From Sphingobacteriales bacterium (lineage in GTDB: Bacteria > Bacteroidota > Bacteroidia > Chitinophagales > Chitinophagaceae): a stretch of DNA of 58,584 nucleotides. The DNA lies in the NCBI GenBank assembly GCA_027491165.1, contig JAIXWS010000111.1, forward strand, positions 1 through 58,584, written 5' to 3'. Below are positions 1 to 58,584 of the stretch, in pieces. The position numbers and the translations under genes are program-made. Position 1 is the first letter of the stretch. Each line of letters opens with the position of its first letter. Under the pieces are notes generated by a model, which did not search any database, was not told where the DNA came from, and was given only the letters and a program-made list of their open reading frames with translations.

Positions 1-633
1 GTTGATATGAATTATGCTTCCAATGAGCCCAAAGGTGATGATTGCTTAGCTTACCCTAAAATTAATTTTAGCAAAAACAACGAAGGCGCTAAACTATTTG
101 CACTCTTCCAAAGCCATAACGAGGTGGATATTTGGGACTATGCAGGTGGTATGCCTTTTTTGGCTAAATATGCTGAATATGCAACCTTTCCTGGTCCAGC
201 CGTTTCTACTCCAGCAATTTATGTGCCATCCACTCTTAATTATGGAAACGTTGTAGATCCAATATACCCTGATATAAGTATTTTCCTCTCTCAAAAAATG
301 GTAGATTGGTATCCCTTTTCGCTACCTGGTCCTTTGTTTAAAAAAGCGGGCGATAATGTTATTAACGAAGAAATAAAAGCATTAAGTATATCGCCAAACC
401 CCTTTAGCGATAAAGAGCTATTTCTCATCAACGCTGGCGATGCCACAGAACGCTACACCGTTCGCTTTAGCAGTGCCGAAGGCAAAATGCTGCTGACCAA
501 AGAGGGTACAGTTGCCGAGCTTAATGCTGCACTGCGTCTGCTACAAGGGCAAAACTTAGCAGCAGGAATGTACTTTGTAAACATAGCCAAAGGCAAAGTA
601 GATTTGCAACAATTTAAAATTGTGAAACACTAA
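1..633 (+). CDS. T9SS-secreted protein, C-terminal part (5' end outside window)
   Basis: The reading frame is open from base 1, so the true start lies upstream; an ATG at 7 is probably internal. About 120 residues of unrecognised sequence come first. The last 80 or so residues form a type A T9SS sorting domain: an SPNPF motif, alternating strands, then the typical GMYFVNI near the end and a basic C-terminal tail. Proteins with this domain cross the outer membrane through the type IX translocon and are released or anchored after the domain is cut off. The role of the passenger cannot be told from this fragment. The gene ends just before a strong palindrome that may stop transcription. Confidence 0.75.
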   Translation, partial: VDMNYASNEPKGDDCLAYPKINFSKNNEGAKLFALFQSHNEVDIWDYAGGMPFLAKYAEYATFPGPAVSTPAIYVPSTLNYGNVVDPIYPDISIFLSQKMVDWYPFSLPGPLFKKAGDNVINEEIKALSISPNPFSDKELFLINAGDATERYTVRFSSAEGKMLLTKEGTVAELNAALRLLQGQNLAAGMYFVNIAKGKVDLQQFKIVKH

Positions 634-657
634 TCACCTTTTAATCTCGTCATTGCG

Positions 658-693
658 AGGAACGAAGCAATCTTATACTATTGCTTCGTTCCT
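658..693. repeat. Perfect palindrome, REP-like interspersed repeat
   Basis: A 14-bp perfect stem (658-671 with 680-693) encloses an 8-base loop. The left flank reads CGTCATTGCGAGGAACGAAG, which resembles a short interspersed repeat I know from many bacterial genomes. It lies between two T9SS cargo genes and could act as a weak terminator or mRNA stabiliser for the first. No T-run follows the stem. Whether it is repeated elsewhere in this genome cannot be seen here. Confidence 0.6.
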
Positions 694-716
694 TTCGAAT
701 TAAATCTCTTTTTTTT

Positions 717-2276
717 ATGAAAAGTCTATATACAATACTCCTATTTTCAATTTTCAATTTTCAATTTTCAATTTCCCAAGCCCAATCGGTACGCGTGTTT
801 TCTAAAACGGGTATCCTAAAAGGCACTTACAGTACCGTAACTGCGGCATTGGCCACCACTATCGATGGCGACAGTATGATACTCAGTGCGCATACCTTTA
901 AGGAAAGCCGGCTAAAGGGCAATTATTCGGTAGTGTATCAAGGTACAATTGCAGGTGCTGATACCACTATCATTGATGCAATGGGCAATGGATCGGTATT
1001 TGATAGATGCCTTGGCAAAATAAGAGATGTAATTGTTCAAGGTGGAAAATATATTCCTCCTCCAGGGGGTAGCCAAGGTATGGGAATTTATAATTATGAT
1101 GGTTTTTTACACTTAACTGGCAGTACCATAATCCGAAATAACTATGGTTATGGACATGGTGGATGCATTTTATATGATGGAATAATTGATGAAAATGTGA
1201 AAATTTATAATAACAAAACAGATCGAGGAGTTGGAGGAGTTTATGGAGGGAATACACTATTTATAAAAGACAATGTCAAAATTTATGGTAATTATGGAAA
1301 TTTTGGAAGTGCAATTGCACTTATGGGGTCCAATGGAAATGCAGCCTTAAAAAAGAAACTAGATATTTTAGGAAATGCATTGATATCAAATAATAATTGT
1401 GATTCTAATAGTACGATTTTTTTTGGTGATAAGGGATGTATGGTTACTATAGAAAATGTCACGATTATTAACAATAAATCCAAGAATAATAAAGCTGGCG
1501 CCATATTTGCAAATTTGATACCTTCTTCACTTCCATTTGATTCAATTGGCGTTCCTAATATTAGTATAAAAAACACCCGAATTTATAATCCAAAATTAGA
1601 TGGAACACGAATTCCCGAGATCTTTTTAGGCTATAATGGAAAACCAATTAAATTCCACAGCGAGGGTTGCTGGTGGGGCAATAGCGATACTACGCGCTTA
1701 ATAGTTGCAGAGGCGGGTACAGATTTTACGATGCCCAATTGGGCCGTAGCCAAATGGTACGGCCTGCCTTTTGGCACAAGCGGTAGCCAAGTGCGTGCCC
1801 AAATGCAACTCAATACGGGTGCGCCTTTGCCTCCTAATTGTTTCAAAGGTTTGGAGGGTAAATTTTCGGCAACAGCAGGTAGTTTTCCATCGCCCACTAC
1901 GGTTATTAATGCGGGCAATTTAATCGCTAGCGATTATTATTATCCTGCATCGGGGCCTTTTGCTATCACGGCTTCGGTAGATGCTGATACCTTTCGTACG
2001 AATAATAAAGGGGCTTTGGGCATAAAAGAGCCAGGCTACACTTCGGTAAAGGTTTTTCCTAACCCCACAACAGATGAGCTGCACATTAGTAATTTGCCCG
2101 CAGGTATTACGCTACACATCTTTGATGCTAGTGGCCGTATCGTATTGCAGCGCGGTTATTTAGATGCTCAGCCCGAGCTTGTTATTCCTGTTGCCGATTG
2201 GCCAGCAGGTGTTTATACCATCAACCTTTACAACCAACAAGACCAATTGGGCACAGCCAGGTTTGTGAAGAAGTAA
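717..2276 (+). CDS. Secreted protein with predicted beta-helix and T9SS sorting domain
   Basis: About 519 residues from the ATG at 717; a TTG at 681 in the same frame lies inside the upstream palindrome and is unlikely to be the start. A signal peptide runs from MKSLYTILLF to the SISQAQ cleavage area. Residues 30-330 are rich in short Asn- and Gly-containing strands (for example IIRNNYG, VKIYNNK), as in right-handed beta-helix proteins of the pectate-lyase type. The final 80 residues form a type A T9SS sorting domain with VFPNPTTDEL and ending in RFVKK. Probable surface or extracellular protein; enzyme activity is unknown. The signal peptide codons contain a 7-bp tandem repeat (744-771). Confidence 0.75.
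   Translation: MKSLYTILLFSIFNFQFSISQAQSVRVFSKTGILKGTYSTVTAALATTIDGDSMILSAHTFKESRLKGNYSVVYQGTIAGADTTIIDAMGNGSVFDRCLGKIRDVIVQGGKYIPPPGGSQGMGIYNYDGFLHLTGSTIIRNNYGYGHGGCILYDGIIDENVKIYNNKTDRGVGGVYGGNTLFIKDNVKIYGNYGNFGSAIALMGSNGNAALKKKLDILGNALISNNNCDSNSTIFFGDKGCMVTIENVTIINNKSKNNKAGAIFANLIPSSLPFDSIGVPNISIKNTRIYNPKLDGTRIPEIFLGYNGKPIKFHSEGCWWGNSDTTRLIVAEAGTDFTMPNWAVAKWYGLPFGTSGSQVRAQMQLNTGAPLPPNCFKGLEGKFSATAGSFPSPTTVINAGNLIASDYYYPASGPFAITASVDADTFRTNNKGALGIKEPGYTSVKVFPNPTTDELHISNLPAGITLHIFDASGRIVLQRGYLDAQPELVIPVADWPAGVYTINLYNQQDQLGTARFVKK
744..771 (+). repeat. Heptanucleotide tandem repeat, 4 copies of TTTTCAA
   Basis: Four perfect copies of TTTTCAA lie inside the codons of the signal peptide hydrophobic core of the secreted protein at 717-2276; the following TTT begins a fifth copy. 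Because 7 is not a multiple of 3, gain or loss of a single copy would shift the frame and abolish secretion and translation. This is seen directly; the regulatory meaning is inferred. Confidence 0.85.
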
Positions 2277-2332
2277 AAAGGATTTTTTATTGAGGATCTA
2301 TGATTTTTGATTGCGCCATTTTGCAAATGTAG

Positions 2333-2352
2333 CCTAGGGTTCAAACCCTGGG
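2333..2352. repeat. Short imperfect palindrome
   Basis: CCTAGGGTT and AACCCTGGG pair around TTCAAA (one G-T pair). It lies in the 248-bp space after the secreted-protein gene. It resembles a tRNA T-arm but no other tRNA arms surround it. It may be a small interspersed repeat. Confidence 0.4.
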
Positions 2353-2402
2353 AAAATGAAAAAAGAAAATCATTTCTACATCATAACAGCCTTTACAAAT
2401 GA

Positions 2403-2432
2403 ATAAAGCCTAGTGTACAAGCTAGGCTTTAT
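2403..2432. terminator. Terminator hairpin, probably for the upstream plus-strand gene
   Basis: ATAAAGCCTAG (2403-2413) pairs perfectly with CTAGGCTTTAT (2422-2432) around an 8-base loop. The T-run after the stem is weak. It separates the plus-strand secreted-protein gene from the convergent rpsL-rpsG operon and may serve either strand. Confidence 0.5.
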
Positions 2433-2460
2433 CTGTATTATTTTAGAATCATACCTAATA

Positions 2461-2499
2461 AAAAAAACGCTTCGAAACTGTGACAGTAACGAAGCGTTT
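2461..2499 (-). terminator. Rho-independent terminator of rpsL-rpsG
   Basis: AAACGCTTCG (2465-2474) pairs with CGAAGCGTTT (2490-2499). Read on the minus strand the stem is followed by seven Ts (2461-2467). It lies 25 bases after the rpsG stop, so the str-type operon ends here instead of running into fusA. Confidence 0.85.
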
Positions 2500-2524
2500 A
2501 AGGTATTAAAGCTTATCTTTAAAA

Positions 2525-2992
2525 TTATACTTTGAAATGAGAGAAGGCCTTGTTGGCTTCTGCCATACGATGTGTATCTTCTTTTTTCTTCACTGCTCCA
2601 CCTTCACCTTTTGAAGCGGCAACGATTTCATTTGCTAATTTATCAGCAATAGTTTTACCATTACGCTCGCGAGAGAAACGGATTAACCATTTCATGCTCA
2701 AAGATATTTTGCGGTCAGGGCGCACTTCCGAAGGAATTTGGAAAGTGGCACCACCAATACGACGGCTACGAACCTCTACTGCAGGTGTTACATTTACCAA
2801 AGCGCGCTTCCACACTTCGTATCCATCTTCGCTAGTGATAGAAGATACTTTATCTAATGCATTATAAAATGCACTCAAAACAACTGTTTTGTTTCCACCC
2901 CACATAAGGCAATTTACAAAACGAGTTACGTTTTTATCGTTGAATTTAGGATCCGGAGCTAAAGGGATCTTTTTGGCTTGTGCCTTCCTCAT
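2525..2992 (-). CDS. rpsG: 30S ribosomal protein S7
   Basis: 155 residues, the usual length. S7 binds the 3' major domain of 16S rRNA, nucleates assembly of the small-subunit head and lies near the E site. The basic N-terminus, VTRFVNCLMWGGNKTVV and the rRNA-binding VEVRSRRIGGATFQIP segment are typical of the family. It follows rpsL by 33 bases on the same strand and is almost certainly cotranscribed with it. A terminator follows directly; fusA, which often comes next in bacteria, is absent. Confidence 0.97.
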   Translation of the reverse strand: MRKAQAKKIPLAPDPKFNDKNVTRFVNCLMWGGNKTVVLSAFYNALDKVSSITSEDGYEVWKRALVNVTPAVEVRSRRIGGATFQIPSEVRPDRKISLSMKWLIRFSRERNGKTIADKLANEIVAASKGEGGAVKKKEDTHRMAEANKAFSHFKV

Positions 2993-3025
2993 GTTCTATT
3001 AATGATATTAAATAGTGTAATTAAA

Positions 3026-3409
3026 TTATTTTTTCTTAGCTTTTTCTTTCTTAGTACCGTATTTAGAGCGGCTTTGTTTACGGTCTTTTACACCCGCAGT
3101 ATCCAATGCACCACGTACAATATGGTAACGTACCCCTGGTAAATCCTTAACACGACCACCACGAATCAATACGATGCTATGCTCTTGAAGATTGTGACCT
3201 TCACCTGGGATGTAGGCAATAACCTCAATTTTGTTCGTCAAACGTACTTTCGCTACTTTACGAAGAGCCGAGTTTGGTTTCTTTGGAGTAGTAGTATATA
3301 CACGAGTACAAACACCACGACGTTGTGGACAAGCATCCAATGCACGAGATTTAGATTTCGCACGTATTTGCTCGCGACCTTTTCTTACTAATTGTTGTAT
3401 AGTTGGCAT
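3026..3409 (-). CDS. rpsL: 30S ribosomal protein S12
   Basis: 127 residues. S12 sits at the decoding centre and controls accuracy. The [13 protein letters not shown] loop and [12 protein letters not shown] are both intact; the lysines whose change gives streptomycin resistance in other bacteria are the wild-type residues here. The Asp of KDLPG is the known site of RimO methylthiolation in several bacteria. First gene of a two-gene operon with rpsG, with a consensus Bacteroidota promoter about 40 bases upstream. Confidence 0.97.
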
Positions 3410-3443
3410 TATCTTTCTTTGATCTAAAATTTCAAATGGATTG

Positions 3444-3476
3444 CAAAGGTAATTGCTTTATTCTAAAATGAACAAA
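3444..3476 (-). promoter_or_regulatory. rpsL-rpsG promoter, Bacteroidota type
   Basis: On the minus strand TTTG (3476-3473) is followed after 21 bases by TACCTTTG (3451-3444). This matches the Bacteroidota sigma-ABfr consensus TTTG / TAnnTTTG. The start codon of rpsL is 34 bases downstream of the -7 element. Confidence 0.75.
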
Positions 3477-3539
3477 ATTTTTTAATTATTTTTTCGAAAA
3501 ACGCATCTTTTTCATCAAAAAGCTGGAATAGGGCATCAT

Positions 3540-4148
3540 TTAAAAGGGCGGATGCATTATTTGTTGCATAAAATAGGCACCATGCGAAGGGTCGAAGGCA
3601 TATGTAAATACAAAGCCAAATACAGCACCCCACAAATGGGCATCATGGTTAATGTTATCGCGACGTTGTTGGGACATATAAATAGAATAGACAACATACA
3701 ATACAGCAAATAGGATAGACCACATCGGCACAAAAAAGAAGGTAATTTTTAGCCAAGGGCTTGTGTAAACCATTGAAAATAAAACAGCTGATGTGCCTCC
3801 TGATGCCCCCAATGAACGGTAATAAGGATCATTGCGATGCTTGATAAAGGAGGGAATAGCTGAGGCCACCACACCGAAAAGATATAAAAAGAGATATAAA
3901 TTTCGGTTGCCCAATAAGGCAAAATACTGCTCCACATAACTACCAATAAAATAAAGCGTCACCATATTGAAAATAAGGTGTTGCCAGTCGGCATGCACAA
4001 AACCATTGCTCAAAAAGCGGTAAAACTCGGCTGGGCTGCTCATGCGTTTGGGATACAACAACAGTTTATCCATTAATTGTCCATCGTTGAATGCCCAATA
4101 CGAAACACCAATGGTTATAGCCAACAGGGCCAAAGTAAAAAATTCCAT
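3540..4148 (-). CDS. Rhomboid family intramembrane serine protease
   Basis: 202 residues with about six membrane segments. The catalytic dyad is visible: Ser116 in GASGGTS (GxSG motif) and His171 in AHLWGAVFG. HADWQHLIFNM at residues 52-62 matches the conserved HxxxN oxyanion helix. Rhomboids cut membrane-spanning helices of partner proteins within the bilayer; the substrate is unknown. It is a short, core-only rhomboid without a cytosolic N-terminal domain. It lies between the acyl-CoA reductase gene (21 bases upstream) and rpsL on the same strand, so it may share a transcript with the former. Confidence 0.93.
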   Translation of the reverse strand: MEFFTLALLAITIGVSYWAFNDGQLMDKLLLYPKRMSSPAEFYRFLSNGFVHADWQHLIFNMVTLYFIGSYVEQYFALLGNRNLYLFLYLFGVVASAIPSFIKHRNDPYYRSLGASGGTSAVLFSMVYTSPWLKITFFFVPMWSILFAVLYVVYSIYMSQQRRDNINHDAHLWGAVFGFVFTYAFDPSHGAYFMQQIMHPPF

Positions 4149-4168
4149 GTATCAGTTAATTGTTGTTT

Positions 4169-5161
4169 TTAAAGGTTTGTCAAAAAAGCCATTGTGTCTA
4201 GACCATCTGCAAAATCGCTTAAAGAAGGAATTTGTGCCGCCCCAAAAGGAATCGCGCCATTGGCCACTACACATTGTATGTCTTGGCTTTGTTTTAATTC
4301 CTTCATCAAGGCCATTTTGTCTTCATAATATCGGTAATGCAAAACGGCTACGGCCGAAAAGGGAACATCATTCTCCACCATGAGTACGCAATCATTACTG
4401 AGGTAAGGCACTTTATTCAGTAGATAAATGGCCAGATAATAATCGTAATTGTTACGGTATTTATTGTGGTTGATATAATCCCTATAAGGTTCAAATGCTT
4501 CGAAAAGTAGCTGAAAATCATAGCCCTTGGGTATACATATCTGGCTTACATTGCGGCAGCCCAATCCGAAATATAGAAAAACATCCTCGGCCAGAGCGGC
4601 TAATGCTTCTTTGCTTTCGCTGCCATCGAGTACAGCCACCGACGTGCGATTTTTGCGAATGATATGCGGATATTTTTCGAAATATTGCTCAAAATATCGG
4701 GCAGTATTATTAGTGCCTGTGGCAATATAAGCATCGCATTGGCGTAAATTGTCGGTCAATTGAATTTGTTGCAGCACTTCGTCATCCCATTCACTTAATT
4801 GTTGTAGCAAATGCCTTAGCAAAACACTGTCTTTGCTGGATAATTTTAAACGTAAACGATGCCCTGAGAGGTAGCCACATAAAAAGTCATGAAAACCAAC
4901 CAAAGGAATATTACCTGCCATGGTGATGCCCACAATTTTAGCCTCGCCGACAGCAGGATAATTAGACATCCATTGATTTAGTTTATCTGCCTGTAAGAAA
5001 TTAGTTACAATATTTTTAACAGCGATGTCTATTTGTGCTGCTGTAAACCATTGATTGCCTTGTACAGCCATCTCTTTGGCGCTTTCCCAATCCTCACTTT
5101 GGCCCTGCATATACTCGCCAAGCAACACCAAATAATCAATTTTCTCTTGTACGTTTTTCAT
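4169..5161 (-). CDS. Acyl-CoA reductase, LuxC-like
   Basis: About 330 residues from the ATG at 5161; an upstream in-frame start at 5227 would overlap the divergent ferredoxin start and encodes an atypical extension. The sequence resembles the LuxC/acyl-CoA reductase family (aldehyde dehydrogenase fold): GITMAGNIPLVGFHDFL in the N-terminal half, and FLYFGLGCRNVSQICIP around residue 205, which carries the probable catalytic Cys. Such enzymes reduce acyl thioesters to aldehydes with NADPH. The divergent pairing with a two-cluster ferredoxin is common in Bacteroidota as I recall it. Physiological substrate unknown. Confidence 0.85.
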   Translation of the reverse strand: MKNVQEKIDYLVLLGEYMQGQSEDWESAKEMAVQGNQWFTAAQIDIAVKNIVTNFLQADKLNQWMSNYPAVGEAKIVGITMAGNIPLVGFHDFLCGYLSGHRLRLKLSSKDSVLLRHLLQQLSEWDDEVLQQIQLTDNLRQCDAYIATGTNNTARYFEQYFEKYPHIIRKNRTSVAVLDGSESKEALAALAEDVFLYFGLGCRNVSQICIPKGYDFQLLFEAFEPYRDYINHNKYRNNYDYYLAIYLLNKVPYLSNDCVLMVENDVPFSAVAVLHYRYYEDKMALMKELKQSQDIQCVVANGAIPFGAAQIPSLSDFADGLDTMAFLTNL

Positions 5162-5189
5162 CCGCTCTTTTTTTCTAACTGCGAAATTG

Positions 5190-5197
5190 TAACTTTG
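5190..5197 (+). promoter_or_regulatory. -7 element of the ferredoxin promoter
   Basis: TAACTTTG matches the Bacteroidota -7 consensus TAnnTTTG and lies 29 bases before the ferredoxin ATG. No clear TTTG -33 box is visible at the usual distance. The 65-bp gap must also hold the promoter of the divergent reductase. Confidence 0.5.
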
Positions 5198-5226
5198 CGC
5201 CAACAAAATCAAACTATTATTTAGCA

Positions 5227-5574
5227 ATGGCTATAAAAATAACTGACGAATGTATTAATTGCGGCGCTTGTGAACCCGAATGTCCTAATAACGCCATTTA
5301 CGAAGGTGGTGTAGAATGGGCAATGGCCGATGGTACGGGTGTGAAAGGAATGTTTACCCTTACAGACGGTAGCAGCATCGAAGCCACCCAAAAAAACGAT
5401 CCCGTTTCTAATGATGTCTATTTCATCGTTCATGATAAGTGTACAGAATGTCAAGGTTTTCATGAAGAGCCACAGTGTGCAGCAGTTTGTCCCGTTGATT
5501 GTTGTGTGCCCGATGAATTGTATCGCGAAACCGTTGAAGAACTTTTAGCTAAAAAAGATAGAATGCACTTGTAA
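5227..5574 (+). CDS. Ferredoxin with two [4Fe-4S] clusters
   Basis: 115 residues. Cluster I ligands are C9, C12, C15 and C19 (CxxCxxCxxxCP). Cluster II ligands are C72, C75, C84 and C88, with an 8-residue insert ([13 protein letters not shown]) like that in YfhL/Allochromatium-type ferredoxins. About 45 residues separate the two halves and C92-C93 are extra cysteines. It is a cytosolic low-potential electron carrier. Its divergent neighbour is a LuxC-type acyl-CoA reductase, so a shared redox role is plausible but unproven. A strong terminator follows. Confidence 0.92.
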
Positions 5575-5610
5575 AACCTTGCCTCATTATTTGTATAGCT
5601 ACTACATTTT

Positions 5611-5645
5611 AAAATGCGTTTCTTTCGTTGGAACGCATTTTTTAT
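5611..5645 (+). terminator. Terminator after the ferredoxin gene
   Basis: AAAATGCGTT (5611-5620) pairs with AACGCATTTT (5632-5641), and Ts follow. The 160 bases from here to aspS contain no gene I can recognise. Confidence 0.85.
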
Positions 5646-5805
5646 TGGTGGTTAAAGGAGCTTGACGAAGTCCCTTTCAACATAGGTAGCGACTGAGGGT
5701 GCCATTCGGTTTCAAGCCCCCTCTGCAAGCGCAAAGCATTATTCGTTTTTCATTATTAATTATTCAGTAACTGCCTTATCTTGCAGCCCCTTTCAAGTCT
5801 ATTTT

Positions 5806-7641
5806 ATGTATCGTACACATCATTGCGGCGAGCTCCGCAGCAATCATATAAATGAGCCCGTAACCCTTAGTGGCTGGGTACAAACTGTTCGCAAATTTGG
5901 GAGCATCACTTTTGTTGATCTGCGCGACCGCTATGGCATTACCCAATTGGTTTTTGGAGAAAAATTCAATGCACAATTTGATTCAACGCCATTGGGTAGA
6001 GAGTTTGTATTGCAGGTAGAAGGTAAAGTCATTGAGCGCAGCAATAAAAACAGCAAAATTCCAACTGGCGATATCGAAATTGAGGTGGATGCTTTTAATA
6101 TTCTCAACAAATCTGCCACCCCACCTTTTACCATCGAAGAAAATACAGATGGTGGAGATGAACTGCGCATGAAATATCGCTTTCTCGACCTGCGCCGCCC
6201 CACGTTGCGCCGTAATATGGAGTTGCGGTACAAGGTAAATCGTGCTGTGCGCAACTACCTGGATAGTAAGGGTTTTTGGGATATTGAAACGCCCTTTTTA
6301 ATTAAATCTACTCCTGAAGGGGCCCGCGATTTTGTGGTGCCTAGCCGCATGAATGAGGGTCAGTTTTATGCTTTGCCCCAAAGTCCTCAAACCTTCAAGC
6401 AATTATTGATGGTAAGCGGTTACGACCGTTATTATCAAATTGTAAAATGCTTTAGAGATGAGGATTTGCGCGCCGACAGACAACCCGAATTTACCCAAAT
6501 CGATTGTGAAATGGCCTTTGTGAAACAAGAGGATATTTTAGAAAATTTTGAAGGGCTATTTAAATTTGTGTTCGAAGATTTGAAAGGCAAACAAATTGAA
6601 GGGTCTTTCCCACGAATGACTTTTGATGATGCCATGTGGCATTATGGCAATGACAAGCCCGATATTCGTTTTGAGATGAAAATCCTAAACTTAAAAACAC
6701 CCTTTGTCACCGCATCTGTGGCTGCAAATGCCCATGGAATTTATTGCGAAGCTTTACAGGGTGTTGATTTTAAAGTAACCAACGAGGCGGAATCTGTATT
6801 GGCTATTTGTGTGCCTAATGCCAGCGAGTATACCCGCAAACAAACCGACGAATTGACGGAATGGGTAAAGCGTCCGCAAATAGGAATGACAGGTTTATTG
6901 TTGATCAAATGCAATGCTGATGGTACTTTCAAAAGCAGTGTGGACAAATTTTTTGATGAAGAAAAACTAAAAAATATTGCAACTTTTTGTGGGGCACAAG
7001 CAGGAGATTTAATTCTATTGTTAGCAGGAAATGAATTGCGCACCCGCAAAGCCATTAGTGAATTGCGCCTAGAAATGGGCAATAAATTAGGCATGCGCCA
7101 TCCCGATGAGTATAAACCGCTTTGGGTTATTGACTTTCCCCTCTTTGAATATGACGAAGAGGGCAATCGTTGGGTAGCGCGTCACCATCCCTTTACCTCA
7201 CCTAAGCCTGAGCAAATAGAAGTGATGATCAACAACGACCCTAAAATTGCCAATGCTGCAGAATATTATAAGCATCCTTATAACGACATTAAAGCCAATG
7301 CATACGATTTGGTGTTGAATGGTACAGAAATCGGCGGCGGCTCTATCCGTATTTATCAGCGCGAATTGCAAGAAAAAATGTTTGCTGCTTTAGGCATGAG
7401 TACCGAAGAAGCACAAGAAAAATTTGGGTTTTTACTAGGCGCTTTTGAATACGGCGCTCCGCCACATGGTGGTATCGCTTTGGGTTTCGACCGTTTATGC
7501 GCACTACTGGGTGGTCAAGAAAGTATCCGCGATTTCATTGCCTTCCCCAAGAATAATGCTGGGCGCGATGTGATGATTGATGCCCCATCTGAAATTGATG
7601 ATAAACAGTTTGCTGAGTTGAAATTAAAACTAGACTTGTAA
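5806..7641 (+). CDS. aspS: Aspartate--tRNA ligase
   Basis: 611 residues, the length of bacterial-type AspRS. It charges tRNA-Asp. Order of domains: N-terminal OB-fold anticodon-binding domain ([20 protein letters not shown]), class II catalytic core with motif 2 ([20 protein letters not shown]), a bacterial GAD insertion domain (about 290-420), and motif 3 ([15 protein letters not shown]) near the C-terminus. Whether it also charges tRNA-Asn cannot be judged from the sequence. Single gene followed by its own spacer. Confidence 0.97.
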
Positions 7642-7659
7642 TTTTTTTTAGAGAAAAAA

Positions 7660-7689
7660 TTGCAGCAGATAATAAAATTTATATCTTTA
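7660..7689 (+). promoter_or_regulatory. Promoter of the lipoprotein gene at 7710
   Basis: TTG at 7660-7662 is followed after 19 bases by TATCTTTA (7682-7689), one base away from TAnnTTTG. The ATG is 20 bases further on. Confidence 0.45.
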
Positions 7690-7709
7690 CGAAGTCTTTA
7701 ATTGATACT

Positions 7710-8249
7710 ATGAAAAAAATATTTTTAGGTCTTGGATTTGCCCTGATGGCTAGTGTCTCCTTGGTGTCTTGCAGCAAGGGAGAATACAACTCGGGAGATT
7801 TGCAGAAAGGTAAAAATCCTTTTAATGAAGAAAATTATAAGCCAAAAGTGATACCAACGGGTACCTTTTCAGCTAAAGTTAACGGATCTTCTTATACGGC
7901 ATCTATATCCAATGCCTATCTTACCGAAGTGGCTTCTATAAAATCTTTTTCAATTGTTGGCTATAAAACGATAACAACTGCACCTGACGGTATATTTTTA
8001 TCGACAACTTCAAAAGATAAAGGGATATATACCATCGACAAAACGGCTGCTAATCCAAACAATGCGATTTATACTGCTGTGGGAACAACAACAGGAGTGG
8101 CTGCTGAAACAGGTACCATAGAAATTACAGAATCTACAGATACTAGGGTAAAAGGTAAATTCAGCTTCAAAGGTCCTGGTGGACTGGATATCACTGAAGG
8201 TGTATTTGACGTGCCCGTAATAAAATACAGTGATTATTACAGCAAGTAA
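7710..8249 (+). CDS. Lipoprotein, DUF6252-like
   Basis: 179 residues. A lipoprotein signal peptide ends at LVSC (Cys21), so the mature protein is probably anchored in the outer or inner membrane. The mature part starts with a disordered linker, then GTFSAKVNGSSYTA, a beta-strand opening typical of small Bacteroidota lipoproteins grouped as DUF6252, followed by repeated short strands (EITESTDTRVKGKFSFKG). Function unknown. Flanked by its own promoter-like element and a strong terminator, so it appears to be a single-gene unit. Confidence 0.7.
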   Translation: MKKIFLGLGFALMASVSLVSCSKGEYNSGDLQKGKNPFNEENYKPKVIPTGTFSAKVNGSSYTASISNAYLTEVASIKSFSIVGYKTITTAPDGIFLSTTSKDKGIYTIDKTAANPNNAIYTAVGTTTGVAAETGTIEITESTDTRVKGKFSFKGPGGLDITEGVFDVPVIKYSDYYSK

Positions 8250-8264
8250 TTTTTTCAATATGAC

Positions 8265-8294
8265 AAAAGCCACTCGTTTTCGAGTGGTTTTTTT
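8265..8294 (+). terminator. Terminator after the DUF6252-like lipoprotein gene
   Basis: AAAAGCCACTCG pairs with CGAGTGGTTTTT around TTTT (8277-8280) and continues into a T-run. Confidence 0.9.
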
Positions 8295-8320
8295 AATGCC
8301 TAAAAGCAAGAGATTAAACC

Positions 8321-8328
8321 TAATTTTG
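8321..8328 (+). promoter_or_regulatory. -7 element of the small protein-thiL operon
   Basis: TAATTTTG is a perfect match to TAnnTTTG. It lies 26 bases before the ATG at 8355. No clear -33 box is seen. Confidence 0.5.
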
Positions 8329-8354
8329 CCGCTCGAATAAATAATGAAGATAAA

Positions 8355-8534
8355 ATGAGTACAATAAAGTGGATAGTATTGTTGTTGTTGCTAAGTTCTG
8401 CATTGGTATTAATTGGCGCTATGGCTAAAATCCAACACTGGGAAAACTTGAAAGTACTGATGCTGCTGGGTTTAGCTATGCAATTTGGCGTTATAGTGTA
8501 TGCACTTATTTTAATGGTTAGCAAAAAGAAATAA
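8355..8534 (+). CDS. Small GldL-like membrane protein
   Basis: 59 residues with two predicted membrane helices (about 5-24 and 33-56) and a KKK C-terminus. The turn LIGAMAKIQHWENLKVLML strongly resembles the start of GldL, the inner membrane T9SS motor protein, in which a similar GALFKIQHWPGA turn joins the two helices. There is no room for GldL's long cytoplasmic part. The gene ends four bases before thiL, so the two are probably cotranscribed. It could be a stand-alone relative of the GldL membrane hairpin or an unrelated small membrane protein that shares the motif. Confidence 0.65.
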   Translation: MSTIKWIVLLLLLSSALVLIGAMAKIQHWENLKVLMLLGLAMQFGVIVYALILMVSKKK

Positions 8535-8538
8535 AAAA

Positions 8539-9561
8539 ATGGAACGTACCGAAATAGAAAGTCTGGGCGAATTTGGGTTGATTCAACACCTCACCCAAAA
8601 CAACGAAACCCGCCAAGCTAGTACCATGCTGAGTGTAGGTGATGATGCTGCTGTCATTGATCACTTTGGTAAGCAAACTGTCATCACAACGGATATGCTT
8701 ATCGAGGGCATTCACTTCGATTTAATGTATACACCCCTCAAACACCTTGGCTATAAAGCAGTAGCTGTTAATGTTTCGGATCTATGTGCTATGATGGCCA
8801 CTCCATCGCATATCACAATGAGTGTTGCCTTTTCCAATCGTTTCTCGGTAGAAGCATTAGACGAATTTTATGAAGGCGTTTATGCTGCTTGCGATAAATA
8901 CAATGTGGATTTGGTGGGTGGCGATACTTGCACCTCACCTAAAGGCTTTATTATTAGCGTCACGGCTGTTGGTGAGGTAACTAATAGTCATTATGTTACA
9001 CGCGACAAAGCACAGGTTAATGATCTTATTTGCGCTACAGGCGACCTTGGTGCAGCTTATATCGGACTTCAATTATTGGAGCGAGAAAAAAGGATATTTT
9101 TAGAGAATCCCAAAATTCAGCCAGACCTGCAGCAAAAAGAACACGTGATTGGTAAAATATTGAAACCTGAGGCTAGGGTAGATGTGGTGGAATGGTTACA
9201 AGAAAACAAAATCGTGCCCACCTCAATGATGGATATTAGCGATGGTTTAAGTTCCGATATTTTGCACATATGCCGACAAAGCAATGTGGGTTGTGTTATC
9301 TACGACGAAAAACTTCCTATTCACAACCAAACCAAAGAAATGGCCATGGAATTTGGACTCAGCGGTACATCTTGTGCCCTCAATGGTGGCGAAGATTATG
9401 AGCTGTTGTTTACTATTCCCCAGTCCGACTACGAAAAAATTGTCCTGAGTGAAAAAATCAGTGTTATTGGTTATATCACTAAGCCCGAAGATGGCACAAA
9501 CCTGATTACCCAACAAGGTAATAAGCATAAACTAGTAGCTCAAGGTTGGCAAGCATTTTAG
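8539..9561 (+). CDS. thiL: Thiamine-monophosphate kinase
   Basis: 340 residues. ThiL phosphorylates thiamine monophosphate to thiamine diphosphate with ATP, the last step of cofactor synthesis. The PurM/AIR synthase-like fold is recognisable: GDDAAVI and TTDMLIEGIHFD near the N-terminus (Mg-ATP ligands), VAVNVSDLCAM, DLVGGDTC, and DISDGLSSDI. Four bases after the small GldL-like gene, probably same transcript. No other thi gene is in the window. Confidence 0.95.
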   Translation: MERTEIESLGEFGLIQHLTQNNETRQASTMLSVGDDAAVIDHFGKQTVITTDMLIEGIHFDLMYTPLKHLGYKAVAVNVSDLCAMMATPSHITMSVAFSNRFSVEALDEFYEGVYAACDKYNVDLVGGDTCTSPKGFIISVTAVGEVTNSHYVTRDKAQVNDLICATGDLGAAYIGLQLLEREKRIFLENPKIQPDLQQKEHVIGKILKPEARVDVVEWLQENKIVPTSMMDISDGLSSDILHICRQSNVGCVIYDEKLPIHNQTKEMAMEFGLSGTSCALNGGEDYELLFTIPQSDYEKIVLSEKISVIGYITKPEDGTNLITQQGNKHKLVAQGWQAF

Positions 9562-9622
9562 CACTCTTGGTGCAAATTAGTGTATTGTAAAAGCTGCACT
9601 AAAAATTATTTTTAAGAAAACA

Positions 9623-9653
9623 TTTGTAAAATCACTTGTCTTTTATAATTTTA
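9623..9653 (+). promoter_or_regulatory. Promoter of the EGF-like lipoprotein gene
   Basis: TTTG (9623-9626) and TAATTTTA (9646-9653) are separated by 19 bases, close to the Bacteroidota consensus. The ATG is 21 bases downstream. Confidence 0.5.
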
Positions 9654-9674
9654 GAGCTAAATAACATAAAAAGT

Positions 9675-10208
9675 ATGCAATTTTTGAAGAAGATTATTTT
9701 ATCGACCGCTTCTATTTTTACCCTTTCTGCAGCTTTGTTTTTGTCGTCTTGCGCGCCTAAAAATAGTTGCGATACCTTGGTTTGTAAAAATGGAGGTACT
9801 TGTGCAGCAGACTTTTGTAATTGCCCGACTGGCTTCGATGGTCCAGAATGTCAAAATAAAATTACTGACAGATATATTGGTACCTATGCTGGGCTTACCA
9901 ACCCTCGTAACGGTCAACCTTTTCATAAAGACACAGTAGATGTATATACTGCTAGTGGTTCAATGAAATTATCTGTAGTTCGCCGTAGAAGATCAGATGC
10001 TATCTATACCGGTATTCTCGATAATAAAACCAACACCGTTATCATTAATGATGTGGTAACTGCAGCAATGACCTCTATCGTCAATGTTACTATAAAAGCC
10101 CCAACTTCTGTGTCTCCCAAACGTACAATCATCATGAATGTTGAAGATTATGTTAATGGTATAAGAACAGAGAACTTAGTATTTAATGGTGAATTAGTTG
10201 CACAATAA
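9675..10208 (+). CDS. Lipoprotein with an EGF-like domain
   Basis: 177 residues from the ATG at 9675; a TTG at 9636 lies in the promoter. A lipoprotein signal peptide ends at LSSC. Right after it comes one EGF-like domain with six cysteines in the pattern C-x4-C-x5-C-x4-C-x-C-x8-C, including CKNGGTC and CPTGFDGPEC. The remaining 120 residues are beta-rich and unrecognised. Single EGF domains are known in Bacteroidota surface lipoproteins and usually mediate protein contacts. Function unknown. Ends in its own terminator. Confidence 0.75.
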   Translation: MQFLKKIILSTASIFTLSAALFLSSCAPKNSCDTLVCKNGGTCAADFCNCPTGFDGPECQNKITDRYIGTYAGLTNPRNGQPFHKDTVDVYTASGSMKLSVVRRRRSDAIYTGILDNKTNTVIINDVVTAAMTSIVNVTIKAPTSVSPKRTIIMNVEDYVNGIRTENLVFNGELVAQ

Positions 10209-10227
10209 ATCCTATTTAATATTATTG

Positions 10228-10260
10228 GGGCAACTCTCTTTTTGAGTTGCCCTTTTTTTT
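10228..10260 (+). terminator. Terminator after the EGF-like lipoprotein gene
   Basis: GGGCAACTC (10228-10236) pairs with GAGTTGCCC (10244-10252), followed by eight Ts. Confidence 0.92.
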
Positions 10261-10269
10261 TATCTAGTT

Positions 10270-10587
10270 ATGAACGAGAGAATTGAAAAAATAAAAACAT
10301 TTTTGCAGTCAAGCCCCAATGATTTATTTCTCAACCATGCCTTGGCTTTGGAGTATATCAAAATAGGAGAAGAATTGTTGGCCCTAAATTGCTTCGAAAA
10401 AAACAGACAAATTGACCCTAAGTACGTGGCCACTTATTATCATTTGGGCAAGTTGCTGGAAAGGGTAAACCGCAATAATGAGGCGCTCGAAACCTACCAG
10501 GTGGGTATGATTATGGCCAAGGAAGCGAAAGACCAACATAGTTATAATGAACTTATGGGCGCTTATGAAGATTTGGAAGACAGGTAA
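10270..10587 (+). CDS. Small TPR protein
   Basis: 105 residues with two to three tetratricopeptide repeats: LALEYIKIGEELLALNCFEK, then VATYYHLGKLLERVNRNNEA and a partial third. No signal peptide, so cytosolic; a protein-protein adaptor of unknown partner. It precedes tilS by 25 bases on the same strand and is probably cotranscribed. Confidence 0.8.
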   Translation: MNERIEKIKTFLQSSPNDLFLNHALALEYIKIGEELLALNCFEKNRQIDPKYVATYYHLGKLLERVNRNNEALETYQVGMIMAKEAKDQHSYNELMGAYEDLEDR

Positions 10588-10612
10588 AGGGCCTTAATCA
10601 ATAGAATTTACT

Positions 10613-11950
10613 ATGGACGATTTTTTGAAAAAATTCGAATTGCATTGGAAGGCCAATCGATTTCCCAATAAAAACGAGCTAATATTAGTGGCTCTGAGTG
10701 GCGGAAAAGACTCAATGGCCTTGGCTACAATCTTGCAACAACAAGGCTATTCTATTGCAATAGCCCATTGCAATTATCAACTTCGAGATGAAGCTTCTAA
10801 TCTGGATGAACAATTGGTTAGGGATTGGGCTAGACAACAAAATGTTAGACAGCACCTGGTACGATTTGATACCAAAAATAAAATGCTGGAGCTTAAAATG
10901 GGCCTCCAGGAAACGGCACGTATCTTGCGCTACAGTTGGTTTCAATCATTATGTATAGAAAATAAATACACTGCTATTGCTACTGCCCACCACGCAAATG
11001 ACAATGCGGAAACATTGTTGATCAATCTATGTAAGGGCACTGGCATAAGCGGATTGCATGGTATTCCCGTTCGCAATGAAAATGTTATTCGTCCATTTTT
11101 GTTTGCTACAAGACAAGAAATCGACCAATTTGTGCGCGTCTATAAAGTGCCTTTTCGTGAAGATGAATCCAATGCTGGCACCCAATATTTGCGTAATGCA
11201 GTGCGGCATAACATCATTCCCGCTTTAAATGAACTTTTCCCCAACCTCGTAGATAGGCTTTATAAAACTACTCAAAGAATAAAACAAGTCGAGATAATCT
11301 ACAATGAAGCGATTAAGCTAGAGCAAAAAAAGTTGATAGAGAAGCGTGGTCTTGACGAGTATATTTCAATTTTAAAGCTCAAAAAACAAGTTGGTTTTGA
11401 AGCTATTTGTTATGAAATTTTCAAGACCTATCATTTTAGTGCAGCGCAAATACCCGAGATTATAAGTTTAATGAACAGTGCGTCTGGGCGATTTATTTCC
11501 TCCGCTACCCACAAAGTAGTAAAAGACAGAAATTTCCTCATTATTACCAGCAATGCTAGTTGTGATTCTGAATTGATTTTAATTCAAAGTGAGCAAGCCT
11601 TAATAGAAACTACTGAAGGTCAATTTTCCGTTAAGCTCATAGATCCTCAAGATTTTTTAAATCCTGATGCCAACACTGCCTTTATCGATGCAGATGCAAT
11701 TGCTTTTCCGTTAATACTCCGAAAATGGAAAACGGCTGATTATTTTTATCCCCTGGGTATGGGTCTTAAAAAGAAAAAGTTAAGCAGGTTTTTTATAGAC
11801 CAAAAAATACCACTTCATTTAAAAAGTAAAATTTGGATTGTGGAATCCAATAGAAAAATAGTGTGGATTTCGGGTTTGCGACTCGATGAACGGTTCAAAA
11901 TCAATGGCCACACAAAAAAAGTGTTGCAAATAACATTTTTACCCCATTAA
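10613..11950 (+). CDS. tilS: tRNA(Ile)-lysidine synthase
   Basis: 445 residues. TilS adds lysine to C34 of the CAU-anticodon tRNA-Ile so that it reads AUA codons. The PP-loop ATP-binding motif SGGKDS is at 29-34, followed by IAIAHCNYQLR and ATAHHANDNAETLL. The C-terminal half carries the substrate-binding domain, and the TilS C-terminal domain (DYFYPLGMGLKKKKLSRFF) is present. Full length, between a TPR gene and a FAH-family gene on the same strand. Confidence 0.95.
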   Translation: MDDFLKKFELHWKANRFPNKNELILVALSGGKDSMALATILQQQGYSIAIAHCNYQLRDEASNLDEQLVRDWARQQNVRQHLVRFDTKNKMLELKMGLQETARILRYSWFQSLCIENKYTAIATAHHANDNAETLLINLCKGTGISGLHGIPVRNENVIRPFLFATRQEIDQFVRVYKVPFREDESNAGTQYLRNAVRHNIIPALNELFPNLVDRLYKTTQRIKQVEIIYNEAIKLEQKKLIEKRGLDEYISILKLKKQVGFEAICYEIFKTYHFSAAQIPEIISLMNSASGRFISSATHKVVKDRNFLIITSNASCDSELILIQSEQALIETTEGQFSVKLIDPQDFLNPDANTAFIDADAIAFPLILRKWKTADYFYPLGMGLKKKKLSRFFIDQKIPLHLKSKIWIVESNRKIVWISGLRLDERFKINGHTKKVLQITFLPH

Positions 11951-11997
11951 GTCATTTCCATAGAGTATTTTTGTGCTTTGAAACTTGCCTTCCGTTT

Positions 11998-12609
11998 ATG
12001 AAGATTATATGTATTGGTCGCAATTATGCAGAACACGCCAAAGAGCTGAATAATAATATACCTACCGAGCCAGTAATTTTTTTGAAACCAAAGACGGCTC
12101 TGCTTGTTGATGGGAAATCACTTTATTATCCTGAATTTACTAACGATCTGCAATACGAATGTGAATTGGTAATCAGGATGTCCAAAAATGGAAAGTACAT
12201 ACAAGAAAAGTTTGCTCGTAAATATTATAATGCAATGAGCCTGGGTATTGATTTTACCGCCCGAGATATTCAACAAAAACAAAAAGAAAAAGGACTCCCT
12301 TGGGAAATTGCAAAATCGTTTGATGGTTCTGCAGCGGTGGGTGCATTTATGCCAATTGATGAGGAAGCCGATATGCAAAAAATAAACTTTGAACTCAAAA
12401 TAAACAACGAAACAAAGCAAATAGGTGATACTAGTGATATGTTGTTTAGTATTGATCAATTAATTGCCTATACCTCCCAGTTTTTTACATTGAACATAGG
12501 CGATCTTATTTTTACAGGTACACCCAGCGGTGTTGGTTCTCTCTCTGTTACCGACCAGCTAGATGGTTATCTTGAGGGTAAGCGTGTCTTATCCTGTCTT
12601 ATAAAATAA
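11998..12609 (+). CDS. Fumarylacetoacetate hydrolase family protein
   Basis: 203 residues starting at the ATG at 11998, which gives the standard MKIICIGRNYAEHAKEL start of the short FAH family (an upstream TTG adds only nine unlikely residues). Metal-binding acids appear in YECELVIRM, and GIDFTARDIQ, KSFDGSAAVG and TGTPSGVG are family motifs. Relatives include acylpyruvases, oxaloacetate decarboxylases and 2-hydroxyhepta-2,4-dienedioate isomerases; the exact substrate cannot be chosen from the sequence. It lies 47 bases after tilS. Confidence 0.88.
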   Translation: MKIICIGRNYAEHAKELNNNIPTEPVIFLKPKTALLVDGKSLYYPEFTNDLQYECELVIRMSKNGKYIQEKFARKYYNAMSLGIDFTARDIQQKQKEKGLPWEIAKSFDGSAAVGAFMPIDEEADMQKINFELKINNETKQIGDTSDMLFSIDQLIAYTSQFFTLNIGDLIFTGTPSGVGSLSVTDQLDGYLEGKRVLSCLIK

Positions 12610-12619
12610 CGATCTGCTC

Positions 12620-13114
12620 ATGCGTTTTTTATTGCTGTTTTTGGTATTTTCATTTGTTGCTGTTTGTCCCTTAAAGGCACAAAATGCCGCTCCGAGAATA
12701 GGTTGTAAGGACGCCACCATATTGTTGCAGGCTGCAGAACTCAAGCAAAATTTATCCAAGCAAGGTTTTGAGGTGTTGAATGACGCTATGCTCAGTATGG
12801 AGTCTCGAGAAGATTTTCCTATTCTTGTTCGATTGCAGGCTGGGATTTATTATCAAATTGTGTTCATGGGTAATACACGCAGCAAGCGTATGTACCTCGA
12901 CTTATATGGCCCCAATAAGGAAGCTGTATTGCATAAAGAGCAAGAGCCCTTAAAAAGTACCAATGTTATTTCCTTTTCATTTTCCCCAAGTGCGAGTGGA
13001 GACTATACTTTTTTGTTGAGTCAAACTATGAAGCAAGAGTTACTTAAATTCAAAGAGAAAGTAACAGTTTGTGGCAGTTTTTGTATTCTGAGATTAAAGC
13101 AATCAGATAAATAA
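12620..13114 (+). CDS. Secreted protein of unknown function
   Basis: 164 residues. A signal peptide (MRFLLLFLVF to PLKAQ) points to export to the periplasm or outer membrane; there is no lipobox cysteine at the cleavage site. The mature part is alternating strands with two late cysteines (VTVCGSFCIL). I do not recognise the family. It sits 10 bases after the FAH gene and 13 before ung, so it probably belongs to their transcript. Confidence 0.7.
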   Translation: MRFLLLFLVFSFVAVCPLKAQNAAPRIGCKDATILLQAAELKQNLSKQGFEVLNDAMLSMESREDFPILVRLQAGIYYQIVFMGNTRSKRMYLDLYGPNKEAVLHKEQEPLKSTNVISFSFSPSASGDYTFLLSQTMKQELLKFKEKVTVCGSFCILRLKQSDK

Positions 13115-13127
13115 ATGGAATCTTTTT

Positions 13128-13805
13128 ATGCTAGACCTTAGTTTAGAAGCCTCTTGGGAACGGGAATTGGGTGATGAGATGGGTAAAGATTATTATGCCG
13201 CAATAGGCCAATTTTTAAAGGCAGAAATGGATCAGGGAAAAGTAGTTTATCCTAAATCAACTGATATTTTTAATGCATTTTCGCTTTGCCCTTTTCCCCA
13301 AGTAAAAGTGGTTATTCTAGGCCAAGACCCTTATCACAATCCCTTACAAGCCCACGGACTTTGTTTTTCCGTTGCAAATGGGATAGCTCCACCGCCCTCT
13401 TTGGTGAATATTTTTAAAGAAATAAAATCAGATTTGGGTTTTGATATTCCAACTACCGGTAATCTGAACAACTGGGCTAAACAAGGCGTATTGCTCTTAA
13501 ATGCCTCTTTAACTGTTGAAGCTCATTTGCCCATGTCTCATAGTAAAATTGGCTGGCAAATTTTTACAGATGCGATCATTAAAAAATTATCTGAACAAAG
13601 AGAAAACCTAGTGTTTTTGTTGTGGGGTAAATTTGCCCAAAGTAAGGCAGTAATGATTGATGCTAATAAACACTTGATCCTCCAAGCAGCCCATCCATCG
13701 CCACTTTCGGCATACAATGGTTTTTGGGGTTGTAGGCATTTTAGCAAGACAAATGAATATTTGCTTAGCCATCATTTCAGCCCAATTGATTGGCAACTGC
13801 CATAG
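13128..13805 (+). CDS. ung: Uracil-DNA glycosylase
   Basis: 225 residues, family 1. It removes uracil from DNA to start base excision repair. The water-activating motif GQDPYH is at 65-70 (catalytic Asp67) and the DNA-intercalation loop HPSPLSAYNGFWGCRHF lies near the C-terminus. It closes the plus-strand run that starts at tilS. Confidence 0.97.
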   Translation: MLDLSLEASWERELGDEMGKDYYAAIGQFLKAEMDQGKVVYPKSTDIFNAFSLCPFPQVKVVILGQDPYHNPLQAHGLCFSVANGIAPPPSLVNIFKEIKSDLGFDIPTTGNLNNWAKQGVLLLNASLTVEAHLPMSHSKIGWQIFTDAIIKKLSEQRENLVFLLWGKFAQSKAVMIDANKHLILQAAHPSPLSAYNGFWGCRHFSKTNEYLLSHHFSPIDWQLP

Positions 13806-13911
13806 AGTGCCATGAGCAGCTAGATGTTGAGCTGTAAGATTATCCTGTACTTCAGTGTTGGTAATAATAATTTGAACAAATGATGTAGCTCAGTTCAAAA
13901 AAAAACGGCTA

Positions 13912-14475
13912 TTAAACAGTCATGATTTCTTTCTCCTTGTCTTTGCAAACAGCATCAATAGCGATAATTTCTTTGTCGGTAATGCCTTGAATGCTCGCTT
14001 CGGCATCTTTTGCCGCATCTTCACTCATACCATCCTTTTGTAATTTTTTAATAGCTTCGATACCATCACGGCGAATAGAGCGAATCGCTACTTTAGCTTG
14101 CTCCCCTTCACCATTTACCCGTTTTACCAGGTCTTTACGACGTTCCTCCGTTAGTGGCGGTAAAAACAAGCGAATAATATTACCATCGTTAGACGGGTTA
14201 AGACCAATATTAGAAGCGATAATGGCTCTTTCTATGGGTTGAAACATGTTTTTTTCCCAAGGTTGGAGCGTTATGGTTCTGGCATCTGGAGTAGCAATGT
14301 TCGCTACTTGCCCTAATGGTGTTGGATTACCATAATATTCAACCATAATGCCATCAAGTATCTGTGGGTTTGCTTTCCCTGCACGCACACGAGAAAGTTC
14401 GAGCTCAAGGTGTTGGATGGCTTTGCGCATCAATTGTGCTGTATTGCTGATAATATTTTCTACCGTATCGTTCAT
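13912..14475 (-). CDS. frr: Ribosome recycling factor
   Basis: 187 residues. RRF splits the post-termination ribosome with EF-G. The two-domain layout is clear: long helices with LSRVRAGKANPQILDGIMVEYYG, a middle domain with LPPLTEERRKDLVKR, and a C-terminal helix ending in KDKEKEIMTV. pyrH, the usual upstream partner, is absent; frr is transcribed alone, with a divergent ABC permease gene upstream. Confidence 0.97.
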   Translation of the reverse strand: MNDTVENIISNTAQLMRKAIQHLELELSRVRAGKANPQILDGIMVEYYGNPTPLGQVANIATPDARTITLQPWEKNMFQPIERAIIASNIGLNPSNDGNIIRLFLPPLTEERRKDLVKRVNGEGEQAKVAIRSIRRDGIEAIKKLQKDGMSEDAAKDAEASIQGITDKEIIAIDAVCKDKEKEIMTV

Positions 14476-14498
14476 AATAAATGCTATTTTTCAGTGTG

Positions 14499-14506
14499 CA
14501 AATGTA
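14499..14506 (-). promoter_or_regulatory. -7 element of frr
   Basis: On the minus strand TACATTTG matches TAnnTTTG, 23 bases before the frr ATG. No clear -33 box. Confidence 0.45.
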
Positions 14507-14554
14507 AATAATATTGTGCATTTGAAGAATGTCCTTTTCACAGGATTAAGGTAG

Positions 14555-14562
14555 TAACTTTG
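14555..14562 (+). promoter_or_regulatory. -7 element of the permease gene
   Basis: TAACTTTG matches TAnnTTTG, 13 bases before the ATG at 14576, which implies a very short leader. It lies back to back with the frr signal. Confidence 0.45.
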
Positions 14563-14575
14563 TCCCCATTCTATA

Positions 14576-15820
14576 ATGCAGCAACTCCGATTTAATATAA
14601 GCCAAGCTTTGCGCACCATTAGTGCCAATTTGTTGCGCTCTATTATTACTATTTTAATCATTACCCTTGGTATAACCGCATTGGTGGGTATACTTACTGC
14701 CACAGATGTGATGAAAGCGGGTGTGAGTAGTAATTTTAGCAGCTTGGGTGCTAATTCTTTTCAGATAACCAGTGAAATTATCAAAACGAAAAAAAGTCGT
14801 CGTGGAATGAGCTTTTCGTCGAATGATACTAAGAATATTAGCTACGATGACGCAAAAGCGTTTAAAGAAAGATATCTTTTCCCCAATACAACAGTAGGTT
14901 TATCTGTATTAGGTACTATGGTGGCTACTGTTGCAAATGGTCAAGAAAAAACGAATCCTAATATTCGTGTAATGGGCGTAGATCAAAATTATTTGAGTAT
15001 TGCCCAAACTGCTTTGGTGGCTGGCCGCAATATTTCAAATTACGAAGAAGAAAATGGTAATTACGTTTGTGTAATTGGTTTTGCAATAGCTCAAAAATTA
15101 TTTAAAAAGCCCCAAAAGGCCATTAATGAAATGGTTTCAGTAGGTGCGCATAAATTTAGGATTGTAGGTGTGGCCGAAGAAAAGGGTGGTAGTATGATGA
15201 TGGATCAAGACAATATGGTTTTTCTTCCCTTACAAACGGCACGAAATGTTTATGGCGCTGCTACTTCCTTTGCCATTAATGTGTTTGTAAAAGAGGTGAG
15301 CATGAAAAAATTGGCTAGCGAAGAAGCCGAAGGCCTTTTTAGAGGAATTAGGAAAATTCAATTAGGCGATGAAAATAATTTTGCCGTTCAAGAAAATAAT
15401 AGTCTTGTAGAGATCGTGAATAATTTGCTCGGTCAAATAGGTATAGCTGCCATTGCCATAGCTATCGTTACTTTATTGGGTTCTATAATAGGCTTGATGA
15501 ATATTATGTTGGTTTCGGTAGTAGAACGCACGCGCGAAATAGGTATCAGTAAGGCATTGGGTGCTCGCTCATCACTGATTCGACAGCAGTTTTTGTTAGA
15601 GTCTATTTTAATTAGTTTGATGGGTGGAACTTTAGGAATTATATTCAGTTTACTTATTGGTGTTTCTCTTTCTTCTTATTTTGAAGTGGCTTTTGTTATT
15701 CCATGGGCATGGATACTATTGGGTGTTAGCATTTGTACTATTGTAGGGGTAGTATCTGGAATTTATCCCGCACTCAAGGCTTCTAAACTAGATCCAATTG
15801 TTGCGCTACGAATAGCTTAA
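14576..15820 (+). CDS. ABC transporter permease, MacB/FtsX type
   Basis: 414 residues. An N-terminal membrane helix is followed by a large periplasmic MacB-PCD-like domain (about 40-250) and a C-terminal FtsX domain with three helices; LVSVVERTREIGISKALGAR is the diagnostic FtsX signature. Such permeases act as mechanotransmitters for lipoprotein release, peptide or macrolide export. The partner ATPase is not adjacent; rsgA follows after 37 bases. Substrate unknown. Confidence 0.9.
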   Translation: MQQLRFNISQALRTISANLLRSIITILIITLGITALVGILTATDVMKAGVSSNFSSLGANSFQITSEIIKTKKSRRGMSFSSNDTKNISYDDAKAFKERYLFPNTTVGLSVLGTMVATVANGQEKTNPNIRVMGVDQNYLSIAQTALVAGRNISNYEEENGNYVCVIGFAIAQKLFKKPQKAINEMVSVGAHKFRIVGVAEEKGGSMMMDQDNMVFLPLQTARNVYGAATSFAINVFVKEVSMKKLASEEAEGLFRGIRKIQLGDENNFAVQENNSLVEIVNNLLGQIGIAAIAIAIVTLLGSIIGLMNIMLVSVVERTREIGISKALGARSSLIRQQFLLESILISLMGGTLGIIFSLLIGVSLSSYFEVAFVIPWAWILLGVSICTIVGVVSGIYPALKASKLDPIVALRIA

Positions 15821-15857
15821 AATCACATCATTTTTATAAACAATCGAACATAAAATT

Positions 15858-16784
15858 TTGCAAGGCATTATCTATAAATCTACCGGCAGTTGGTACCAAG
15901 TAAAAGACGAGCGAGGTAAGCTATATCGTGCTCGCATTAAAGGAAAGATGAAGATTGATAAGAACATTTCATCTTCTAATCCTGTTGCTGTGGGTGATGT
16001 CGTCTTGATGGATTTGGAAGATAAAGAAGAGGAGCAAGCGATGATACATACTGTGCAAGATCGCCGAAACTATATAGTACGAGTATCCCCTCATAACAAG
16101 CATCAAAAGCATATTGTAGCCTCTAATCTGGATTTGGTTTTATTAATCGCAACCATCACCCAGCCACAAACATCATTGGGCTTTATCGATCGGTTTTTGG
16201 TAACAGCAGAAGCCTATCGGGTTCCTGCAATTTTAGTCATCAACAAAACCGATTTGCTGAGCAAGGAAGATGAATATGACTTACAGCGCTGGCAAAAAAT
16301 TTACGAAGCAGTTGGTTATCGTGTTATGCCCATTTCGGCGCATCATCCAGAGAGTTTGCAGAACTTAAAAGCTATGTTGAAAGATAAAACCACCTTGTTT
16401 AGCGGACATAGCGGTGTGGGTAAAAGCACGCTGATTAACCAACTCATTCCCGATTTAGAATTGCGCACTGAAATTGTTTCGGACTATAGTGGTAAGGGAC
16501 AACATACTACTACTTTTGCCGAGATGTTTGACTTGCCCCATGGAGGTAATATTATCGATACGCCAGGGGTTAAGGAGTTTGGATTAATTGATATGAGTCA
16601 AGATGAATTAGCCTTTTATTTTCCTGAAATGCAAAGGCTGCTCTCCCAATGCCGATTTAATAATTGTAAACACATCAATGAACCAGGTTGTGCTGTAAAA
16701 GCCGCTGTAGAAAAAGACCTTGTAAGTGTGGAGCGCTATCAAAGTTATCTTTCTATTTGGGAATCTATCGCCAAGCCCTGGTAG
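15858..16784 (+). CDS. rsgA: Ribosome small subunit-dependent GTPase A
   Basis: 308 residues. RsgA checks maturation of the 30S decoding centre. The order is OB-fold, then a circularly permuted GTPase with the G4 motif NKTD before the P-loop GHSGVGKS and the G3 DTPGVKEF, then a zinc site CRFNNCKHINEPGC. The start is a TTG at 15858, giving MQGIIYKSTGSWYQV; no ATG or GTG lies nearby in frame, and this N-terminus fits homologues. Confidence 0.95.
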   Translation: MQGIIYKSTGSWYQVKDERGKLYRARIKGKMKIDKNISSSNPVAVGDVVLMDLEDKEEEQAMIHTVQDRRNYIVRVSPHNKHQKHIVASNLDLVLLIATITQPQTSLGFIDRFLVTAEAYRVPAILVINKTDLLSKEDEYDLQRWQKIYEAVGYRVMPISAHHPESLQNLKAMLKDKTTLFSGHSGVGKSTLINQLIPDLELRTEIVSDYSGKGQHTTTFAEMFDLPHGGNIIDTPGVKEFGLIDMSQDELAFYFPEMQRLLSQCRFNNCKHINEPGCAVKAAVEKDLVSVERYQSYLSIWESIAKPW

Positions 16785-16833
16785 CAATTGTATTTCAAAT
16801 AAATCCCCCTTATACCTAAAAATACTTCTGTTC

Positions 16834-17904
16834 ATGCTCAAAATATGTTCTTTCAATGCCCTTCGTTCTGCTGTTTTTTTATGCATTATCACCACTTTCT
16901 TGAGTTCTTGTGGTGGCGAAAAACTAAAGCCATTTGTTTCCTTTTATTATTGGAAACCTAATTACCGTTTAGATAGTACTGAGCTCAAAGTGTTGCAAGC
17001 AAATAAGCTACAACAATTGTATGTTCGCTACTTTGATATTGTTTATGACGAGGCAACTCAATCTGCTATGCCAGTAGCGCCTGTTACTTTTGAAAAAAAG
17101 GATATTGTAAATCCTATTGTGCCTGTAGTTTTCGTTAAAAATAAAGTGTTCGAACAATTAGATTCCGTTGCTATTTATAAGCTTGTAGATAATTCGGTAA
17201 ACTTGCTCAACAAAATCAATAAGTCTGTTTCGATAAAATGTCGTGCCCTACAGATAGATTGCGACTGGACAACAGCAACCGCTCCAAAATATTTTTACTT
17301 CCTACAACAACTACGTGAAAAATTAGATGCTCATGAAGATGGTGGGACTTTTTCTTCATTAGCTATGTTATCGGCAACCATCCGATTGCACCAAATAAAA
17401 TATCCCGAAAAAGCGGGGATGCCTCCTGTGGATAAGGGTGTATTGATGTTTTACAATATGGGTGAAATCAAAACCAGTGATGTCAATTCTATTTACGACC
17501 AAAAGACCAGTCAACAGTATCTTACAAAGCTCTCTGCTTATAAGCTTCGCTTAGATATTGCCTTGCCTATTTTCGCTTGGGGTATTCATATTCGTGATGG
17601 GCAGATAGTTGAATTGCTTAATAAAATGGATGGCCGTTATTTTCAAAATAAGCAAGAATTCACAGCCATTGCTGCTAACAGATACAAAGCAGTTTCGGCT
17701 TTTTTTAAAAATGGCTTTTATTTTCAAGTCGGTGACGAAGTAAAGGTGGAGCAAATCGATGAACAGTCTTTTGCACCAATGGTGGCCGACCTTAAAAAAC
17801 ATTATCCTAATCAATTTCAGCAGGTGATTTTTTACGATTTAGATTCAGTAAATATTTCCCGATATGGCAAAGATTTTTTCCAAAAAACTGTTGCTGCTTT
17901 TTAG
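16834..17904 (+). CDS. Lipoprotein of unknown function
   Basis: 356 residues from the ATG at 16834; longer in-frame extensions overlap rsgA and lack a signal. A lipoprotein signal peptide ends at FLSSC. The mature protein has a pattern of alternating helices and strands with phrases such as RALQIDCDWT and KLRLDIALPIFAWG, which suggest a TIM-barrel fold resembling DUF3142 or glycoside-hydrolase-like proteins; this is a weak resemblance. Its 3' end overlaps the next small gene by 41 bases. Confidence 0.7.
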   Translation: MLKICSFNALRSAVFLCIITTFLSSCGGEKLKPFVSFYYWKPNYRLDSTELKVLQANKLQQLYVRYFDIVYDEATQSAMPVAPVTFEKKDIVNPIVPVVFVKNKVFEQLDSVAIYKLVDNSVNLLNKINKSVSIKCRALQIDCDWTTATAPKYFYFLQQLREKLDAHEDGGTFSSLAMLSATIRLHQIKYPEKAGMPPVDKGVLMFYNMGEIKTSDVNSIYDQKTSQQYLTKLSAYKLRLDIALPIFAWGIHIRDGQIVELLNKMDGRYFQNKQEFTAIAANRYKAVSAFFKNGFYFQVGDEVKVEQIDEQSFAPMVADLKKHYPNQFQQVIFYDLDSVNISRYGKDFFQKTVAAF

Positions 17905-18082
17905 TGCAATAGCCTTTATTGCTTATGGTATGATTTGGGCTTGTGGAGGTGGTGATTGGGAATATGCAGATAGACCACCCACTAATTTTTCGGTTTTAAA
18001 AACCTATAAAAGCACCAAATATTATACAGATATTATCAAGGAGTGTGGGTATTTTAGAAGTTATCTTGCCCAAAATAAATAA
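17864..18082 (+). CDS. Tiny lipoprotein, possibly a truncated gene
   Basis: 72 residues, overlapping the previous gene by 41 bases in another frame. A hydrophobic leader ends at WACGGGDWEYADRPP, a lipobox-like cysteine followed by a Gly/Asp/Trp-rich start. From memory, similar starts open much larger Bacteroidota lipoproteins (several hundred residues, 'ACGGGDW...NFTPE'), so this could be the stump of a truncated gene. A strong terminator follows the stop at once, which argues that the short form is stable in this genome. Confidence 0.55.
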   Translation: MAKIFSKKLLLLFSAIAFIAYGMIWACGGGDWEYADRPPTNFSVLKTYKSTKYYTDIIKECGYFRSYLAQNK

Positions 18083-18085
18083 GTA

Positions 18086-18122
18086 AAAAGCCTCGTAGAC
18101 AATTGGTCTTCGAGGCTTTTTG
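18086..18122. terminator. Bidirectional terminator between convergent genes
   Basis: AAAAGCCTCG (18086-18095) pairs with CGAGGCTTTT (18111-18120), and inner AGAC pairs with GTCT. A-run before and T-run after let it work for the plus-strand lipoprotein unit and for minus-strand porT. Confidence 0.92.
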
Positions 18123-18142
18123 AAAAAAAGTTATTGATGTTT

Positions 18143-18853
18143 TTATCCTTCTAAATGTATCGAGAAGACAATAGAACGTGTACGAATTTGGTCAATGGCA
18201 TTGGTGAGTGGTAAATTTCTATCAATATAGATTTGGTTCATCAAGCCTTCACTCAATTTAATTTCAGGAGAGAATATAAAATTGGGGTAATAAAATTCTA
18301 ATCCAAAACCCAATTCATAACCCAAGTCCATTGGTTTGAATTTTAAGAATTCATCTTTTTTTCGCGAGTTGGCATTGGCCGCCATATCATAGTCAAATTT
18401 GCCGCCAGCTAGCCCATAAAAACGGAAGTTATGAATGCGATCACTCTTGAATTTTAATTGTAAGGGTAGGTGGATATAAATAGATTCAATCCCCTTGTCT
18501 TCCATTACATCTGGCTTTTGGGGTTGGTTGTATTTCAATCTTTTTTCTGCAAAAGAAATAGAGGGTATCAGGCGCAAGTCTACAAAACTGTTGAGTCGAA
18601 GGTTACCCATAATACCCAAGTTGAATCCAGATCCCCAGCCGGGTTGAATACTCATAAAAGTATCTGTATTGGCGAAAGCATCAGCATACTTAATACGATG
18701 GCGTGATTGGTTAAATCCAAAGGTTAGGCCAAAGTAATAGGCTTTACGATCATGGTCTTCCATGTTTAGTATTCTTCTTTGTGCGTAACCATCACTTATA
18801 CTTAAGAAGCAAAATAGTGTAATCAAAAAATATTTTAATAAAGGGCGCATCAT
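18143..18853 (-). CDS. porT: T9SS outer membrane protein PorT
   Basis: 236 residues. Signal peptide ending near DGYAQ, then an eight-stranded outer membrane beta-barrel. The conserved PorT phrases are present: VDLRLIPSISFAEKRL, a run with HLPLQLKFKS, NFRFYGLAGGKFDYDMA and DLGYELGFGLEFYYPNFIFS. PorT is needed for type IX secretion and gliding in Porphyromonas and Flavobacterium; its exact role in the complex is not settled. It is apparently monocistronic. The N-terminus MMRPLL leaves two possible ATGs. Confidence 0.85.
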   Translation of the reverse strand: MMRPLLKYFLITLFCFLSISDGYAQRRILNMEDHDRKAYYFGLTFGFNQSRHRIKYADAFANTDTFMSIQPGWGSGFNLGIMGNLRLNSFVDLRLIPSISFAEKRLKYNQPQKPDVMEDKGIESIYIHLPLQLKFKSDRIHNFRFYGLAGGKFDYDMAANANSRKKDEFLKFKPMDLGYELGFGLEFYYPNFIFSPEIKLSEGLMNQIYIDRNLPLTNAIDQIRTRSIVFSIHLEG

Positions 18854-18972
18854 AGTTTAATATTACTTTATTATGTGCACGAAGATATAATATTTCGCTT
18901 CGTCTAGCTTAATTTAATCATATCACAAGGTGAAATAATGGTATTATCCACATTTCGTGTGCTTTCAAGGCT

Positions 18973-18980
18973 TATTTTTG
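18973..18980 (+). promoter_or_regulatory. -7 element of lysA
   Basis: TATTTTTG matches TAnnTTTG perfectly, only 7 bases before the lysA ATG; transcription would start almost at the start codon, implying a leaderless or near-leaderless message. Confidence 0.4.
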
Positions 18981-18987
18981 CGCTCTT

Positions 18988-20199
18988 ATGAACAATAAAT
19001 TGAGTAACGAGCAATTAATAGCTGCCGCAAGTGCATTTGGTACGCCATTGTATGTGTACAATACCGAAAAAATTACGGAGCAGTATAATAAGCTCACAAA
19101 TGCATTTAGCGCACATCCTACTAAATTGTTTTACGCTTGCAAGGCACTCACCAATATTAATATTCTTAAGCATCTCAAATCTTTGGGTTCTAACCTCGAT
19201 TGCGTGAGTATTAATGAAGTAAAACTTGGACTTAAGGCTGGTTTTGCCCCAAAAGAAATATTATATACGCCCAATTGTGTCGCCTTCGACGAAATCAAAG
19301 AAGCAGTAAACTTGGGGGTAAATATCAATATTGATAGCATTGCTATGTTGGAGTTGTTTGGTAATTTTTATGGTGATTCTTATCCTATTTGCATTCGCAT
19401 CAATCCACACATCGAAGCAGGAGGTAATTATAAAATCTCCACCGGGCATATCGATAGTAAGTTCGGTATATCTATCCATCAAATCCGCCATATTGTACGT
19501 GTGGTTAAAACCACAAAGTTGCATATCCAAGGTCTGCATATGCATACGGGTAGCGAGATTAAAGACATCAATGTGTTTTTGCAAGCTTTAGAGGTTTTGT
19601 TTTCTGTGGCCGAACATTTCGATCAGCTAGAATTTTTGGATTTGGGAAGCGGATTTAAAGTCCCCTATAAAGAAGAAGATCGCGAAACCGATATTGTTTC
19701 CTTAGGGCAAAAATTAAATGTAGCCATCAAGGAATTTGAAAAAGAATATGGCAAGCCACTTGAAATATGGTTTGAGCCCGGAAAATATTTAGTGAGTGAA
19801 TGCGGTTATTTAGTGGTCAATGCCAATGTCATTAAACAAACAACTGCTACTGTTTTTGTAGGGGTTAATTCTGGTTTCAATCATTTGATACGCCCTATGT
19901 TTTACGACTCTTACCATAAAATTGCCAACATAAGCAATGCCACTGGTGCCGAGCGTATTTATACCGTTGTGGGTAATATTTGCGAGACAGACACCTTTGC
20001 ATGGGATAGGGTGCTCAATGAAGTTCGTGAAGATGATTTGTTGGTATTTTATAATGCGGGTGCCTATGGTTTTGAGATGAGTAGTAATTTCAACTCGCGC
20101 CTCAAGCCTGCCGAAGTAATGTTTAAAGATGGTCAATTCAGCCTCATCCGCGAGCGTCAGGTTTTTGATGATTTGTTAGCAGGCCAGGTAGCTTGTTAA
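18988..20199 (+). CDS. lysA: Diaminopimelate decarboxylase
   Basis: 403 residues. LysA decarboxylates meso-diaminopimelate to lysine, the last step of lysine synthesis. The PLP lysine is K52 in YACKALTN, HMHTGSEI and EPGKYLV are conserved, and the partner-subunit catalytic Cys is in GNICETDTFA. NAGAYGFEMSSNFNSR near the C-terminus completes the fold IV/alanine-racemase-type active site. No other lysine gene is adjacent. Confidence 0.96.
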   Translation: MNNKLSNEQLIAAASAFGTPLYVYNTEKITEQYNKLTNAFSAHPTKLFYACKALTNINILKHLKSLGSNLDCVSINEVKLGLKAGFAPKEILYTPNCVAFDEIKEAVNLGVNINIDSIAMLELFGNFYGDSYPICIRINPHIEAGGNYKISTGHIDSKFGISIHQIRHIVRVVKTTKLHIQGLHMHTGSEIKDINVFLQALEVLFSVAEHFDQLEFLDLGSGFKVPYKEEDRETDIVSLGQKLNVAIKEFEKEYGKPLEIWFEPGKYLVSECGYLVVNANVIKQTTATVFVGVNSGFNHLIRPMFYDSYHKIANISNATGAERIYTVVGNICETDTFAWDRVLNEVREDDLLVFYNAGAYGFEMSSNFNSRLKPAEVMFKDGQFSLIRERQVFDDLLAGQVAC

Positions 20200-20234
20200 C
20201 TGTGTTTTTAGTCAATTTAATAAAATAATTTTTT

Positions 20235-21056
20235 ATGTTTAAGAATGGGATTTTAATCGCCGCAATTTTATTAGGCCATGCTCATGCCTCCGCTCAATTT
20301 AGCAATAGTTTTTTCGAACGAAACGCCCAGGCTAGAGCCGATGCTCGATATAAAAAAGCTTATAAAGACAAAAAAGAAAATGGCGATAATGTAGATGCCT
20401 TTTATCGCACCCAAGGCGGTTTTAGTTATGGGATTTTAAATACTAGCTACAAACTAGATTATGTTTATTCTGGTGGATCCAAAAATAATGTGCCTATTAA
20501 TTTTGTTGGAGACATCGAAACAAAGGGAGTAGCTAGCTTTTATGGAGTATCTGGCGAACGCTATTTCCCCTTGGCTACATTAAGTGAACAATCCACGCTT
20601 GCCTTATCCTTTGGTGTAGATGGTTTTTGGATGAATTTGAAATATGATGAATTGCGTCTTAATGGCGGGCAGAAATTTACGCCTGAATTCCAAATAGTTC
20701 AATTCAACATTCCAATTGGTCTCGCTTATAAATCCGGTACTGATGTGGTTTTTAATAGGAATGTGCGCAGTGGCTTTTCTTTTGGTGCTGGTATTGCTCC
20801 TTCATTTATGGTTAGTTTAAATGGTCCAGCCAAATGGAGTGCAAGGACTTTTGGAATGGCTGAGCTGGCTTTTTATACAGGCTTTTGTTGGAAAATTCGG
20901 GGTACAGTATTTTTAGGTAAAACCGAAATTTTAAACGGCAGTCAAAATGTAGGAGTTGGCGGTAGCGAAACAGAATCGACTATGCGTATCAGTACCAATA
21001 GTGGTGGTATGATTTCTTTAGTGCTAACCGATTTTTCTTGGGATTGGGATGAATAA
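20235..21056 (+). CDS. Exported beta-barrel-like protein, unknown function
   Basis: 273 residues. A signal peptide ends near HASAQ. A charged helical stretch (residues 25-50, rich in Arg/Lys/Ala) is followed by amphipathic strands alternating Gly and aromatic residues, ending DFSWDWDE, like a small outer membrane barrel. I do not recognise the family. It lies 35 bases after lysA and may share its transcript. Confidence 0.65.
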   Translation: MFKNGILIAAILLGHAHASAQFSNSFFERNAQARADARYKKAYKDKKENGDNVDAFYRTQGGFSYGILNTSYKLDYVYSGGSKNNVPINFVGDIETKGVASFYGVSGERYFPLATLSEQSTLALSFGVDGFWMNLKYDELRLNGGQKFTPEFQIVQFNIPIGLAYKSGTDVVFNRNVRSGFSFGAGIAPSFMVSLNGPAKWSARTFGMAELAFYTGFCWKIRGTVFLGKTEILNGSQNVGVGGSETESTMRISTNSGGMISLVLTDFSWDWDE

Positions 21057-21132
21057 TAATGCCTGATAATCCCGCTGTTTGGAATGTTCTGATGTGCCAT
21101 CCTGAACCACAAAGCCTAATTGTAGTAAAATC

Positions 21133-21702
21133 CTACACCCTCAACAGCCCGCGAAAGCCTCTGGAGCTATAATAGGATTGTGCTCCATTATGGTAAATAA
21201 ATACTGTTCCGTAGCGGTAATCTCCAAAAAGGGCTCCACCTAATTTTCGAATATTGGCAGGTGTTTGCAACCAGCTTGATGTCTTCGTGTCAAAATTGCC
21301 AAGTTTTTGTAAGTCTCGATATTCGGCTTCTGTCATCAGCGTTATGCCCATTTCGGCAGCCATTTCTGCAGCTGTATGTTCGGGTCTATTTTCTTTTCGT
21401 GATGCCAAGCCTTCGCGGTCGTAGCATATACTTCTGCGTCCTATAGGGCTTTCGGCCGAGCAATCGGCAAAAATGTATGCTTTGCTAGTAGCGTCATAAC
21501 CTATAACATCGGGTTCTCCTCCACTTTGTTCCATTTCGTTTAAGCTCCAAAGCTTGTCGGGTGCTGCCAGTAATTTTGCTTCAATTGCACCCCATTCTAG
21601 GTCTTTATGTCTTGTTTTATTTTGCTCAAAACGAACTTTCAACTGGTTTAGTAGTTTCAGTGATTGTTCTTTGCCCAAACTATTTTTAGTACTCTTTGCC
21701 AT
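21133..21702 (-). CDS. DUF4256 family protein
   Basis: 189 residues, matching the DUF4256 family in length and motifs: EWGAIEAKLLAAPDKLWSL, MEQSGGEPDVIGYD, DCSAESPIGRRSICYDREG and GTVFIYHNGAQSYY. The family is widespread and cytosolic; its function is not known. It stands alone between plus-strand genes, with ytxJ starting 179 bases beyond its start. Confidence 0.88.
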   Translation of the reverse strand: MAKSTKNSLGKEQSLKLLNQLKVRFEQNKTRHKDLEWGAIEAKLLAAPDKLWSLNEMEQSGGEPDVIGYDATSKAYIFADCSAESPIGRRSICYDREGLASRKENRPEHTAAEMAAEMGITLMTEAEYRDLQKLGNFDTKTSSWLQTPANIRKLGGALFGDYRYGTVFIYHNGAQSYYSSRGFRGLLRV

Positions 21703-21881
21703 GTTGAAACAGTTTTATTCAATCGCTCAAGGTAGTGGTTATTTTTTCGGTATTGGTCCAAATTTAATCCAATCTTGTCAAAGTTAAATATCTGAACAAC
21801 TATATTCATTGCCTGCAATAGCGTTCAACTTCTTCACGTTGCTGATTTATACAGCAATTGAATTTAACCCTAAATTTGCGG

Positions 21882-22208
21882 ATGAATTGGAACGTCTTAA
21901 ATAGTGAGGAGCAACTTGATGCAATAGCAGAGTTGAGTTTTACGAAACCCGTAGTTATATTCAAGCATAGTACAAGATGCAGCATCAGCACAATGGCCAA
22001 AGCCCGCTTAGAAAGATCTATACAGCCAGAAGCTGTTGATTTTTACTATTTAGATTTATTGAATTATAGATCTATTTCCAATAAAGTTGCTGAGCTATTT
22101 TCTGTGCCCCACGAATCCCCGCAAGTATTACTCATAAAAAATGCCGAATGTATTTATGAAGAAACACATAACGGCATTGATATGAATGAAATAGTGAGTC
22201 AGCTTTAA
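21882..22208 (+). CDS. ytxJ: Bacillithiol-system redox protein YtxJ
   Basis: 108 residues from the ATG at 21882 (MNWNVLNSEEQL). YtxJ is a monothiol glutaredoxin/bacilliredoxin-like protein of the former DUF2847 family. The thioredoxin-like fold shows FKHSTRCSIS, with the single active-site Cys in place of a CxxC, and ESPQVLLI with the cis-Pro. It is thought to remove bacillithiol from oxidised proteins. The stop codon overlaps that of the convergent desaturase within TTAA. Confidence 0.88.
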   Translation: MNWNVLNSEEQLDAIAELSFTKPVVIFKHSTRCSISTMAKARLERSIQPEAVDFYYLDLLNYRSISNKVAELFSVPHESPQVLLIKNAECIYEETHNGIDMNEIVSQL

Positions 22209-22981
22209 GCTGTTTGAGCGGCATCTTCATTAGTGATATCGGCAACAAAATTTTTTGTTTTTTGGATACGTACGATACCCAGCTTGTCGAAGAATCGAAT
22301 TATATGATACACCGGGTCAAACTCGAATGGGCTCATCGCTAAATTGAGTGCTGCAGGAAATTTGTGGTGGTTGTGGTGGTATGATTCGCCCAAAAAGAGT
22401 AAATCAATTTTAAGTAAATTGGTGGATTTGTTTTTTTGTTCAAAATTGCGATAGCCATATTTATGCGCACACCAATTGATGATGGCCCCTTGTATCGGGC
22501 CCATTGCCACTGTAAAGGGAAGTAATAAGAAATACCAGGCATTAGGAGCAAAGGCCGCATAAAATGCTATGTATATCAATACCCATATAATGCGCGAGGC
22601 TTGGCTATTCGCCATTTTATCAAACCATGGCCAATCGGGCACATTCTTAGAAAATTTTGGGTCGATTTCCATAGTGTTTTTAAAAATGCCCAGTACAAAA
22701 TTGCGGGTACGCCACATCATCTTCATTACTGTATTTTGATGGTGAGGTGAATGTGGGTCGAGCTCTGTATCTGTGTAGGCATGATGCATGCGATGTGTAA
22801 TGGCATATGCCCGAGGACTGATAAAAGCAGAGCCCGTAATGAGGTACATAAATACAAAAAAGAATTTTTCCCAAAATGGGCTCATTTCAAAACTAGCGTG
22901 GGCCGCATAACGATGCAAAAAGAATGTTTGGCAAAACAATGCCAAGTACCAATGGCAAATAAGGAATACAAGGATAATCAT
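22205..22981 (-). CDS. Fatty acid desaturase (acyl-CoA desaturase type)
   Basis: 258 residues with about four membrane helices. Three histidine boxes that bind the di-iron centre are present: HRYAAH (23-28), HRMHH (63-67) and HHNHH (202-206). The pattern is that of stearoyl-CoA/delta-9 type desaturases, which insert a cis double bond and adjust membrane fluidity; the exact position is not predictable. There is no fused cytochrome b5, so a separate electron donor is needed. Confidence 0.92.
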   Translation of the reverse strand: MIILVFLICHWYLALFCQTFFLHRYAAHASFEMSPFWEKFFFVFMYLITGSAFISPRAYAITHRMHHAYTDTELDPHSPHHQNTVMKMMWRTRNFVLGIFKNTMEIDPKFSKNVPDWPWFDKMANSQASRIIWVLIYIAFYAAFAPNAWYFLLLPFTVAMGPIQGAIINWCAHKYGYRNFEQKNKSTNLLKIDLLFLGESYHHNHHKFPAALNLAMSPFEFDPVYHIIRFFDKLGIVRIQKTKNFVADITNEDAAQTA

Positions 22982-23185
22982 AGTTAATGTGGGCTTGAAT
23001 GATCAATATCAAATCATTCGCAAGGCCAACTAGCTCTTTAATGTACAATACAAATGGAGCTCGAAAGTGTAGAAAAAGAAATGAATTGCCGCTAGTAATG
23101 TCGGCAACATGCACAAATTAGAATTTAATAATGGGAAACACTAATTTAATATTTTCAAATACTAGCCTGGTGTTTTTGGATGTAT

Positions 23186-25207
23186 TTATTTGGGAATAAC
23201 ATCCATGTAAGCTTTTGGTGCCGCTTCATTGGGTTTTATTTCTTGCGCAACCCTTAGGTAATACATGGCTTTTTTGTATTCTCTTGCAGCAATATAAACT
23301 GCTCCCAATGTGAGGTTGGTCATGTAATCACTCGGGTAGGGTACAAGCGTTTTTTGTGCTAATTCTAGTGCCTCCTCATATTGGTCCGTGGCATATTTTG
23401 TGTAAGCAATGATCCCCATGAGTGGCGTGAGGTTTTTGGCACTACCATCATATTTTATTTGGGCTAGATAAAGATCATATAAGGAGTCTGCGGCTTTAAA
23501 GTCGGCACTTTGAAAAGCTACATAGGCTTTGTAGGTATAATTGGCGCTGTCTTTGGCGACATAGGTTATGGGCATAGCCCCGATATTGACCGTATGGATA
23601 CTGAAAGGCGATGGAAAGCAATTTTCGAGATACTGGGGCTCAAGAAATAAATTGTTGAAAATACGGTAAGTACCTTGCGCTCCAAAACTTGATTTTTCGC
23701 CTAGCATTTCGCATTTAACTTTTGCCATGGGGTATCTTTTTTTCAAATAATAATTAGAAAAGGTAAATGCATTGGTAGCAATAATTTGCGTGTCTTTGAA
23801 TGATTCCATGTTTTCATTTTTCATTAACCAGTCTATGGCTTCCTTAGTTGTTATTTGCCAATAGTCTGTGTCAAAATCAAAATAAGCACCTTCGTATTCA
23901 TCCGTCAACTCATTATAATAAGTATATTGGTAAGGGCTGTTTTGTACACACCAAATAATGGGTTTGGCCAAGCCCATTAATAATAGCGCTATAACGCCGA
24001 TTTGCAGCATGGGCTTGTGAATACTTTGAAGAAAAATACAAAAACCTACAGTGCAAAACAAAACCATCGAAGGGTATATAAACAGTAAATGCCTCCAAGA
24101 ATTGTACAAGGGCATGTTGGAATAAACAGCATATACAGCGGGTACCAATCCACTAAGGAGGAGTAGCATCATTTCATTTTTGTAAGTAATTTTTTTCCAA
24201 TTAAAACAAGCCGCAACAAAGCCTAATATTAAAGTTATGGAAATAGCTATGGGTATACTTACCGACATCATTTTGGGTAGGTAGTTTTTTGGCAAGCTCA
24301 AGGAGTCTATGTATTCACCATCAAATGCGACTAATATTTTTTGTGGGAAATCTTTGACTACATTCAGGGTTTTGATGATGTTTTCGATAGGGTTTTGTAG
24401 CACAAAAGGCCATAGCAAAATCATGAAAACAAAGGCAATAGTCATACTGCCCAAAAGCCGTGGCAGCCAGGTTTTAAGATTTTGTTGTGCATCCTTATTT
24501 TTTCTATACTCTGCAAAAGCATAAAGGCCTATAAAGCCAAACATTAAAATACCACCGATACGGATACTGAGGAGAAACCATAATGAAAAGGCTAAACCGA
24601 TTATCGTTTTTATAGAAGGTTTGGCTAACTCTTTGAAAAATAAAATGGCAAAATAAATACTAGCAACATAGGCACTCAAAAAGGGAATATCCTTTGTGTC
24701 GAAAATGGCGAGTCCACTAAATATAGGTGTCAGAAATAATAACCAAATACTGATAATAGCTGCTTTGTAATCGCTGATTTTTGCAGCAATTAATCCCGTA
24801 AAAAGTAAAGCTAGTATGGCGATGAATTGATTGAGGGCATGTCTGGTATTGTATTCATATTCGTCTTGCACAATACTGGTTAGGCCCGTTGCAAAATATT
24901 CGAAACCACTTCCATAATAGGGCAGGGTAGTCGGCAAAACCACACCATCTTTGTGGTCGGGGTGCAGAAAAGAAGTATCCTTAAAGCCACTGCTATAATA
25001 GGCTATATTGGCTTTCCCATAAATATTCATATCCATTTCATCACTACCCACGCCGCTATCATAGCCACTTATCCATAAGATGCCGAGCATAATGATTAAT
25101 GAGCCAAAGAATATTTTTTGAAACCAATTATTTTCAATTACAGGAATAGTGGATTCCTTTTCGCTTTCTATGGAAAGGTTAGGTTTAGTATGTTTACTCT
25201 TGGTCAT
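23186..25207 (-). CDS. GT-C glycosyltransferase with C-terminal TPR domain
   Basis: 673 residues. After a cytosolic N-terminus, about ten to eleven membrane helices fill residues 30-450. The first outer loop has GVGSDEMDMNIYG, with the acidic pair expected for the catalytic site of GT39/GT83-like polyprenyl-sugar-dependent transferases. An external domain follows, then two to three TPR motifs in the last 90 residues (YEEALELAQK, EYKKAMYYLRVAQ). It probably glycosylates a lipid or protein outside the inner membrane; acceptor unknown. Monocistronic. Confidence 0.8.
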   Translation of the reverse strand: MTKSKHTKPNLSIESEKESTIPVIENNWFQKIFFGSLIIMLGILWISGYDSGVGSDEMDMNIYGKANIAYYSSGFKDTSFLHPDHKDGVVLPTTLPYYGSGFEYFATGLTSIVQDEYEYNTRHALNQFIAILALLFTGLIAAKISDYKAAIISIWLLFLTPIFSGLAIFDTKDIPFLSAYVASIYFAILFFKELAKPSIKTIIGLAFSLWFLLSIRIGGILMFGFIGLYAFAEYRKNKDAQQNLKTWLPRLLGSMTIAFVFMILLWPFVLQNPIENIIKTLNVVKDFPQKILVAFDGEYIDSLSLPKNYLPKMMSVSIPIAISITLILGFVAACFNWKKITYKNEMMLLLLSGLVPAVYAVYSNMPLYNSWRHLLFIYPSMVLFCTVGFCIFLQSIHKPMLQIGVIALLLMGLAKPIIWCVQNSPYQYTYYNELTDEYEGAYFDFDTDYWQITTKEAIDWLMKNENMESFKDTQIIATNAFTFSNYYLKKRYPMAKVKCEMLGEKSSFGAQGTYRIFNNLFLEPQYLENCFPSPFSIHTVNIGAMPITYVAKDSANYTYKAYVAFQSADFKAADSLYDLYLAQIKYDGSAKNLTPLMGIIAYTKYATDQYEEALELAQKTLVPYPSDYMTNLTLGAVYIAAREYKKAMYYLRVAQEIKPNEAAPKAYMDVIPK

Positions 25208-25282
25208 GGGTATTCATCTTTAGTTGTCGCAAGGTAGTATTTTTGTATTTGAATTTCTTTTCTTCAGCACTTGTGTGGGCAT

Positions 25283-25312
25283 AAAAAAACGACCTCAATT
25301 TTTGAAGTCGTT
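25283..25312 (-). terminator. Terminator of the outer membrane barrel gene
   Basis: AACGACCTCAA pairs with TTGAAGTCGTT with one C/A mismatch; on the minus strand a run of Ts follows (25283-25289). Confidence 0.8.
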
Positions 25313-25330
25313 CTTTTATGGTTTCATTTT

Positions 25331-26101
25331 TTAAAAGTAAAAGCCCAATCTCAGTGCGAAATTATTGAGCCTTGTATTGCCATCTGTAAACGATGCCGGT
25401 ATGTTGCTGATTTTGGATGGGTTTGTTGCATTAGGAGCAAAACCATTATTAAAAAAAATAGCCGCATAAGCATCTACTTTTTGACCAAGCGAATATTGCA
25501 CTCCTCCGCCAATATTCATTTGAAATTGAATAGGTGCGATATTCCCAATTCCACCATTGATTTTTTCTTTCTCTTCAACGGCATAATTTTTGGAGTAGGA
25601 TCCTGTATCGACCACAGTCATTTCATAGGTCATTTTTTTACTGATGTTAAAACCAATTGTCATGCCCGCTTGGCCAAAAATTGAAAATTTACCTATTTGG
25701 TCTGTTTTTAATTTTAAGGCAATTGGGATTTCTACATATTGAACCGTGTAATCAAAACTAGATTTGGAAACCTCCCCTTTAATAGCAGAGGGGTTAGTGG
25801 TGTTGATTTTGCCACCGGTGCTATTGACCTGTATGCCGGTGGCAAGAGCATAGTTTTCGGCAAAATGAAAGTCACCCATTAATCCATAGGTAAAGCCCAT
25901 CTTCGCGCCTCCATTTTCTTGGCTTTTTGCACCATCTTTTGCAGCCGATGGGCGCATCCAAGATATTGTTGGGGCAAGATATCCACCAATTCTTACTGTA
26001 GGATAGTCAATTTGAATTGCTGGAGCATCCGAGTCTGTTTGTGCAAAAGAACTAGCAAAAAAACTACTGAGTATTAGGGTGTAGTAAAATTTCTTTTTCA
26101 T
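25331..26101 (-). CDS. Outer membrane beta-barrel protein, PorT-like family
   Basis: 256 residues from the ATG at 26101 (MKKKFYYTLILSSF, signal ending SSFAQ). It has the layout of the PF13568-type barrel: GLMGDFHFAENYALATGIQV, an internal VEIPIALKLKTDQIGKFSIFGQAGMTIGF segment and a C-terminal strand ending NFALRLGFYF with terminal Phe. This is a broad family; only the 18-kb gene is the true PorT. Divergent from the gldB-like gene. Confidence 0.8.
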   Translation of the reverse strand: MKKKFYYTLILSSFFASSFAQTDSDAPAIQIDYPTVRIGGYLAPTISWMRPSAAKDGAKSQENGGAKMGFTYGLMGDFHFAENYALATGIQVNSTGGKINTTNPSAIKGEVSKSSFDYTVQYVEIPIALKLKTDQIGKFSIFGQAGMTIGFNISKKMTYEMTVVDTGSYSKNYAVEEKEKINGGIGNIAPIQFQMNIGGGVQYSLGQKVDAYAAIFFNNGFAPNATNPSKISNIPASFTDGNTRLNNFALRLGFYF

Positions 26102-26176
26102 AGAAGTTGTTTGGTTAAATAATGCAGTGGATAAACTAAATCCAAAAATTATACCACAAAGCAAATGCCAAGTACT

Positions 26177-26184
26177 TATTTTTG
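26177..26184 (+). promoter_or_regulatory. -7 element of the gldB-like gene
   Basis: TATTTTTG matches TAnnTTTG, 29 bases before the ATG at 26214. No clear -33 box. Confidence 0.45.
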
Positions 26185-26213
26185 CACTAAAAGTACCTAA
26201 TCTATATTCAATT

Positions 26214-27278
26214 ATGATGAATCAATTGTTTTTAGCATCACGAAAGTGTTTGAACAGCTTAGCTATATTGTCGGTATGGCTTCTTTGTAATGCATGTCAT
26301 TCTAATGAAGAAAAACTGCCAGATGTCTCAAAGGTTGCCATCTCTATTCAATCGAATCGATTAGATAGGGACTTGATTGCCTTAGATACCAATAATCTTG
26401 CGGGTGGATTAGCCGAATTGCAAAAGAAATATCCTGCCTTTTTGGGCTTTTATTTAGACACCTTGATGGGCTTTAATATTAGACAACAATATACCCAAGA
26501 CAATAAAGGTATTACAGAAGGTGTGCGTAGTTTTTTGACCTACAAAGATTACAAGGCTTTATTTGATACCGTTGCACTGCATTATCCCAATACAAATGCT
26601 ATTGAAGAAGACTTAAGTAAAGGATTTCAGTATTTAAAACACTATTATCCTGCCTACAAAGTTCCTCATATTGTCTATTTTGTTTCTGGTCTACAAAATT
26701 GGGGTGTGGTAAGTTATGAAGGCGTGTTGGGGATTGGTCTTGATATGTTTTTGGGTGAGCAATATCCATTTTATGCGGCTGTTGGGCAGCCAGATTATAT
26801 GTACATTAATTTTCGAAAAGAGTCCATTGCACCTTCGGTATTCAATACCATTTATAATGATTTTCATCCATTCGAAGATGAGGAAAAGAATCTATTAGAA
26901 ATGATGATTCAAAAAGGCAAGCAACAATATTTCGTAGAGAAAATGCTTCCTTTCACCAAGCTCGAAGATAGAATTGGCTATACTTCTGCACAACTCAATT
27001 GGTGTAAGGAAAACGAAGCTATGATTTATAATTTCTTTTTAGACAATGATTTGATGTTTGAAAAAAATTGGGGGAAAATGCGTAGGTATGTGGTCTATGG
27101 TCCCAACACGCAGAGTATGCCCGCAGAAAGCCCAGGAAACATTGGTACTTGGGTCGGTTTACAAATTGTACATTCTTATGTGCTTCATAATCCAACGGAG
27201 GATTTGGAAAAAATATTTAAAGAAACAAATGCCGAGCAATTTTTAAAAAAAGCAAAGTATAAGCCCAAAAATTCTTAA
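26214..27278 (+). CDS. gldB: GldB-like gliding motility/T9SS lipoprotein
   Basis: 354 residues from the first of two adjacent ATGs (26214); a longer in-frame opening to 26127 overlaps the divergent gene's leader. A lipoprotein signal ends at LCNAC. The family signature is visible: ELQKKYPAFLGFYLDTL, VSYEGVLGIGLDMFLG, and ESPGNIGTWVGLQIVHSYV near the C-terminus. GldB is a membrane lipoprotein first found by its need in Flavobacterium gliding. The gene is followed after 28 bases by a DUF3078 gene. Confidence 0.78.
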   Translation: MMNQLFLASRKCLNSLAILSVWLLCNACHSNEEKLPDVSKVAISIQSNRLDRDLIALDTNNLAGGLAELQKKYPAFLGFYLDTLMGFNIRQQYTQDNKGITEGVRSFLTYKDYKALFDTVALHYPNTNAIEEDLSKGFQYLKHYYPAYKVPHIVYFVSGLQNWGVVSYEGVLGIGLDMFLGEQYPFYAAVGQPDYMYINFRKESIAPSVFNTIYNDFHPFEDEEKNLLEMMIQKGKQQYFVEKMLPFTKLEDRIGYTSAQLNWCKENEAMIYNFFLDNDLMFEKNWGKMRRYVVYGPNTQSMPAESPGNIGTWVGLQIVHSYVLHNPTEDLEKIFKETNAEQFLKKAKYKPKNS

Positions 27279-27306
27279 TGACTCAACCCGATTTTATTAA
27301 GTAATA

Positions 27307-28347
27307 ATGATTAAAAATGTCCTTTTTTTGTTGCTCCCAATTCTGGCCGTCAAAGTTGATGCACAAATTATTTCTGATGCCGAAAAAGTAAAACCAACTC
27401 TTGCTGCAATTATCGAAAAAGACACCATGTACTGGACATATGGGGGTGTCTTTAATTTAGGAGGCAACCAAGGTATATTGCACAATTGGGCTGCGGGTGG
27501 AGAACTAGCATCATTTACGGTTAATGGTATCTTTAATGGCTTTACGACCTATGTTAGTGGCCCCAATATTTGGATCAATAACCTTGATCTCAACTATGGT
27601 CTTAACTATACCTATTCGAATAAATTTATACCCCGCAAAACAGATGATCGAATCGACTTTACCTCAAAATATGGTCGAATGATTTCGAAGAATGCCAAGT
27701 TTTTTGCCACTGGTTTATTCAACTTTAAATCTCAGTTTACCAAAGGTTACGATTACGCATTACCGGATTGGCAAAATAATCCTACCTCAGATTTTCTTTC
27801 CCCTGCATATTTAACTTTTGCGCCAGGATTTGAGTATCGCGAGGGGAATAATTTTAGTATTTTCTTTTCTCCTATTGCTGCTAGACTCAGTTTGGTAGAC
27901 AATAAATATACCAAGCTTAGTCCCCAAGGGGCATTCGGTGTGCCATTTGGTCAATCAAGTCGATTTGAATTGGGTGCTTATTTCTCGGCCAGATATTTTA
28001 CCGAGATCAGCAAAGTCGTTTCTTTTCGTTCGCGCTTAGATTTGTATAGTAACTATTTGGCCCAAGATGTCAAAGATCCTAAAGGCCTTGTTGTGCGCAA
28101 AGACAATCCAGGAAATATTACAGTGCTTTCCGATAATTTAATGACCTTCAAATTCAACAAACACTTTAGTATGTCTGTTGGTTTGGTCATGATTTATGAC
28201 AATGCCATTCCTTATTCAAGTACTTATATTAATTCATCGGGCCAAAAGGTTGATAAAGATGAGCCATTTGAGGAATTAGGATGGTTGCAACTGCGCCAAA
28301 ACATTCAATTTGGTGTAGAATATAAACTACCGCTTAAAAAGAAATAA
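27307..28347 (+). CDS. DUF3078 family exported protein
   Basis: 346 residues with a signal peptide ending KVDAQ. The repeat-rich, aromatic barrel-like sequence contains GGNQGILHNWAAGGELAS, the hallmark of DUF3078, and ends in alternating strands (IQFGVEYKLPLKKK). A probable outer membrane barrel; function unknown. Likely cotranscribed with the gldB-like gene. Confidence 0.82.
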   Translation: MIKNVLFLLLPILAVKVDAQIISDAEKVKPTLAAIIEKDTMYWTYGGVFNLGGNQGILHNWAAGGELASFTVNGIFNGFTTYVSGPNIWINNLDLNYGLNYTYSNKFIPRKTDDRIDFTSKYGRMISKNAKFFATGLFNFKSQFTKGYDYALPDWQNNPTSDFLSPAYLTFAPGFEYREGNNFSIFFSPIAARLSLVDNKYTKLSPQGAFGVPFGQSSRFELGAYFSARYFTEISKVVSFRSRLDLYSNYLAQDVKDPKGLVVRKDNPGNITVLSDNLMTFKFNKHFSMSVGLVMIYDNAIPYSSTYINSSGQKVDKDEPFEELGWLQLRQNIQFGVEYKLPLKKK

Positions 28348-28441
28348 AACAGGCTTTCATTCACCAATATTTTAGGGTAAATTTGCTCTAACTATTGATG
28401 TATAGCAGTAATTTTACGTACACAAAAGATAGGAATATTCA

Positions 28442-29242
28442 ATGTCAGATACATACCAAATAAAGCTCCCTCAATTCGAAGGGCCATTTGATTTGCTGCT
28501 CTTTTTTATCGAGCGCGACGAATTGGATATTTACAACATACCCATCTTTAGCCTGACCAAAGATTTTTTGGATTATATCCATCATACCGAAATTTTAGAC
28601 ATTGAATTAGCAAGCGAGTTCATTTTGTTTGTATCGACCTTAATGCGCATTAAGTCAAAAATGCTATTGCCTCGTCGTGAAAAAGATGAACAGGGGAATG
28701 AAATTGACCCAAGGCAAGAATTGGTAGATAAGATATTAGAATACAAGCGCTATAAAGAAGCATCTGTTGAAATGGTTTTAATGGAGGCTGAGCGACAATT
28801 GCATCAAAAAAGAGGAAATATCCGAGCCGAATTAGAAGCATTGAGTGAAGAGTATAGTGAGGGTACAGAAATCCAAACGGTTTCTTTATATAAGTTGATG
28901 AGTTCATTCGAACGCACGATGAAGAAATTTAACGAGCGCAATAATAAACCGCAACATGTGGTTGTGAAGTATAATTATAGCCTCGAAAGCCAACGAGTAT
29001 ATTTATTGGCTTGGATGAAGGAAAAAGTAGAAGTGCCCTTCGAAACACTTTTTGCACAATTCGAAAATCGGATTCAAGCTATTTTTACCTTTTTGGCTAT
29101 GTTAGAATTGATTCAGCAAAAGCAATTCAACATTTTAATCGGCAATGGTCGAAATAATTTTATTATCGAATGGAATCCGCATAAAGATGATGCCTACGAA
29201 GAAGATAATGGCACTACTCCTGATGCCTTGATAGAAGCCTAA
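28442..29242 (+). CDS. scpA: Segregation and condensation protein A
   Basis: 266 residues. ScpA is the kleisin of the SMC complex. The N-terminal SMC-neck-binding domain is clear (LPQFEGPFDLLLFFIERDEL, LDIELASEFILFVSTLMRIKSKMLL), followed by a linker and the C-terminal winged-helix part (VEVPFETLFAQFENR, FLAMLELIQQKQF). ScpB is not adjacent. A TAAATTTG -7-like element lies 57 bases upstream (28378-28385). Confidence 0.95.
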   Translation: MSDTYQIKLPQFEGPFDLLLFFIERDELDIYNIPIFSLTKDFLDYIHHTEILDIELASEFILFVSTLMRIKSKMLLPRREKDEQGNEIDPRQELVDKILEYKRYKEASVEMVLMEAERQLHQKRGNIRAELEALSEEYSEGTEIQTVSLYKLMSSFERTMKKFNERNNKPQHVVVKYNYSLESQRVYLLAWMKEKVEVPFETLFAQFENRIQAIFTFLAMLELIQQKQFNILIGNGRNNFIIEWNPHKDDAYEEDNGTTPDALIEA

Positions 29243-29270
29243 AACACCACCCCTTCAATCTGTTTTTTTG

Positions 29271-30200
29271 ATGAAATCATTATCCGAATTAAAAATAGTT
29301 TTTTTCGGTACCCCCGATTTTGCTGTCGCCTCTTTAGCTGCTTTAGTAGATGCAGGCTTGAAGGTGATTGCCGTAGTTACAGCACCTGATAAGCCCGCCG
29401 GTAGAGGTTTGCAATTGAATAGTACACCTGTAAAACAATATGCTGTATCTAATAACATTTTGGTGCTTCAGCCTCCTAAGCTTAAAGCTCCTGAATTTAT
29501 AGAAGCCTTGAAAGATCTTGATGCAGATGTACATATCGTAGTTGCCTTTAGGATGTTGCCCGAATTGGTTTGGAATATGCCCCCTATGGGTACGATTAAC
29601 GTTCATGGATCATTATTACCTCAATATCGTGGAGCAGCGCCTATTAACTGGGCGATTATAAACGGTGCCACCGAAACGGGTGTTACTACATTTAAGTTGA
29701 AACACGAAATAGACACAGGTAATATATTATTGCGTCACAAAGTGGATGTGCTACCCGAAGATAATGCAGGTACGGTGCATGACAAATTGATGGTGGCTGG
29801 TGCGAATTTATTGGTCGATACCCTTAAAGGATTGGTAGAAAATTCCATTAAGGAATTACCCCAAGATGTACTCAGCGAGCCACTTCGGCACGCACCCAAA
29901 ATTTTCAAAGAAGATATGAAAATCGATTGGAGTAAAAATGCCCTGTCGATAATCAATCATATTCGTGGTCTATCTCCTTATCCTGCCGCATTTACTGAGC
30001 TTGAGGGGAAAAATATCAAGATATACGCAGCAACATTGCTAGCGGAGCAACCAAATGTAGGAATCGGAAAGTACGAAACCGATCATAAGACATTCCTTCG
30101 TATCGCCGCAAAAGACGCCTGGGTTAACATTCTCGATTTGCAACAAGAAGGTAAAAAGCGGATGGATATTAAGTCTTTTTTGAGTGGCTTTCGCTCATGA
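29271..30200 (+). CDS. fmt: Methionyl-tRNA formyltransferase
   Basis: 309 residues from the ATG at 29271. Fmt formylates initiator Met-tRNA. The formyltransferase core has FFGTPDFAVASL and the catalytic Asn110, His112 and Asp148 (INVHGSLLPQYRG, HEIDTGNI), followed by the C-terminal tRNA-binding OB domain. It lies 28 bases after scpA on the same strand. Confidence 0.96.
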   Translation: MKSLSELKIVFFGTPDFAVASLAALVDAGLKVIAVVTAPDKPAGRGLQLNSTPVKQYAVSNNILVLQPPKLKAPEFIEALKDLDADVHIVVAFRMLPELVWNMPPMGTINVHGSLLPQYRGAAPINWAIINGATETGVTTFKLKHEIDTGNILLRHKVDVLPEDNAGTVHDKLMVAGANLLVDTLKGLVENSIKELPQDVLSEPLRHAPKIFKEDMKIDWSKNALSIINHIRGLSPYPAAFTELEGKNIKIYAATLLAEQPNVGIGKYETDHKTFLRIAAKDAWVNILDLQQEGKKRMDIKSFLSGFRS

Positions 30201-30245
30201 AACCATTAAGACTTTTGTTGAGGTATTTAATTTTTCAAGAATAAT

Positions 30246-30273
30246 TTTGAAATTACTTTTTGCAGTAAATTTG
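30246..30273 (+). promoter_or_regulatory. Promoter of the phosphorelay operon
   Basis: TTTG (30246-30249) and TAAATTTG (30266-30273) are separated by 16 bases, close to the Bacteroidota consensus. The ATG of the response regulator follows after 32 bases. Confidence 0.55.
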
Positions 30274-30305
30274 AATTGCTCTAATTTTTAGAAATCTTCC
30301 TTATT

Positions 30306-31655
30306 ATGAATAAATTTAAAATTTTTATTGTAGAAGATGACCTTTGGTATTTACAGGTATTAGAGTACTATTTGTCAAAAGACTTTGATTATGATATAGT
30401 TAGATTTTCTTCGGGGAAGGAATGTTTAGATAATTTGCATCAAAGGCCCCATCTCATTACGCTAGACTATAATCTGCCAGATACCGATGGAATGCAGATA
30501 CTCAAAAAAATAAAATCGGTAAACGCTGAGATCCCCATAATTTTTATAAGTAGTCAAGATGATCCCGTGTTGATTAAATCGGTATTGGACGAAGGGGCAA
30601 CTGACTTTTTTGTGAAAGATGAAAATACACGTGAACTTCTGTTGCATTCTATTAATCGAATAAAAGATAATCATGATTTAAAAGAGGAATTAGAGCAGCT
30701 AAAAGTTGAATTGGGACAAAAGTATGAGATTCAAAAAATAGCCCTTGGCGAAAGCAACTCAATCAAAAAGATATATGCTCTTATAGAGAAAGCATCCAAA
30801 TCAAATATCAATGTTGCTTTATCTGGTGAATCAGGTACTGGAAAAAGATTATTTGCACGAGCGATACACTTTAATTCAGTTCGTTCGAACAAACCATTTA
30901 TCTCTGTGGACATTAGTGCAATACCCAAAGATTTGGTAGATATGGAGTTGTTTGGGCAAGAAACAACTAATGTTTCTGGGTATGTATCGTCCAAAATGGG
31001 TAAAATTGAACAGGCCAATGGAGGAACTTTGTTTCTACAAAACATTTCAGACTTAGAGATGAATACCCAAGCCAAGTTGTTGTACTTCCTTGAAGAAAAG
31101 TATTTTTATAAAGTTGGTGGAGAAAAATTGATAACCAGCGATGTTCGCTTTATTTGTTCTAGTAGTAAAGATTTGATTGAAGAGGTCCGAGCAAAAAACC
31201 TAAGAGAAGATTTGTTTTATGCTTTGATGCGTATGCCCATCACCCTTCCTCCCTTAAGAGAAAGAGGTAGTGATATCATAATCCTAGCCAAACATATTTT
31301 GAATCAATATTGTATAGAAAATAACTTAGAGCCGAAAGTGCTTTCTAGTGCTGCATGTGAGAAATTATTAGCTTATCCTTTTCCCGGTAATATTCATGAA
31401 TTAAAATCGATTATTCAGTTTGCATTGGTAATGAGTAACGCTGAACAGATTGAAGTTTCTGATTTGATGTTTACCAAAATAATTAATGAGATTAATTTGT
31501 TTCCTGAAGAAAAAACTATGAGAGAATATACCATCAGTATAGTTCAATCTTTTTTAAGAAGGTACGATGGTAATGTCTTAAAGGTGGCTGAAAAACTGGA
31601 TATTGGTAAGTCTACTATTTATAAAATGATTCAAGAAAAGGAAATTGTACCCTAA
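30306..31655 (+). CDS. NtrC-like response regulator with degenerate AAA+ domain
   Basis: 449 residues. Domains in order: receiver (1-120, phospho-acceptor Asp54 in ITLDYNLPD), AAA+ (about 150-380) and a Fis-type helix-turn-helix at the C-terminus (VLKVAEKLDIGKSTIYKMIQ). The Walker A motif GESGTGKR is kept (174-181). The sigma-54 contact loop GAFTGA reads TNVSGY (221-226), and the Walker B acids are replaced: GTLFLQN instead of GTLFLDE (Gln245, Asn246). The FRxDLYYRL arginine segment is LREDLFYAL. ATP hydrolysis and sigma-54 activation are therefore unlikely; it may act as a phosphorylation-controlled DNA-binding regulator. First gene of a phosphorelay locus. Confidence 0.9.
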   Translation: MNKFKIFIVEDDLWYLQVLEYYLSKDFDYDIVRFSSGKECLDNLHQRPHLITLDYNLPDTDGMQILKKIKSVNAEIPIIFISSQDDPVLIKSVLDEGATDFFVKDENTRELLLHSINRIKDNHDLKEELEQLKVELGQKYEIQKIALGESNSIKKIYALIEKASKSNINVALSGESGTGKRLFARAIHFNSVRSNKPFISVDISAIPKDLVDMELFGQETTNVSGYVSSKMGKIEQANGGTLFLQNISDLEMNTQAKLLYFLEEKYFYKVGGEKLITSDVRFICSSSKDLIEEVRAKNLREDLFYALMRMPITLPPLRERGSDIIILAKHILNQYCIENNLEPKVLSSAACEKLLAYPFPGNIHELKSIIQFALVMSNAEQIEVSDLMFTKIINEINLFPEEKTMREYTISIVQSFLRRYDGNVLKVAEKLDIGKSTIYKMIQEKEIVP

Positions 31656-31717
31656 ACGGATTGGGGTAAATTTTCCAATTAATTTCAATAACGAATCTCT
31701 TTTCATCTTAATTTCCA

Positions 31718-34700
31718 ATGGATCAGGAGACAATTTTGCTGCATACAGCAACACTTAAAAAGTTTTTGCCCGATCATGTATTGATTAATGAAGGGCATGA
31801 GATCCTTTCCGCTGGAGCGGAAATCAGCCTTTTTTTAAAACAGGATACGCATCAAAATTTATTTGAGCTCATTTCTTTTCAAGATGCAATGGGTAATCCT
31901 GTCGAATGGAGTCAGCTAGATCAACTTCCTGGACAATCTATTAACGTAGTGTTCAAAAGGGATTTATCCTGCAGAACCTACATCATTGATTTGGTTAAGG
32001 AGCATAATGCATGGTTATTGAATTTTGTTCCAAAAAAGGGGGCCATTCAACAACATCAATGTAGCGAAAATGCAGCAGAAGATGATAGAGTATCCCATCA
32101 AACCAATAAGGAATTACAATCTCAACTAGAAATCACAAATTCAAGATTTGAAAAAATAATCGATGATCCAATAGTAGGTTTATTGGTAGAAGATGAGGAT
32201 CGGCGGATTGTAAATGCAAATGATACCTTTTGTCGTTTGTTTCTTATCCCTTCACCTGCAGCATCTTTAATTGGCATGTGCTGCATGGCATCTGCCCAGC
32301 AAAGTAAATCAATGTTTACAGATCCTGAGCAATTTGTTGATCGGGTAAATGAGCTTTTAATGGGCCGTGTTACCGTATTGAATGATGTCTTGGAATTAGC
32401 TGATGGGCGTTTTTTTAGACGAGACTATATCCCCATTTTTATTGATAACAACTATCGTGGCCATATGTGGAAATATATGGACATTACAGAAAGTAAAACA
32501 TTAGAAAACAAGCTCAAGGAGCAAAAAGAGTTTTATGAAAAAATACTCAATAATCTCCCTGCAGATATTGCAGTATTCGATAAAGATCATCATTATGTCT
32601 TTGTCAATTTAAAGGCCATAGGTGATGATGAATTGCGTCATTGGATTATCGGCAAAACAGATTATGATTATTGCACCCGTAAAAATAAAGATATCTCTAT
32701 AGCTGACAGTCGAAGAGCATTGTTTGTAGATACTGCAAAAGCCAAAAAACAACTTGTATGGGAAGAGTGCCTTATAGACAAGCAAGGTAATGACCAATAT
32801 TCCATGCGTATTTTTTATCCACTGTACCATGCTAATGGTGATTTTGATATCATGATTGGATATGGTTTGGATATTACCGAAAGAAAGAAAATTGAAATGC
32901 GCATTGCCCAAAGCGAAATGAGGTTTAGGGGATTGTTTGAAAAGAGTCCTGCATTGATATCCATTCAGGATATAGGGGGTAGCTTGATAGATGTTAATCA
33001 AACTACATTAGATGTATTAGGGTATGATAAAAAGGACCTAGTTGGCAAAACCACTCATGACTTTTTGGGTACAGATTTAGGCATGTTTGCTAATATCCCT
33101 GGCCAAGAGGTATTTCAGCCAGAAGCCAATGAGGATGGTATTGTCAAAGTCAAAACCAAATACGGTAAAGATGTTCATTTATTGTACAGAAATCACCGAG
33201 TAAATATTAATGATCATGAGTCAATTATTCTTGGTTTTGCTCAAGATATTACAGCGAATATCAATGCTGAATTAGAATTAAAAAAGAGCGAAGAAAAGTA
33301 TAAAGATATCATTGAGCATATGAACCTTGGTCTATTGGAAGTGGATGAACAAGGTAAAATAATCTATGCCAATTCTTGTTTTTGCAGCATGATTGCCATG
33401 ACCAATGAAGAACTCATTGGCCAAACTATTGCACACATTTATCAGGATTTAAACCCCGATTTTAATATTCCCGAAATTCTGGCAAAAAGAAACGCTGGGA
33501 TTACAGAATCGTATGAAATAAACTTAAAGGATAAACAAGGCAATCCGAAATGGATGTTAATTAGCGGTGCTCCTGTTAGAGATGGCAATGGAAAAATCAA
33601 AGGCTCTATAGGGATATACTTAGAAATTACGGAACAAAAATTTTTGGAGGCCGACCTTCGTAAAGCAAAATTTGATGCTGAACAATCTGGTATTGCCAAG
33701 GAAATGTTTTTGGCTAATATTAGTCATGAAATTAGAACCCCTCTTAACGCAATCATAGGTATTAGCGGTCTGTTGTCGAAAACCAAAATGGATGAGCAAC
33801 AAAGCCTTTTTCTAACAACAATACAGACAGCTGCGCAAAATTTACTTGTTATCATCAACGATTTACTAGATTTTTCTAAAATCGAATCTGGCAATCTTAG
33901 CATTGAAAATATATCCTTCGACCTAAAGGAAGTATTGCTCAATACCAAACAAATTCTTGTTTATAAGGCCGAAGAAAAAGGATTAGCAATTGATTTTAAA
34001 TTTGATGCTGCAATTGCCCCCGTTTTAATTGGAGACCCATTTCGTATTAATCAGGTTATTTTAAACATCTTGGGAAATGCCATCAAATTTACTGAAAAAG
34101 GCTTGGTGACTATTGACTGCCGATTGCTAAAAGAGGATAACGATATGCAGCAAATTTGCATCGAAATTAAAGATACAGGCATCGGTATATCAGAAGAATT
34201 TGTTGTCAATTTGTTTGACAAATTTGCCCAAGAGGATGAAACCATCACCCGGAAATATGGCGGTACTGGGCTTGGTATGAGTATTTCTAAAGATTTGGTA
34301 GAACGGATGGGCGGATCTTTAACCGTAAAAAGTCAAAAAAACATAGGTACAAGTTTTGGCATCATTTTCAATTTGCCCATAGGAGAGTTGTCCGTACCAG
34401 ATAGTACAGCTGATTTGCCCATTAGTTCTAATGCACTCATAGGCAAGCGCATTCTACTTGCCGAAGACAATGAAATGAATCGACTTTTGGCGAGTACATT
34501 GCTAGCCCATTACGGTCTTTTGGTTGATGAAGCAGAAGACGGGAAAGTAGCTATTGAAATGATTCAATCTCATCCATACGATCTTGTACTAATGGATCTT
34601 CAAATGCCTGAAATGGATGGCCTAATAGCTACTAAAATTATTCGTGAACAATTCGTATTAAGCTTACCCATTATTGCCCTTACAGCAAATGCATGTAAAG

Positions 34701-34816
34701 AAGAGGAAGCTAGATGTTATGCTGCCGGTATGGATGATTTTGTTTCAAAGCCATTCGAAGAACATGAATTTATACGAAAGGTTGCTAAATGGATTTTTAA
34801 AACCCACAACGCTTAA
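31718..34816 (+). CDS. Hybrid histidine kinase with four PAS domains
   Basis: 1032 residues with no membrane helix or signal peptide, so a cytosolic sensor. In order: an unassigned N-terminal domain (1-110), a short coiled coil, four PAS domains (about 145-265, 270-395, 400-520, 525-645), a HisKA dimerisation domain with His670 in NISHEIRTPLN, an ATPase domain (NAIKFTEKG, DTGIGIS, GGTGLGMS), and a C-terminal receiver with Asp960 in LVLMDLQMPEMDG. It probably autophosphorylates and passes the phosphate to its own receiver. It lies 62 bases after the response regulator and 5 before the HPt gene. Confidence 0.95.
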   Translation: MDQETILLHTATLKKFLPDHVLINEGHEILSAGAEISLFLKQDTHQNLFELISFQDAMGNPVEWSQLDQLPGQSINVVFKRDLSCRTYIIDLVKEHNAWLLNFVPKKGAIQQHQCSENAAEDDRVSHQTNKELQSQLEITNSRFEKIIDDPIVGLLVEDEDRRIVNANDTFCRLFLIPSPAASLIGMCCMASAQQSKSMFTDPEQFVDRVNELLMGRVTVLNDVLELADGRFFRRDYIPIFIDNNYRGHMWKYMDITESKTLENKLKEQKEFYEKILNNLPADIAVFDKDHHYVFVNLKAIGDDELRHWIIGKTDYDYCTRKNKDISIADSRRALFVDTAKAKKQLVWEECLIDKQGNDQYSMRIFYPLYHANGDFDIMIGYGLDITERKKIEMRIAQSEMRFRGLFEKSPALISIQDIGGSLIDVNQTTLDVLGYDKKDLVGKTTHDFLGTDLGMFANIPGQEVFQPEANEDGIVKVKTKYGKDVHLLYRNHRVNINDHESIILGFAQDITANINAELELKKSEEKYKDIIEHMNLGLLEVDEQGKIIYANSCFCSMIAMTNEELIGQTIAHIYQDLNPDFNIPEILAKRNAGITESYEINLKDKQGNPKWMLISGAPVRDGNGKIKGSIGIYLEITEQKFLEADLRKAKFDAEQSGIAKEMFLANISHEIRTPLNAIIGISGLLSKTKMDEQQSLFLTTIQTAAQNLLVIINDLLDFSKIESGNLSIENISFDLKEVLLNTKQILVYKAEEKGLAIDFKFDAAIAPVLIGDPFRINQVILNILGNAIKFTEKGLVTIDCRLLKEDNDMQQICIEIKDTGIGISEEFVVNLFDKFAQEDETITRKYGGTGLGMSISKDLVERMGGSLTVKSQKNIGTSFGIIFNLPIGELSVPDSTADLPISSNALIGKRILLAEDNEMNRLLASTLLAHYGLLVDEAEDGKVAIEMIQSHPYDLVLMDLQMPEMDGLIATKIIREQFVLSLPIIALTANACKEEEARCYAAGMDDFVSKPFEEHEFIRKVAKWIFKTHNA

Positions 34817-34821
34817 GCAAG

Positions 34822-35202
34822 ATGCAAGAAAAGATTTTGTTGTTTAATATCGATGCCTTGTTAAAGATGGGAAGGAATGATATGCTTTTTGTACAGAAAA
34901 TGCTCCTTCTGTTTACCCAAATGATGCCTAAATCTTTAGATGAAATGCATCAGGCCATTCTGGAAAAAGAGTGGTTACGATTAGCTTCTTTAGGACATAA
35001 GATTAAATCTTCTGTATCAAGTATGGGTATTGCAGCTATTGCGGATGATTTTAAGAGGTTAGAATTTTTGTGTAAGGCAGCAGAGATAGAGGAACAAGAA
35101 ATAGTTCTGACTTTTAATAGCATTAAAACAATAATTGAACAGGCTATGGAACAAATGAAGCATCAATATCCCCAATTTTTTCTTACAGACACTCTGACCT
35201 AA
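34822..35202 (+). CDS. Histidine phosphotransfer (HPt) protein
   Basis: 126 residues, all helical. The phospho-accepting histidine is His59 in LGHKIKSSVSSMGI, the standard HPt motif. Its place 5 bases after a hybrid kinase and in the same operon as a response regulator indicates the relay kinase receiver - HPt - regulator receiver. No signal peptide; cytosolic. Confidence 0.9.
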   Translation: MQEKILLFNIDALLKMGRNDMLFVQKMLLLFTQMMPKSLDEMHQAILEKEWLRLASLGHKIKSSVSSMGIAAIADDFKRLEFLCKAAEIEEQEIVLTFNSIKTIIEQAMEQMKHQYPQFFLTDTLT

Positions 35203-35562
35203 ATCAACTGTCAAGCATTCGTTTTATTGATTTGAGTTCATTACAAGTGCTAAACTCCACTCATAAGGCTTTGGTATAGGAATTACAGCTACCTTAAAGT
35301 TTCTTTGTGTCTCTTTTTCTTTTCTGTATAGTAGCCTCATTAAAGCACTTGCTTTTGTGTGATCATGGCTTCAATATCTATTGATTTATAAATGCGACAA
35401 CACTAATCTACCAATTTAATGCATGGGCCCCTTGAGCCTTCTTGCATTCTAAAGTGCTTGTGCAAAAATCATGGTGCAGCAACTTTATCCCAGTTTTTTT
35501 TGTTGCCAATAGATGTGCTGGTATAAGCCTTAGTGGGGGGTATCCATGTTTGATGAAAGATG
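35203..35562. other. 360-bp stretch without a recognisable gene
   Basis: No plausible reading frame, RNA gene or strong terminator was found. It separates the phosphorelay operon from the convergent DUF983 gene. A small GGGCCC palindrome lies around 35425; I see no other structure. Confidence 0.5.
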
Positions 35563-35937
35563 CTATTCCTTAAATGCCATTAAAATATACAAATAAAGCA
35601 CTCTGGATAAGCGCATCAAAATGGGTTGCATCAAAATGACTACAAAAGTACTGGCGCCTAAAAAGTAAAAAATACTATTGTCTTGGTAGCTCATCCCAAA
35701 AAAAGGGTAATACCAAAGAATGTTTAAGAACAGCAAAATAGTGGTGAGTGCATAATTAATACCGGGTCCATTATTGCTTTCTCCCTCTAGCTTTTGTTTA
35801 CATTCAGGGCAATAAGCATGCATGTTCAGCAGACTCCTTAGGGGGAAGATGCCTCTCTGTTGAAATATCTTACCCTTGTGACATGCGGGGCATTTGTAAC
35901 CTATAATTCCGACCCAAACGGATGGCTTTTTATTCAT
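35563..35937 (-). CDS. DUF983 family membrane protein
   Basis: 124 residues. An N-terminal zinc-ribbon-like region has two CxxC pairs (YKCPACHKGKIF and AYCPECKQKL), followed by two membrane helices and a short C-terminal tail. This matches DUF983, a small inner membrane family of unknown function. It is on the same strand as the glycosyltransferase gene 90 bases upstream. Confidence 0.85.
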   Translation of the reverse strand: MNKKPSVWVGIIGYKCPACHKGKIFQQRGIFPLRSLLNMHAYCPECKQKLEGESNNGPGINYALTTILLFLNILWYYPFFGMSYQDNSIFYFLGASTFVVILMQPILMRLSRVLYLYILMAFKE

Positions 35938-36026
35938 AAAAATGTGTACATGTTGTTAATCAAATACCACTGACACTTCTATCGATTAAAATTGTTCTGG
36001 TTATTTTATATAAAAATAAGCGTACA

Positions 36027-36782
36027 CTATTTTTTGTTTTTAAAGGCTGCGCGGATTTTACTGTATTTTACAAAGGCCATATTTGCTGCTAAGCGATAGG
36101 CCACAAAGCCCGCATAGCCATCCATAAAGCCGAGTCTTATGATGTAGTCTTGGAAAAATTTTAGTTTTGGTCCAAATATCAACTTCAAGAAACTCACGTT
36201 TTTGCCTTTTTGTAAAGCTTCTTCGGCCGAAAGAGTAGTATATCTGTCCGTCATCTCTAAATAATCCGAAATACTGTTGAAGCTATAATGGAGTATATCA
36301 CCACTAAGGGTTCCGTATTTTTTGCTCCTATCAAACAAGCGCCACTTTTCGTGGATTGTACCTTCCCAATTACCTTTTGTTTTATCCCAAAGTCGGCATT
36401 GTTTATCGGGGTACCAACTTCCGTGCCGAATAAATGTGCCGCAGAAATTGGTGCTTCTTTTTAAAAAATAAGCTTCAAATGCTGTATTGTTTTTTACTTG
36501 GATAATGGCCGATTTTAATTCTTCACTAAGCACCTCATCGGCATCGAGCGACAATACCCAATTGTTCGTAGCGGCTTGCGCTGCGACATTTTTTTGTGCT
36601 GCAAAACCTACAAATGGATGTTGGATAATTTTTGCACCGTATTGTTCTGCTATGCTGCAAGTGTTATCTGTTGAGGCCGAATCAACGACGATGATTTCGT
36701 CTGCAATACCCACTAGCGATTGCAAACATCTCCCGATGTTTGACTCCTCGTTGTAGGTAATGATAACGGCACTCAGCATCAT
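36027..36782 (-). CDS. Family 2 glycosyltransferase, WaaE/KdtX-like
   Basis: 251 residues. The GT-A fold is clear: AVIITYNEESNIGRCLQSL and DEIIVVDSASTDNT near the N-terminus, LSLDADEVLSEEL with the DxD metal motif, and the C-terminal half with HGSWYPDKQCRLWDK and EGTIHEKW, typical of WaaE/KdtX-type enzymes that decorate the LPS inner core. The start (two adjacent ATGs at 36782/36779) is 2 bases after the prfC stop, which suggests translational coupling. Confidence 0.88.
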   Translation of the reverse strand: MMLSAVIITYNEESNIGRCLQSLVGIADEIIVVDSASTDNTCSIAEQYGAKIIQHPFVGFAAQKNVAAQAATNNWVLSLDADEVLSEELKSAIIQVKNNTAFEAYFLKRSTNFCGTFIRHGSWYPDKQCRLWDKTKGNWEGTIHEKWRLFDRSKKYGTLSGDILHYSFNSISDYLEMTDRYTTLSAEEALQKGKNVSFLKLIFGPKLKFFQDYIIRLGFMDGYAGFVAYRLAANMAFVKYSKIRAAFKNKK

Positions 36783-36784
36783 GT

Positions 36785-38380
36785 TTAATTATTTTTCTTG
36801 GTTTTAAATTCGCTTGTAAAATGGAATTCAATATCTGGGTTATTTTGACGCTCCGTATTGAGGAACCACTCACTTTGTGCAAGGTACACCAGGTTGCCGT
36901 CCTTGTCGGTCATAATGTTTTGTTGTTTGAAACGTACAAAATCATCCAGCTTTTTCTTGTCGCCCGTTATCCAGCAAGCTTTGTAAAAGCTCAAAGGCAT
37001 AAAGGCGCAAGCTGCGCCATACTCTTGCAACAAACGATATTGAATAACCTCAAATTGAAGTTCGCCCACACAACCAATAATTTTGCGATTACCACCGTGT
37101 TGGGTAAAAAGCTGTGCTACACCTTCGTCGGTGAGCTGGCTAATGCCTTTCTCCAATTGCTTGGTCTTCATTGGGTCTTTGTTCACCAATTCTTTAAAAA
37201 TCTCTGGCGAGAAAGTAGGTATGCCGGTAAACTGCATCACTTCACCTTGGGTAAGGGTATCGCCAATTTTGAATTGTCCGGTGTCAAACAAACCCACTAC
37301 ATCACCAGGATAAGCATCTTCGATAATTTCTTTTTCGCGCGCCATAAAAGAATAAGGGTTGCTAAAACGAACATCCTTTTCGATACGGCTATGTTTATAA
37401 AAAGTATTGCGTTGAAATTTTCCTGAAACCACCCGCAAGAAGGCGATTCGGTCGCGATGACGAGGGTCGAGGTTAGCGTGAATTTTAAAAATAAAACCAG
37501 TGAACTTATCTTCTTGAGGGTCTACGTGACGGGTATCTGTATCACGGCCCAAAGGTTCTGGTGCAATTTGAATAAAGGTATCAAGCAATTCCTTTACCCC
37601 AAAATTATTCACCGCCGAACCAAAGAACACGGGCGCTACTTTGCCTGCACGATAATCTTCTTTGTCCATATTGCCATACACGCCTTCCAACAATTCCACA
37701 TCTTCACGCAATTGGTTGGCATCGCGTTCGCCCACTTTTTCATCGAGCAATTTGTCTTGGATATCCGGGATTTGAAGCGAATTGTCTTCGTCTGATTTTT
37801 GGTTGGGCGTAAAGAGTAAAAGACTTTTGTCGTATAAATTATATACCCCTTTGAATTCTTTACCCATATTAATTGGCCAAGAGAGTGGGTGTAGGCTGAT
37901 GTTTAATTCTTTTTCTATTTCATCCACAAGGTCGAATGGGTATTTACCATCGCGGTCCATTTTGTTGATGAACACAATTACTGGTGTATCCCGCATACGG
38001 CAGACTTCCATTAATCGACGGGTTTGTTCTTCTACCCCATTCACACTATCAATCACCAGGATTACGCTGTCCACCGCAGTAAGGGTGCGATAAGTATCTT
38101 CCGCAAAGTCTTTATGCCCTGGAGTATCGAGTAGGTTTACTAAAATATCTTTGTATTCAAAGCTCATTACCGAGGTAGCCACCGAGATACCTCTTTGGCG
38201 CTCGATTTCCATAAAGTCGGAAGTAGCGTGCTTTTTAATTTTGTTGCTTTTTACCGCACCAGCCACTTGTATGGCACCGCCAAACAAAAGCAGTTTTTCG
38301 GTAAGGGTTGTTTTACCTGCATCCGGGTGAGAGATAATGGCAAAGGTCCGGCGACGGGCAATTTCTTTTTCGTATTTCAA
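36785..38380 (-). CDS. prfC: Peptide chain release factor 3
   Basis: RF3 is a GTPase that ejects RF1/RF2 after peptide release. The G1 motif [11 protein letters not shown]3 [13 protein letters not shown] and G4 NKMD are intact, and [10 protein letters not shown] is the switch region. The start is unsettled: the frame opens at a TTG at 38410, but that codon lies inside a TACCTTTG promoter element (38415-38408), so I prefer the TTG at 38380, which gives [13 protein letters not shown] as in homologues. About 531 residues. The 3' end lies 2 bases before the glycosyltransferase start. Confidence 0.95.
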
Positions 38381-38407
38381 GCTTATTTGAATTTTTTCTG
38401 ATAAGCG

Positions 38408-38415
38408 CAAAGGTA
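38408..38415 (-). promoter_or_regulatory. -7 element of prfC
   Basis: On the minus strand TACCTTTG matches TAnnTTTG. It includes the upstream candidate start codon and therefore decides the start in favour of the TTG at 38380, with a leader of about 20 bases. Confidence 0.55.
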
Positions 38416-38780
38416 AGCAATTGATTTTTGACTTATGATTGGTGATTTATAAATGATTTGAAGATTAAAAGAGTAGGGGCAGTATGGGCGCAATTTTAAA
38501 GCTTCCCTATCTGAATGTTTATGCTCTGTGGCAAGAACTAGTCAATAAACCCATAATAAAGTACCGCTCATCTTATCTTTTACTTTAATCATATCCTGAA
38601 ATGAGCTCGCTGATTCGGGTTTATGGGCATTCAAAAGGGAAGGTCTTGTTCATTTGATTATGCATAAATCGGCTTCTTCTTAACTATAATGGAGTATAAG
38701 AGGGACAAATGATCAAATACATTTTAGCATAATCGAAACACCTCTATTGAGCCATTAATAGAAAGCCATCTGTTAGGCGC
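38416..38780. other. 365-bp stretch without a recognisable gene
   Basis: The spacer between prfC and the tRNA-Glu terminator holds no plausible reading frame, RNA gene or repeat that I can support. Confidence 0.5.
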
Positions 38781-38820
38781 AAAAAAAAAGAAACATCTTC
38801 TGTTTGAAGATGTTTCTTTT
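38781..38820 (-). terminator. Terminator of the tRNA-Glu gene
   Basis: AAAAGAAACATCTTC (38786-38800) pairs with GAAGATGTTTCTTTT (38806-38820) around TGTTT. On the minus strand the stem is followed by Ts (from the A-run 38781-38789). It is 5 bases from the tRNA 3' end. Confidence 0.9.
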
Positions 38821-38824
38821 TGTG

Positions 38825-38896
38825 TACCATGTACGGGAGTCGAACCCGTCATTCCTCCGTGAAAGGGAGGCGTCTTAACCGATTGACCAACACGGC
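38825..38896 (-). tRNA. tRNA-Glu (anticodon TTC)
   Basis: On the minus strand the acceptor arms GCCGTGT and ACATGGT pair (with two G-T pairs). The anticodon stem CCTCC/GGAGG holds the loop CTTTCAC, with TTC at the anticodon positions. The T-arm is ACGGG-TTCGACT-CCCGT. The discriminator is A, and no CCA is encoded. Own consensus promoter and terminator, so transcribed alone. Confidence 0.95.
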
Positions 38897-38914
38897 ATTT
38901 CCTGTTTCGGAGTG

Positions 38915-38945
38915 CAAAGATAGCCAGGAATTTATTTCTACCAAA
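38915..38945 (-). promoter_or_regulatory. Promoter of the tRNA-Glu gene
   Basis: On the minus strand TTTG (38945-38942) and TATCTTTG (38922-38915) are separated by 19 bases, an ideal Bacteroidota promoter. It is 19 bases before the tRNA 5' end. Confidence 0.75.
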
Positions 38946-38963
38946 TTTCTTTTAAAAAATTTT

Positions 38964-39731
38964 TTACGCTGAAAGCATGGCTTTAATAATGCCTAAAAAG
39001 TCATCGGCAATTAAGGCTGCACCGCCTATTAGGCCACCATCCACATCTGCTCCAGCAAAGAGTTCAACTGCATTGGATGCTTTGCAGCTACCCCCATAAA
39101 GAATGCTTATGTTTTGGGCAACAGCTGCACCGAATTGTGCATTGATTACTTGACGAATATGTTGGTGCATATCTTGTGCTTGCTCTGCAGTAGCCGTACG
39201 GCCAGTTCCGATAGCCCAAATCGGTTCGTACGCAATTTCGATATTGCTCATGGCAGCAGCATCCAAATGAAACAAACTTTCTTTTAATTGGTTTCCTACA
39301 AAATCATTTTGTGTTCCGGCATCTCTTATTTCAAGTGCTTCTCCACAACAGAATATAACCTGTAATCCATTAGCCAAGGCCGCATTTGTTTTGGCAGCTA
39401 ATAAGGCATTGTCTTCATGGTTATAAGCTCTCCTTTCAGAATGGCCAATCAGTACGTATTGTACACCAGCATTTTGAAGCATTGGTGCTGCTATTTCACC
39501 TGTGTAGGCTCCAGATGTCTCGTGATGACAGTTTTGAGCTGCCACCGAAACAAATGCAGTATGTTGGGTTTGAGCAATAGCTTGGGATAAATGTAAATAG
39601 GGTGTGGCTAGTACAACTTGATTGTGCTCATTTAGGTTGGGCAATTCTGTCAAGATGCGCTCTATTAAATCTTTTCCTTCTTTCAAATTCAAGTTCATTT
39701 TCCAGTTGCCTGCCACTATTTTTTTACGCAT
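38964..39731 (-). CDS. tpiA: Triosephosphate isomerase
   Basis: 255 residues. It interconverts dihydroxyacetone phosphate and glyceraldehyde 3-phosphate in glycolysis. Lys11 (GNWKMN), His97 (IGHSERRA) and Glu169 (AYEPIWAIGTG) form the active site. Conserved GGS and GGLIGGA phosphate loops are at the C-terminus. Upstream on the same strand, after 57 bases, is the alternative GlmU gene. Confidence 0.97.
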   Translation of the reverse strand: MRKKIVAGNWKMNLNLKEGKDLIERILTELPNLNEHNQVVLATPYLHLSQAIAQTQHTAFVSVAAQNCHHETSGAYTGEIAAPMLQNAGVQYVLIGHSERRAYNHEDNALLAAKTNAALANGLQVIFCCGEALEIRDAGTQNDFVGNQLKESLFHLDAAAMSNIEIAYEPIWAIGTGRTATAEQAQDMHQHIRQVINAQFGAAVAQNISILYGGSCKASNAVELFAGADVDGGLIGGAALIADDFLGIIKAMLSA

Positions 39732-39788
39732 TTTAAGTATTTTTTAGATGTATAAAAATGATTTTTTTTGGAGTAATCTTATGGAATA

Positions 39789-40967
39789 TTAAGCTCTATT
39801 ATCGAACAGGTGTCGATACATTTTTTGTGCTGCTTCACTTAAGCTCAGTCCCCGTCTTTCCATCATTCTATTGGCCGTTTCTATAGCTTTGTCAAATTGA
39901 TAGGTGCTAGTCTCCTCTGCTGCACCCCAACTAAATGAGGGCACAAATTTATCTGGAAAATTGCTGCCAAAAACATTGCTGCTTACCCCTACAACAGTTC
40001 CTGTATTGAACATAGTATTGATCCCACTTTTAGAATGATCACCCATCATTAAGCCGCAAAATTGTAAACCTGTGTTCACTAATTTATTGTCGTACTCGCT
40101 CCATACTTTGATGATATCATAGTTGTTTTTGAGATTACTACAATTGGTATCTGCACCTAGGTTGCACCATTCGCCAATAACAGCATTACCAATAAATCCG
40201 TCATGACCTTTATTGCTATTGGCAAAAAACACAACATTACTAACTTCACCACCTACTTTACAACCCGCTCCAATCGTTGTAGCGCCATATACTTTTGCCC
40301 CCATTTTCAAAACTGCATGTTTACCCAAAGCTATTGGTCCGCGAAGCATACAACCCTCCATTATCTCGGCCTGTGCAGCAATATAAATGGGGCCTTTAGC
40401 AGCATTGATGATGCAAGGGTTCAGTACAGCGCCTTCCTCAATAAAGATATTTTCGGGCGAGATGGCAGTTACATATTCTGGAATAGTTTGTGATTTTTTC
40501 CCTTTGGTCATCAATAGAAAATCTGCTTTTATTGCAGATTCATTCTTCAAGAAAATATCCCAGATATGGTTCAGTTTTTGGGGCTCTTGAGGGTAAGCTA
40601 CAAGTTTGAAATCTTTTATCGAGTCTGCAAAATGCTCATAGTTAATTAAGGAGCTATGCTTGGTTTTTGCGGCAATTACCCATGTATTATATACTAGTTG
40701 TTCATTATCGTTTAAAGCTTCGATTGCAGCTACTATCTCTTTATTTGCAAAAATCGAGGCGTCAATAAAAGTGCTCGATTCACTATTGCCTTTCGGAAAA
40801 ACATCTTGCATGTAGTTTGGGCAAAGGCTAGTCGTAGGCTGTCTTAATAGCAGTTCCCAGCGCTCACGCATGGTCATGATACCGCAACGGACATCGGCCA
40901 CAGGCCTAGTATGGGTAAACGGTAGGAGCTGATTCCTTGTTTCAGAATCGAATAAAGTATAGTTCAT
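39789..40967 (-). CDS. GlmU-like nucleotidyltransferase/acyltransferase (Bacteroidota type)
   Basis: 392 residues from the ATG at 40967 (MNYTLFDSETRNQLLPFTHTRP). It resembles the alternative GlmU family of Bacteroidota, a putative UDP-N-acetylglucosamine diphosphorylase/glucosamine-1-phosphate acetyltransferase. The N-terminal part has TRPVADVRCGI in place of the usual nucleotidyltransferase start, and residues 180-345 form a left-handed beta-helix of hexapeptide repeats (IYIAAQAEIMEG, AVLKMGAKVYGA). Such enzymes supply precursors for peptidoglycan and LPS; exact activity is inferred from the family. Confidence 0.8.
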   Translation of the reverse strand: MNYTLFDSETRNQLLPFTHTRPVADVRCGIMTMRERWELLLRQPTTSLCPNYMQDVFPKGNSESSTFIDASIFANKEIVAAIEALNDNEQLVYNTWVIAAKTKHSSLINYEHFADSIKDFKLVAYPQEPQKLNHIWDIFLKNESAIKADFLLMTKGKKSQTIPEYVTAISPENIFIEEGAVLNPCIINAAKGPIYIAAQAEIMEGCMLRGPIALGKHAVLKMGAKVYGATTIGAGCKVGGEVSNVVFFANSNKGHDGFIGNAVIGEWCNLGADTNCSNLKNNYDIIKVWSEYDNKLVNTGLQFCGLMMGDHSKSGINTMFNTGTVVGVSSNVFGSNFPDKFVPSFSWGAAEETSTYQFDKAIETANRMMERRGLSLSEAAQKMYRHLFDNRA

Positions 40968-40975
40968 TTTCTTAT

Positions 40976-41005
40976 AAAAAAATCCCAACGAATGTCGGGA
41001 TTTTT
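40976..41005 (-). terminator. Terminator of rpmE2
   Basis: An imperfect stem (AAAATCCCAAC with GTCGGGATTTT, one mismatch) around GAAT; on the minus strand a run of Ts follows. It overlaps the 9 bases before the GlmU-like ATG, so that gene must start from read-through or from its own promoter near 40.98-41.03 kb. Confidence 0.75.
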
Positions 41006-41036
41006 ATTGGATAATATAAAGACTGAAAATTCAGTA

Positions 41037-41288
41037 TTAAGCTTTTTTTGCGTAACGATTTTTGAATTTTTCGATACGTCCTGCAGTGTCAACGAACATT
41101 GATTTACCCGTGTAGAAAGGATGTGAAGTGTTTGAAATCTCCACTTTAATAACGGGGTATTCATTACCATCTTCCCAAACGATAGTCTCTTTGCTAGCAG
41201 CTGTAGAACGTGTCAAGAATGATGTTTCGTTAGACATGTCTTTAAATACTACCAAACGATAATTTTCTGGGTGAATTCCTTTTTTCAT
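41037..41288 (-). CDS. rpmE2: 50S ribosomal protein L31, type B
   Basis: 83 residues. L31 bridges the two ribosomal subunits. The type B form has no zinc-binding cysteines; none are present here. The signature [26 protein letters not shown] and a basic RFKNRYAKK-like tail are visible. Type B L31 is often expressed under zinc limitation in organisms with two copies, but in Bacteroidota it is commonly the only form. Confidence 0.95.
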
Positions 41289-41347
41289 TGCTTAAAAAAT
41301 TGTTTTGTGTATGGATTTTGCCATACTGATTATTATAAATAAGGCTG

Positions 41348-41377
41348 CAAAGGTAAGAAAATCTATCTTTTTGCAAA
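41348..41377 (-). promoter_or_regulatory. Promoter of rpmE2
   Basis: On the minus strand TTTG (41377-41374) and TACCTTTG (41355-41348) are separated by 18 bases, an ideal Bacteroidota promoter, about 60 bases before the ATG. Confidence 0.75.
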
Positions 41378-41382
41378 AAATA

Positions 41383-41907
41383 TTATTTTAAAAATTTATT
41401 GAGTACGGCAGCTTGGTCTTCGCCATATTGAAATTTGTGCAATACCTTGCCATCTGCACCTATTAAAAATGCCTGTGGTACATATTGTACGCCATAAATT
41501 TCAGCGGCTTTTGATTGCCAAGCCATCAAGTCGCTCATGTGATAGGGCCAGCTAAGGTTGTCGGCGGCAATGGCCTGTGTCCAGGCTTCTTTTGCCTTAT
41601 CCAAAGAAACGCTTACTACAGTAAATCCGTTTTTCGCTCCTTTAAAGGCTTTGTTTTTATAATCATTGTATAATTTCACCAATTCAGGATTGGCTCTGCG
41701 GCAGGGGCCGCACCATGATGCCCAAAAATCTAATAAAATAACGCGGCCTTTATTAATTTCTGAAAGAACTAATTTTTTACCACTTGGGTCATTAAATGCC
41801 AATTCGGGGGCTTTTTGTCCTACTTGAATTGTGGTGTTTTCGTATTGGGCTGATGCTGAAAAACTAACTGCTACACAAAAAAATAATGAGGATAATATTT
41901 TTTTCAT
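41383..41907 (-). CDS. TlpA-like periplasmic thioredoxin family protein
   Basis: 174 residues. A signal peptide ends near FSASAQ. The thioredoxin/AhpC-type fold shows LLDFWASWCGPCRR with the active-site pair Cys66/Cys69, and YVPQAFLIGADGKV with the cis-Pro. It is probably a periplasmic or envelope thiol-disulfide oxidoreductase, possibly in cytochrome maturation; the substrate is not known. Single gene between rpmE2 and the divergent pnt operon. Confidence 0.9.
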   Translation of the reverse strand: MKKILSSLFFCVAVSFSASAQYENTTIQVGQKAPELAFNDPSGKKLVLSEINKGRVILLDFWASWCGPCRRANPELVKLYNDYKNKAFKGAKNGFTVVSVSLDKAKEAWTQAIAADNLSWPYHMSDLMAWQSKAAEIYGVQYVPQAFLIGADGKVLHKFQYGEDQAAVLNKFLK

Positions 41908-42000
41908 TTTTGGGATTTGTTCTTTTAAAGAATTTATGAAGGGTAAAAGTATTGAAAAAATGCTTTCATTTTTAAAAATGCTTATTTGGATTCGTTAAAA

Positions 42001-42032
42001 TTTGGTTGAACCATTTTTCGACCCTAACTTTC
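42001..42032 (+). promoter_or_regulatory. Promoter of the pnt operon
   Basis: TTTG (42001-42004) and TAACTTTC (42025-42032) are separated by 20 bases; the -7 box is one base off TAnnTTTG. The ATG of pntA1 follows after 28 bases. Confidence 0.5.
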
Positions 42033-42060
42033 ACTGCTCAACATCAGCAACACAAATATT

Positions 42061-43176
42061 ATGATCATAGGTGTTTTAAAAGAACAATTGCCTGAAACAC
42101 GCGTTTCGCTAGTGCCCGAGGTTGTGATGGCACTCACAACAATGAAAGTTAGTATCTGGCTAGAGTCAGGAGCTGGCGAAGGGGCTTTCTTTTCGGATAA
42201 GTCGTATGTCGACGCAGGTGCACATATTAAATCTGCCGCCGAAATTACAAGTGGAGCCGATTTGATTTTAGCGATAAACCCATCTTTAATTGAGGCTTCG
42301 ATAAAACCATCTGCCGTTTTAATGGGTGTGTATCAACCATTGTTCAACCATGCCCTGATGAGGCAATTAGCAGCTGCGCAGCAAACTGTTTTTAGTTTAG
42401 ACACCATCCCGCGCACTACAAGAGCTCAAAGTATGGATGTACTCAGCTCACAAGCCAATATAGCGGGTTATAAAGCTGTACTTTTAGCTGCAATGCAATA
42501 CAGTCGTTACTTTCCGATGTTTATGACTGCTGCTGGTAGTATCCCTCCCGCTAAAGTCATGATTCTGGGTGCAGGTGTTGCAGGCCTGCAAGCTATTGCC
42601 ACTGCTCGAAGATTAGGGGCTGTTGTTGAGGTCTTTGATACACGCCCTGCCGTAAAAGAGGAGGTGGGTAGTTTGGGTGCCAAATTTATTGAGGTAGAAG
42701 GAGCAGCCGATGCCTCAAAAGCTGGCGGATATGCAGTGCAACAATCTGAAGAATTCCAAGCAAAACAAAAAGCAAAAATCCATGAGCATATCCGTAAGAG
42801 TGATATTGTCATTACTACTGCCCAAATTCCTGGAATGAGGGCGCCTATACTCATCACTAAAGAGATGATAGAAGATATGCGTTCGGGTTCTGTAATTATT
42901 GATTTGGCTTCGGCAACAGGCGGTAATACAGACTATACAAAAGATAAAGAAACGGTGCTGCACCAAGGTATAACCATCATAGGTAATTCCGCATTGGCAG
43001 CATCAATGCCCTCAGATGCTAGTAAATTATACGCTAAAAATGTACTCAACTTCTTAAAATTAATCATTGACTCAGAAGGGAACATGAAGCTTAATTTTGA
43101 AGATGATCTTGTAAAAGGAACCTGTATTGTGCACAATGGAAATATTGTGAACGAAAGAGTAGCTGCATTGGCTTAG
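42061..43176 (+). CDS. pntA: NAD(P) transhydrogenase alpha subunit, N-terminal part
   Basis: 371 residues: domain I of the proton-pumping transhydrogenase, which binds NAD(H). The hydride-exchange region has RVSLVPEVV at the start and RAQSMDVLSSQANIAGYKAV, followed by a Rossmann motif MILGAGVAGLQAIATARRLG. The enzyme uses the proton gradient to make NADPH. In this operon the alpha subunit is split into two genes, a common arrangement in bacteria. Confidence 0.95.
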   Translation: MIIGVLKEQLPETRVSLVPEVVMALTTMKVSIWLESGAGEGAFFSDKSYVDAGAHIKSAAEITSGADLILAINPSLIEASIKPSAVLMGVYQPLFNHALMRQLAAAQQTVFSLDTIPRTTRAQSMDVLSSQANIAGYKAVLLAAMQYSRYFPMFMTAAGSIPPAKVMILGAGVAGLQAIATARRLGAVVEVFDTRPAVKEEVGSLGAKFIEVEGAADASKAGGYAVQQSEEFQAKQKAKIHEHIRKSDIVITTAQIPGMRAPILITKEMIEDMRSGSVIIDLASATGGNTDYTKDKETVLHQGITIIGNSALAASMPSDASKLYAKNVLNFLKLIIDSEGNMKLNFEDDLVKGTCIVHNGNIVNERVAALA

Positions 43177-43232
43177 CTTATTGAACTTAGTACCTTATTA
43201 TTACATTCTACAACAATATAATTTTTATAAAA

Positions 43233-43553
43233 ATGGAAGTCATTCAAAATCTTTTTACCGACCCTGCAAGCTATCGATTGCTGACCATTGTTATTCTGTC
43301 TATCTTTTTGGGCATCGAAGTAATTGGCCGTGTACCCTCTGTATTGCATACACCACTGATGAGTGGTGCTAACGCAATCCATGGAGTAGTGATTATTGGC
43401 GCGATAATTGTAATGGGTCAAGCTCCTTCAGATGACTATCTGGCGCTTATTTTGGGTTTTTTGGCTGTGATTTTAGGTACACTGAATGTGGTGGGTGGTT
43501 TTGTGGTTACCGACCGTATGCTGGAAATGTTTTCGAAGAAAAAGAAAAAATAA
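43233..43553 (+). CDS. NAD(P) transhydrogenase alpha subunit, membrane part
   Basis: 106 residues with three membrane helices (LLTIVILSIFLGIEVIGR, VVIIGAIIVMG, LALILGFLAVILGTLNVVGG). This is the PntA2 membrane piece, part of the proton channel. Lies 56 bases after pntA1 and 60 before pntB. Confidence 0.93.
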   Translation: MEVIQNLFTDPASYRLLTIVILSIFLGIEVIGRVPSVLHTPLMSGANAIHGVVIIGAIIVMGQAPSDDYLALILGFLAVILGTLNVVGGFVVTDRMLEMFSKKKKK

Positions 43554-43613
43554 ATCCTCCTGTCTGCACAGTGTTTTCAAACAAATTATTTCAAGCAATT
43601 CTATTTTAAAAAT

Positions 43614-45005
43614 ATGGAAAATATAATTCTTCCGCTTAGTTATCTCATCGGCTCTGTAACCTTTATTATGGGTCTCAAAATGCTTTCTCATCCCGATACA
43701 GCGCGCAAAGGAAATCTTGTGGCTGCTGCAGGTATGACAATCGCCATTTTTGCCACTATCTTTTTGTATCAAGGACCTGACGGAAATGGGCTAGGCAATT
43801 ATCCCTGGATTTTTGCCGCATTGACCATCGGAACGGTTGTGGGGACAATGGCTGCGAAAAAGGTGCAAATGACAGCCATGCCTGAAATGGTGAGTCTTTT
43901 CAATGGTATGGGTGGTGCCTGCGCCATGCTGATTTCAGTTATTGAATATCATCACAATCCTACCCCTTCAATGGGAATGTTACTCGTAATTGTACTTGGA
44001 ATGATTATCGGCACCGTATCTTTTGCGGGTAGTATTATCGCTTGGGGCAAATTAAATGGAAAAATTAAAGACAAAACCATACCTGGTGCACAATACATCA
44101 ATTTTGTGCTTTGGGGCGCATTAGTTGCTTTGTCTGTAATGCTCTTTGGAGACAATTCTACAGAGCCAATGGTTTTTTATGGAATATTGATTGTATCGGC
44201 TATTTATGGGGTGCTTTTTGTCATGCCCATTGGCGGTGCCGATATGCCGGTTGTGATTTCTTTACTTAATTCTTTTACAGGGGTAGCAGCTGCTTTTGGT
44301 GGCTTTTTATATGACAATCCTGTAATGCTCACAGGGGGTATTCTGGTAGGTTCGGCCGGTACAATTTTAACGATGCTGATGTGTAAGGCTATGAATCGTT
44401 CTTTAAAAAATGTATTGGTTGGGTCTTTTGGTGCAGCCAAAACAGGGGGCATATCTGGCTCTGGTGATCAAGGTGCCTTTAAAGAAATTTCATTGAATGA
44501 TACCGCCACCATAATGGCTTATGCCACCAAAGTGTGCATTATTCCTGGATACGGATTAGCGGTGGCGCAAGCCCAGCATGCTTGTCACGAACTGGAAAAA
44601 TTATTGGGCGAAAAGGGTGTTGAGGTTACTTATGGTATACATCCTGTAGCAGGTCGTATGCCTGGCCATATGAATGTATTGTTGGCCGAGGCAGATGTGC
44701 CTTATGAAAAATTATTGGAAATGGAGGATGCTAACGACCAAATGTCGAGCACTAATGTGGTATTGATTTTGGGTGCTAATGATGTGGTGAACCCAGCTGC
44801 CAAAGAAGACCCTTCGAGTCCGATATACGGAATGCCCATCCTTGAAGTGGAAAAAGCTGATCATGTTATTGTTAATAAACGGAGTATGAAACCAGGTTAT
44901 GCGGGCATCGAAAATGAATTATTCTTCCGCCCCAAAACCTCTATGCTCTTTGGCGATGCCAAAAAAGTATTGCAGGATTTGGTAAGTGAAATGAAGCAGA
45001 TGTAA
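43614..45005 (+). CDS. pntB: NAD(P) transhydrogenase beta subunit
   Basis: 463 residues: about eight to nine membrane helices, then the NADP(H)-binding domain III with GYGLAVAQAQHACHEL, HPVAGRMPGHMNVLLAEA and NDVVNPAA. It completes the transhydrogenase. The operon ends in a strong terminator. Confidence 0.96.
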   Translation: MENIILPLSYLIGSVTFIMGLKMLSHPDTARKGNLVAAAGMTIAIFATIFLYQGPDGNGLGNYPWIFAALTIGTVVGTMAAKKVQMTAMPEMVSLFNGMGGACAMLISVIEYHHNPTPSMGMLLVIVLGMIIGTVSFAGSIIAWGKLNGKIKDKTIPGAQYINFVLWGALVALSVMLFGDNSTEPMVFYGILIVSAIYGVLFVMPIGGADMPVVISLLNSFTGVAAAFGGFLYDNPVMLTGGILVGSAGTILTMLMCKAMNRSLKNVLVGSFGAAKTGGISGSGDQGAFKEISLNDTATIMAYATKVCIIPGYGLAVAQAQHACHELEKLLGEKGVEVTYGIHPVAGRMPGHMNVLLAEADVPYEKLLEMEDANDQMSSTNVVLILGANDVVNPAAKEDPSSPIYGMPILEVEKADHVIVNKRSMKPGYAGIENELFFRPKTSMLFGDAKKVLQDLVSEMKQM

Positions 45006-45020
45006 GGATTGAAATGCTAT

Positions 45021-45064
45021 TAGACTAAAAAAAACCACGCAAATAGCGTGGTTTTTTTAGTCTA
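45021..45064. terminator. Long hairpin terminator after pntB
   Basis: TAGACTAAAAAAAACCACGC (45021-45040) pairs with GCGTGGTTTTTTTAGTCTA (45046-45064), with one bulged A. The stem includes both A- and T-runs and can act in both directions. Confidence 0.9.
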
Positions 45065-45334
45065 GGATAGTACCTTTTTTTACCTGTTCTAATATGTACA
45101 CAGATAGCAATGATTATTTTGATGCCCTTACCTTTTCTTCTCTTGTTCCTAAAATGTTCAATATCCTTTTCAGTATGCTTATTGTAAAGCTTTCAGCCCT
45201 AGTTCTAGCTTCAATTTGTGCGACTTATGATTGGGGAATATGTTTCTCATTCTTTTGGGTGTCTATTATGCAATAACTGTTTTTTAGAACATGGCCCTAT
45301 CGATTAGTCCTATTTTAATGGCTTGTCCATGGGT

Positions 45335-45367
45335 AAAAAAAGTGGTCCCTAAGAATAGAGACCACTT
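45335..45367 (-). terminator. Terminator-like hairpin without an obvious gene
   Basis: AAGTGGTC (45340-45347) pairs with GACCACTT (45360-45367), with two more inner pairs across one mismatch and a 6-base loop. On the minus strand it is followed by a T-run (45335-45339). No minus-strand gene precedes it, so it may end an unknown small RNA, or structure a leader for the frame at 45389. Confidence 0.5.
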
Positions 45368-45388
45368 AACCAATAAACCGTATATAAA

Positions 45389-45469
45389 ATGAAACTACCA
45401 TTCCATTCCAAATACCGTGCCAAACTGCTTTTATCATTGGTGTTTTTAGTTTTTTGTCTTATTTCCTGA
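45389..45469 (+). other. 26-codon signal-peptide-like reading frame
   Basis: From an ATG 21 bases after the hairpin at 45340-45367, 26 codons encode a basic start (MKLPFHSKYRAK) and a strongly hydrophobic LLLSLVFLVFCLIS, like a complete signal peptide with nothing after it. It could be a leader peptide, a small membrane peptide, or the stump of a lost exported protein. Too short to call a gene with confidence. Confidence 0.35.
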
Positions 45470-45845
45470 GCATTCTAGCTGGCATACTTAATTTTAATCT
45501 ATATTCTGGATTTTATTTCTTTTCTGTGGATTTTTTTAAACCCATAAGAAGATAATTCTGAGTATTTATTTTAGACGGTCTCTCATGTTTTTATCCTGAT
45601 TAATTTGTGGCAATAATATTTTTTGGGGCACAAAAGGCTATTGACCTTATTGATTTCCCAAGTGTTGGAATTTTACTTGTTTTCTAGGACAATATGCCGT
45701 TTGTATTGCCTTTTTGAAGGGTATAATTTTTAAGAGCAATAATTGGTCAAGTTTTATGCGATACTTACAGACCTACAAACATATTTTTTGATTTATGCAG
45801 CATCGTATTGACTTAATTATATTTTTTATCCGCAGTTAAGATTTG

Positions 45846-45853
45846 TATTTTTG
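45846..45853 (+). promoter_or_regulatory. -7 element of the RSH gene
   Basis: TATTTTTG matches TAnnTTTG, 19 bases before the ATG at 45873. No clear -33 box. Confidence 0.45.
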
Positions 45854-45872
45854 ACTGTTAGCTAGCAATTTT

Positions 45873-48125
45873 ATGAGTAATACTGTATTAGAAACCTATC
45901 CATTTAACGAAGAAGAAGAAAAAAAACTGATACTCCGTGAATACAGAGCTTTATTGCGTGCCTTAAAAGAAAGAATCAAAAAGGGAGATAAAGATCGTAT
46001 CCGAAGAGCCTTTGAGATTTCGGCAGATGCTCATAAAGATATGCGTCGAAAATCTGGAGAACCTTACATATTACATCCCTTAGCCGTTGCAAAAATTGTT
46101 GTTGAAGAAATAAGTCTGGGTGTTACTTCTGTAATTTGTGCTTTGCTGCACGATGTAGTCGAAGACACTGAACTCACTCTAGAAGATATGGAAGAGGAGT
46201 TCGGATCGACCGTTGCCAAAATTATTGACGGCCTTACCAAAATTGCGATTGTAGTAGATGGCAATTCTGAAACATCTATGCAAGCCGAAAATTTTCGAAA
46301 AATATTAATGGCACTTGCCGAAGACCCTAGAGTAATTCTCATCAAACTCGCAGATCGTTTGCACAATATGCGTACTCTCGGAAGCATGGCTCGCGACAAA
46401 CAACTCAAAATTTGTTCGGAAACCACCTATATCTATGCCCCACTTGCGCATCGTTTAGGATTGTACGAAATAAAATCTGAGCTAGAGGATTTGGCCTTGA
46501 AATATACACAGCCGGAAACCTATATCACCATTGCCAATGGCCTTAAAGAAACAAAAAGAGAAAGAACAAAATATATTAATGAGTTTATAAAACCCATTAA
46601 AGAAGAGCTTGTCAAAATGGGGCTCAAATTTGACATCTATGGCCGACCAAAATCCATCAATTCTATTTGGAATAAAATTCGAACAAAGCACGTAAGTTTT
46701 GAGGAGGTGTATGACCTCTTTGCTATCCGAATAATTTTAGATTCGGAAAATGAAAAGGAGAAAGAAGATTGCTGGAAGGTTTATTCAATGATTACGAATT
46801 TTTATAGGCCTAGCCCTGATAGATTGCGCGATTGGTTAAGTGTGCCCAAAGGGAATGGCTACGAGGCTTTGCATACCACAGTTATGGGTGCTGGTGGCCG
46901 ATGGGTAGAGGTTCAAATCAAAACCCAAAGAATGAATGCCATAGCTGAAAAAGGGCTTGCAGCACATTGGAAATACAAAGAAGGAGCGCCCAAACCCCAA
47001 GAAAGCAAACTAGATGCTTGGTTGCAACAATTGCGGGATGTGTTGAGTAACCATAAAGACTCTGATACGCTCGACTTTATGCAAGATTTTAAACTGGATT
47101 TATTTTCGGAAGAAATCTATGTATATACCCCCAAAGGTGATATGCGTGTATTGCCTAAAGGTGCTACTGCATTGGATTTTGCATTTGATATCCATTCTGA
47201 ATTGGGCGCAAGATGTATTGGAGCCAAAGTTAATTACAAACTAGTCCCCCTAAGTCATCCACTGAAAAGTGGCGATCAAATAGAAGTCATTTCTTCGAGT
47301 AAGCAAAAGCCTGGTGAGGATTGGTTGAATTTGGTGATTACTGCCAAAGCTAAATCCCGTATTAAGTATTACCTCAAGGAACAAAAAAGAGAAATTGCGG
47401 AAGATGGCAAAGCAATTGTAGAAAGAAAATTAAAACATCTTGGTGTTCCGCTGAGCTCGGCTAATGCTCATGAATTGGCCATACATTTCAAAAAGCAATC
47501 ACCAACAGATGTGTACTATGCCATCGCAATTGGCAATATTGATGTAAAAGAACTCAAAGAATTCAAGCTTGTCGGCGATCGAATAATTGCTCCAGAAAAA
47601 ATAATTGAGGTTAAACCAATAGAAATTTCAGAAGACGAAACGCTTAAAAAACCCGCAAAAGGGGCTGAGTTGGTTATATTCGGTGAAAGCTCAGATAAGA
47701 TATTATACAAGTTGGCTAATTGTTGTCAACCCATTCCAGGTGATGATGTTTTTGGTTTTATAACTGCTGGAGAAGGTTTAAAAATCCATCGATCGGATTG
47801 CCCCAACGCTGCCCGTTTATTGTCCCATTATGGCCATAGAGTAGTCAAAACCAAATGGGCAAAAAACAAAGAAATTTCTTTCCTCAGTGGTGTACGTATT
47901 ACAGGCTTGGATGATGTAGGTGTAATCAAAAAAATCACGAATATCATTTCTGATTCCTTAAATATGAATATGCGTTCTATTAGCATTGATACCCAAGATG
48001 GCTTATTTGAAGGAACCATAATGGTGTATGTACATGATCGTGAGGAGTTTGATCACCTATGTAATCAACTTTCTGCCCTCGAAGGTATTAATACTGTCGA
48101 AAGAATAGAAACATCTGAAATGTAG
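45873..48125 (+). CDS. Bifunctional (p)ppGpp synthetase/hydrolase (RSH)
   Basis: 750 residues. It makes and degrades the stringent-response alarmone. In order: HD hydrolase domain with His68, and the catalytic HDVVED at 93-98 (so hydrolase is probably active), KLADRLHNMRTL; synthetase domain with NGYEALHTTVMG; TGS domain with VYTPKGDMRVLPKGATALDFAF; a conserved cysteine-containing segment (NCCQPIPGD); and a C-terminal ACT domain. Bacteroidota usually carry this long RSH. The following small gene begins a few bases after its stop. Confidence 0.95.
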   Translation: MSNTVLETYPFNEEEEKKLILREYRALLRALKERIKKGDKDRIRRAFEISADAHKDMRRKSGEPYILHPLAVAKIVVEEISLGVTSVICALLHDVVEDTELTLEDMEEEFGSTVAKIIDGLTKIAIVVDGNSETSMQAENFRKILMALAEDPRVILIKLADRLHNMRTLGSMARDKQLKICSETTYIYAPLAHRLGLYEIKSELEDLALKYTQPETYITIANGLKETKRERTKYINEFIKPIKEELVKMGLKFDIYGRPKSINSIWNKIRTKHVSFEEVYDLFAIRIILDSENEKEKEDCWKVYSMITNFYRPSPDRLRDWLSVPKGNGYEALHTTVMGAGGRWVEVQIKTQRMNAIAEKGLAAHWKYKEGAPKPQESKLDAWLQQLRDVLSNHKDSDTLDFMQDFKLDLFSEEIYVYTPKGDMRVLPKGATALDFAFDIHSELGARCIGAKVNYKLVPLSHPLKSGDQIEVISSSKQKPGEDWLNLVITAKAKSRIKYYLKEQKREIAEDGKAIVERKLKHLGVPLSSANAHELAIHFKKQSPTDVYYAIAIGNIDVKELKEFKLVGDRIIAPEKIIEVKPIEISEDETLKKPAKGAELVIFGESSDKILYKLANCCQPIPGDDVFGFITAGEGLKIHRSDCPNAARLLSHYGHRVVKTKWAKNKEISFLSGVRITGLDDVGVIKKITNIISDSLNMNMRSISIDTQDGLFEGTIMVYVHDREEFDHLCNQLSALEGINTVERIETSEM

Positions 48126-48137
48126 ACAGTGCAATAC

Positions 48138-48647
48138 ATGAAAAGTAGCTCTCAAAAATATATAGAAAAGCTCAGTGAAAATGAGCTCGCTTTCTTGAAG
48201 CAAAAAGCGCAAAAACAAGAACGTACTTTTCGAAAATTGTTAAGGGTACTGTTGCTTGGCTCTATGCTTATTTCATTCGCCGGTGCATGGGAAAATATCC
48301 ATAACGACAATAAAGTTTTCAATACAGAGACTGTTTTTTCTTGGGAAAATTATTTTATTACCTTGATTATTTTAAGCGTGTTTTTTTTAATTGCTATGGG
48401 TTTTTCAAGAAATACCGAACTCAGTAAAATTAATAAGGACATCCGGCAGCAAAAAAAAATAATTGAGCGTGTAATAATTGAGCGAAAAACGTTTTTGCCC
48501 CATAACAATACTTTTCATTTCTACCTCAATTCCCTGCATAAACTCAGTATTGAGGTAGAAGAAGAGGATTTTGCGCTTCTTGAAGAAGGCGACGAGATCA
48601 GTATTGAATATGCTCAAAATTCTGGAGTATACTTTGGTTATTTTTAG
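48138..48647 (+). CDS. Small membrane protein of unknown function
   Basis: 169 residues from the ATG at 48138; a GTG three codons earlier is possible. A charged N-terminal helix precedes two membrane helices (LLRVLLLGSMLISFAGAW, FITLIILSVFFLIAMGF), then a charged coiled-coil-like stretch and a soluble C-terminal part ending YAQNSGVYFGYF. I do not recognise a family. It starts 12 bases after the RSH stop and may share its transcript. Confidence 0.65.
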   Translation: MKSSSQKYIEKLSENELAFLKQKAQKQERTFRKLLRVLLLGSMLISFAGAWENIHNDNKVFNTETVFSWENYFITLIILSVFFLIAMGFSRNTELSKINKDIRQQKKIIERVIIERKTFLPHNNTFHFYLNSLHKLSIEVEEEDFALLEEGDEISIEYAQNSGVYFGYF

Positions 48648-48749
48648 TTTTTGTACCAGCATTCTAATGCTTATTTGTTTTTCTGAAAAAATACTCTGCT
48701 AAGTTTTACCGATACCCATTAAATTCGCAGCACTTAAAAAATCAAGCCA

Positions 48750-49523
48750 ATGACATTACTTACCGATTTGCAAGAGGGCATATTGCTCATCACTATTAAT
48801 CGCCCAGAAAAAATGAATGCTTTAAACAAAGACGTTATAAGCGACTTGAGTAAAGTTCTTGATGATGCATTTGTTACTGATGCCGTTCAGTCTATTATCC
48901 TTACAGGTGCTGGTGAAAAGGCTTTTGTAGCTGGTGCAGACATTTCAGAATTTACAGGTTTAGATGCCCCAGCCGGTAGCGCCATTGGACAACGTGGTCA
49001 AGATATGGTTTTTAGCAAAATCGAAAACGCAGCTAAGCCTATAATAGCTGCAGTAAATGGTTTTGCTTTGGGAGGAGGATGCGAATTGGCCATGAGTTGT
49101 CATGTTAGAGTAGCTAGTGAAAATGCAAAATTTGGCCAGCCTGAAGTAAACTTAGGTCTCATACCTGGTTATGGCGGTACGCAAAGACTTACCCAACTTG
49201 TGGGCAAGGGCAAAGCAATGGAATTAATCATGACTGCCGACATGATTGGTGCCGAAGAAGCGAAAAGTTTAGGACTAGTTAATCACGTTTTCCCTTTGGC
49301 TTCATTATTGGACGAAGCAAAAAAAATGGCCACAAAAATGAATAGTAAAGCACCTATTGCCATTGCGAAATCCATTGCTTTGATCAATCAAGCGGCCAAT
49401 GGTGATAAAGATGGTTTCAAAAATGAGATTATAGAATTTGGTGCCTGCTTCGAAACAGAAGACATGAAAGAGGGGGTTGCTGCCTTTATGGAAAAGCGCA
49501 AAGCTCATTTTAAGGGTATTTAA
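48750..49523 (+). CDS. Enoyl-CoA hydratase/isomerase (crotonase family)
   Basis: 257 residues. The crotonase fold with both catalytic glutamates, Glu112 (GGGCELAM) and Glu132 (FGQPEVNLGLIPG), and the oxyanion loop FVAGADISEF and YGGTQRL. The two glutamates indicate a hydratase, as in beta-oxidation or 3-hydroxybutyryl-CoA pathways. No neighbouring fatty acid gene gives its pathway. Confidence 0.93.
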   Translation: MTLLTDLQEGILLITINRPEKMNALNKDVISDLSKVLDDAFVTDAVQSIILTGAGEKAFVAGADISEFTGLDAPAGSAIGQRGQDMVFSKIENAAKPIIAAVNGFALGGGCELAMSCHVRVASENAKFGQPEVNLGLIPGYGGTQRLTQLVGKGKAMELIMTADMIGAEEAKSLGLVNHVFPLASLLDEAKKMATKMNSKAPIAIAKSIALINQAANGDKDGFKNEIIEFGACFETEDMKEGVAAFMEKRKAHFKGI

Positions 49524-49614
49524 GCTTCGAACAAATTATTTTTCGAATTTTCTTGACCAAACGCTATAATAAAAAGCAAAAGTTTATATCTTGTAGCCAA
49601 ATTTAGTATCCAAC

Positions 49615-50589
49615 ATGCGGAACAAAATTATTTGCTCTATTTTTTCAACAGTCTTAGCAATGGGGCTGTCTCATTCTGCCCAAGCGCAACTCGACAAAGA
49701 ATTTATCGAACGTAAAGGATGGTCTTTGGGTATGACTTTGGGTAACAGTGACCTTTGGGGTGATATTGGTACCAACAAAGTAAAAGATCACTATTTCAAC
49801 GACAATTATAGCAAGCACATGCGCCCATTTGGCGGTTTATATGCTCGTTACACCCTGCATCCTGCATTCGTATTGCGCGGAGGTATTAATTATGGTATGT
49901 TATCTGCAGGTGATAATATGAATGCTAACCTAGCTAAAAAGGCAGTGAATTATGAAAGTGATTCGGTACAACGATTCCAACGTAATCTTGATGTTCGTGT
50001 TAATATTTGGGAAGGCAATTTCATGTTTGAAATAAACCCTCTACGAGTTAATCCATTAAGTCGTTTGGCCAAAATGCATTTCCAACCTTACTTGTTGGCT
50101 GGTATTACGGGATATCATTTTGTATCTAAAGGAAGGTATATCAACAAAAATGGAGCGGGCGCTGCAAATGGTCAGTGGATTGATTTGTATGATTTGCACA
50201 TAGAAGGTGACGGTTTTAAAGAGGCAGGCATGCCTGCAGCCTATTCTCAATGGCAAATTGCTGTACCCTTGGGTATAGGAGGCAAATGGGACTTGAGCCC
50301 TAAAATGGCAATTGGTATTGAATATGTTTACCGCTATTGTATGACTGATTATTTAGATGGTGTCAGTCAAAATTATATTGATCCTGCACTCTATGCAAAA
50401 AATGGATTAACCCCGGAACAAGTTGTTGTTGCGACCGCAATGTCTGATAAATCTTGGGAGTTGGACAAAAATAAAGTTCATAGTCCTGGACAAAAACGTG
50501 GAAATAATGCTGGTCCAGATTCCTACTCAACATTATCGATCACCTTATTTTACAAATTTAAATCACGTTATTATCCTTGGTGGGAATAA
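49615..50589 (+). CDS. Outer membrane beta-barrel protein (DUF6089-like)
   Basis: 324 residues. A signal peptide ends near SAQAQ. The barrel-like body starts with WSLGMTLGNSDLWGDIG and RPFGGLYARYTLHPAFVLRGGINYG, resembling DUF6089/PorG-type barrels, and ends with amphipathic strands (YSTLSITLFYKF). The relation to PorG is a weak resemblance only. It carries its own terminator. Possible envelope partner of the downstream sprA, but the spacing gives no proof. Confidence 0.7.
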   Translation: MRNKIICSIFSTVLAMGLSHSAQAQLDKEFIERKGWSLGMTLGNSDLWGDIGTNKVKDHYFNDNYSKHMRPFGGLYARYTLHPAFVLRGGINYGMLSAGDNMNANLAKKAVNYESDSVQRFQRNLDVRVNIWEGNFMFEINPLRVNPLSRLAKMHFQPYLLAGITGYHFVSKGRYINKNGAGAANGQWIDLYDLHIEGDGFKEAGMPAAYSQWQIAVPLGIGGKWDLSPKMAIGIEYVYRYCMTDYLDGVSQNYIDPALYAKNGLTPEQVVVATAMSDKSWELDKNKVHSPGQKRGNNAGPDSYSTLSITLFYKFKSRYYPWWE

Positions 50590-50613
50590 AGTGAGCCCAA
50601 TATAACAACCATT

Positions 50614-50648
50614 AAGCGACGTAATAAACTACGTCGCTTTTTTTTGAG
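50614..50648 (+). terminator. Terminator after the barrel gene
   Basis: AAGCGACGTA (50614-50623) pairs with TACGTCGCTT (50630-50639) around ATAAAC, followed by eight or more Ts. Confidence 0.92.
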
Positions 50649-50696
50649 AGTAACAATCAATTTGTAATTTGCACTCGAATATTAATTTTTTAGAAA

Positions 50697-51281
50697 ATGT
50701 ACGCGTATTTACAAGGGAAAATAGCACACAAATCCCCTTCTTTGTTGTATTTGGATGTGAATGGTGTTTGTTATGAGGTGAATATAACCTTGCGTACCTA
50801 CGACTTTATCCAGCATTTAGAGCAATGCCGACTCTATACCCATGTAAAAGTAAGTGAAGATGCATGGGTTTTGTATGGTTTCGCTGATGAACAAGAAAGA
50901 ACCACTTTTCGCCAATTAATTGGTGTAAATGGGGTGGGCGCTGGTACCGCCCGAATCATATTATCTTCTTTAAGCCCCATAGAATTGGAAAGAGCAATAG
51001 TAATGGGCGATACAGGATTATTAGAGAAGGTCAAAGGAATTGGCGCCAAAACCGCACAGAGAATTGTTCTTGAATTAAAAGGGAAAATAGATACAAAGGG
51101 TGTAGTCTTGAACACAAATAATTCTCCAGAAACGCACAATACAAAGCCCAATGATGCGTTAATAGCCTTAGTAAATTTGGGCATCAGCAAAGCTGCTGCC
51201 GAAATCGCCTTAAAAAAAATACCCAACCCACACGAATTACCTGTAGAAGAGCTGGTTAAGCAAGCTTTACGCAATCTTTAA
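50697..51281 (+). CDS. ruvA: Holliday junction helicase subunit RuvA
   Basis: 194 residues. RuvA binds Holliday junctions and loads the RuvB motor. Domain I OB-fold (MYAYLQGKIAHKSP, YLDVNGVCYEVN), the two helix-hairpin-helix motifs (LIGVNGVGAGTA, VKGIGAKTAQRIVLELKGK) and a C-terminal domain III are present. It precedes sprA by 41 bases, the order often seen in Bacteroidota; ruvB is not in the window. Confidence 0.96.
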   Translation: MYAYLQGKIAHKSPSLLYLDVNGVCYEVNITLRTYDFIQHLEQCRLYTHVKVSEDAWVLYGFADEQERTTFRQLIGVNGVGAGTARIILSSLSPIELERAIVMGDTGLLEKVKGIGAKTAQRIVLELKGKIDTKGVVLNTNNSPETHNTKPNDALIALVNLGISKAAAEIALKKIPNPHELPVEELVKQALRNL

Positions 51282-51322
51282 AAAGTATCGACTACCCAAT
51301 ACACGAACATCAAGAAAACAAG

Positions 51323-54300
51323 TTGAATAACAGCAGACGGCATATTAATCTGGGGGTCAATACATTACGCTTTTTCGGGCTATTGCTTGTATTGCAATGT
51401 GTAGCATTAAACTCTATTGCCCAAAGCCCAAAATCTGCCAAAGATTCACTTAAATTTCCCCTCTATGATCACAATGAAAATTTTGTTGAGGATGGAAAAT
51501 CTACTGGGATGGATCTTAAAGACCCCAAAAACCTGCAAAAAAAAGTTGAATACGACGCCAAAGAGAACAAATATTATTTCGTTGAAAAAGTAGGCGACCA
51601 GTATATTCGTACACCTACCTTTCTTACCCAAGAAGAATATCTTAAATATAGAGCCAAACAGGATGAGACCAGTTATTGGCGTCGAAGAATGGACGCATTA
51701 ACGATGTTCAATAAAAAACCAGAGCTGCCTGTAATGTATAAAGAAGGCTTGTTCGACCGGATTTTTGGCGGCACAGGTATCCAAGTACGCCCACAAGGTA
51801 ACGTTGATGTAACCCTGGGTGGTAATTGGCAAAACATAAAGAATCCAGCACTGACGCAACGTCAACAAAAATATGGCGTGTTTAATTTTGACCTCCAGAT
51901 GAATATCAACTTATTAGCCACTATTGGTGAAAAGATGAAATTGAATATTAGTTATAACACAAAAGCCACCTTTGACTTCCAAAACGTTCAAAAATTGGAA
52001 TACACAGGTAAAGAAGATGAAATAATTAAAAAGATAGAGGCTGGTAATATTAGTTTTCCGCTCAAAAGTACATTGCTTAGTGGCCGACAATCATTATTTG
52101 GTTTAAAGACTCAATTGCAGTTTGGTCGTCTTTGGGTTACTACAGTTCTTTCTCAGCAAAAGTCAAAACAAAATAGCCTGACCATACAAGGAGGGGCCCA
52201 AACACAACAATTCACAATTAAGGCTGATGGATATGAAGAAAACAAGAATTTTCTCTTATCCCAATATTTCCGCAATACTTACAATAAAACACTTCAATCC
52301 TACCCAGTACTCAATTCTCTAGTTACCATTAATAAAATAGAGGTTTGGGTAACCAACCGAACGGGTGCCGTAAATGGGGTGCGCAGCATGCTGGCCTTTA
52401 TGGATTTGGGCGAACAGGACCCCTATAATAAAAAGTTTATACCCGGTAATATTCCCCAAGGTTTACCAGACAATGCTGCCAACAATCTTTATAGTGTCTT
52501 GCAGCAATATCCCAATGCACGCCAACAAAGTGGCGCTACAACCTCTATGAGGTCTATATTCGGAGATAGTGCTCAAGGTAAAGATTTTGAATTTACTACA
52601 GCCCGTAAATTAGCGCCAACAGAATATTCTTTTAATCCTCAGCTCGGTTATATATCTATTAACACACAAGCTAACCCTGATGATATTATAGGTGTTGCTT
52701 TTAGATACACTTATAACGGCAGCGTGTATCAAGTAGGGGAGTTTTCTGAAGATCTACCGCCCGATAGCACCAATCAAAGAGTCATCTATTTGAAATTATT
52801 GAAAGGAACCTCCAATCGCCCACAGTTACCAGTCTGGGATTTGATGATGAAAAATGTGTATGTGCTGGGAGGATTTGGTTTGTCTCGTGATAATTTCCGT
52901 TTGAATATTTTGTATCAAGATCCTGGAGGTGGAGAAAAAAGATATTTACCCGAAGGGACCTCTGCTGGCGTTCCCCTTATTACAGTGCTCAATTTAGACC
53001 GACTTAATCAGCAAAACGACCCATCCCCCGATGGGGTTTTTGATTTTGTAGAAGGGATCACTATTAATACCCAACAAGGCAAAGTGATATTCCCAGTGCT
53101 GGAACCTTTTGGTAGCGATTTAGTACCCTCTTTAGGTAATGATCCTATTTTACAAAGAAAATATCCTTATCAGATTCTGTATGATTCTACTAAAACGGTA
53201 GCACTCCAAAGTCAACAAAACAACCGCTATATCATGAGGGGTAGTTACAAATCTGCCAGTTCGAGCGAAATCTCATTAGGAGGCTTTAATATCCCACAAG
53301 GTTCAGTGCAAGTAACCGCTGGCGGGCAACGCTTGGTGGAGAATTCCGACTACCAAATTGATTATGGTTTGGGGCGTTTAAAAATCTTGAATTCAGGCAT
53401 TTTGAATTCGGGTATTCCTATTAATGTTCAATACGAAGACAATGCAACCTTTGGCTTTTTGCAACAAAATTTTTTGGGCTCCCGCCTAGACTATATTGTC
53501 AATCAAAAGTTGACTCTTGGGGGTACCTTTATGCGCCTCACAGAACGCCCCTTTACGCAGAAAACGAATATTGGCGAAGACCCTATTAAAAATACAAATA
53601 TCGGCTTGGATGCCAGTTTTCAATCCGAATTCCCTTTGCTTACGCGAGCATTAGATAAGCTCCCTATTTATTCTACCACAGCTAGTTCTTTTATCACCGC
53701 CTCGGGTGAAGTAGCTGGTTTGTTTCCTGGTCACTCTAAAGTAATCGATGGTGTAGATCCGGGTGGCACTGTCTACATAGATGATTTTGAGGGGACACGT
53801 AGTTCTTTTGATTTAAAATTCCCCATTCAAGGATGGAATATTGCTGCAACACCTGCCAATGCGAGAGGAAAAGACGGATCTATTCTTTTCCCAGAAGCGG
53901 TTTTGGATACTTTGGCTTCGGGCTATAATCGAGCTAAGTTGGCTTGGTATATGATTGAACCAACGCTTATAGATCCATTAAGCGGTGGTGTTCCTGCCTA
54001 TGTAAAAAATGATCCGAATCAACACTATATTCGAATGGTGCAATTGCAAGAGGTTTTTCCACAGACTTCGCAGAATGCCTTGCAAAATGCAGTTTCCACT
54101 TTAGATATTTCCTATTATCCGCAAGAAAGAGGGCCTTATAATTATGACACTCGAAATATAGATCCCCTTACGGGTAAATTTACCAATCCTAAAGATAGAT
54201 GGGCGGGCATTACACGCTATATTGACAATACCGATTTTGAGCAATCCAATGTTGAGTTTATTGAAATATGGATGATGGATCCATTTATGAACCAACGTTC

Positions 54301-57300
54301 CACATCGCCAGGTGGGGCAATGTACATTAACCTCGGAGACATTTCTGAAGATGTGCTTAAAGACCATAGTATGTCTTTTGAAAATGGCATTACCTTTCCT
54401 AAAAATCTCAAACAACTCGTAGCCACCCGTTGGGGATATGTGCCCAGTTTTAGTATGCAAATTACTAGGGCATTTGATAATGATCCCGCCTCTCGAAAAA
54501 CACAAGATGTTGGTTTTGATCTATTAGATAATGATGAAGAAGCTATAAAATTTGACAATTACTTAAGTAATTTGGCCTCTGTAGTTGGTCGTACTTCTTC
54601 TACCTTTTTGCAGGCTAGTACAGACCCCTCTAATGATGATTATCTGTTTTTTAGAGGAGAAGGCTTAGATGATGCCCCTATTTTGCAGCGTTATAAACGC
54701 TACAATAATATGGAAGGAAATTCACCGATTACCGATCCTAATTCTGCCTTTTCTTCTGCTGCCACTACGCTACCAGAATCAGAAGATTTGAACCGTGATA
54801 ACACCTTGAATGAAGCTGAAAATTATTATCAATATAGGATTGATTTGACCCCTAATATGCAAGTGGGTACCAATTTTATTACCAATAAATACGAAAATCC
54901 AAGTGTTACCTTGCCCAATGGTACCAAAGAACCAGAAACCTGGTATCAGTTTAAAATACCGATTACTGAGTTTCAAAATAAGGTAGGTAATATCAATGAT
55001 TTTCGATCGATTCGATTCATGAGGATGTACCTTACAGGTTTCGAGGATAGTGTAACCCTGCGTATGGCGCGATTACAATTGGGGAGAAATACTTGGCGTA
55101 GGTATATGTATTCTTTACTTACACCTGGCGAAAATATTCCTGTAGATAATTCTTCCACCGCATTTAATTTGCTTTCTGTAAGTGTTGAGGAAAATAGTAA
55201 GCGATCACCCATTCCTTATGTCATACCACCTGGTGTGCAGCGCCAACAACAGGCGGTGAGTAATGGACAAACCATTCAGCAAAATGAACAATCCATTGCT
55301 TTGCAGGTGTGCAACTTAAAAGATGGTGATGCTCGAGGCGTTTTCAAAACATTAGGTGGTGTTGATTTGCGCCAATTTGATAAATTGAGATTGTTTGTAC
55401 ATGCCGAAGCGCAAGTGGGTCAGGCTTCTTTGCAAGATGGAGACATGCAGATGTTTATGAGAATTGGTAGCGATTTTACCAATAACTACTATGAATATCG
55501 CCTTCCTTTAAATGTTACGGCTCCAGGAGCTACAGCACAAGAGGCAATTTGGCCCAAAAACAATGAATTGGATATCACACTAAGTCAACTAGTAGCCATT
55601 AAAACGCGCCGAAATGATAAAGGTCAGCCTGCATTTGTGCCCTACCAAGAAACCTTGGATAATGGAAGTACTATTGTAATCGTTGGACAACCTAATATTG
55701 GAGAAGCTAAGAATGTAATGTTGGGTATCATCAATCCCAAAAAGGACAATAGCCGTCCGGGCGATGATGGATTGCCAAAATGTGGTGAAGTGTGGTTTGA
55801 TGAGCTAAGGGTTAGCGGTTTGAGCGATCGTACAGCTTATGCAGCAGCAGGTAAAGTAAATGTGCAAATGGCAGATTTGGGTAGTGTGCGCATGAGTGGT
55901 ATGGCCAATACTGCTGGTTATGGCAATATCGACCAAAAAATAAATCAGCGCTCACAAAATAGTATGTACACATACGATGTGTCCTCTAATCTCAACATGG
56001 GTAAGTTATTACCTAAGGATTGGGGCGTTCAGTTACCCTTTTTTGTGGGATATTCTGAAAACGTAAGTAATCCCAAGTATAACCCTTATGACTTGGATCA
56101 AAAAATGGATGACCTGCTTAGTGCAACCAGTAACCCTGCTAAAAGAGATTCTTTCAGAAAGGCAGCACAAGATTTTACTTCTATCCGTAGTTTCAATGTC
56201 GCTAATGCAAGGTTTATGGGTTCTCCTAAAAAGAATAAATCAAAATTGTACAGCCTCAAAAACTTTGATTTTAGTTATTCCTACAATAAGCAGTTTAAGA
56301 GAAATTCAATGATTGAAAGTGATGATTATACCACCCAAAATTTTGGTTTGGGCTATACCTATGCTTTTAAAGGAAAATCATTTGAACCCTTTAAAAAACT
56401 GATTAAATCAAGATCGAAATGGTTGGCATTAATCAAAGAGATTAATATCAATCCGAGGCCTTCAAATTTCGCTTTCCGGAATGATATGAACCGTGTGATG
56501 AATGAAACACAAGTGCGTGTAGTAGGGGAGGGTGACTATAAAATTGCGCCTACCTTTTTCAAAAATTTTATTTGGACCAGAACCTACAATTTGCGCTGGG
56601 ACTTAACACGTTCCTTGTCTTTTGACTATAACGCAACCAATCGTTCACGTGTGGATGAACCCTTTGGGAGAATTGACAATGCCCCCAAAAGAGATTCACT
56701 CTATACAGCAATAGGTCGTTTAGGTAGAAATACCAATTTTACCCAAGCATTTAATGCCAGTTATTCTGTTCCTCTTTCCAAATTGCCCATCACCGATTGG
56801 ACAAATTTAAAACTGACTTATGGCGCTACCTACACTTGGACGGCTGCATCTCAATTGGCCCGTAGTTTGGGTAATGTTATTGGTAATACACAACAAAAGC
56901 AAATAAATGGGGAGTTAAATTTCACCCAATTATATACCAAAAACCGCTGGTTGCGTGCAGTAAATCAGCCCCCAGGGATGAAAGGGGTTAAGGGAAATGC
57001 TGTTTCGGCAATAAATAAATCTATGGCCAAAGGTGCTATGGATCCCGGAATAATTAACGCTGGTCCCAAAGATATGGCACAAATAAATGCTGCTTCAGGT
57101 GCCGATAAGAGTATGCTCGCCAACCCTAAACAGCAAGAAAAAGATAATGAACCGGAAACTAAAAAAGACAAAAAGAAAAAAGCATTCATACCGCCACTTC
57201 AGTTAAAAACCATCGACCTCACAGGGTATTCTGATCAGCAAATAGACTCTGTAAAAAAATGGCAAAAGGCAGATCTCGCAGCACGCAATAAGGCAGAAGC

Positions 57301-58584
57301 ACTGAAGCGAAAAAAAGAAAAGAAAGCCGCTCGATTGGCCAAGCGTAATACTGTTCCGGACATTTCAAAAGCAGAGCGTTTTGGTGGGAAATTACTGACT
57401 ATGGTTAAACGAACTACTATCAGTTATTCGGAAACTAGTGCAACAACTTTGCCCGGATTTTTAGATTCAACGCGCCATATCGGTTTAAGCAGCAGTGCCG
57501 AACCTGGCTTGGCTTATGCATTTGGCTATCAACCCAATCTGGCTTGGTTAGATGAAAAAGGAAGATCGGGTATTCTGAGTAGAGACACTTTGTTCAACGC
57601 ACAGTTTACCCAGTCATACAGCCAAACCCTTAACCTTACAGCACAAGTAGAGCCCATTAGTGATTTGAGAATCGACTTGACATTAAACCGAACATTTAAC
57701 AAAACCCATAGCGAGTTGTTTAAAGACACCACTTATGGTGCTAATCCCGATTTTAACCATCTCAACCAATTTCAAACCGGGACCTTTACCCAAAGTTATA
57801 ATGCACTCAATACATTTTTTAAGCCCTCAACTGCAACTACTGGCACTTTTGCTGCATTTGTGAATGGACGCGTAACGATATCTGAGCGCTTAGGTAAAAG
57901 TAATCCCTATACAAATGGCGCCCGCGATCCAATCGACAATCGTTACTACAAAGGATATTCGGGCTATTCGCAAGAAGTATTGATACCTGCCTTTATAGCT
58001 GCCTATTCTGGCCAAAATCCGAGCAGTGTTGCCTTGTTAGATTATAGTAACAAGGAAAAACTCAATAGCAATCCGTTCAAATTTATTTTACCTAAGCCTA
58101 ATTGGCGTATTACTTATAATGGATTAGGCAAATTGCCATTGTTCAAAAAAATATTCAATAATGTAGTGATTTCAAGTTCCTACAATGGTTCTTTGGCCAT
58201 GAATAGTTTTAACTCAGCACTCACACACAGAGATTTGCTGGGCGTAGGTTTCCCGTCTTTTATAGATTCTAATTCTGGCAACTATGTCCCCTATTTTCAG
58301 GTGCCCAATATTACGATTAGCGATCAGTTAAATCCATTATTGTCTATTGATGTTGCGCTTAAGACTAATCTTACAGCCAAGTTTGAAATCAGAAGAAATC
58401 GAATGGTCAGCTTGAGTTTGATAGACTATCAAGTTAGTGAAACCAAAAGTCAAGAATTTGTATTTGGTTTGGGCTATAGGGTTAAAGGTTTGAAATTACC
58501 TTTCACAATAGGGAAGGGGCGTATTCTTAAAAACGACCTCAATGTAAAAGTGGATGTGGGTTTACGTGATGATAAAACAACCAA
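51323..58584 (+). CDS. sprA: T9SS translocon outer membrane protein SprA/Sov (3' end outside window)
   Basis: At least 2420 residues; the frame is open to the last base, so the C-terminus lies outside. The TTG at 51323 opens a frame with a signal peptide (FFGLLLVLQCVALNSIAQ); no ATG lies closer. SprA forms the giant beta-barrel that carries T9SS cargo across the outer membrane. Visible family features: RTPTFLTQEEYL near the N-terminus, YGVFNFDLQMNINL, the repeated ILNSGILNSGIPI near residue 690, the YIDDFEGTRSSFDL plug region (from about 53774), and a long basic linker near 57140-57190. Length matches the family (about 2300-2500). Confidence 0.95.
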   Translation, partial: MNNSRRHINLGVNTLRFFGLLLVLQCVALNSIAQSPKSAKDSLKFPLYDHNENFVEDGKSTGMDLKDPKNLQKKVEYDAKENKYYFVEKVGDQYIRTPTFLTQEEYLKYRAKQDETSYWRRRMDALTMFNKKPELPVMYKEGLFDRIFGGTGIQVRPQGNVDVTLGGNWQNIKNPALTQRQQKYGVFNFDLQMNINLLATIGEKMKLNISYNTKATFDFQNVQKLEYTGKEDEIIKKIEAGNISFPLKSTLLSGRQSLFGLKTQLQFGRLWVTTVLSQQKSKQNSLTIQGGAQTQQFTIKADGYEENKNFLLSQYFRNTYNKTLQSYPVLNSLVTINKIEVWVTNRTGAVNGVRSMLAFMDLGEQDPYNKKFIPGNIPQGLPDNAANNLYSVLQQYPNARQQSGATTSMRSIFGDSAQGKDFEFTTARKLAPTEYSFNPQLGYISINTQANPDDIIGVAFRYTYNGSVYQVGEFSEDLPPDSTNQRVIYLKLLKGTSNRPQLPVWDLMMKNVYVLGGFGLSRDNFRLNILYQDPGGGEKRYLPEGTSAGVPLITVLNLDRLNQQNDPSPDGVFDFVEGITINTQQGKVIFPVLEPFGSDLVPSLGNDPILQRKYPYQILYDSTKTVALQSQQNNRYIMRGSYKSASSSEISLGGFNIPQGSVQVTAGGQRLVENSDYQIDYGLGRLKILNSGILNSGIPINVQYEDNATFGFLQQNFLGSRLDYIVNQKLTLGGTFMRLTERPFTQKTNIGEDPIKNTNIGLDASFQSEFPLLTRALDKLPIYSTTASSFITASGEVAGLFPGHSKVIDGVDPGGTVYIDDFEGTRSSFDLKFPIQGWNIAATPANARGKDGSILFPEAVLDTLASGYNRAKLAWYMIEPTLIDPLSGGVPAYVKNDPNQHYIRMVQLQEVFPQTSQNALQNAVSTLDISYYPQERGPYNYDTRNIDPLTGKFTNPKDRWAGITRYIDNTDFEQSNVEFIEIWMMDPFMNQRSTSPGGAMYINLGDISEDVLKDHSMSFENGITFPKNLKQLVATRWGYVPSFSMQITRAFDNDPASRKTQDVGFDLLDNDEEAIKFDNYLSNLASVVGRTSSTFLQASTDPSNDDYLFFRGEGLDDAPILQRYKRYNNMEGNSPITDPNSAFSSAATTLPESEDLNRDNTLNEAENYYQYRIDLTPNMQVGTNFITNKYENPSVTLPNGTKEPETWYQFKIPITEFQNKVGNINDFRSIRFMRMYLTGFEDSVTLRMARLQLGRNTWRRYMYSLLTPGENIPVDNSSTAFNLLSVSVEENSKRSPIPYVIPPGVQRQQQAVSNGQTIQQNEQSIALQVCNLKDGDARGVFKTLGGVDLRQFDKLRLFVHAEAQVGQASLQDGDMQMFMRIGSDFTNNYYEYRLPLNVTAPGATAQEAIWPKNNELDITLSQLVAIKTRRNDKGQPAFVPYQETLDNGSTIVIVGQPNIGEAKNVMLGIINPKKDNSRPGDDGLPKCGEVWFDELRVSGLSDRTAYAAAGKVNVQMADLGSVRMSGMANTAGYGNIDQKINQRSQNSMYTYDVSSNLNMGKLLPKDWGVQLPFFVGYSENVSNPKYNPYDLDQKMDDLLSATSNPAKRDSFRKAAQDFTSIRSFNVANARFMGSPKKNKSKLYSLKNFDFSYSYNKQFKRNSMIESDDYTTQNFGLGYTYAFKGKSFEPFKKLIKSRSKWLALIKEININPRPSNFAFRNDMNRVMNETQVRVVGEGDYKIAPTFFKNFIWTRTYNLRWDLTRSLSFDYNATNRSRVDEPFGRIDNAPKRDSLYTAIGRLGRNTNFTQAFNASYSVPLSKLPITDWTNLKLTYGATYTWTAASQLARSLGNVIGNTQQKQINGELNFTQLYTKNRWLRAVNQPPGMKGVKGNAVSAINKSMAKGAMDPGIINAGPKDMAQINAASGADKSMLANPKQQEKDNEPETKKDKKKKAFIPPLQLKTIDLTGYSDQQIDSVKKWQKADLAARNKAEALKRKKEKKAARLAKRNTVPDISKAERFGGKLLTMVKRTTISYSETSATTLPGFLDSTRHIGLSSSAEPGLAYAFGYQPNLAWLDEKGRSGILSRDTLFNAQFTQSYSQTLNLTAQVEPISDLRIDLTLNRTFNKTHSELFKDTTYGANPDFNHLNQFQTGTFTQSYNALNTFFKPSTATTGTFAAFVNGRVTISERLGKSNPYTNGARDPIDNRYYKGYSGYSQEVLIPAFIAAYSGQNPSSVALLDYSNKEKLNSNPFKFILPKPNWRITYNGLGKLPLFKKIFNNVVISSSYNGSLAMNSFNSALTHRDLLGVGFPSFIDSNSGNYVPYFQVPNITISDQLNPLLSIDVALKTNLTAKFEIRRNRMVSLSLIDYQVSETKSQEFVFGLGYRVKGLKLPFTIGKGRILKNDLNVKVDVGLRDDKTT

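Follow-up and report, generated by a model that had tools for sequence, protein, structure and literature searches.

The question raised by this locus is how an NtrC-type response regulator may work once its AAA+ domain is without the sigma-54 loop and the residues that hydrolyse ATP, and whether such a gene is still in use at all. The locus lies on a contig of a Sphingobacteriales bacterium (JAIXWS010000111.1), of which the whole stretch analysed here, called the window, comprises 58,584 nucleotides.

The operon and its phosphorelay residues

In a preliminary description, made from the letters of the DNA, three adjacent plus-strand genes had been assigned to a regulator, a hybrid kinase with four PAS domains and an HPt. 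ORFs are present at 30306-31655 (449 aa), 31718-34816 (1032 aa) and 34822-35202 (126 aa), and Pfam agrees with the assignment, matching a receiver, Sigma54_activat and an AAA lid in the regulator ORF, PAS repeats (PAS_4 in four stretches), HisKA, HATPase_c and a receiver in the kinase ORF, and Hpt in the third. The features are listed here, where members are the 173 distinct relatives of the regulator described in the next section.

30306..31655, plus strand: NtrC-type response regulator of 449 aa (receiver, AAA+, Fis-type HTH), AAA+ catalytic and sigma-54 motifs lost
30306..30647, plus strand: receiver domain, residues 1-114 (PF00072, 1.1e-20), with D11, D12, D54, S82 and K104 kept
30744..31256, plus strand: AAA+ domain, residues 147-317 (Pfam, tree), terminal branch 1.39, next-longest 0.63
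30966..30983, plus strand: former GAFTGA loop, residues 221-226, now TNVSGY; of the 173 members, 172 have GAFTGA or a near-variant and one has GAFTDA
31038..31043, plus strand: former Walker B acid pair DE, residues 245-246, now QN; DE in 173 of 173 members
31221..31223, plus strand: second arginine of RxDxxxR, now Ala306; arginine in 173 of 173 members
31395..31397, plus strand: sensor II arginine, now His364; 172 of the 173 members have arginine, and the remaining one (L107), a truncated copy, has a gap
31521..31652, plus strand: C-terminal HTH, residues 406-449, of normal evolutionary rate by identity and branch-length comparison
31718..34816, plus strand: hybrid histidine kinase with PAS repeats, HisKA (His670), HATPase_c and receiver (Asp960), by Pfam and alignment to neighbouring kinases
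34822..35202, plus strand: free-standing HPt (His59), by Pfam; a kinase-HPt fusion is seen at 16 of the 17 related loci that encode a hybrid kinase

Of the 75 columns that are invariant among 17 neighbouring kinases, 74 are unchanged in the window kinase, His670 and Asp960 included. Its mean identities to those kinases of 0.645 (HisKA), 0.543 (HATPase) and 0.538 (receiver) compare with 0.649, 0.554 and 0.558, respectively, among the others. Similarly, the position of His59 in the HPt is occupied by histidine in all 15 loci that gave a match when 20 loci were searched, and the preliminary placement of His670, Asp960 and His59 is thereby borne out. A hybrid kinase is encoded in the fetched stretch at 17 of the 20 inspected loci (at L073 on the opposite strand); the one locus with a free HPt is L067, and the HPt ORF of the window is likewise free, its frame differing from that of the kinase ORF. 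Two loci (L071 and L080) have a short receiver-HPt protein in place of the hybrid kinase, several kb away in the case of L080, and the fetched stretch of L079 contains neither kind of protein. All residues of a multistep phosphorelay, His670, Asp960, His59 and Asp54, are present, and the neighbourhood shared with 17 of the 20 related loci suggests that phosphate would be transferred among the window kinase, the HPt and the regulator.

Residue losses in the AAA+ domain and the orthologue group

The regulator has the layout of an NtrC-type bEBP, with a receiver, a Sigma54_activat AAA+ domain and a C-terminal HTH, the latter assigned by alignment to the group, its Pfam HTH_17 score being below the cut-off. 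GAFTGA, the Walker B DE and a complete RxDxxxR, all typical of such proteins, are missing, and a defective GAFTGA in an otherwise recognisable bEBP is the mark of sigma-54-independent NtrC-like regulators of the TyrR/HupR/VpsR type. The residues named at the outset (Asp54, Walker A, TNVSGY, QN and alanine at the second arginine) had all been read correctly. Walker A is kept as GESGTGK with K180, and R300 and D302 of RxDxxxR are retained next to R306A. Further losses were found, namely N202D at the glutamate switch, E181R in the glutamate following Walker A, R260Y, a change of sensor I from THKN to SSKD, and R364H in sensor II. In the receiver, there are three unusual changes, N26D, A90I and Y101F.

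Our own mapping to PspF uses a constant offset of 138, whereby K180 corresponds to K42, Walker B to D107/E108 and RxDxxxR, the trans motif as defined in PMC3419264, to R162/D164/R168, while N202, E181 and R260 fall on PspF N64, E43 and R122, all in the PspF numbering of that source. According to the same source, the single substitutions E43A, N64Q, D107A, E108A, R122A and R168A lower the ATPase Vmax of PspF from 39.5 to values of 1.5 to 0.15 per min (PMC3419264). Only R168A is the same substitution as in the window regulator, the other letters tested being mostly different.

The window regulator falls within an orthologue group of Bacteroidota that is served by a hybrid kinase and an HPt. Members are all matches listed from three draws, namely 394 genomes of the family (E cut-off 1e-100), 396 of the order (1e-130) and 395 of the phylum (1e-110), plus L059, the sole member from a contig search. 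These amount to 174 loci and, one gene having been fetched twice, 173 distinct proteins, which are 38-52% identical to the window regulator. The draws were overlapping even samples of larger groups, with four candidates scored per genome. Matches at E ≤ 1e-100 were obtained in 129 of the 394 sampled family genomes, the window's own included, and group matches also occur in other families of the order and the phylum. The group is well set off, since distant bEBP paralogues begin only near 1e-70, and it includes some paralogues, as 13 of the 129 genomes gave two matches.

Within the group the lost positions are nearly constant. The loop reads GAFTGA, GSFTGA, GAFTGS, GSFTGS or GAYTGA in all members except for the one with GAFTDA (L202), N202 and R260 are found in 173 of 173, as is the Walker A lysine that the window regulator shares, and L059 has GAYTGA together with DE. 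The window regulator is alone among 174 distinct proteins in having lost the GAFTGA loop, Walker B and the second RxDxxxR arginine, and with them the glutamate-switch asparagine, the sensor II arginine and the glutamate following Walker A. A search of Bacteroidota for QN beside a hybrid kinase and HPt, proposed as a check in the preliminary description, returned none among the 173 members; the QN form was likewise not encountered among the matches listed from the three draws, in the contig search or, besides the window's own gene, in six genus genomes. Other degenerate copies may exist, since the draws share genomes and sample only a part of the family. The QN/TNVSGY form is known from one genome, a single MAG.

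Rate of divergence and rival explanations

In a leave-one-out comparison with 94 other members, the window regulator differs at 23 of the 88 columns with at least 97% conservation, compared to 6 of 91 for the worst other member (L059) and a median of 0. When all 173 members are used, and then not leave-one-out, 26 of 93 conserved columns differ in the window regulator and at most 5 in any other member. On a fixed tree of 94 rows, the terminal AAA+ branch of the window regulator is the longest by the values listed above, the corresponding branches being 0.77 for the receiver (longest other 0.79), 0.91 for the lid (longest other 1.06) and 0.48 for the HTH (longest others 1.15, 0.92 and 0.89). 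Mean identities to the 94 members of 0.479 for AAA+, 0.442 for the receiver, 0.465 for the lid and 0.549 for the HTH compare with 0.722, 0.528, 0.530 and 0.539, respectively, for the others among themselves, and the receiver value is below that of every other member tested. The window row forms a long branch and its exact place in the tree is therefore unsure. A concentration of departures in AAA+ was not significant in a Fisher test on conserved columns (19/59 vs 4/29; p = 0.076), and the AAA+/rest rate ratio of 1.84 for the window regulator is nearly equalled by 1.82 for the intact short-branch member L125. The low receiver identity, the unsure placement, the Fisher test and the ratio of L125 weigh against the mode of action proposed below, as do the unusual receiver changes and the occurrence of the form in a single genome. 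About 416 replacements were inferred on the window branch, over 408 of 449 residues and with no stop, where a stop-to-missense ratio of 0.05-0.07 for the regulator gene leads to an expectation of about 21-30 stops under neutral decay.

The presence of rpoN in the genome, raised as a point to check in the preliminary description, was established by a Sigma54_CBD match at 2.7e-54; the ORF of 488 aa reads through to the C-terminal end, its N-terminal and RpoN-box regions being recognised by eye only. Absence of sigma-54 therefore does not explain the motif loss. Considering strong PF00158 matches only, two further proteins of the genome have an intact DE in Walker B; their loop reads GAFTGA in one and GAFTSA in the other, and both proteins are distant from the window regulator (33-37% identity). 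A transfer of the AAA+ domain from another bEBP is unlikely, given that its mean identity to the group (0.479) exceeds that range. No second orthologue, and hence no second copy doing the old job, was found in the genome.

Sites resembling -24/-12 promoters number 110 in the genome, compared to 30 for a reversed control pattern, most of them not placed against genes. A crude pattern scan, which says little, gave no sigma-54 promoter ahead of the regulator gene and a single one among 19 related loci, and a scan for sigma-70-type promoters stayed at chance level (21 vs 22.1). In five other genomes of the genus, three of them less than 90% complete, no orthologue of the regulator was found. The upstream neighbour fmt is present in all five, adjoined by scpA in four; in the two with ORFs listed (L157 and L158) the genes after fmt are unlike the operon, and in two others a contig end is close to fmt. 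Since fmt is there and the orthologue is not, and other genes follow it in L157 and L158, the operon probably occupies a variable site, either through gain in this genome or through loss in the others.

That the gene is decaying, with its sigma-54 target lost, selection relaxed and the protein on its way out, would fit with a form found in a single genome, with the lack of an orthologue in the five other genus genomes and with a receiver identity that is also the lowest of the group. We nevertheless consider this unlikely, because the frame is intact after some 416 replacements, the HTH evolves at a normal rate, the AAA+ branch is long, and kinase and HPt are intact beside the regulator. A sequencing or assembly error might be suspected in a single MAG, but 26 separate frame-preserving departures at conserved columns within an intact 449-codon frame make it extremely improbable. 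The preliminary description had regarded intact orthologues in close relatives as a sign of error or recent decay; relatives with intact motifs are indeed numerous among the 173 members, but the frame-preserving divergence of AAA+, the normal HTH and the kinase speak against both. It is also very improbable that the protein is still a sigma-54 activator with highly unusual motifs: rpoN and an excess of -24/-12-like sites would allow for one, but GAFTGA, R306 and the two acids of Walker B have all been lost.

A further explanation, to which we give a small share of our confidence, is that ATP binding and an AAA+ ring or partial ring are kept, and that the protein might function as a scaffold gated by ATP or, together with another bEBP, as a dominant-negative subunit. 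Walker A with K180, R300 and D302 are indeed retained, and PspF E108Q, according to PMC4132715, shows tighter ATP binding and is constitutively hexameric; as this hydrolysis-dead variant still binds ATP and assembles, such a scaffold retains some plausibility. Against it count the losses of the sensor II arginine, the glutamate-switch asparagine, E181, both Walker B acids and R306, and mixed rings are unlikely because the other two bEBPs of the genome are so distant.

Proposed mode of action and known systems

Judged from its sequence, the AAA+ domain of the regulator no longer has the sigma-54 loop or the residues needed to hydrolyse ATP and to sense neighbouring subunits; the receiver retains its phosphorylation residues, and HTH, kinase and HPt are ordinary. 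We conclude that the regulator is derived from a sigma-54 activator of Bacteroidota served by hybrid kinase and HPt, and that it probably acts today as a DNA-binding regulator which is gated by phosphorylation and needs neither sigma-54 nor ATP hydrolysis. Phosphate would flow from His670 via Asp960 and His59 to Asp54, and phosphorylation would change the dimer or oligomer state of the regulator and its DNA affinity. The regulator would act by occupying its DNA sites, where it might either block transcription or contact RNA polymerase with the housekeeping sigma, and it would open no sigma-54 promoters and hydrolyse no ATP. The preliminary interpretation, a phosphorylation-gated scaffold or a repressor using ATP binding only, holds with respect to the phosphorelay residues and to the loss of the sigma-54 loop and the ATPase set, but the normal HTH favours a DNA-binding regulator over a scaffold. 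More tentatively, selection may have made of the AAA+ motor a dimer or oligomer platform that is gated by phosphorylation and does not hydrolyse ATP, one lineage having been rewired from sigma-54 to the housekeeping sigma with kinase, HPt and DNA recognition retained.

The window regulator represents a natural experiment, in which the sigma-54 loop and the ATPase set have disappeared together from one of 174 distinct proteins while the HTH rate is normal and the kinase conserved. With intact sister proteins at hand, the conversion of an enhancer-binding ATPase to ATP-independent regulation can be asked about directly, and their comparison could separate the AAA+ residues used in signalling from those used in catalysis.

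The best solved-structure matches of the window regulator are NtrC-family bEBPs (4l4u, 1ny5 and LuxO, 5ep0), which share its REC-AAA+-HTH layout but differ from it in having GAFTGA, the Walker B acids, the second RxDxxxR arginine and the sensor II arginine. Structure prediction (two rows) gave a mean pLDDT of 51.7 and no usable model. TyrR and DhaR, unlike the window regulator, are not known as response regulators. VpsR of Vibrio cholerae and the window regulator have the absence of GAFTGA in common; VpsR uses c-di-GMP, whereas two of the three c-di-GMP arginines known from VfmH appear to be absent from the window regulator. With an approximate offset from the VfmH positions in PMC10714721, the regulator has Arg at 185, Lys at 269 and Gln at 334, and a c-di-GMP site of the kind known from VpsR, FleQ and VfmH is not supported at the level of this rough offset.

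In PMC3162934, TyrR, HupR, DhaR and YplP are given as GAFTGA-defective bEBP homologues, the first three being described as dependent on sigma-70, and about 110 of the bEBP homologues recovered deviate in the GAFTGA loop. PMC10274813 reports that the GAFTGA-less VpsR acts at sigma-70 promoters and is ATP-independent, and that the GAFTGA-less NtrC proteins of Rhodobacter capsulatus and Caulobacter act at sigma-70 promoters as well, the former requiring ATP binding and the latter its Walker A and B residues. In these two NtrC proteins, as described there, the loop is deleted, whereas in the window regulator its length is kept, its residues are changed and Walker B is lost; the window regulator thus goes further than Caulobacter NtrC, which still needs Walker A and B residues. 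In the literature covered, partly as excerpts and mostly outside subscription journals, we found no description of a natural bEBP lacking both GAFTGA and Walker B, and this combined loss would set the window regulator apart from the GAFTGA-less precedents. With regard to signal input, the system resembles multistep phosphorelays of the ArcB/TorS type in its His-Asp-His-Asp chain, and TorS and ArcB models match the window kinase and HPt; it differs from them in that its output is an NtrC-like regulator and its HPt is encoded by a separate gene.

Sigma-54-like sites and another sigma-54 activator of the genome

Searching the whole genome of the window's organism yielded 110 sites resembling the -24/-12 promoter, as compared to 30 for the reversed pattern, and because of this excess an active sigma-54 regulon is suggested for this organism. 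An exact -24/-12 match is present at positions 213-228 of the window, where it is located inside an open reading frame and in antisense orientation. Another sigma-54 activator encoded by the same genome (L001, on contig C130) displays a GAFTSA loop. Loops of the FTSA or FSSA type were encountered in L001 and in its genus relatives L040, L041, and L043, in all of which LYYRL is replaced by LYHRL and the Walker A motif reads GENGVGKE.

Deviating members of the orthologue group

Among the 173 members of the orthologue group, the only other damaged sigma-54 loop was GAFTDA in L202 (genome G312, contig C91), which retains the Walker B DE, R306, and R364. The second group copy in G312 (L198) shows zero deviations. 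In the member L107 (G256:C1:376151-377143), the open frame is shortened to 343 amino acids and the match stops short of the lid end and the HTH.

Gene arrangement and upstream gap

At the kinase/HPt junction (window 34816-34822), the HPt is a free open reading frame, in a frame different from that of the kinase, whereas among the 17 related loci that carry a hybrid kinase, 16 have the HPt fused to the kinase C-terminus. The gap preceding the regulator gene (window 30201-30305) contains TAAATTTG. The consensus of the Bacteroidota -7 element is TAnnTTTG, to which TAAATTTG bears a resemblance.
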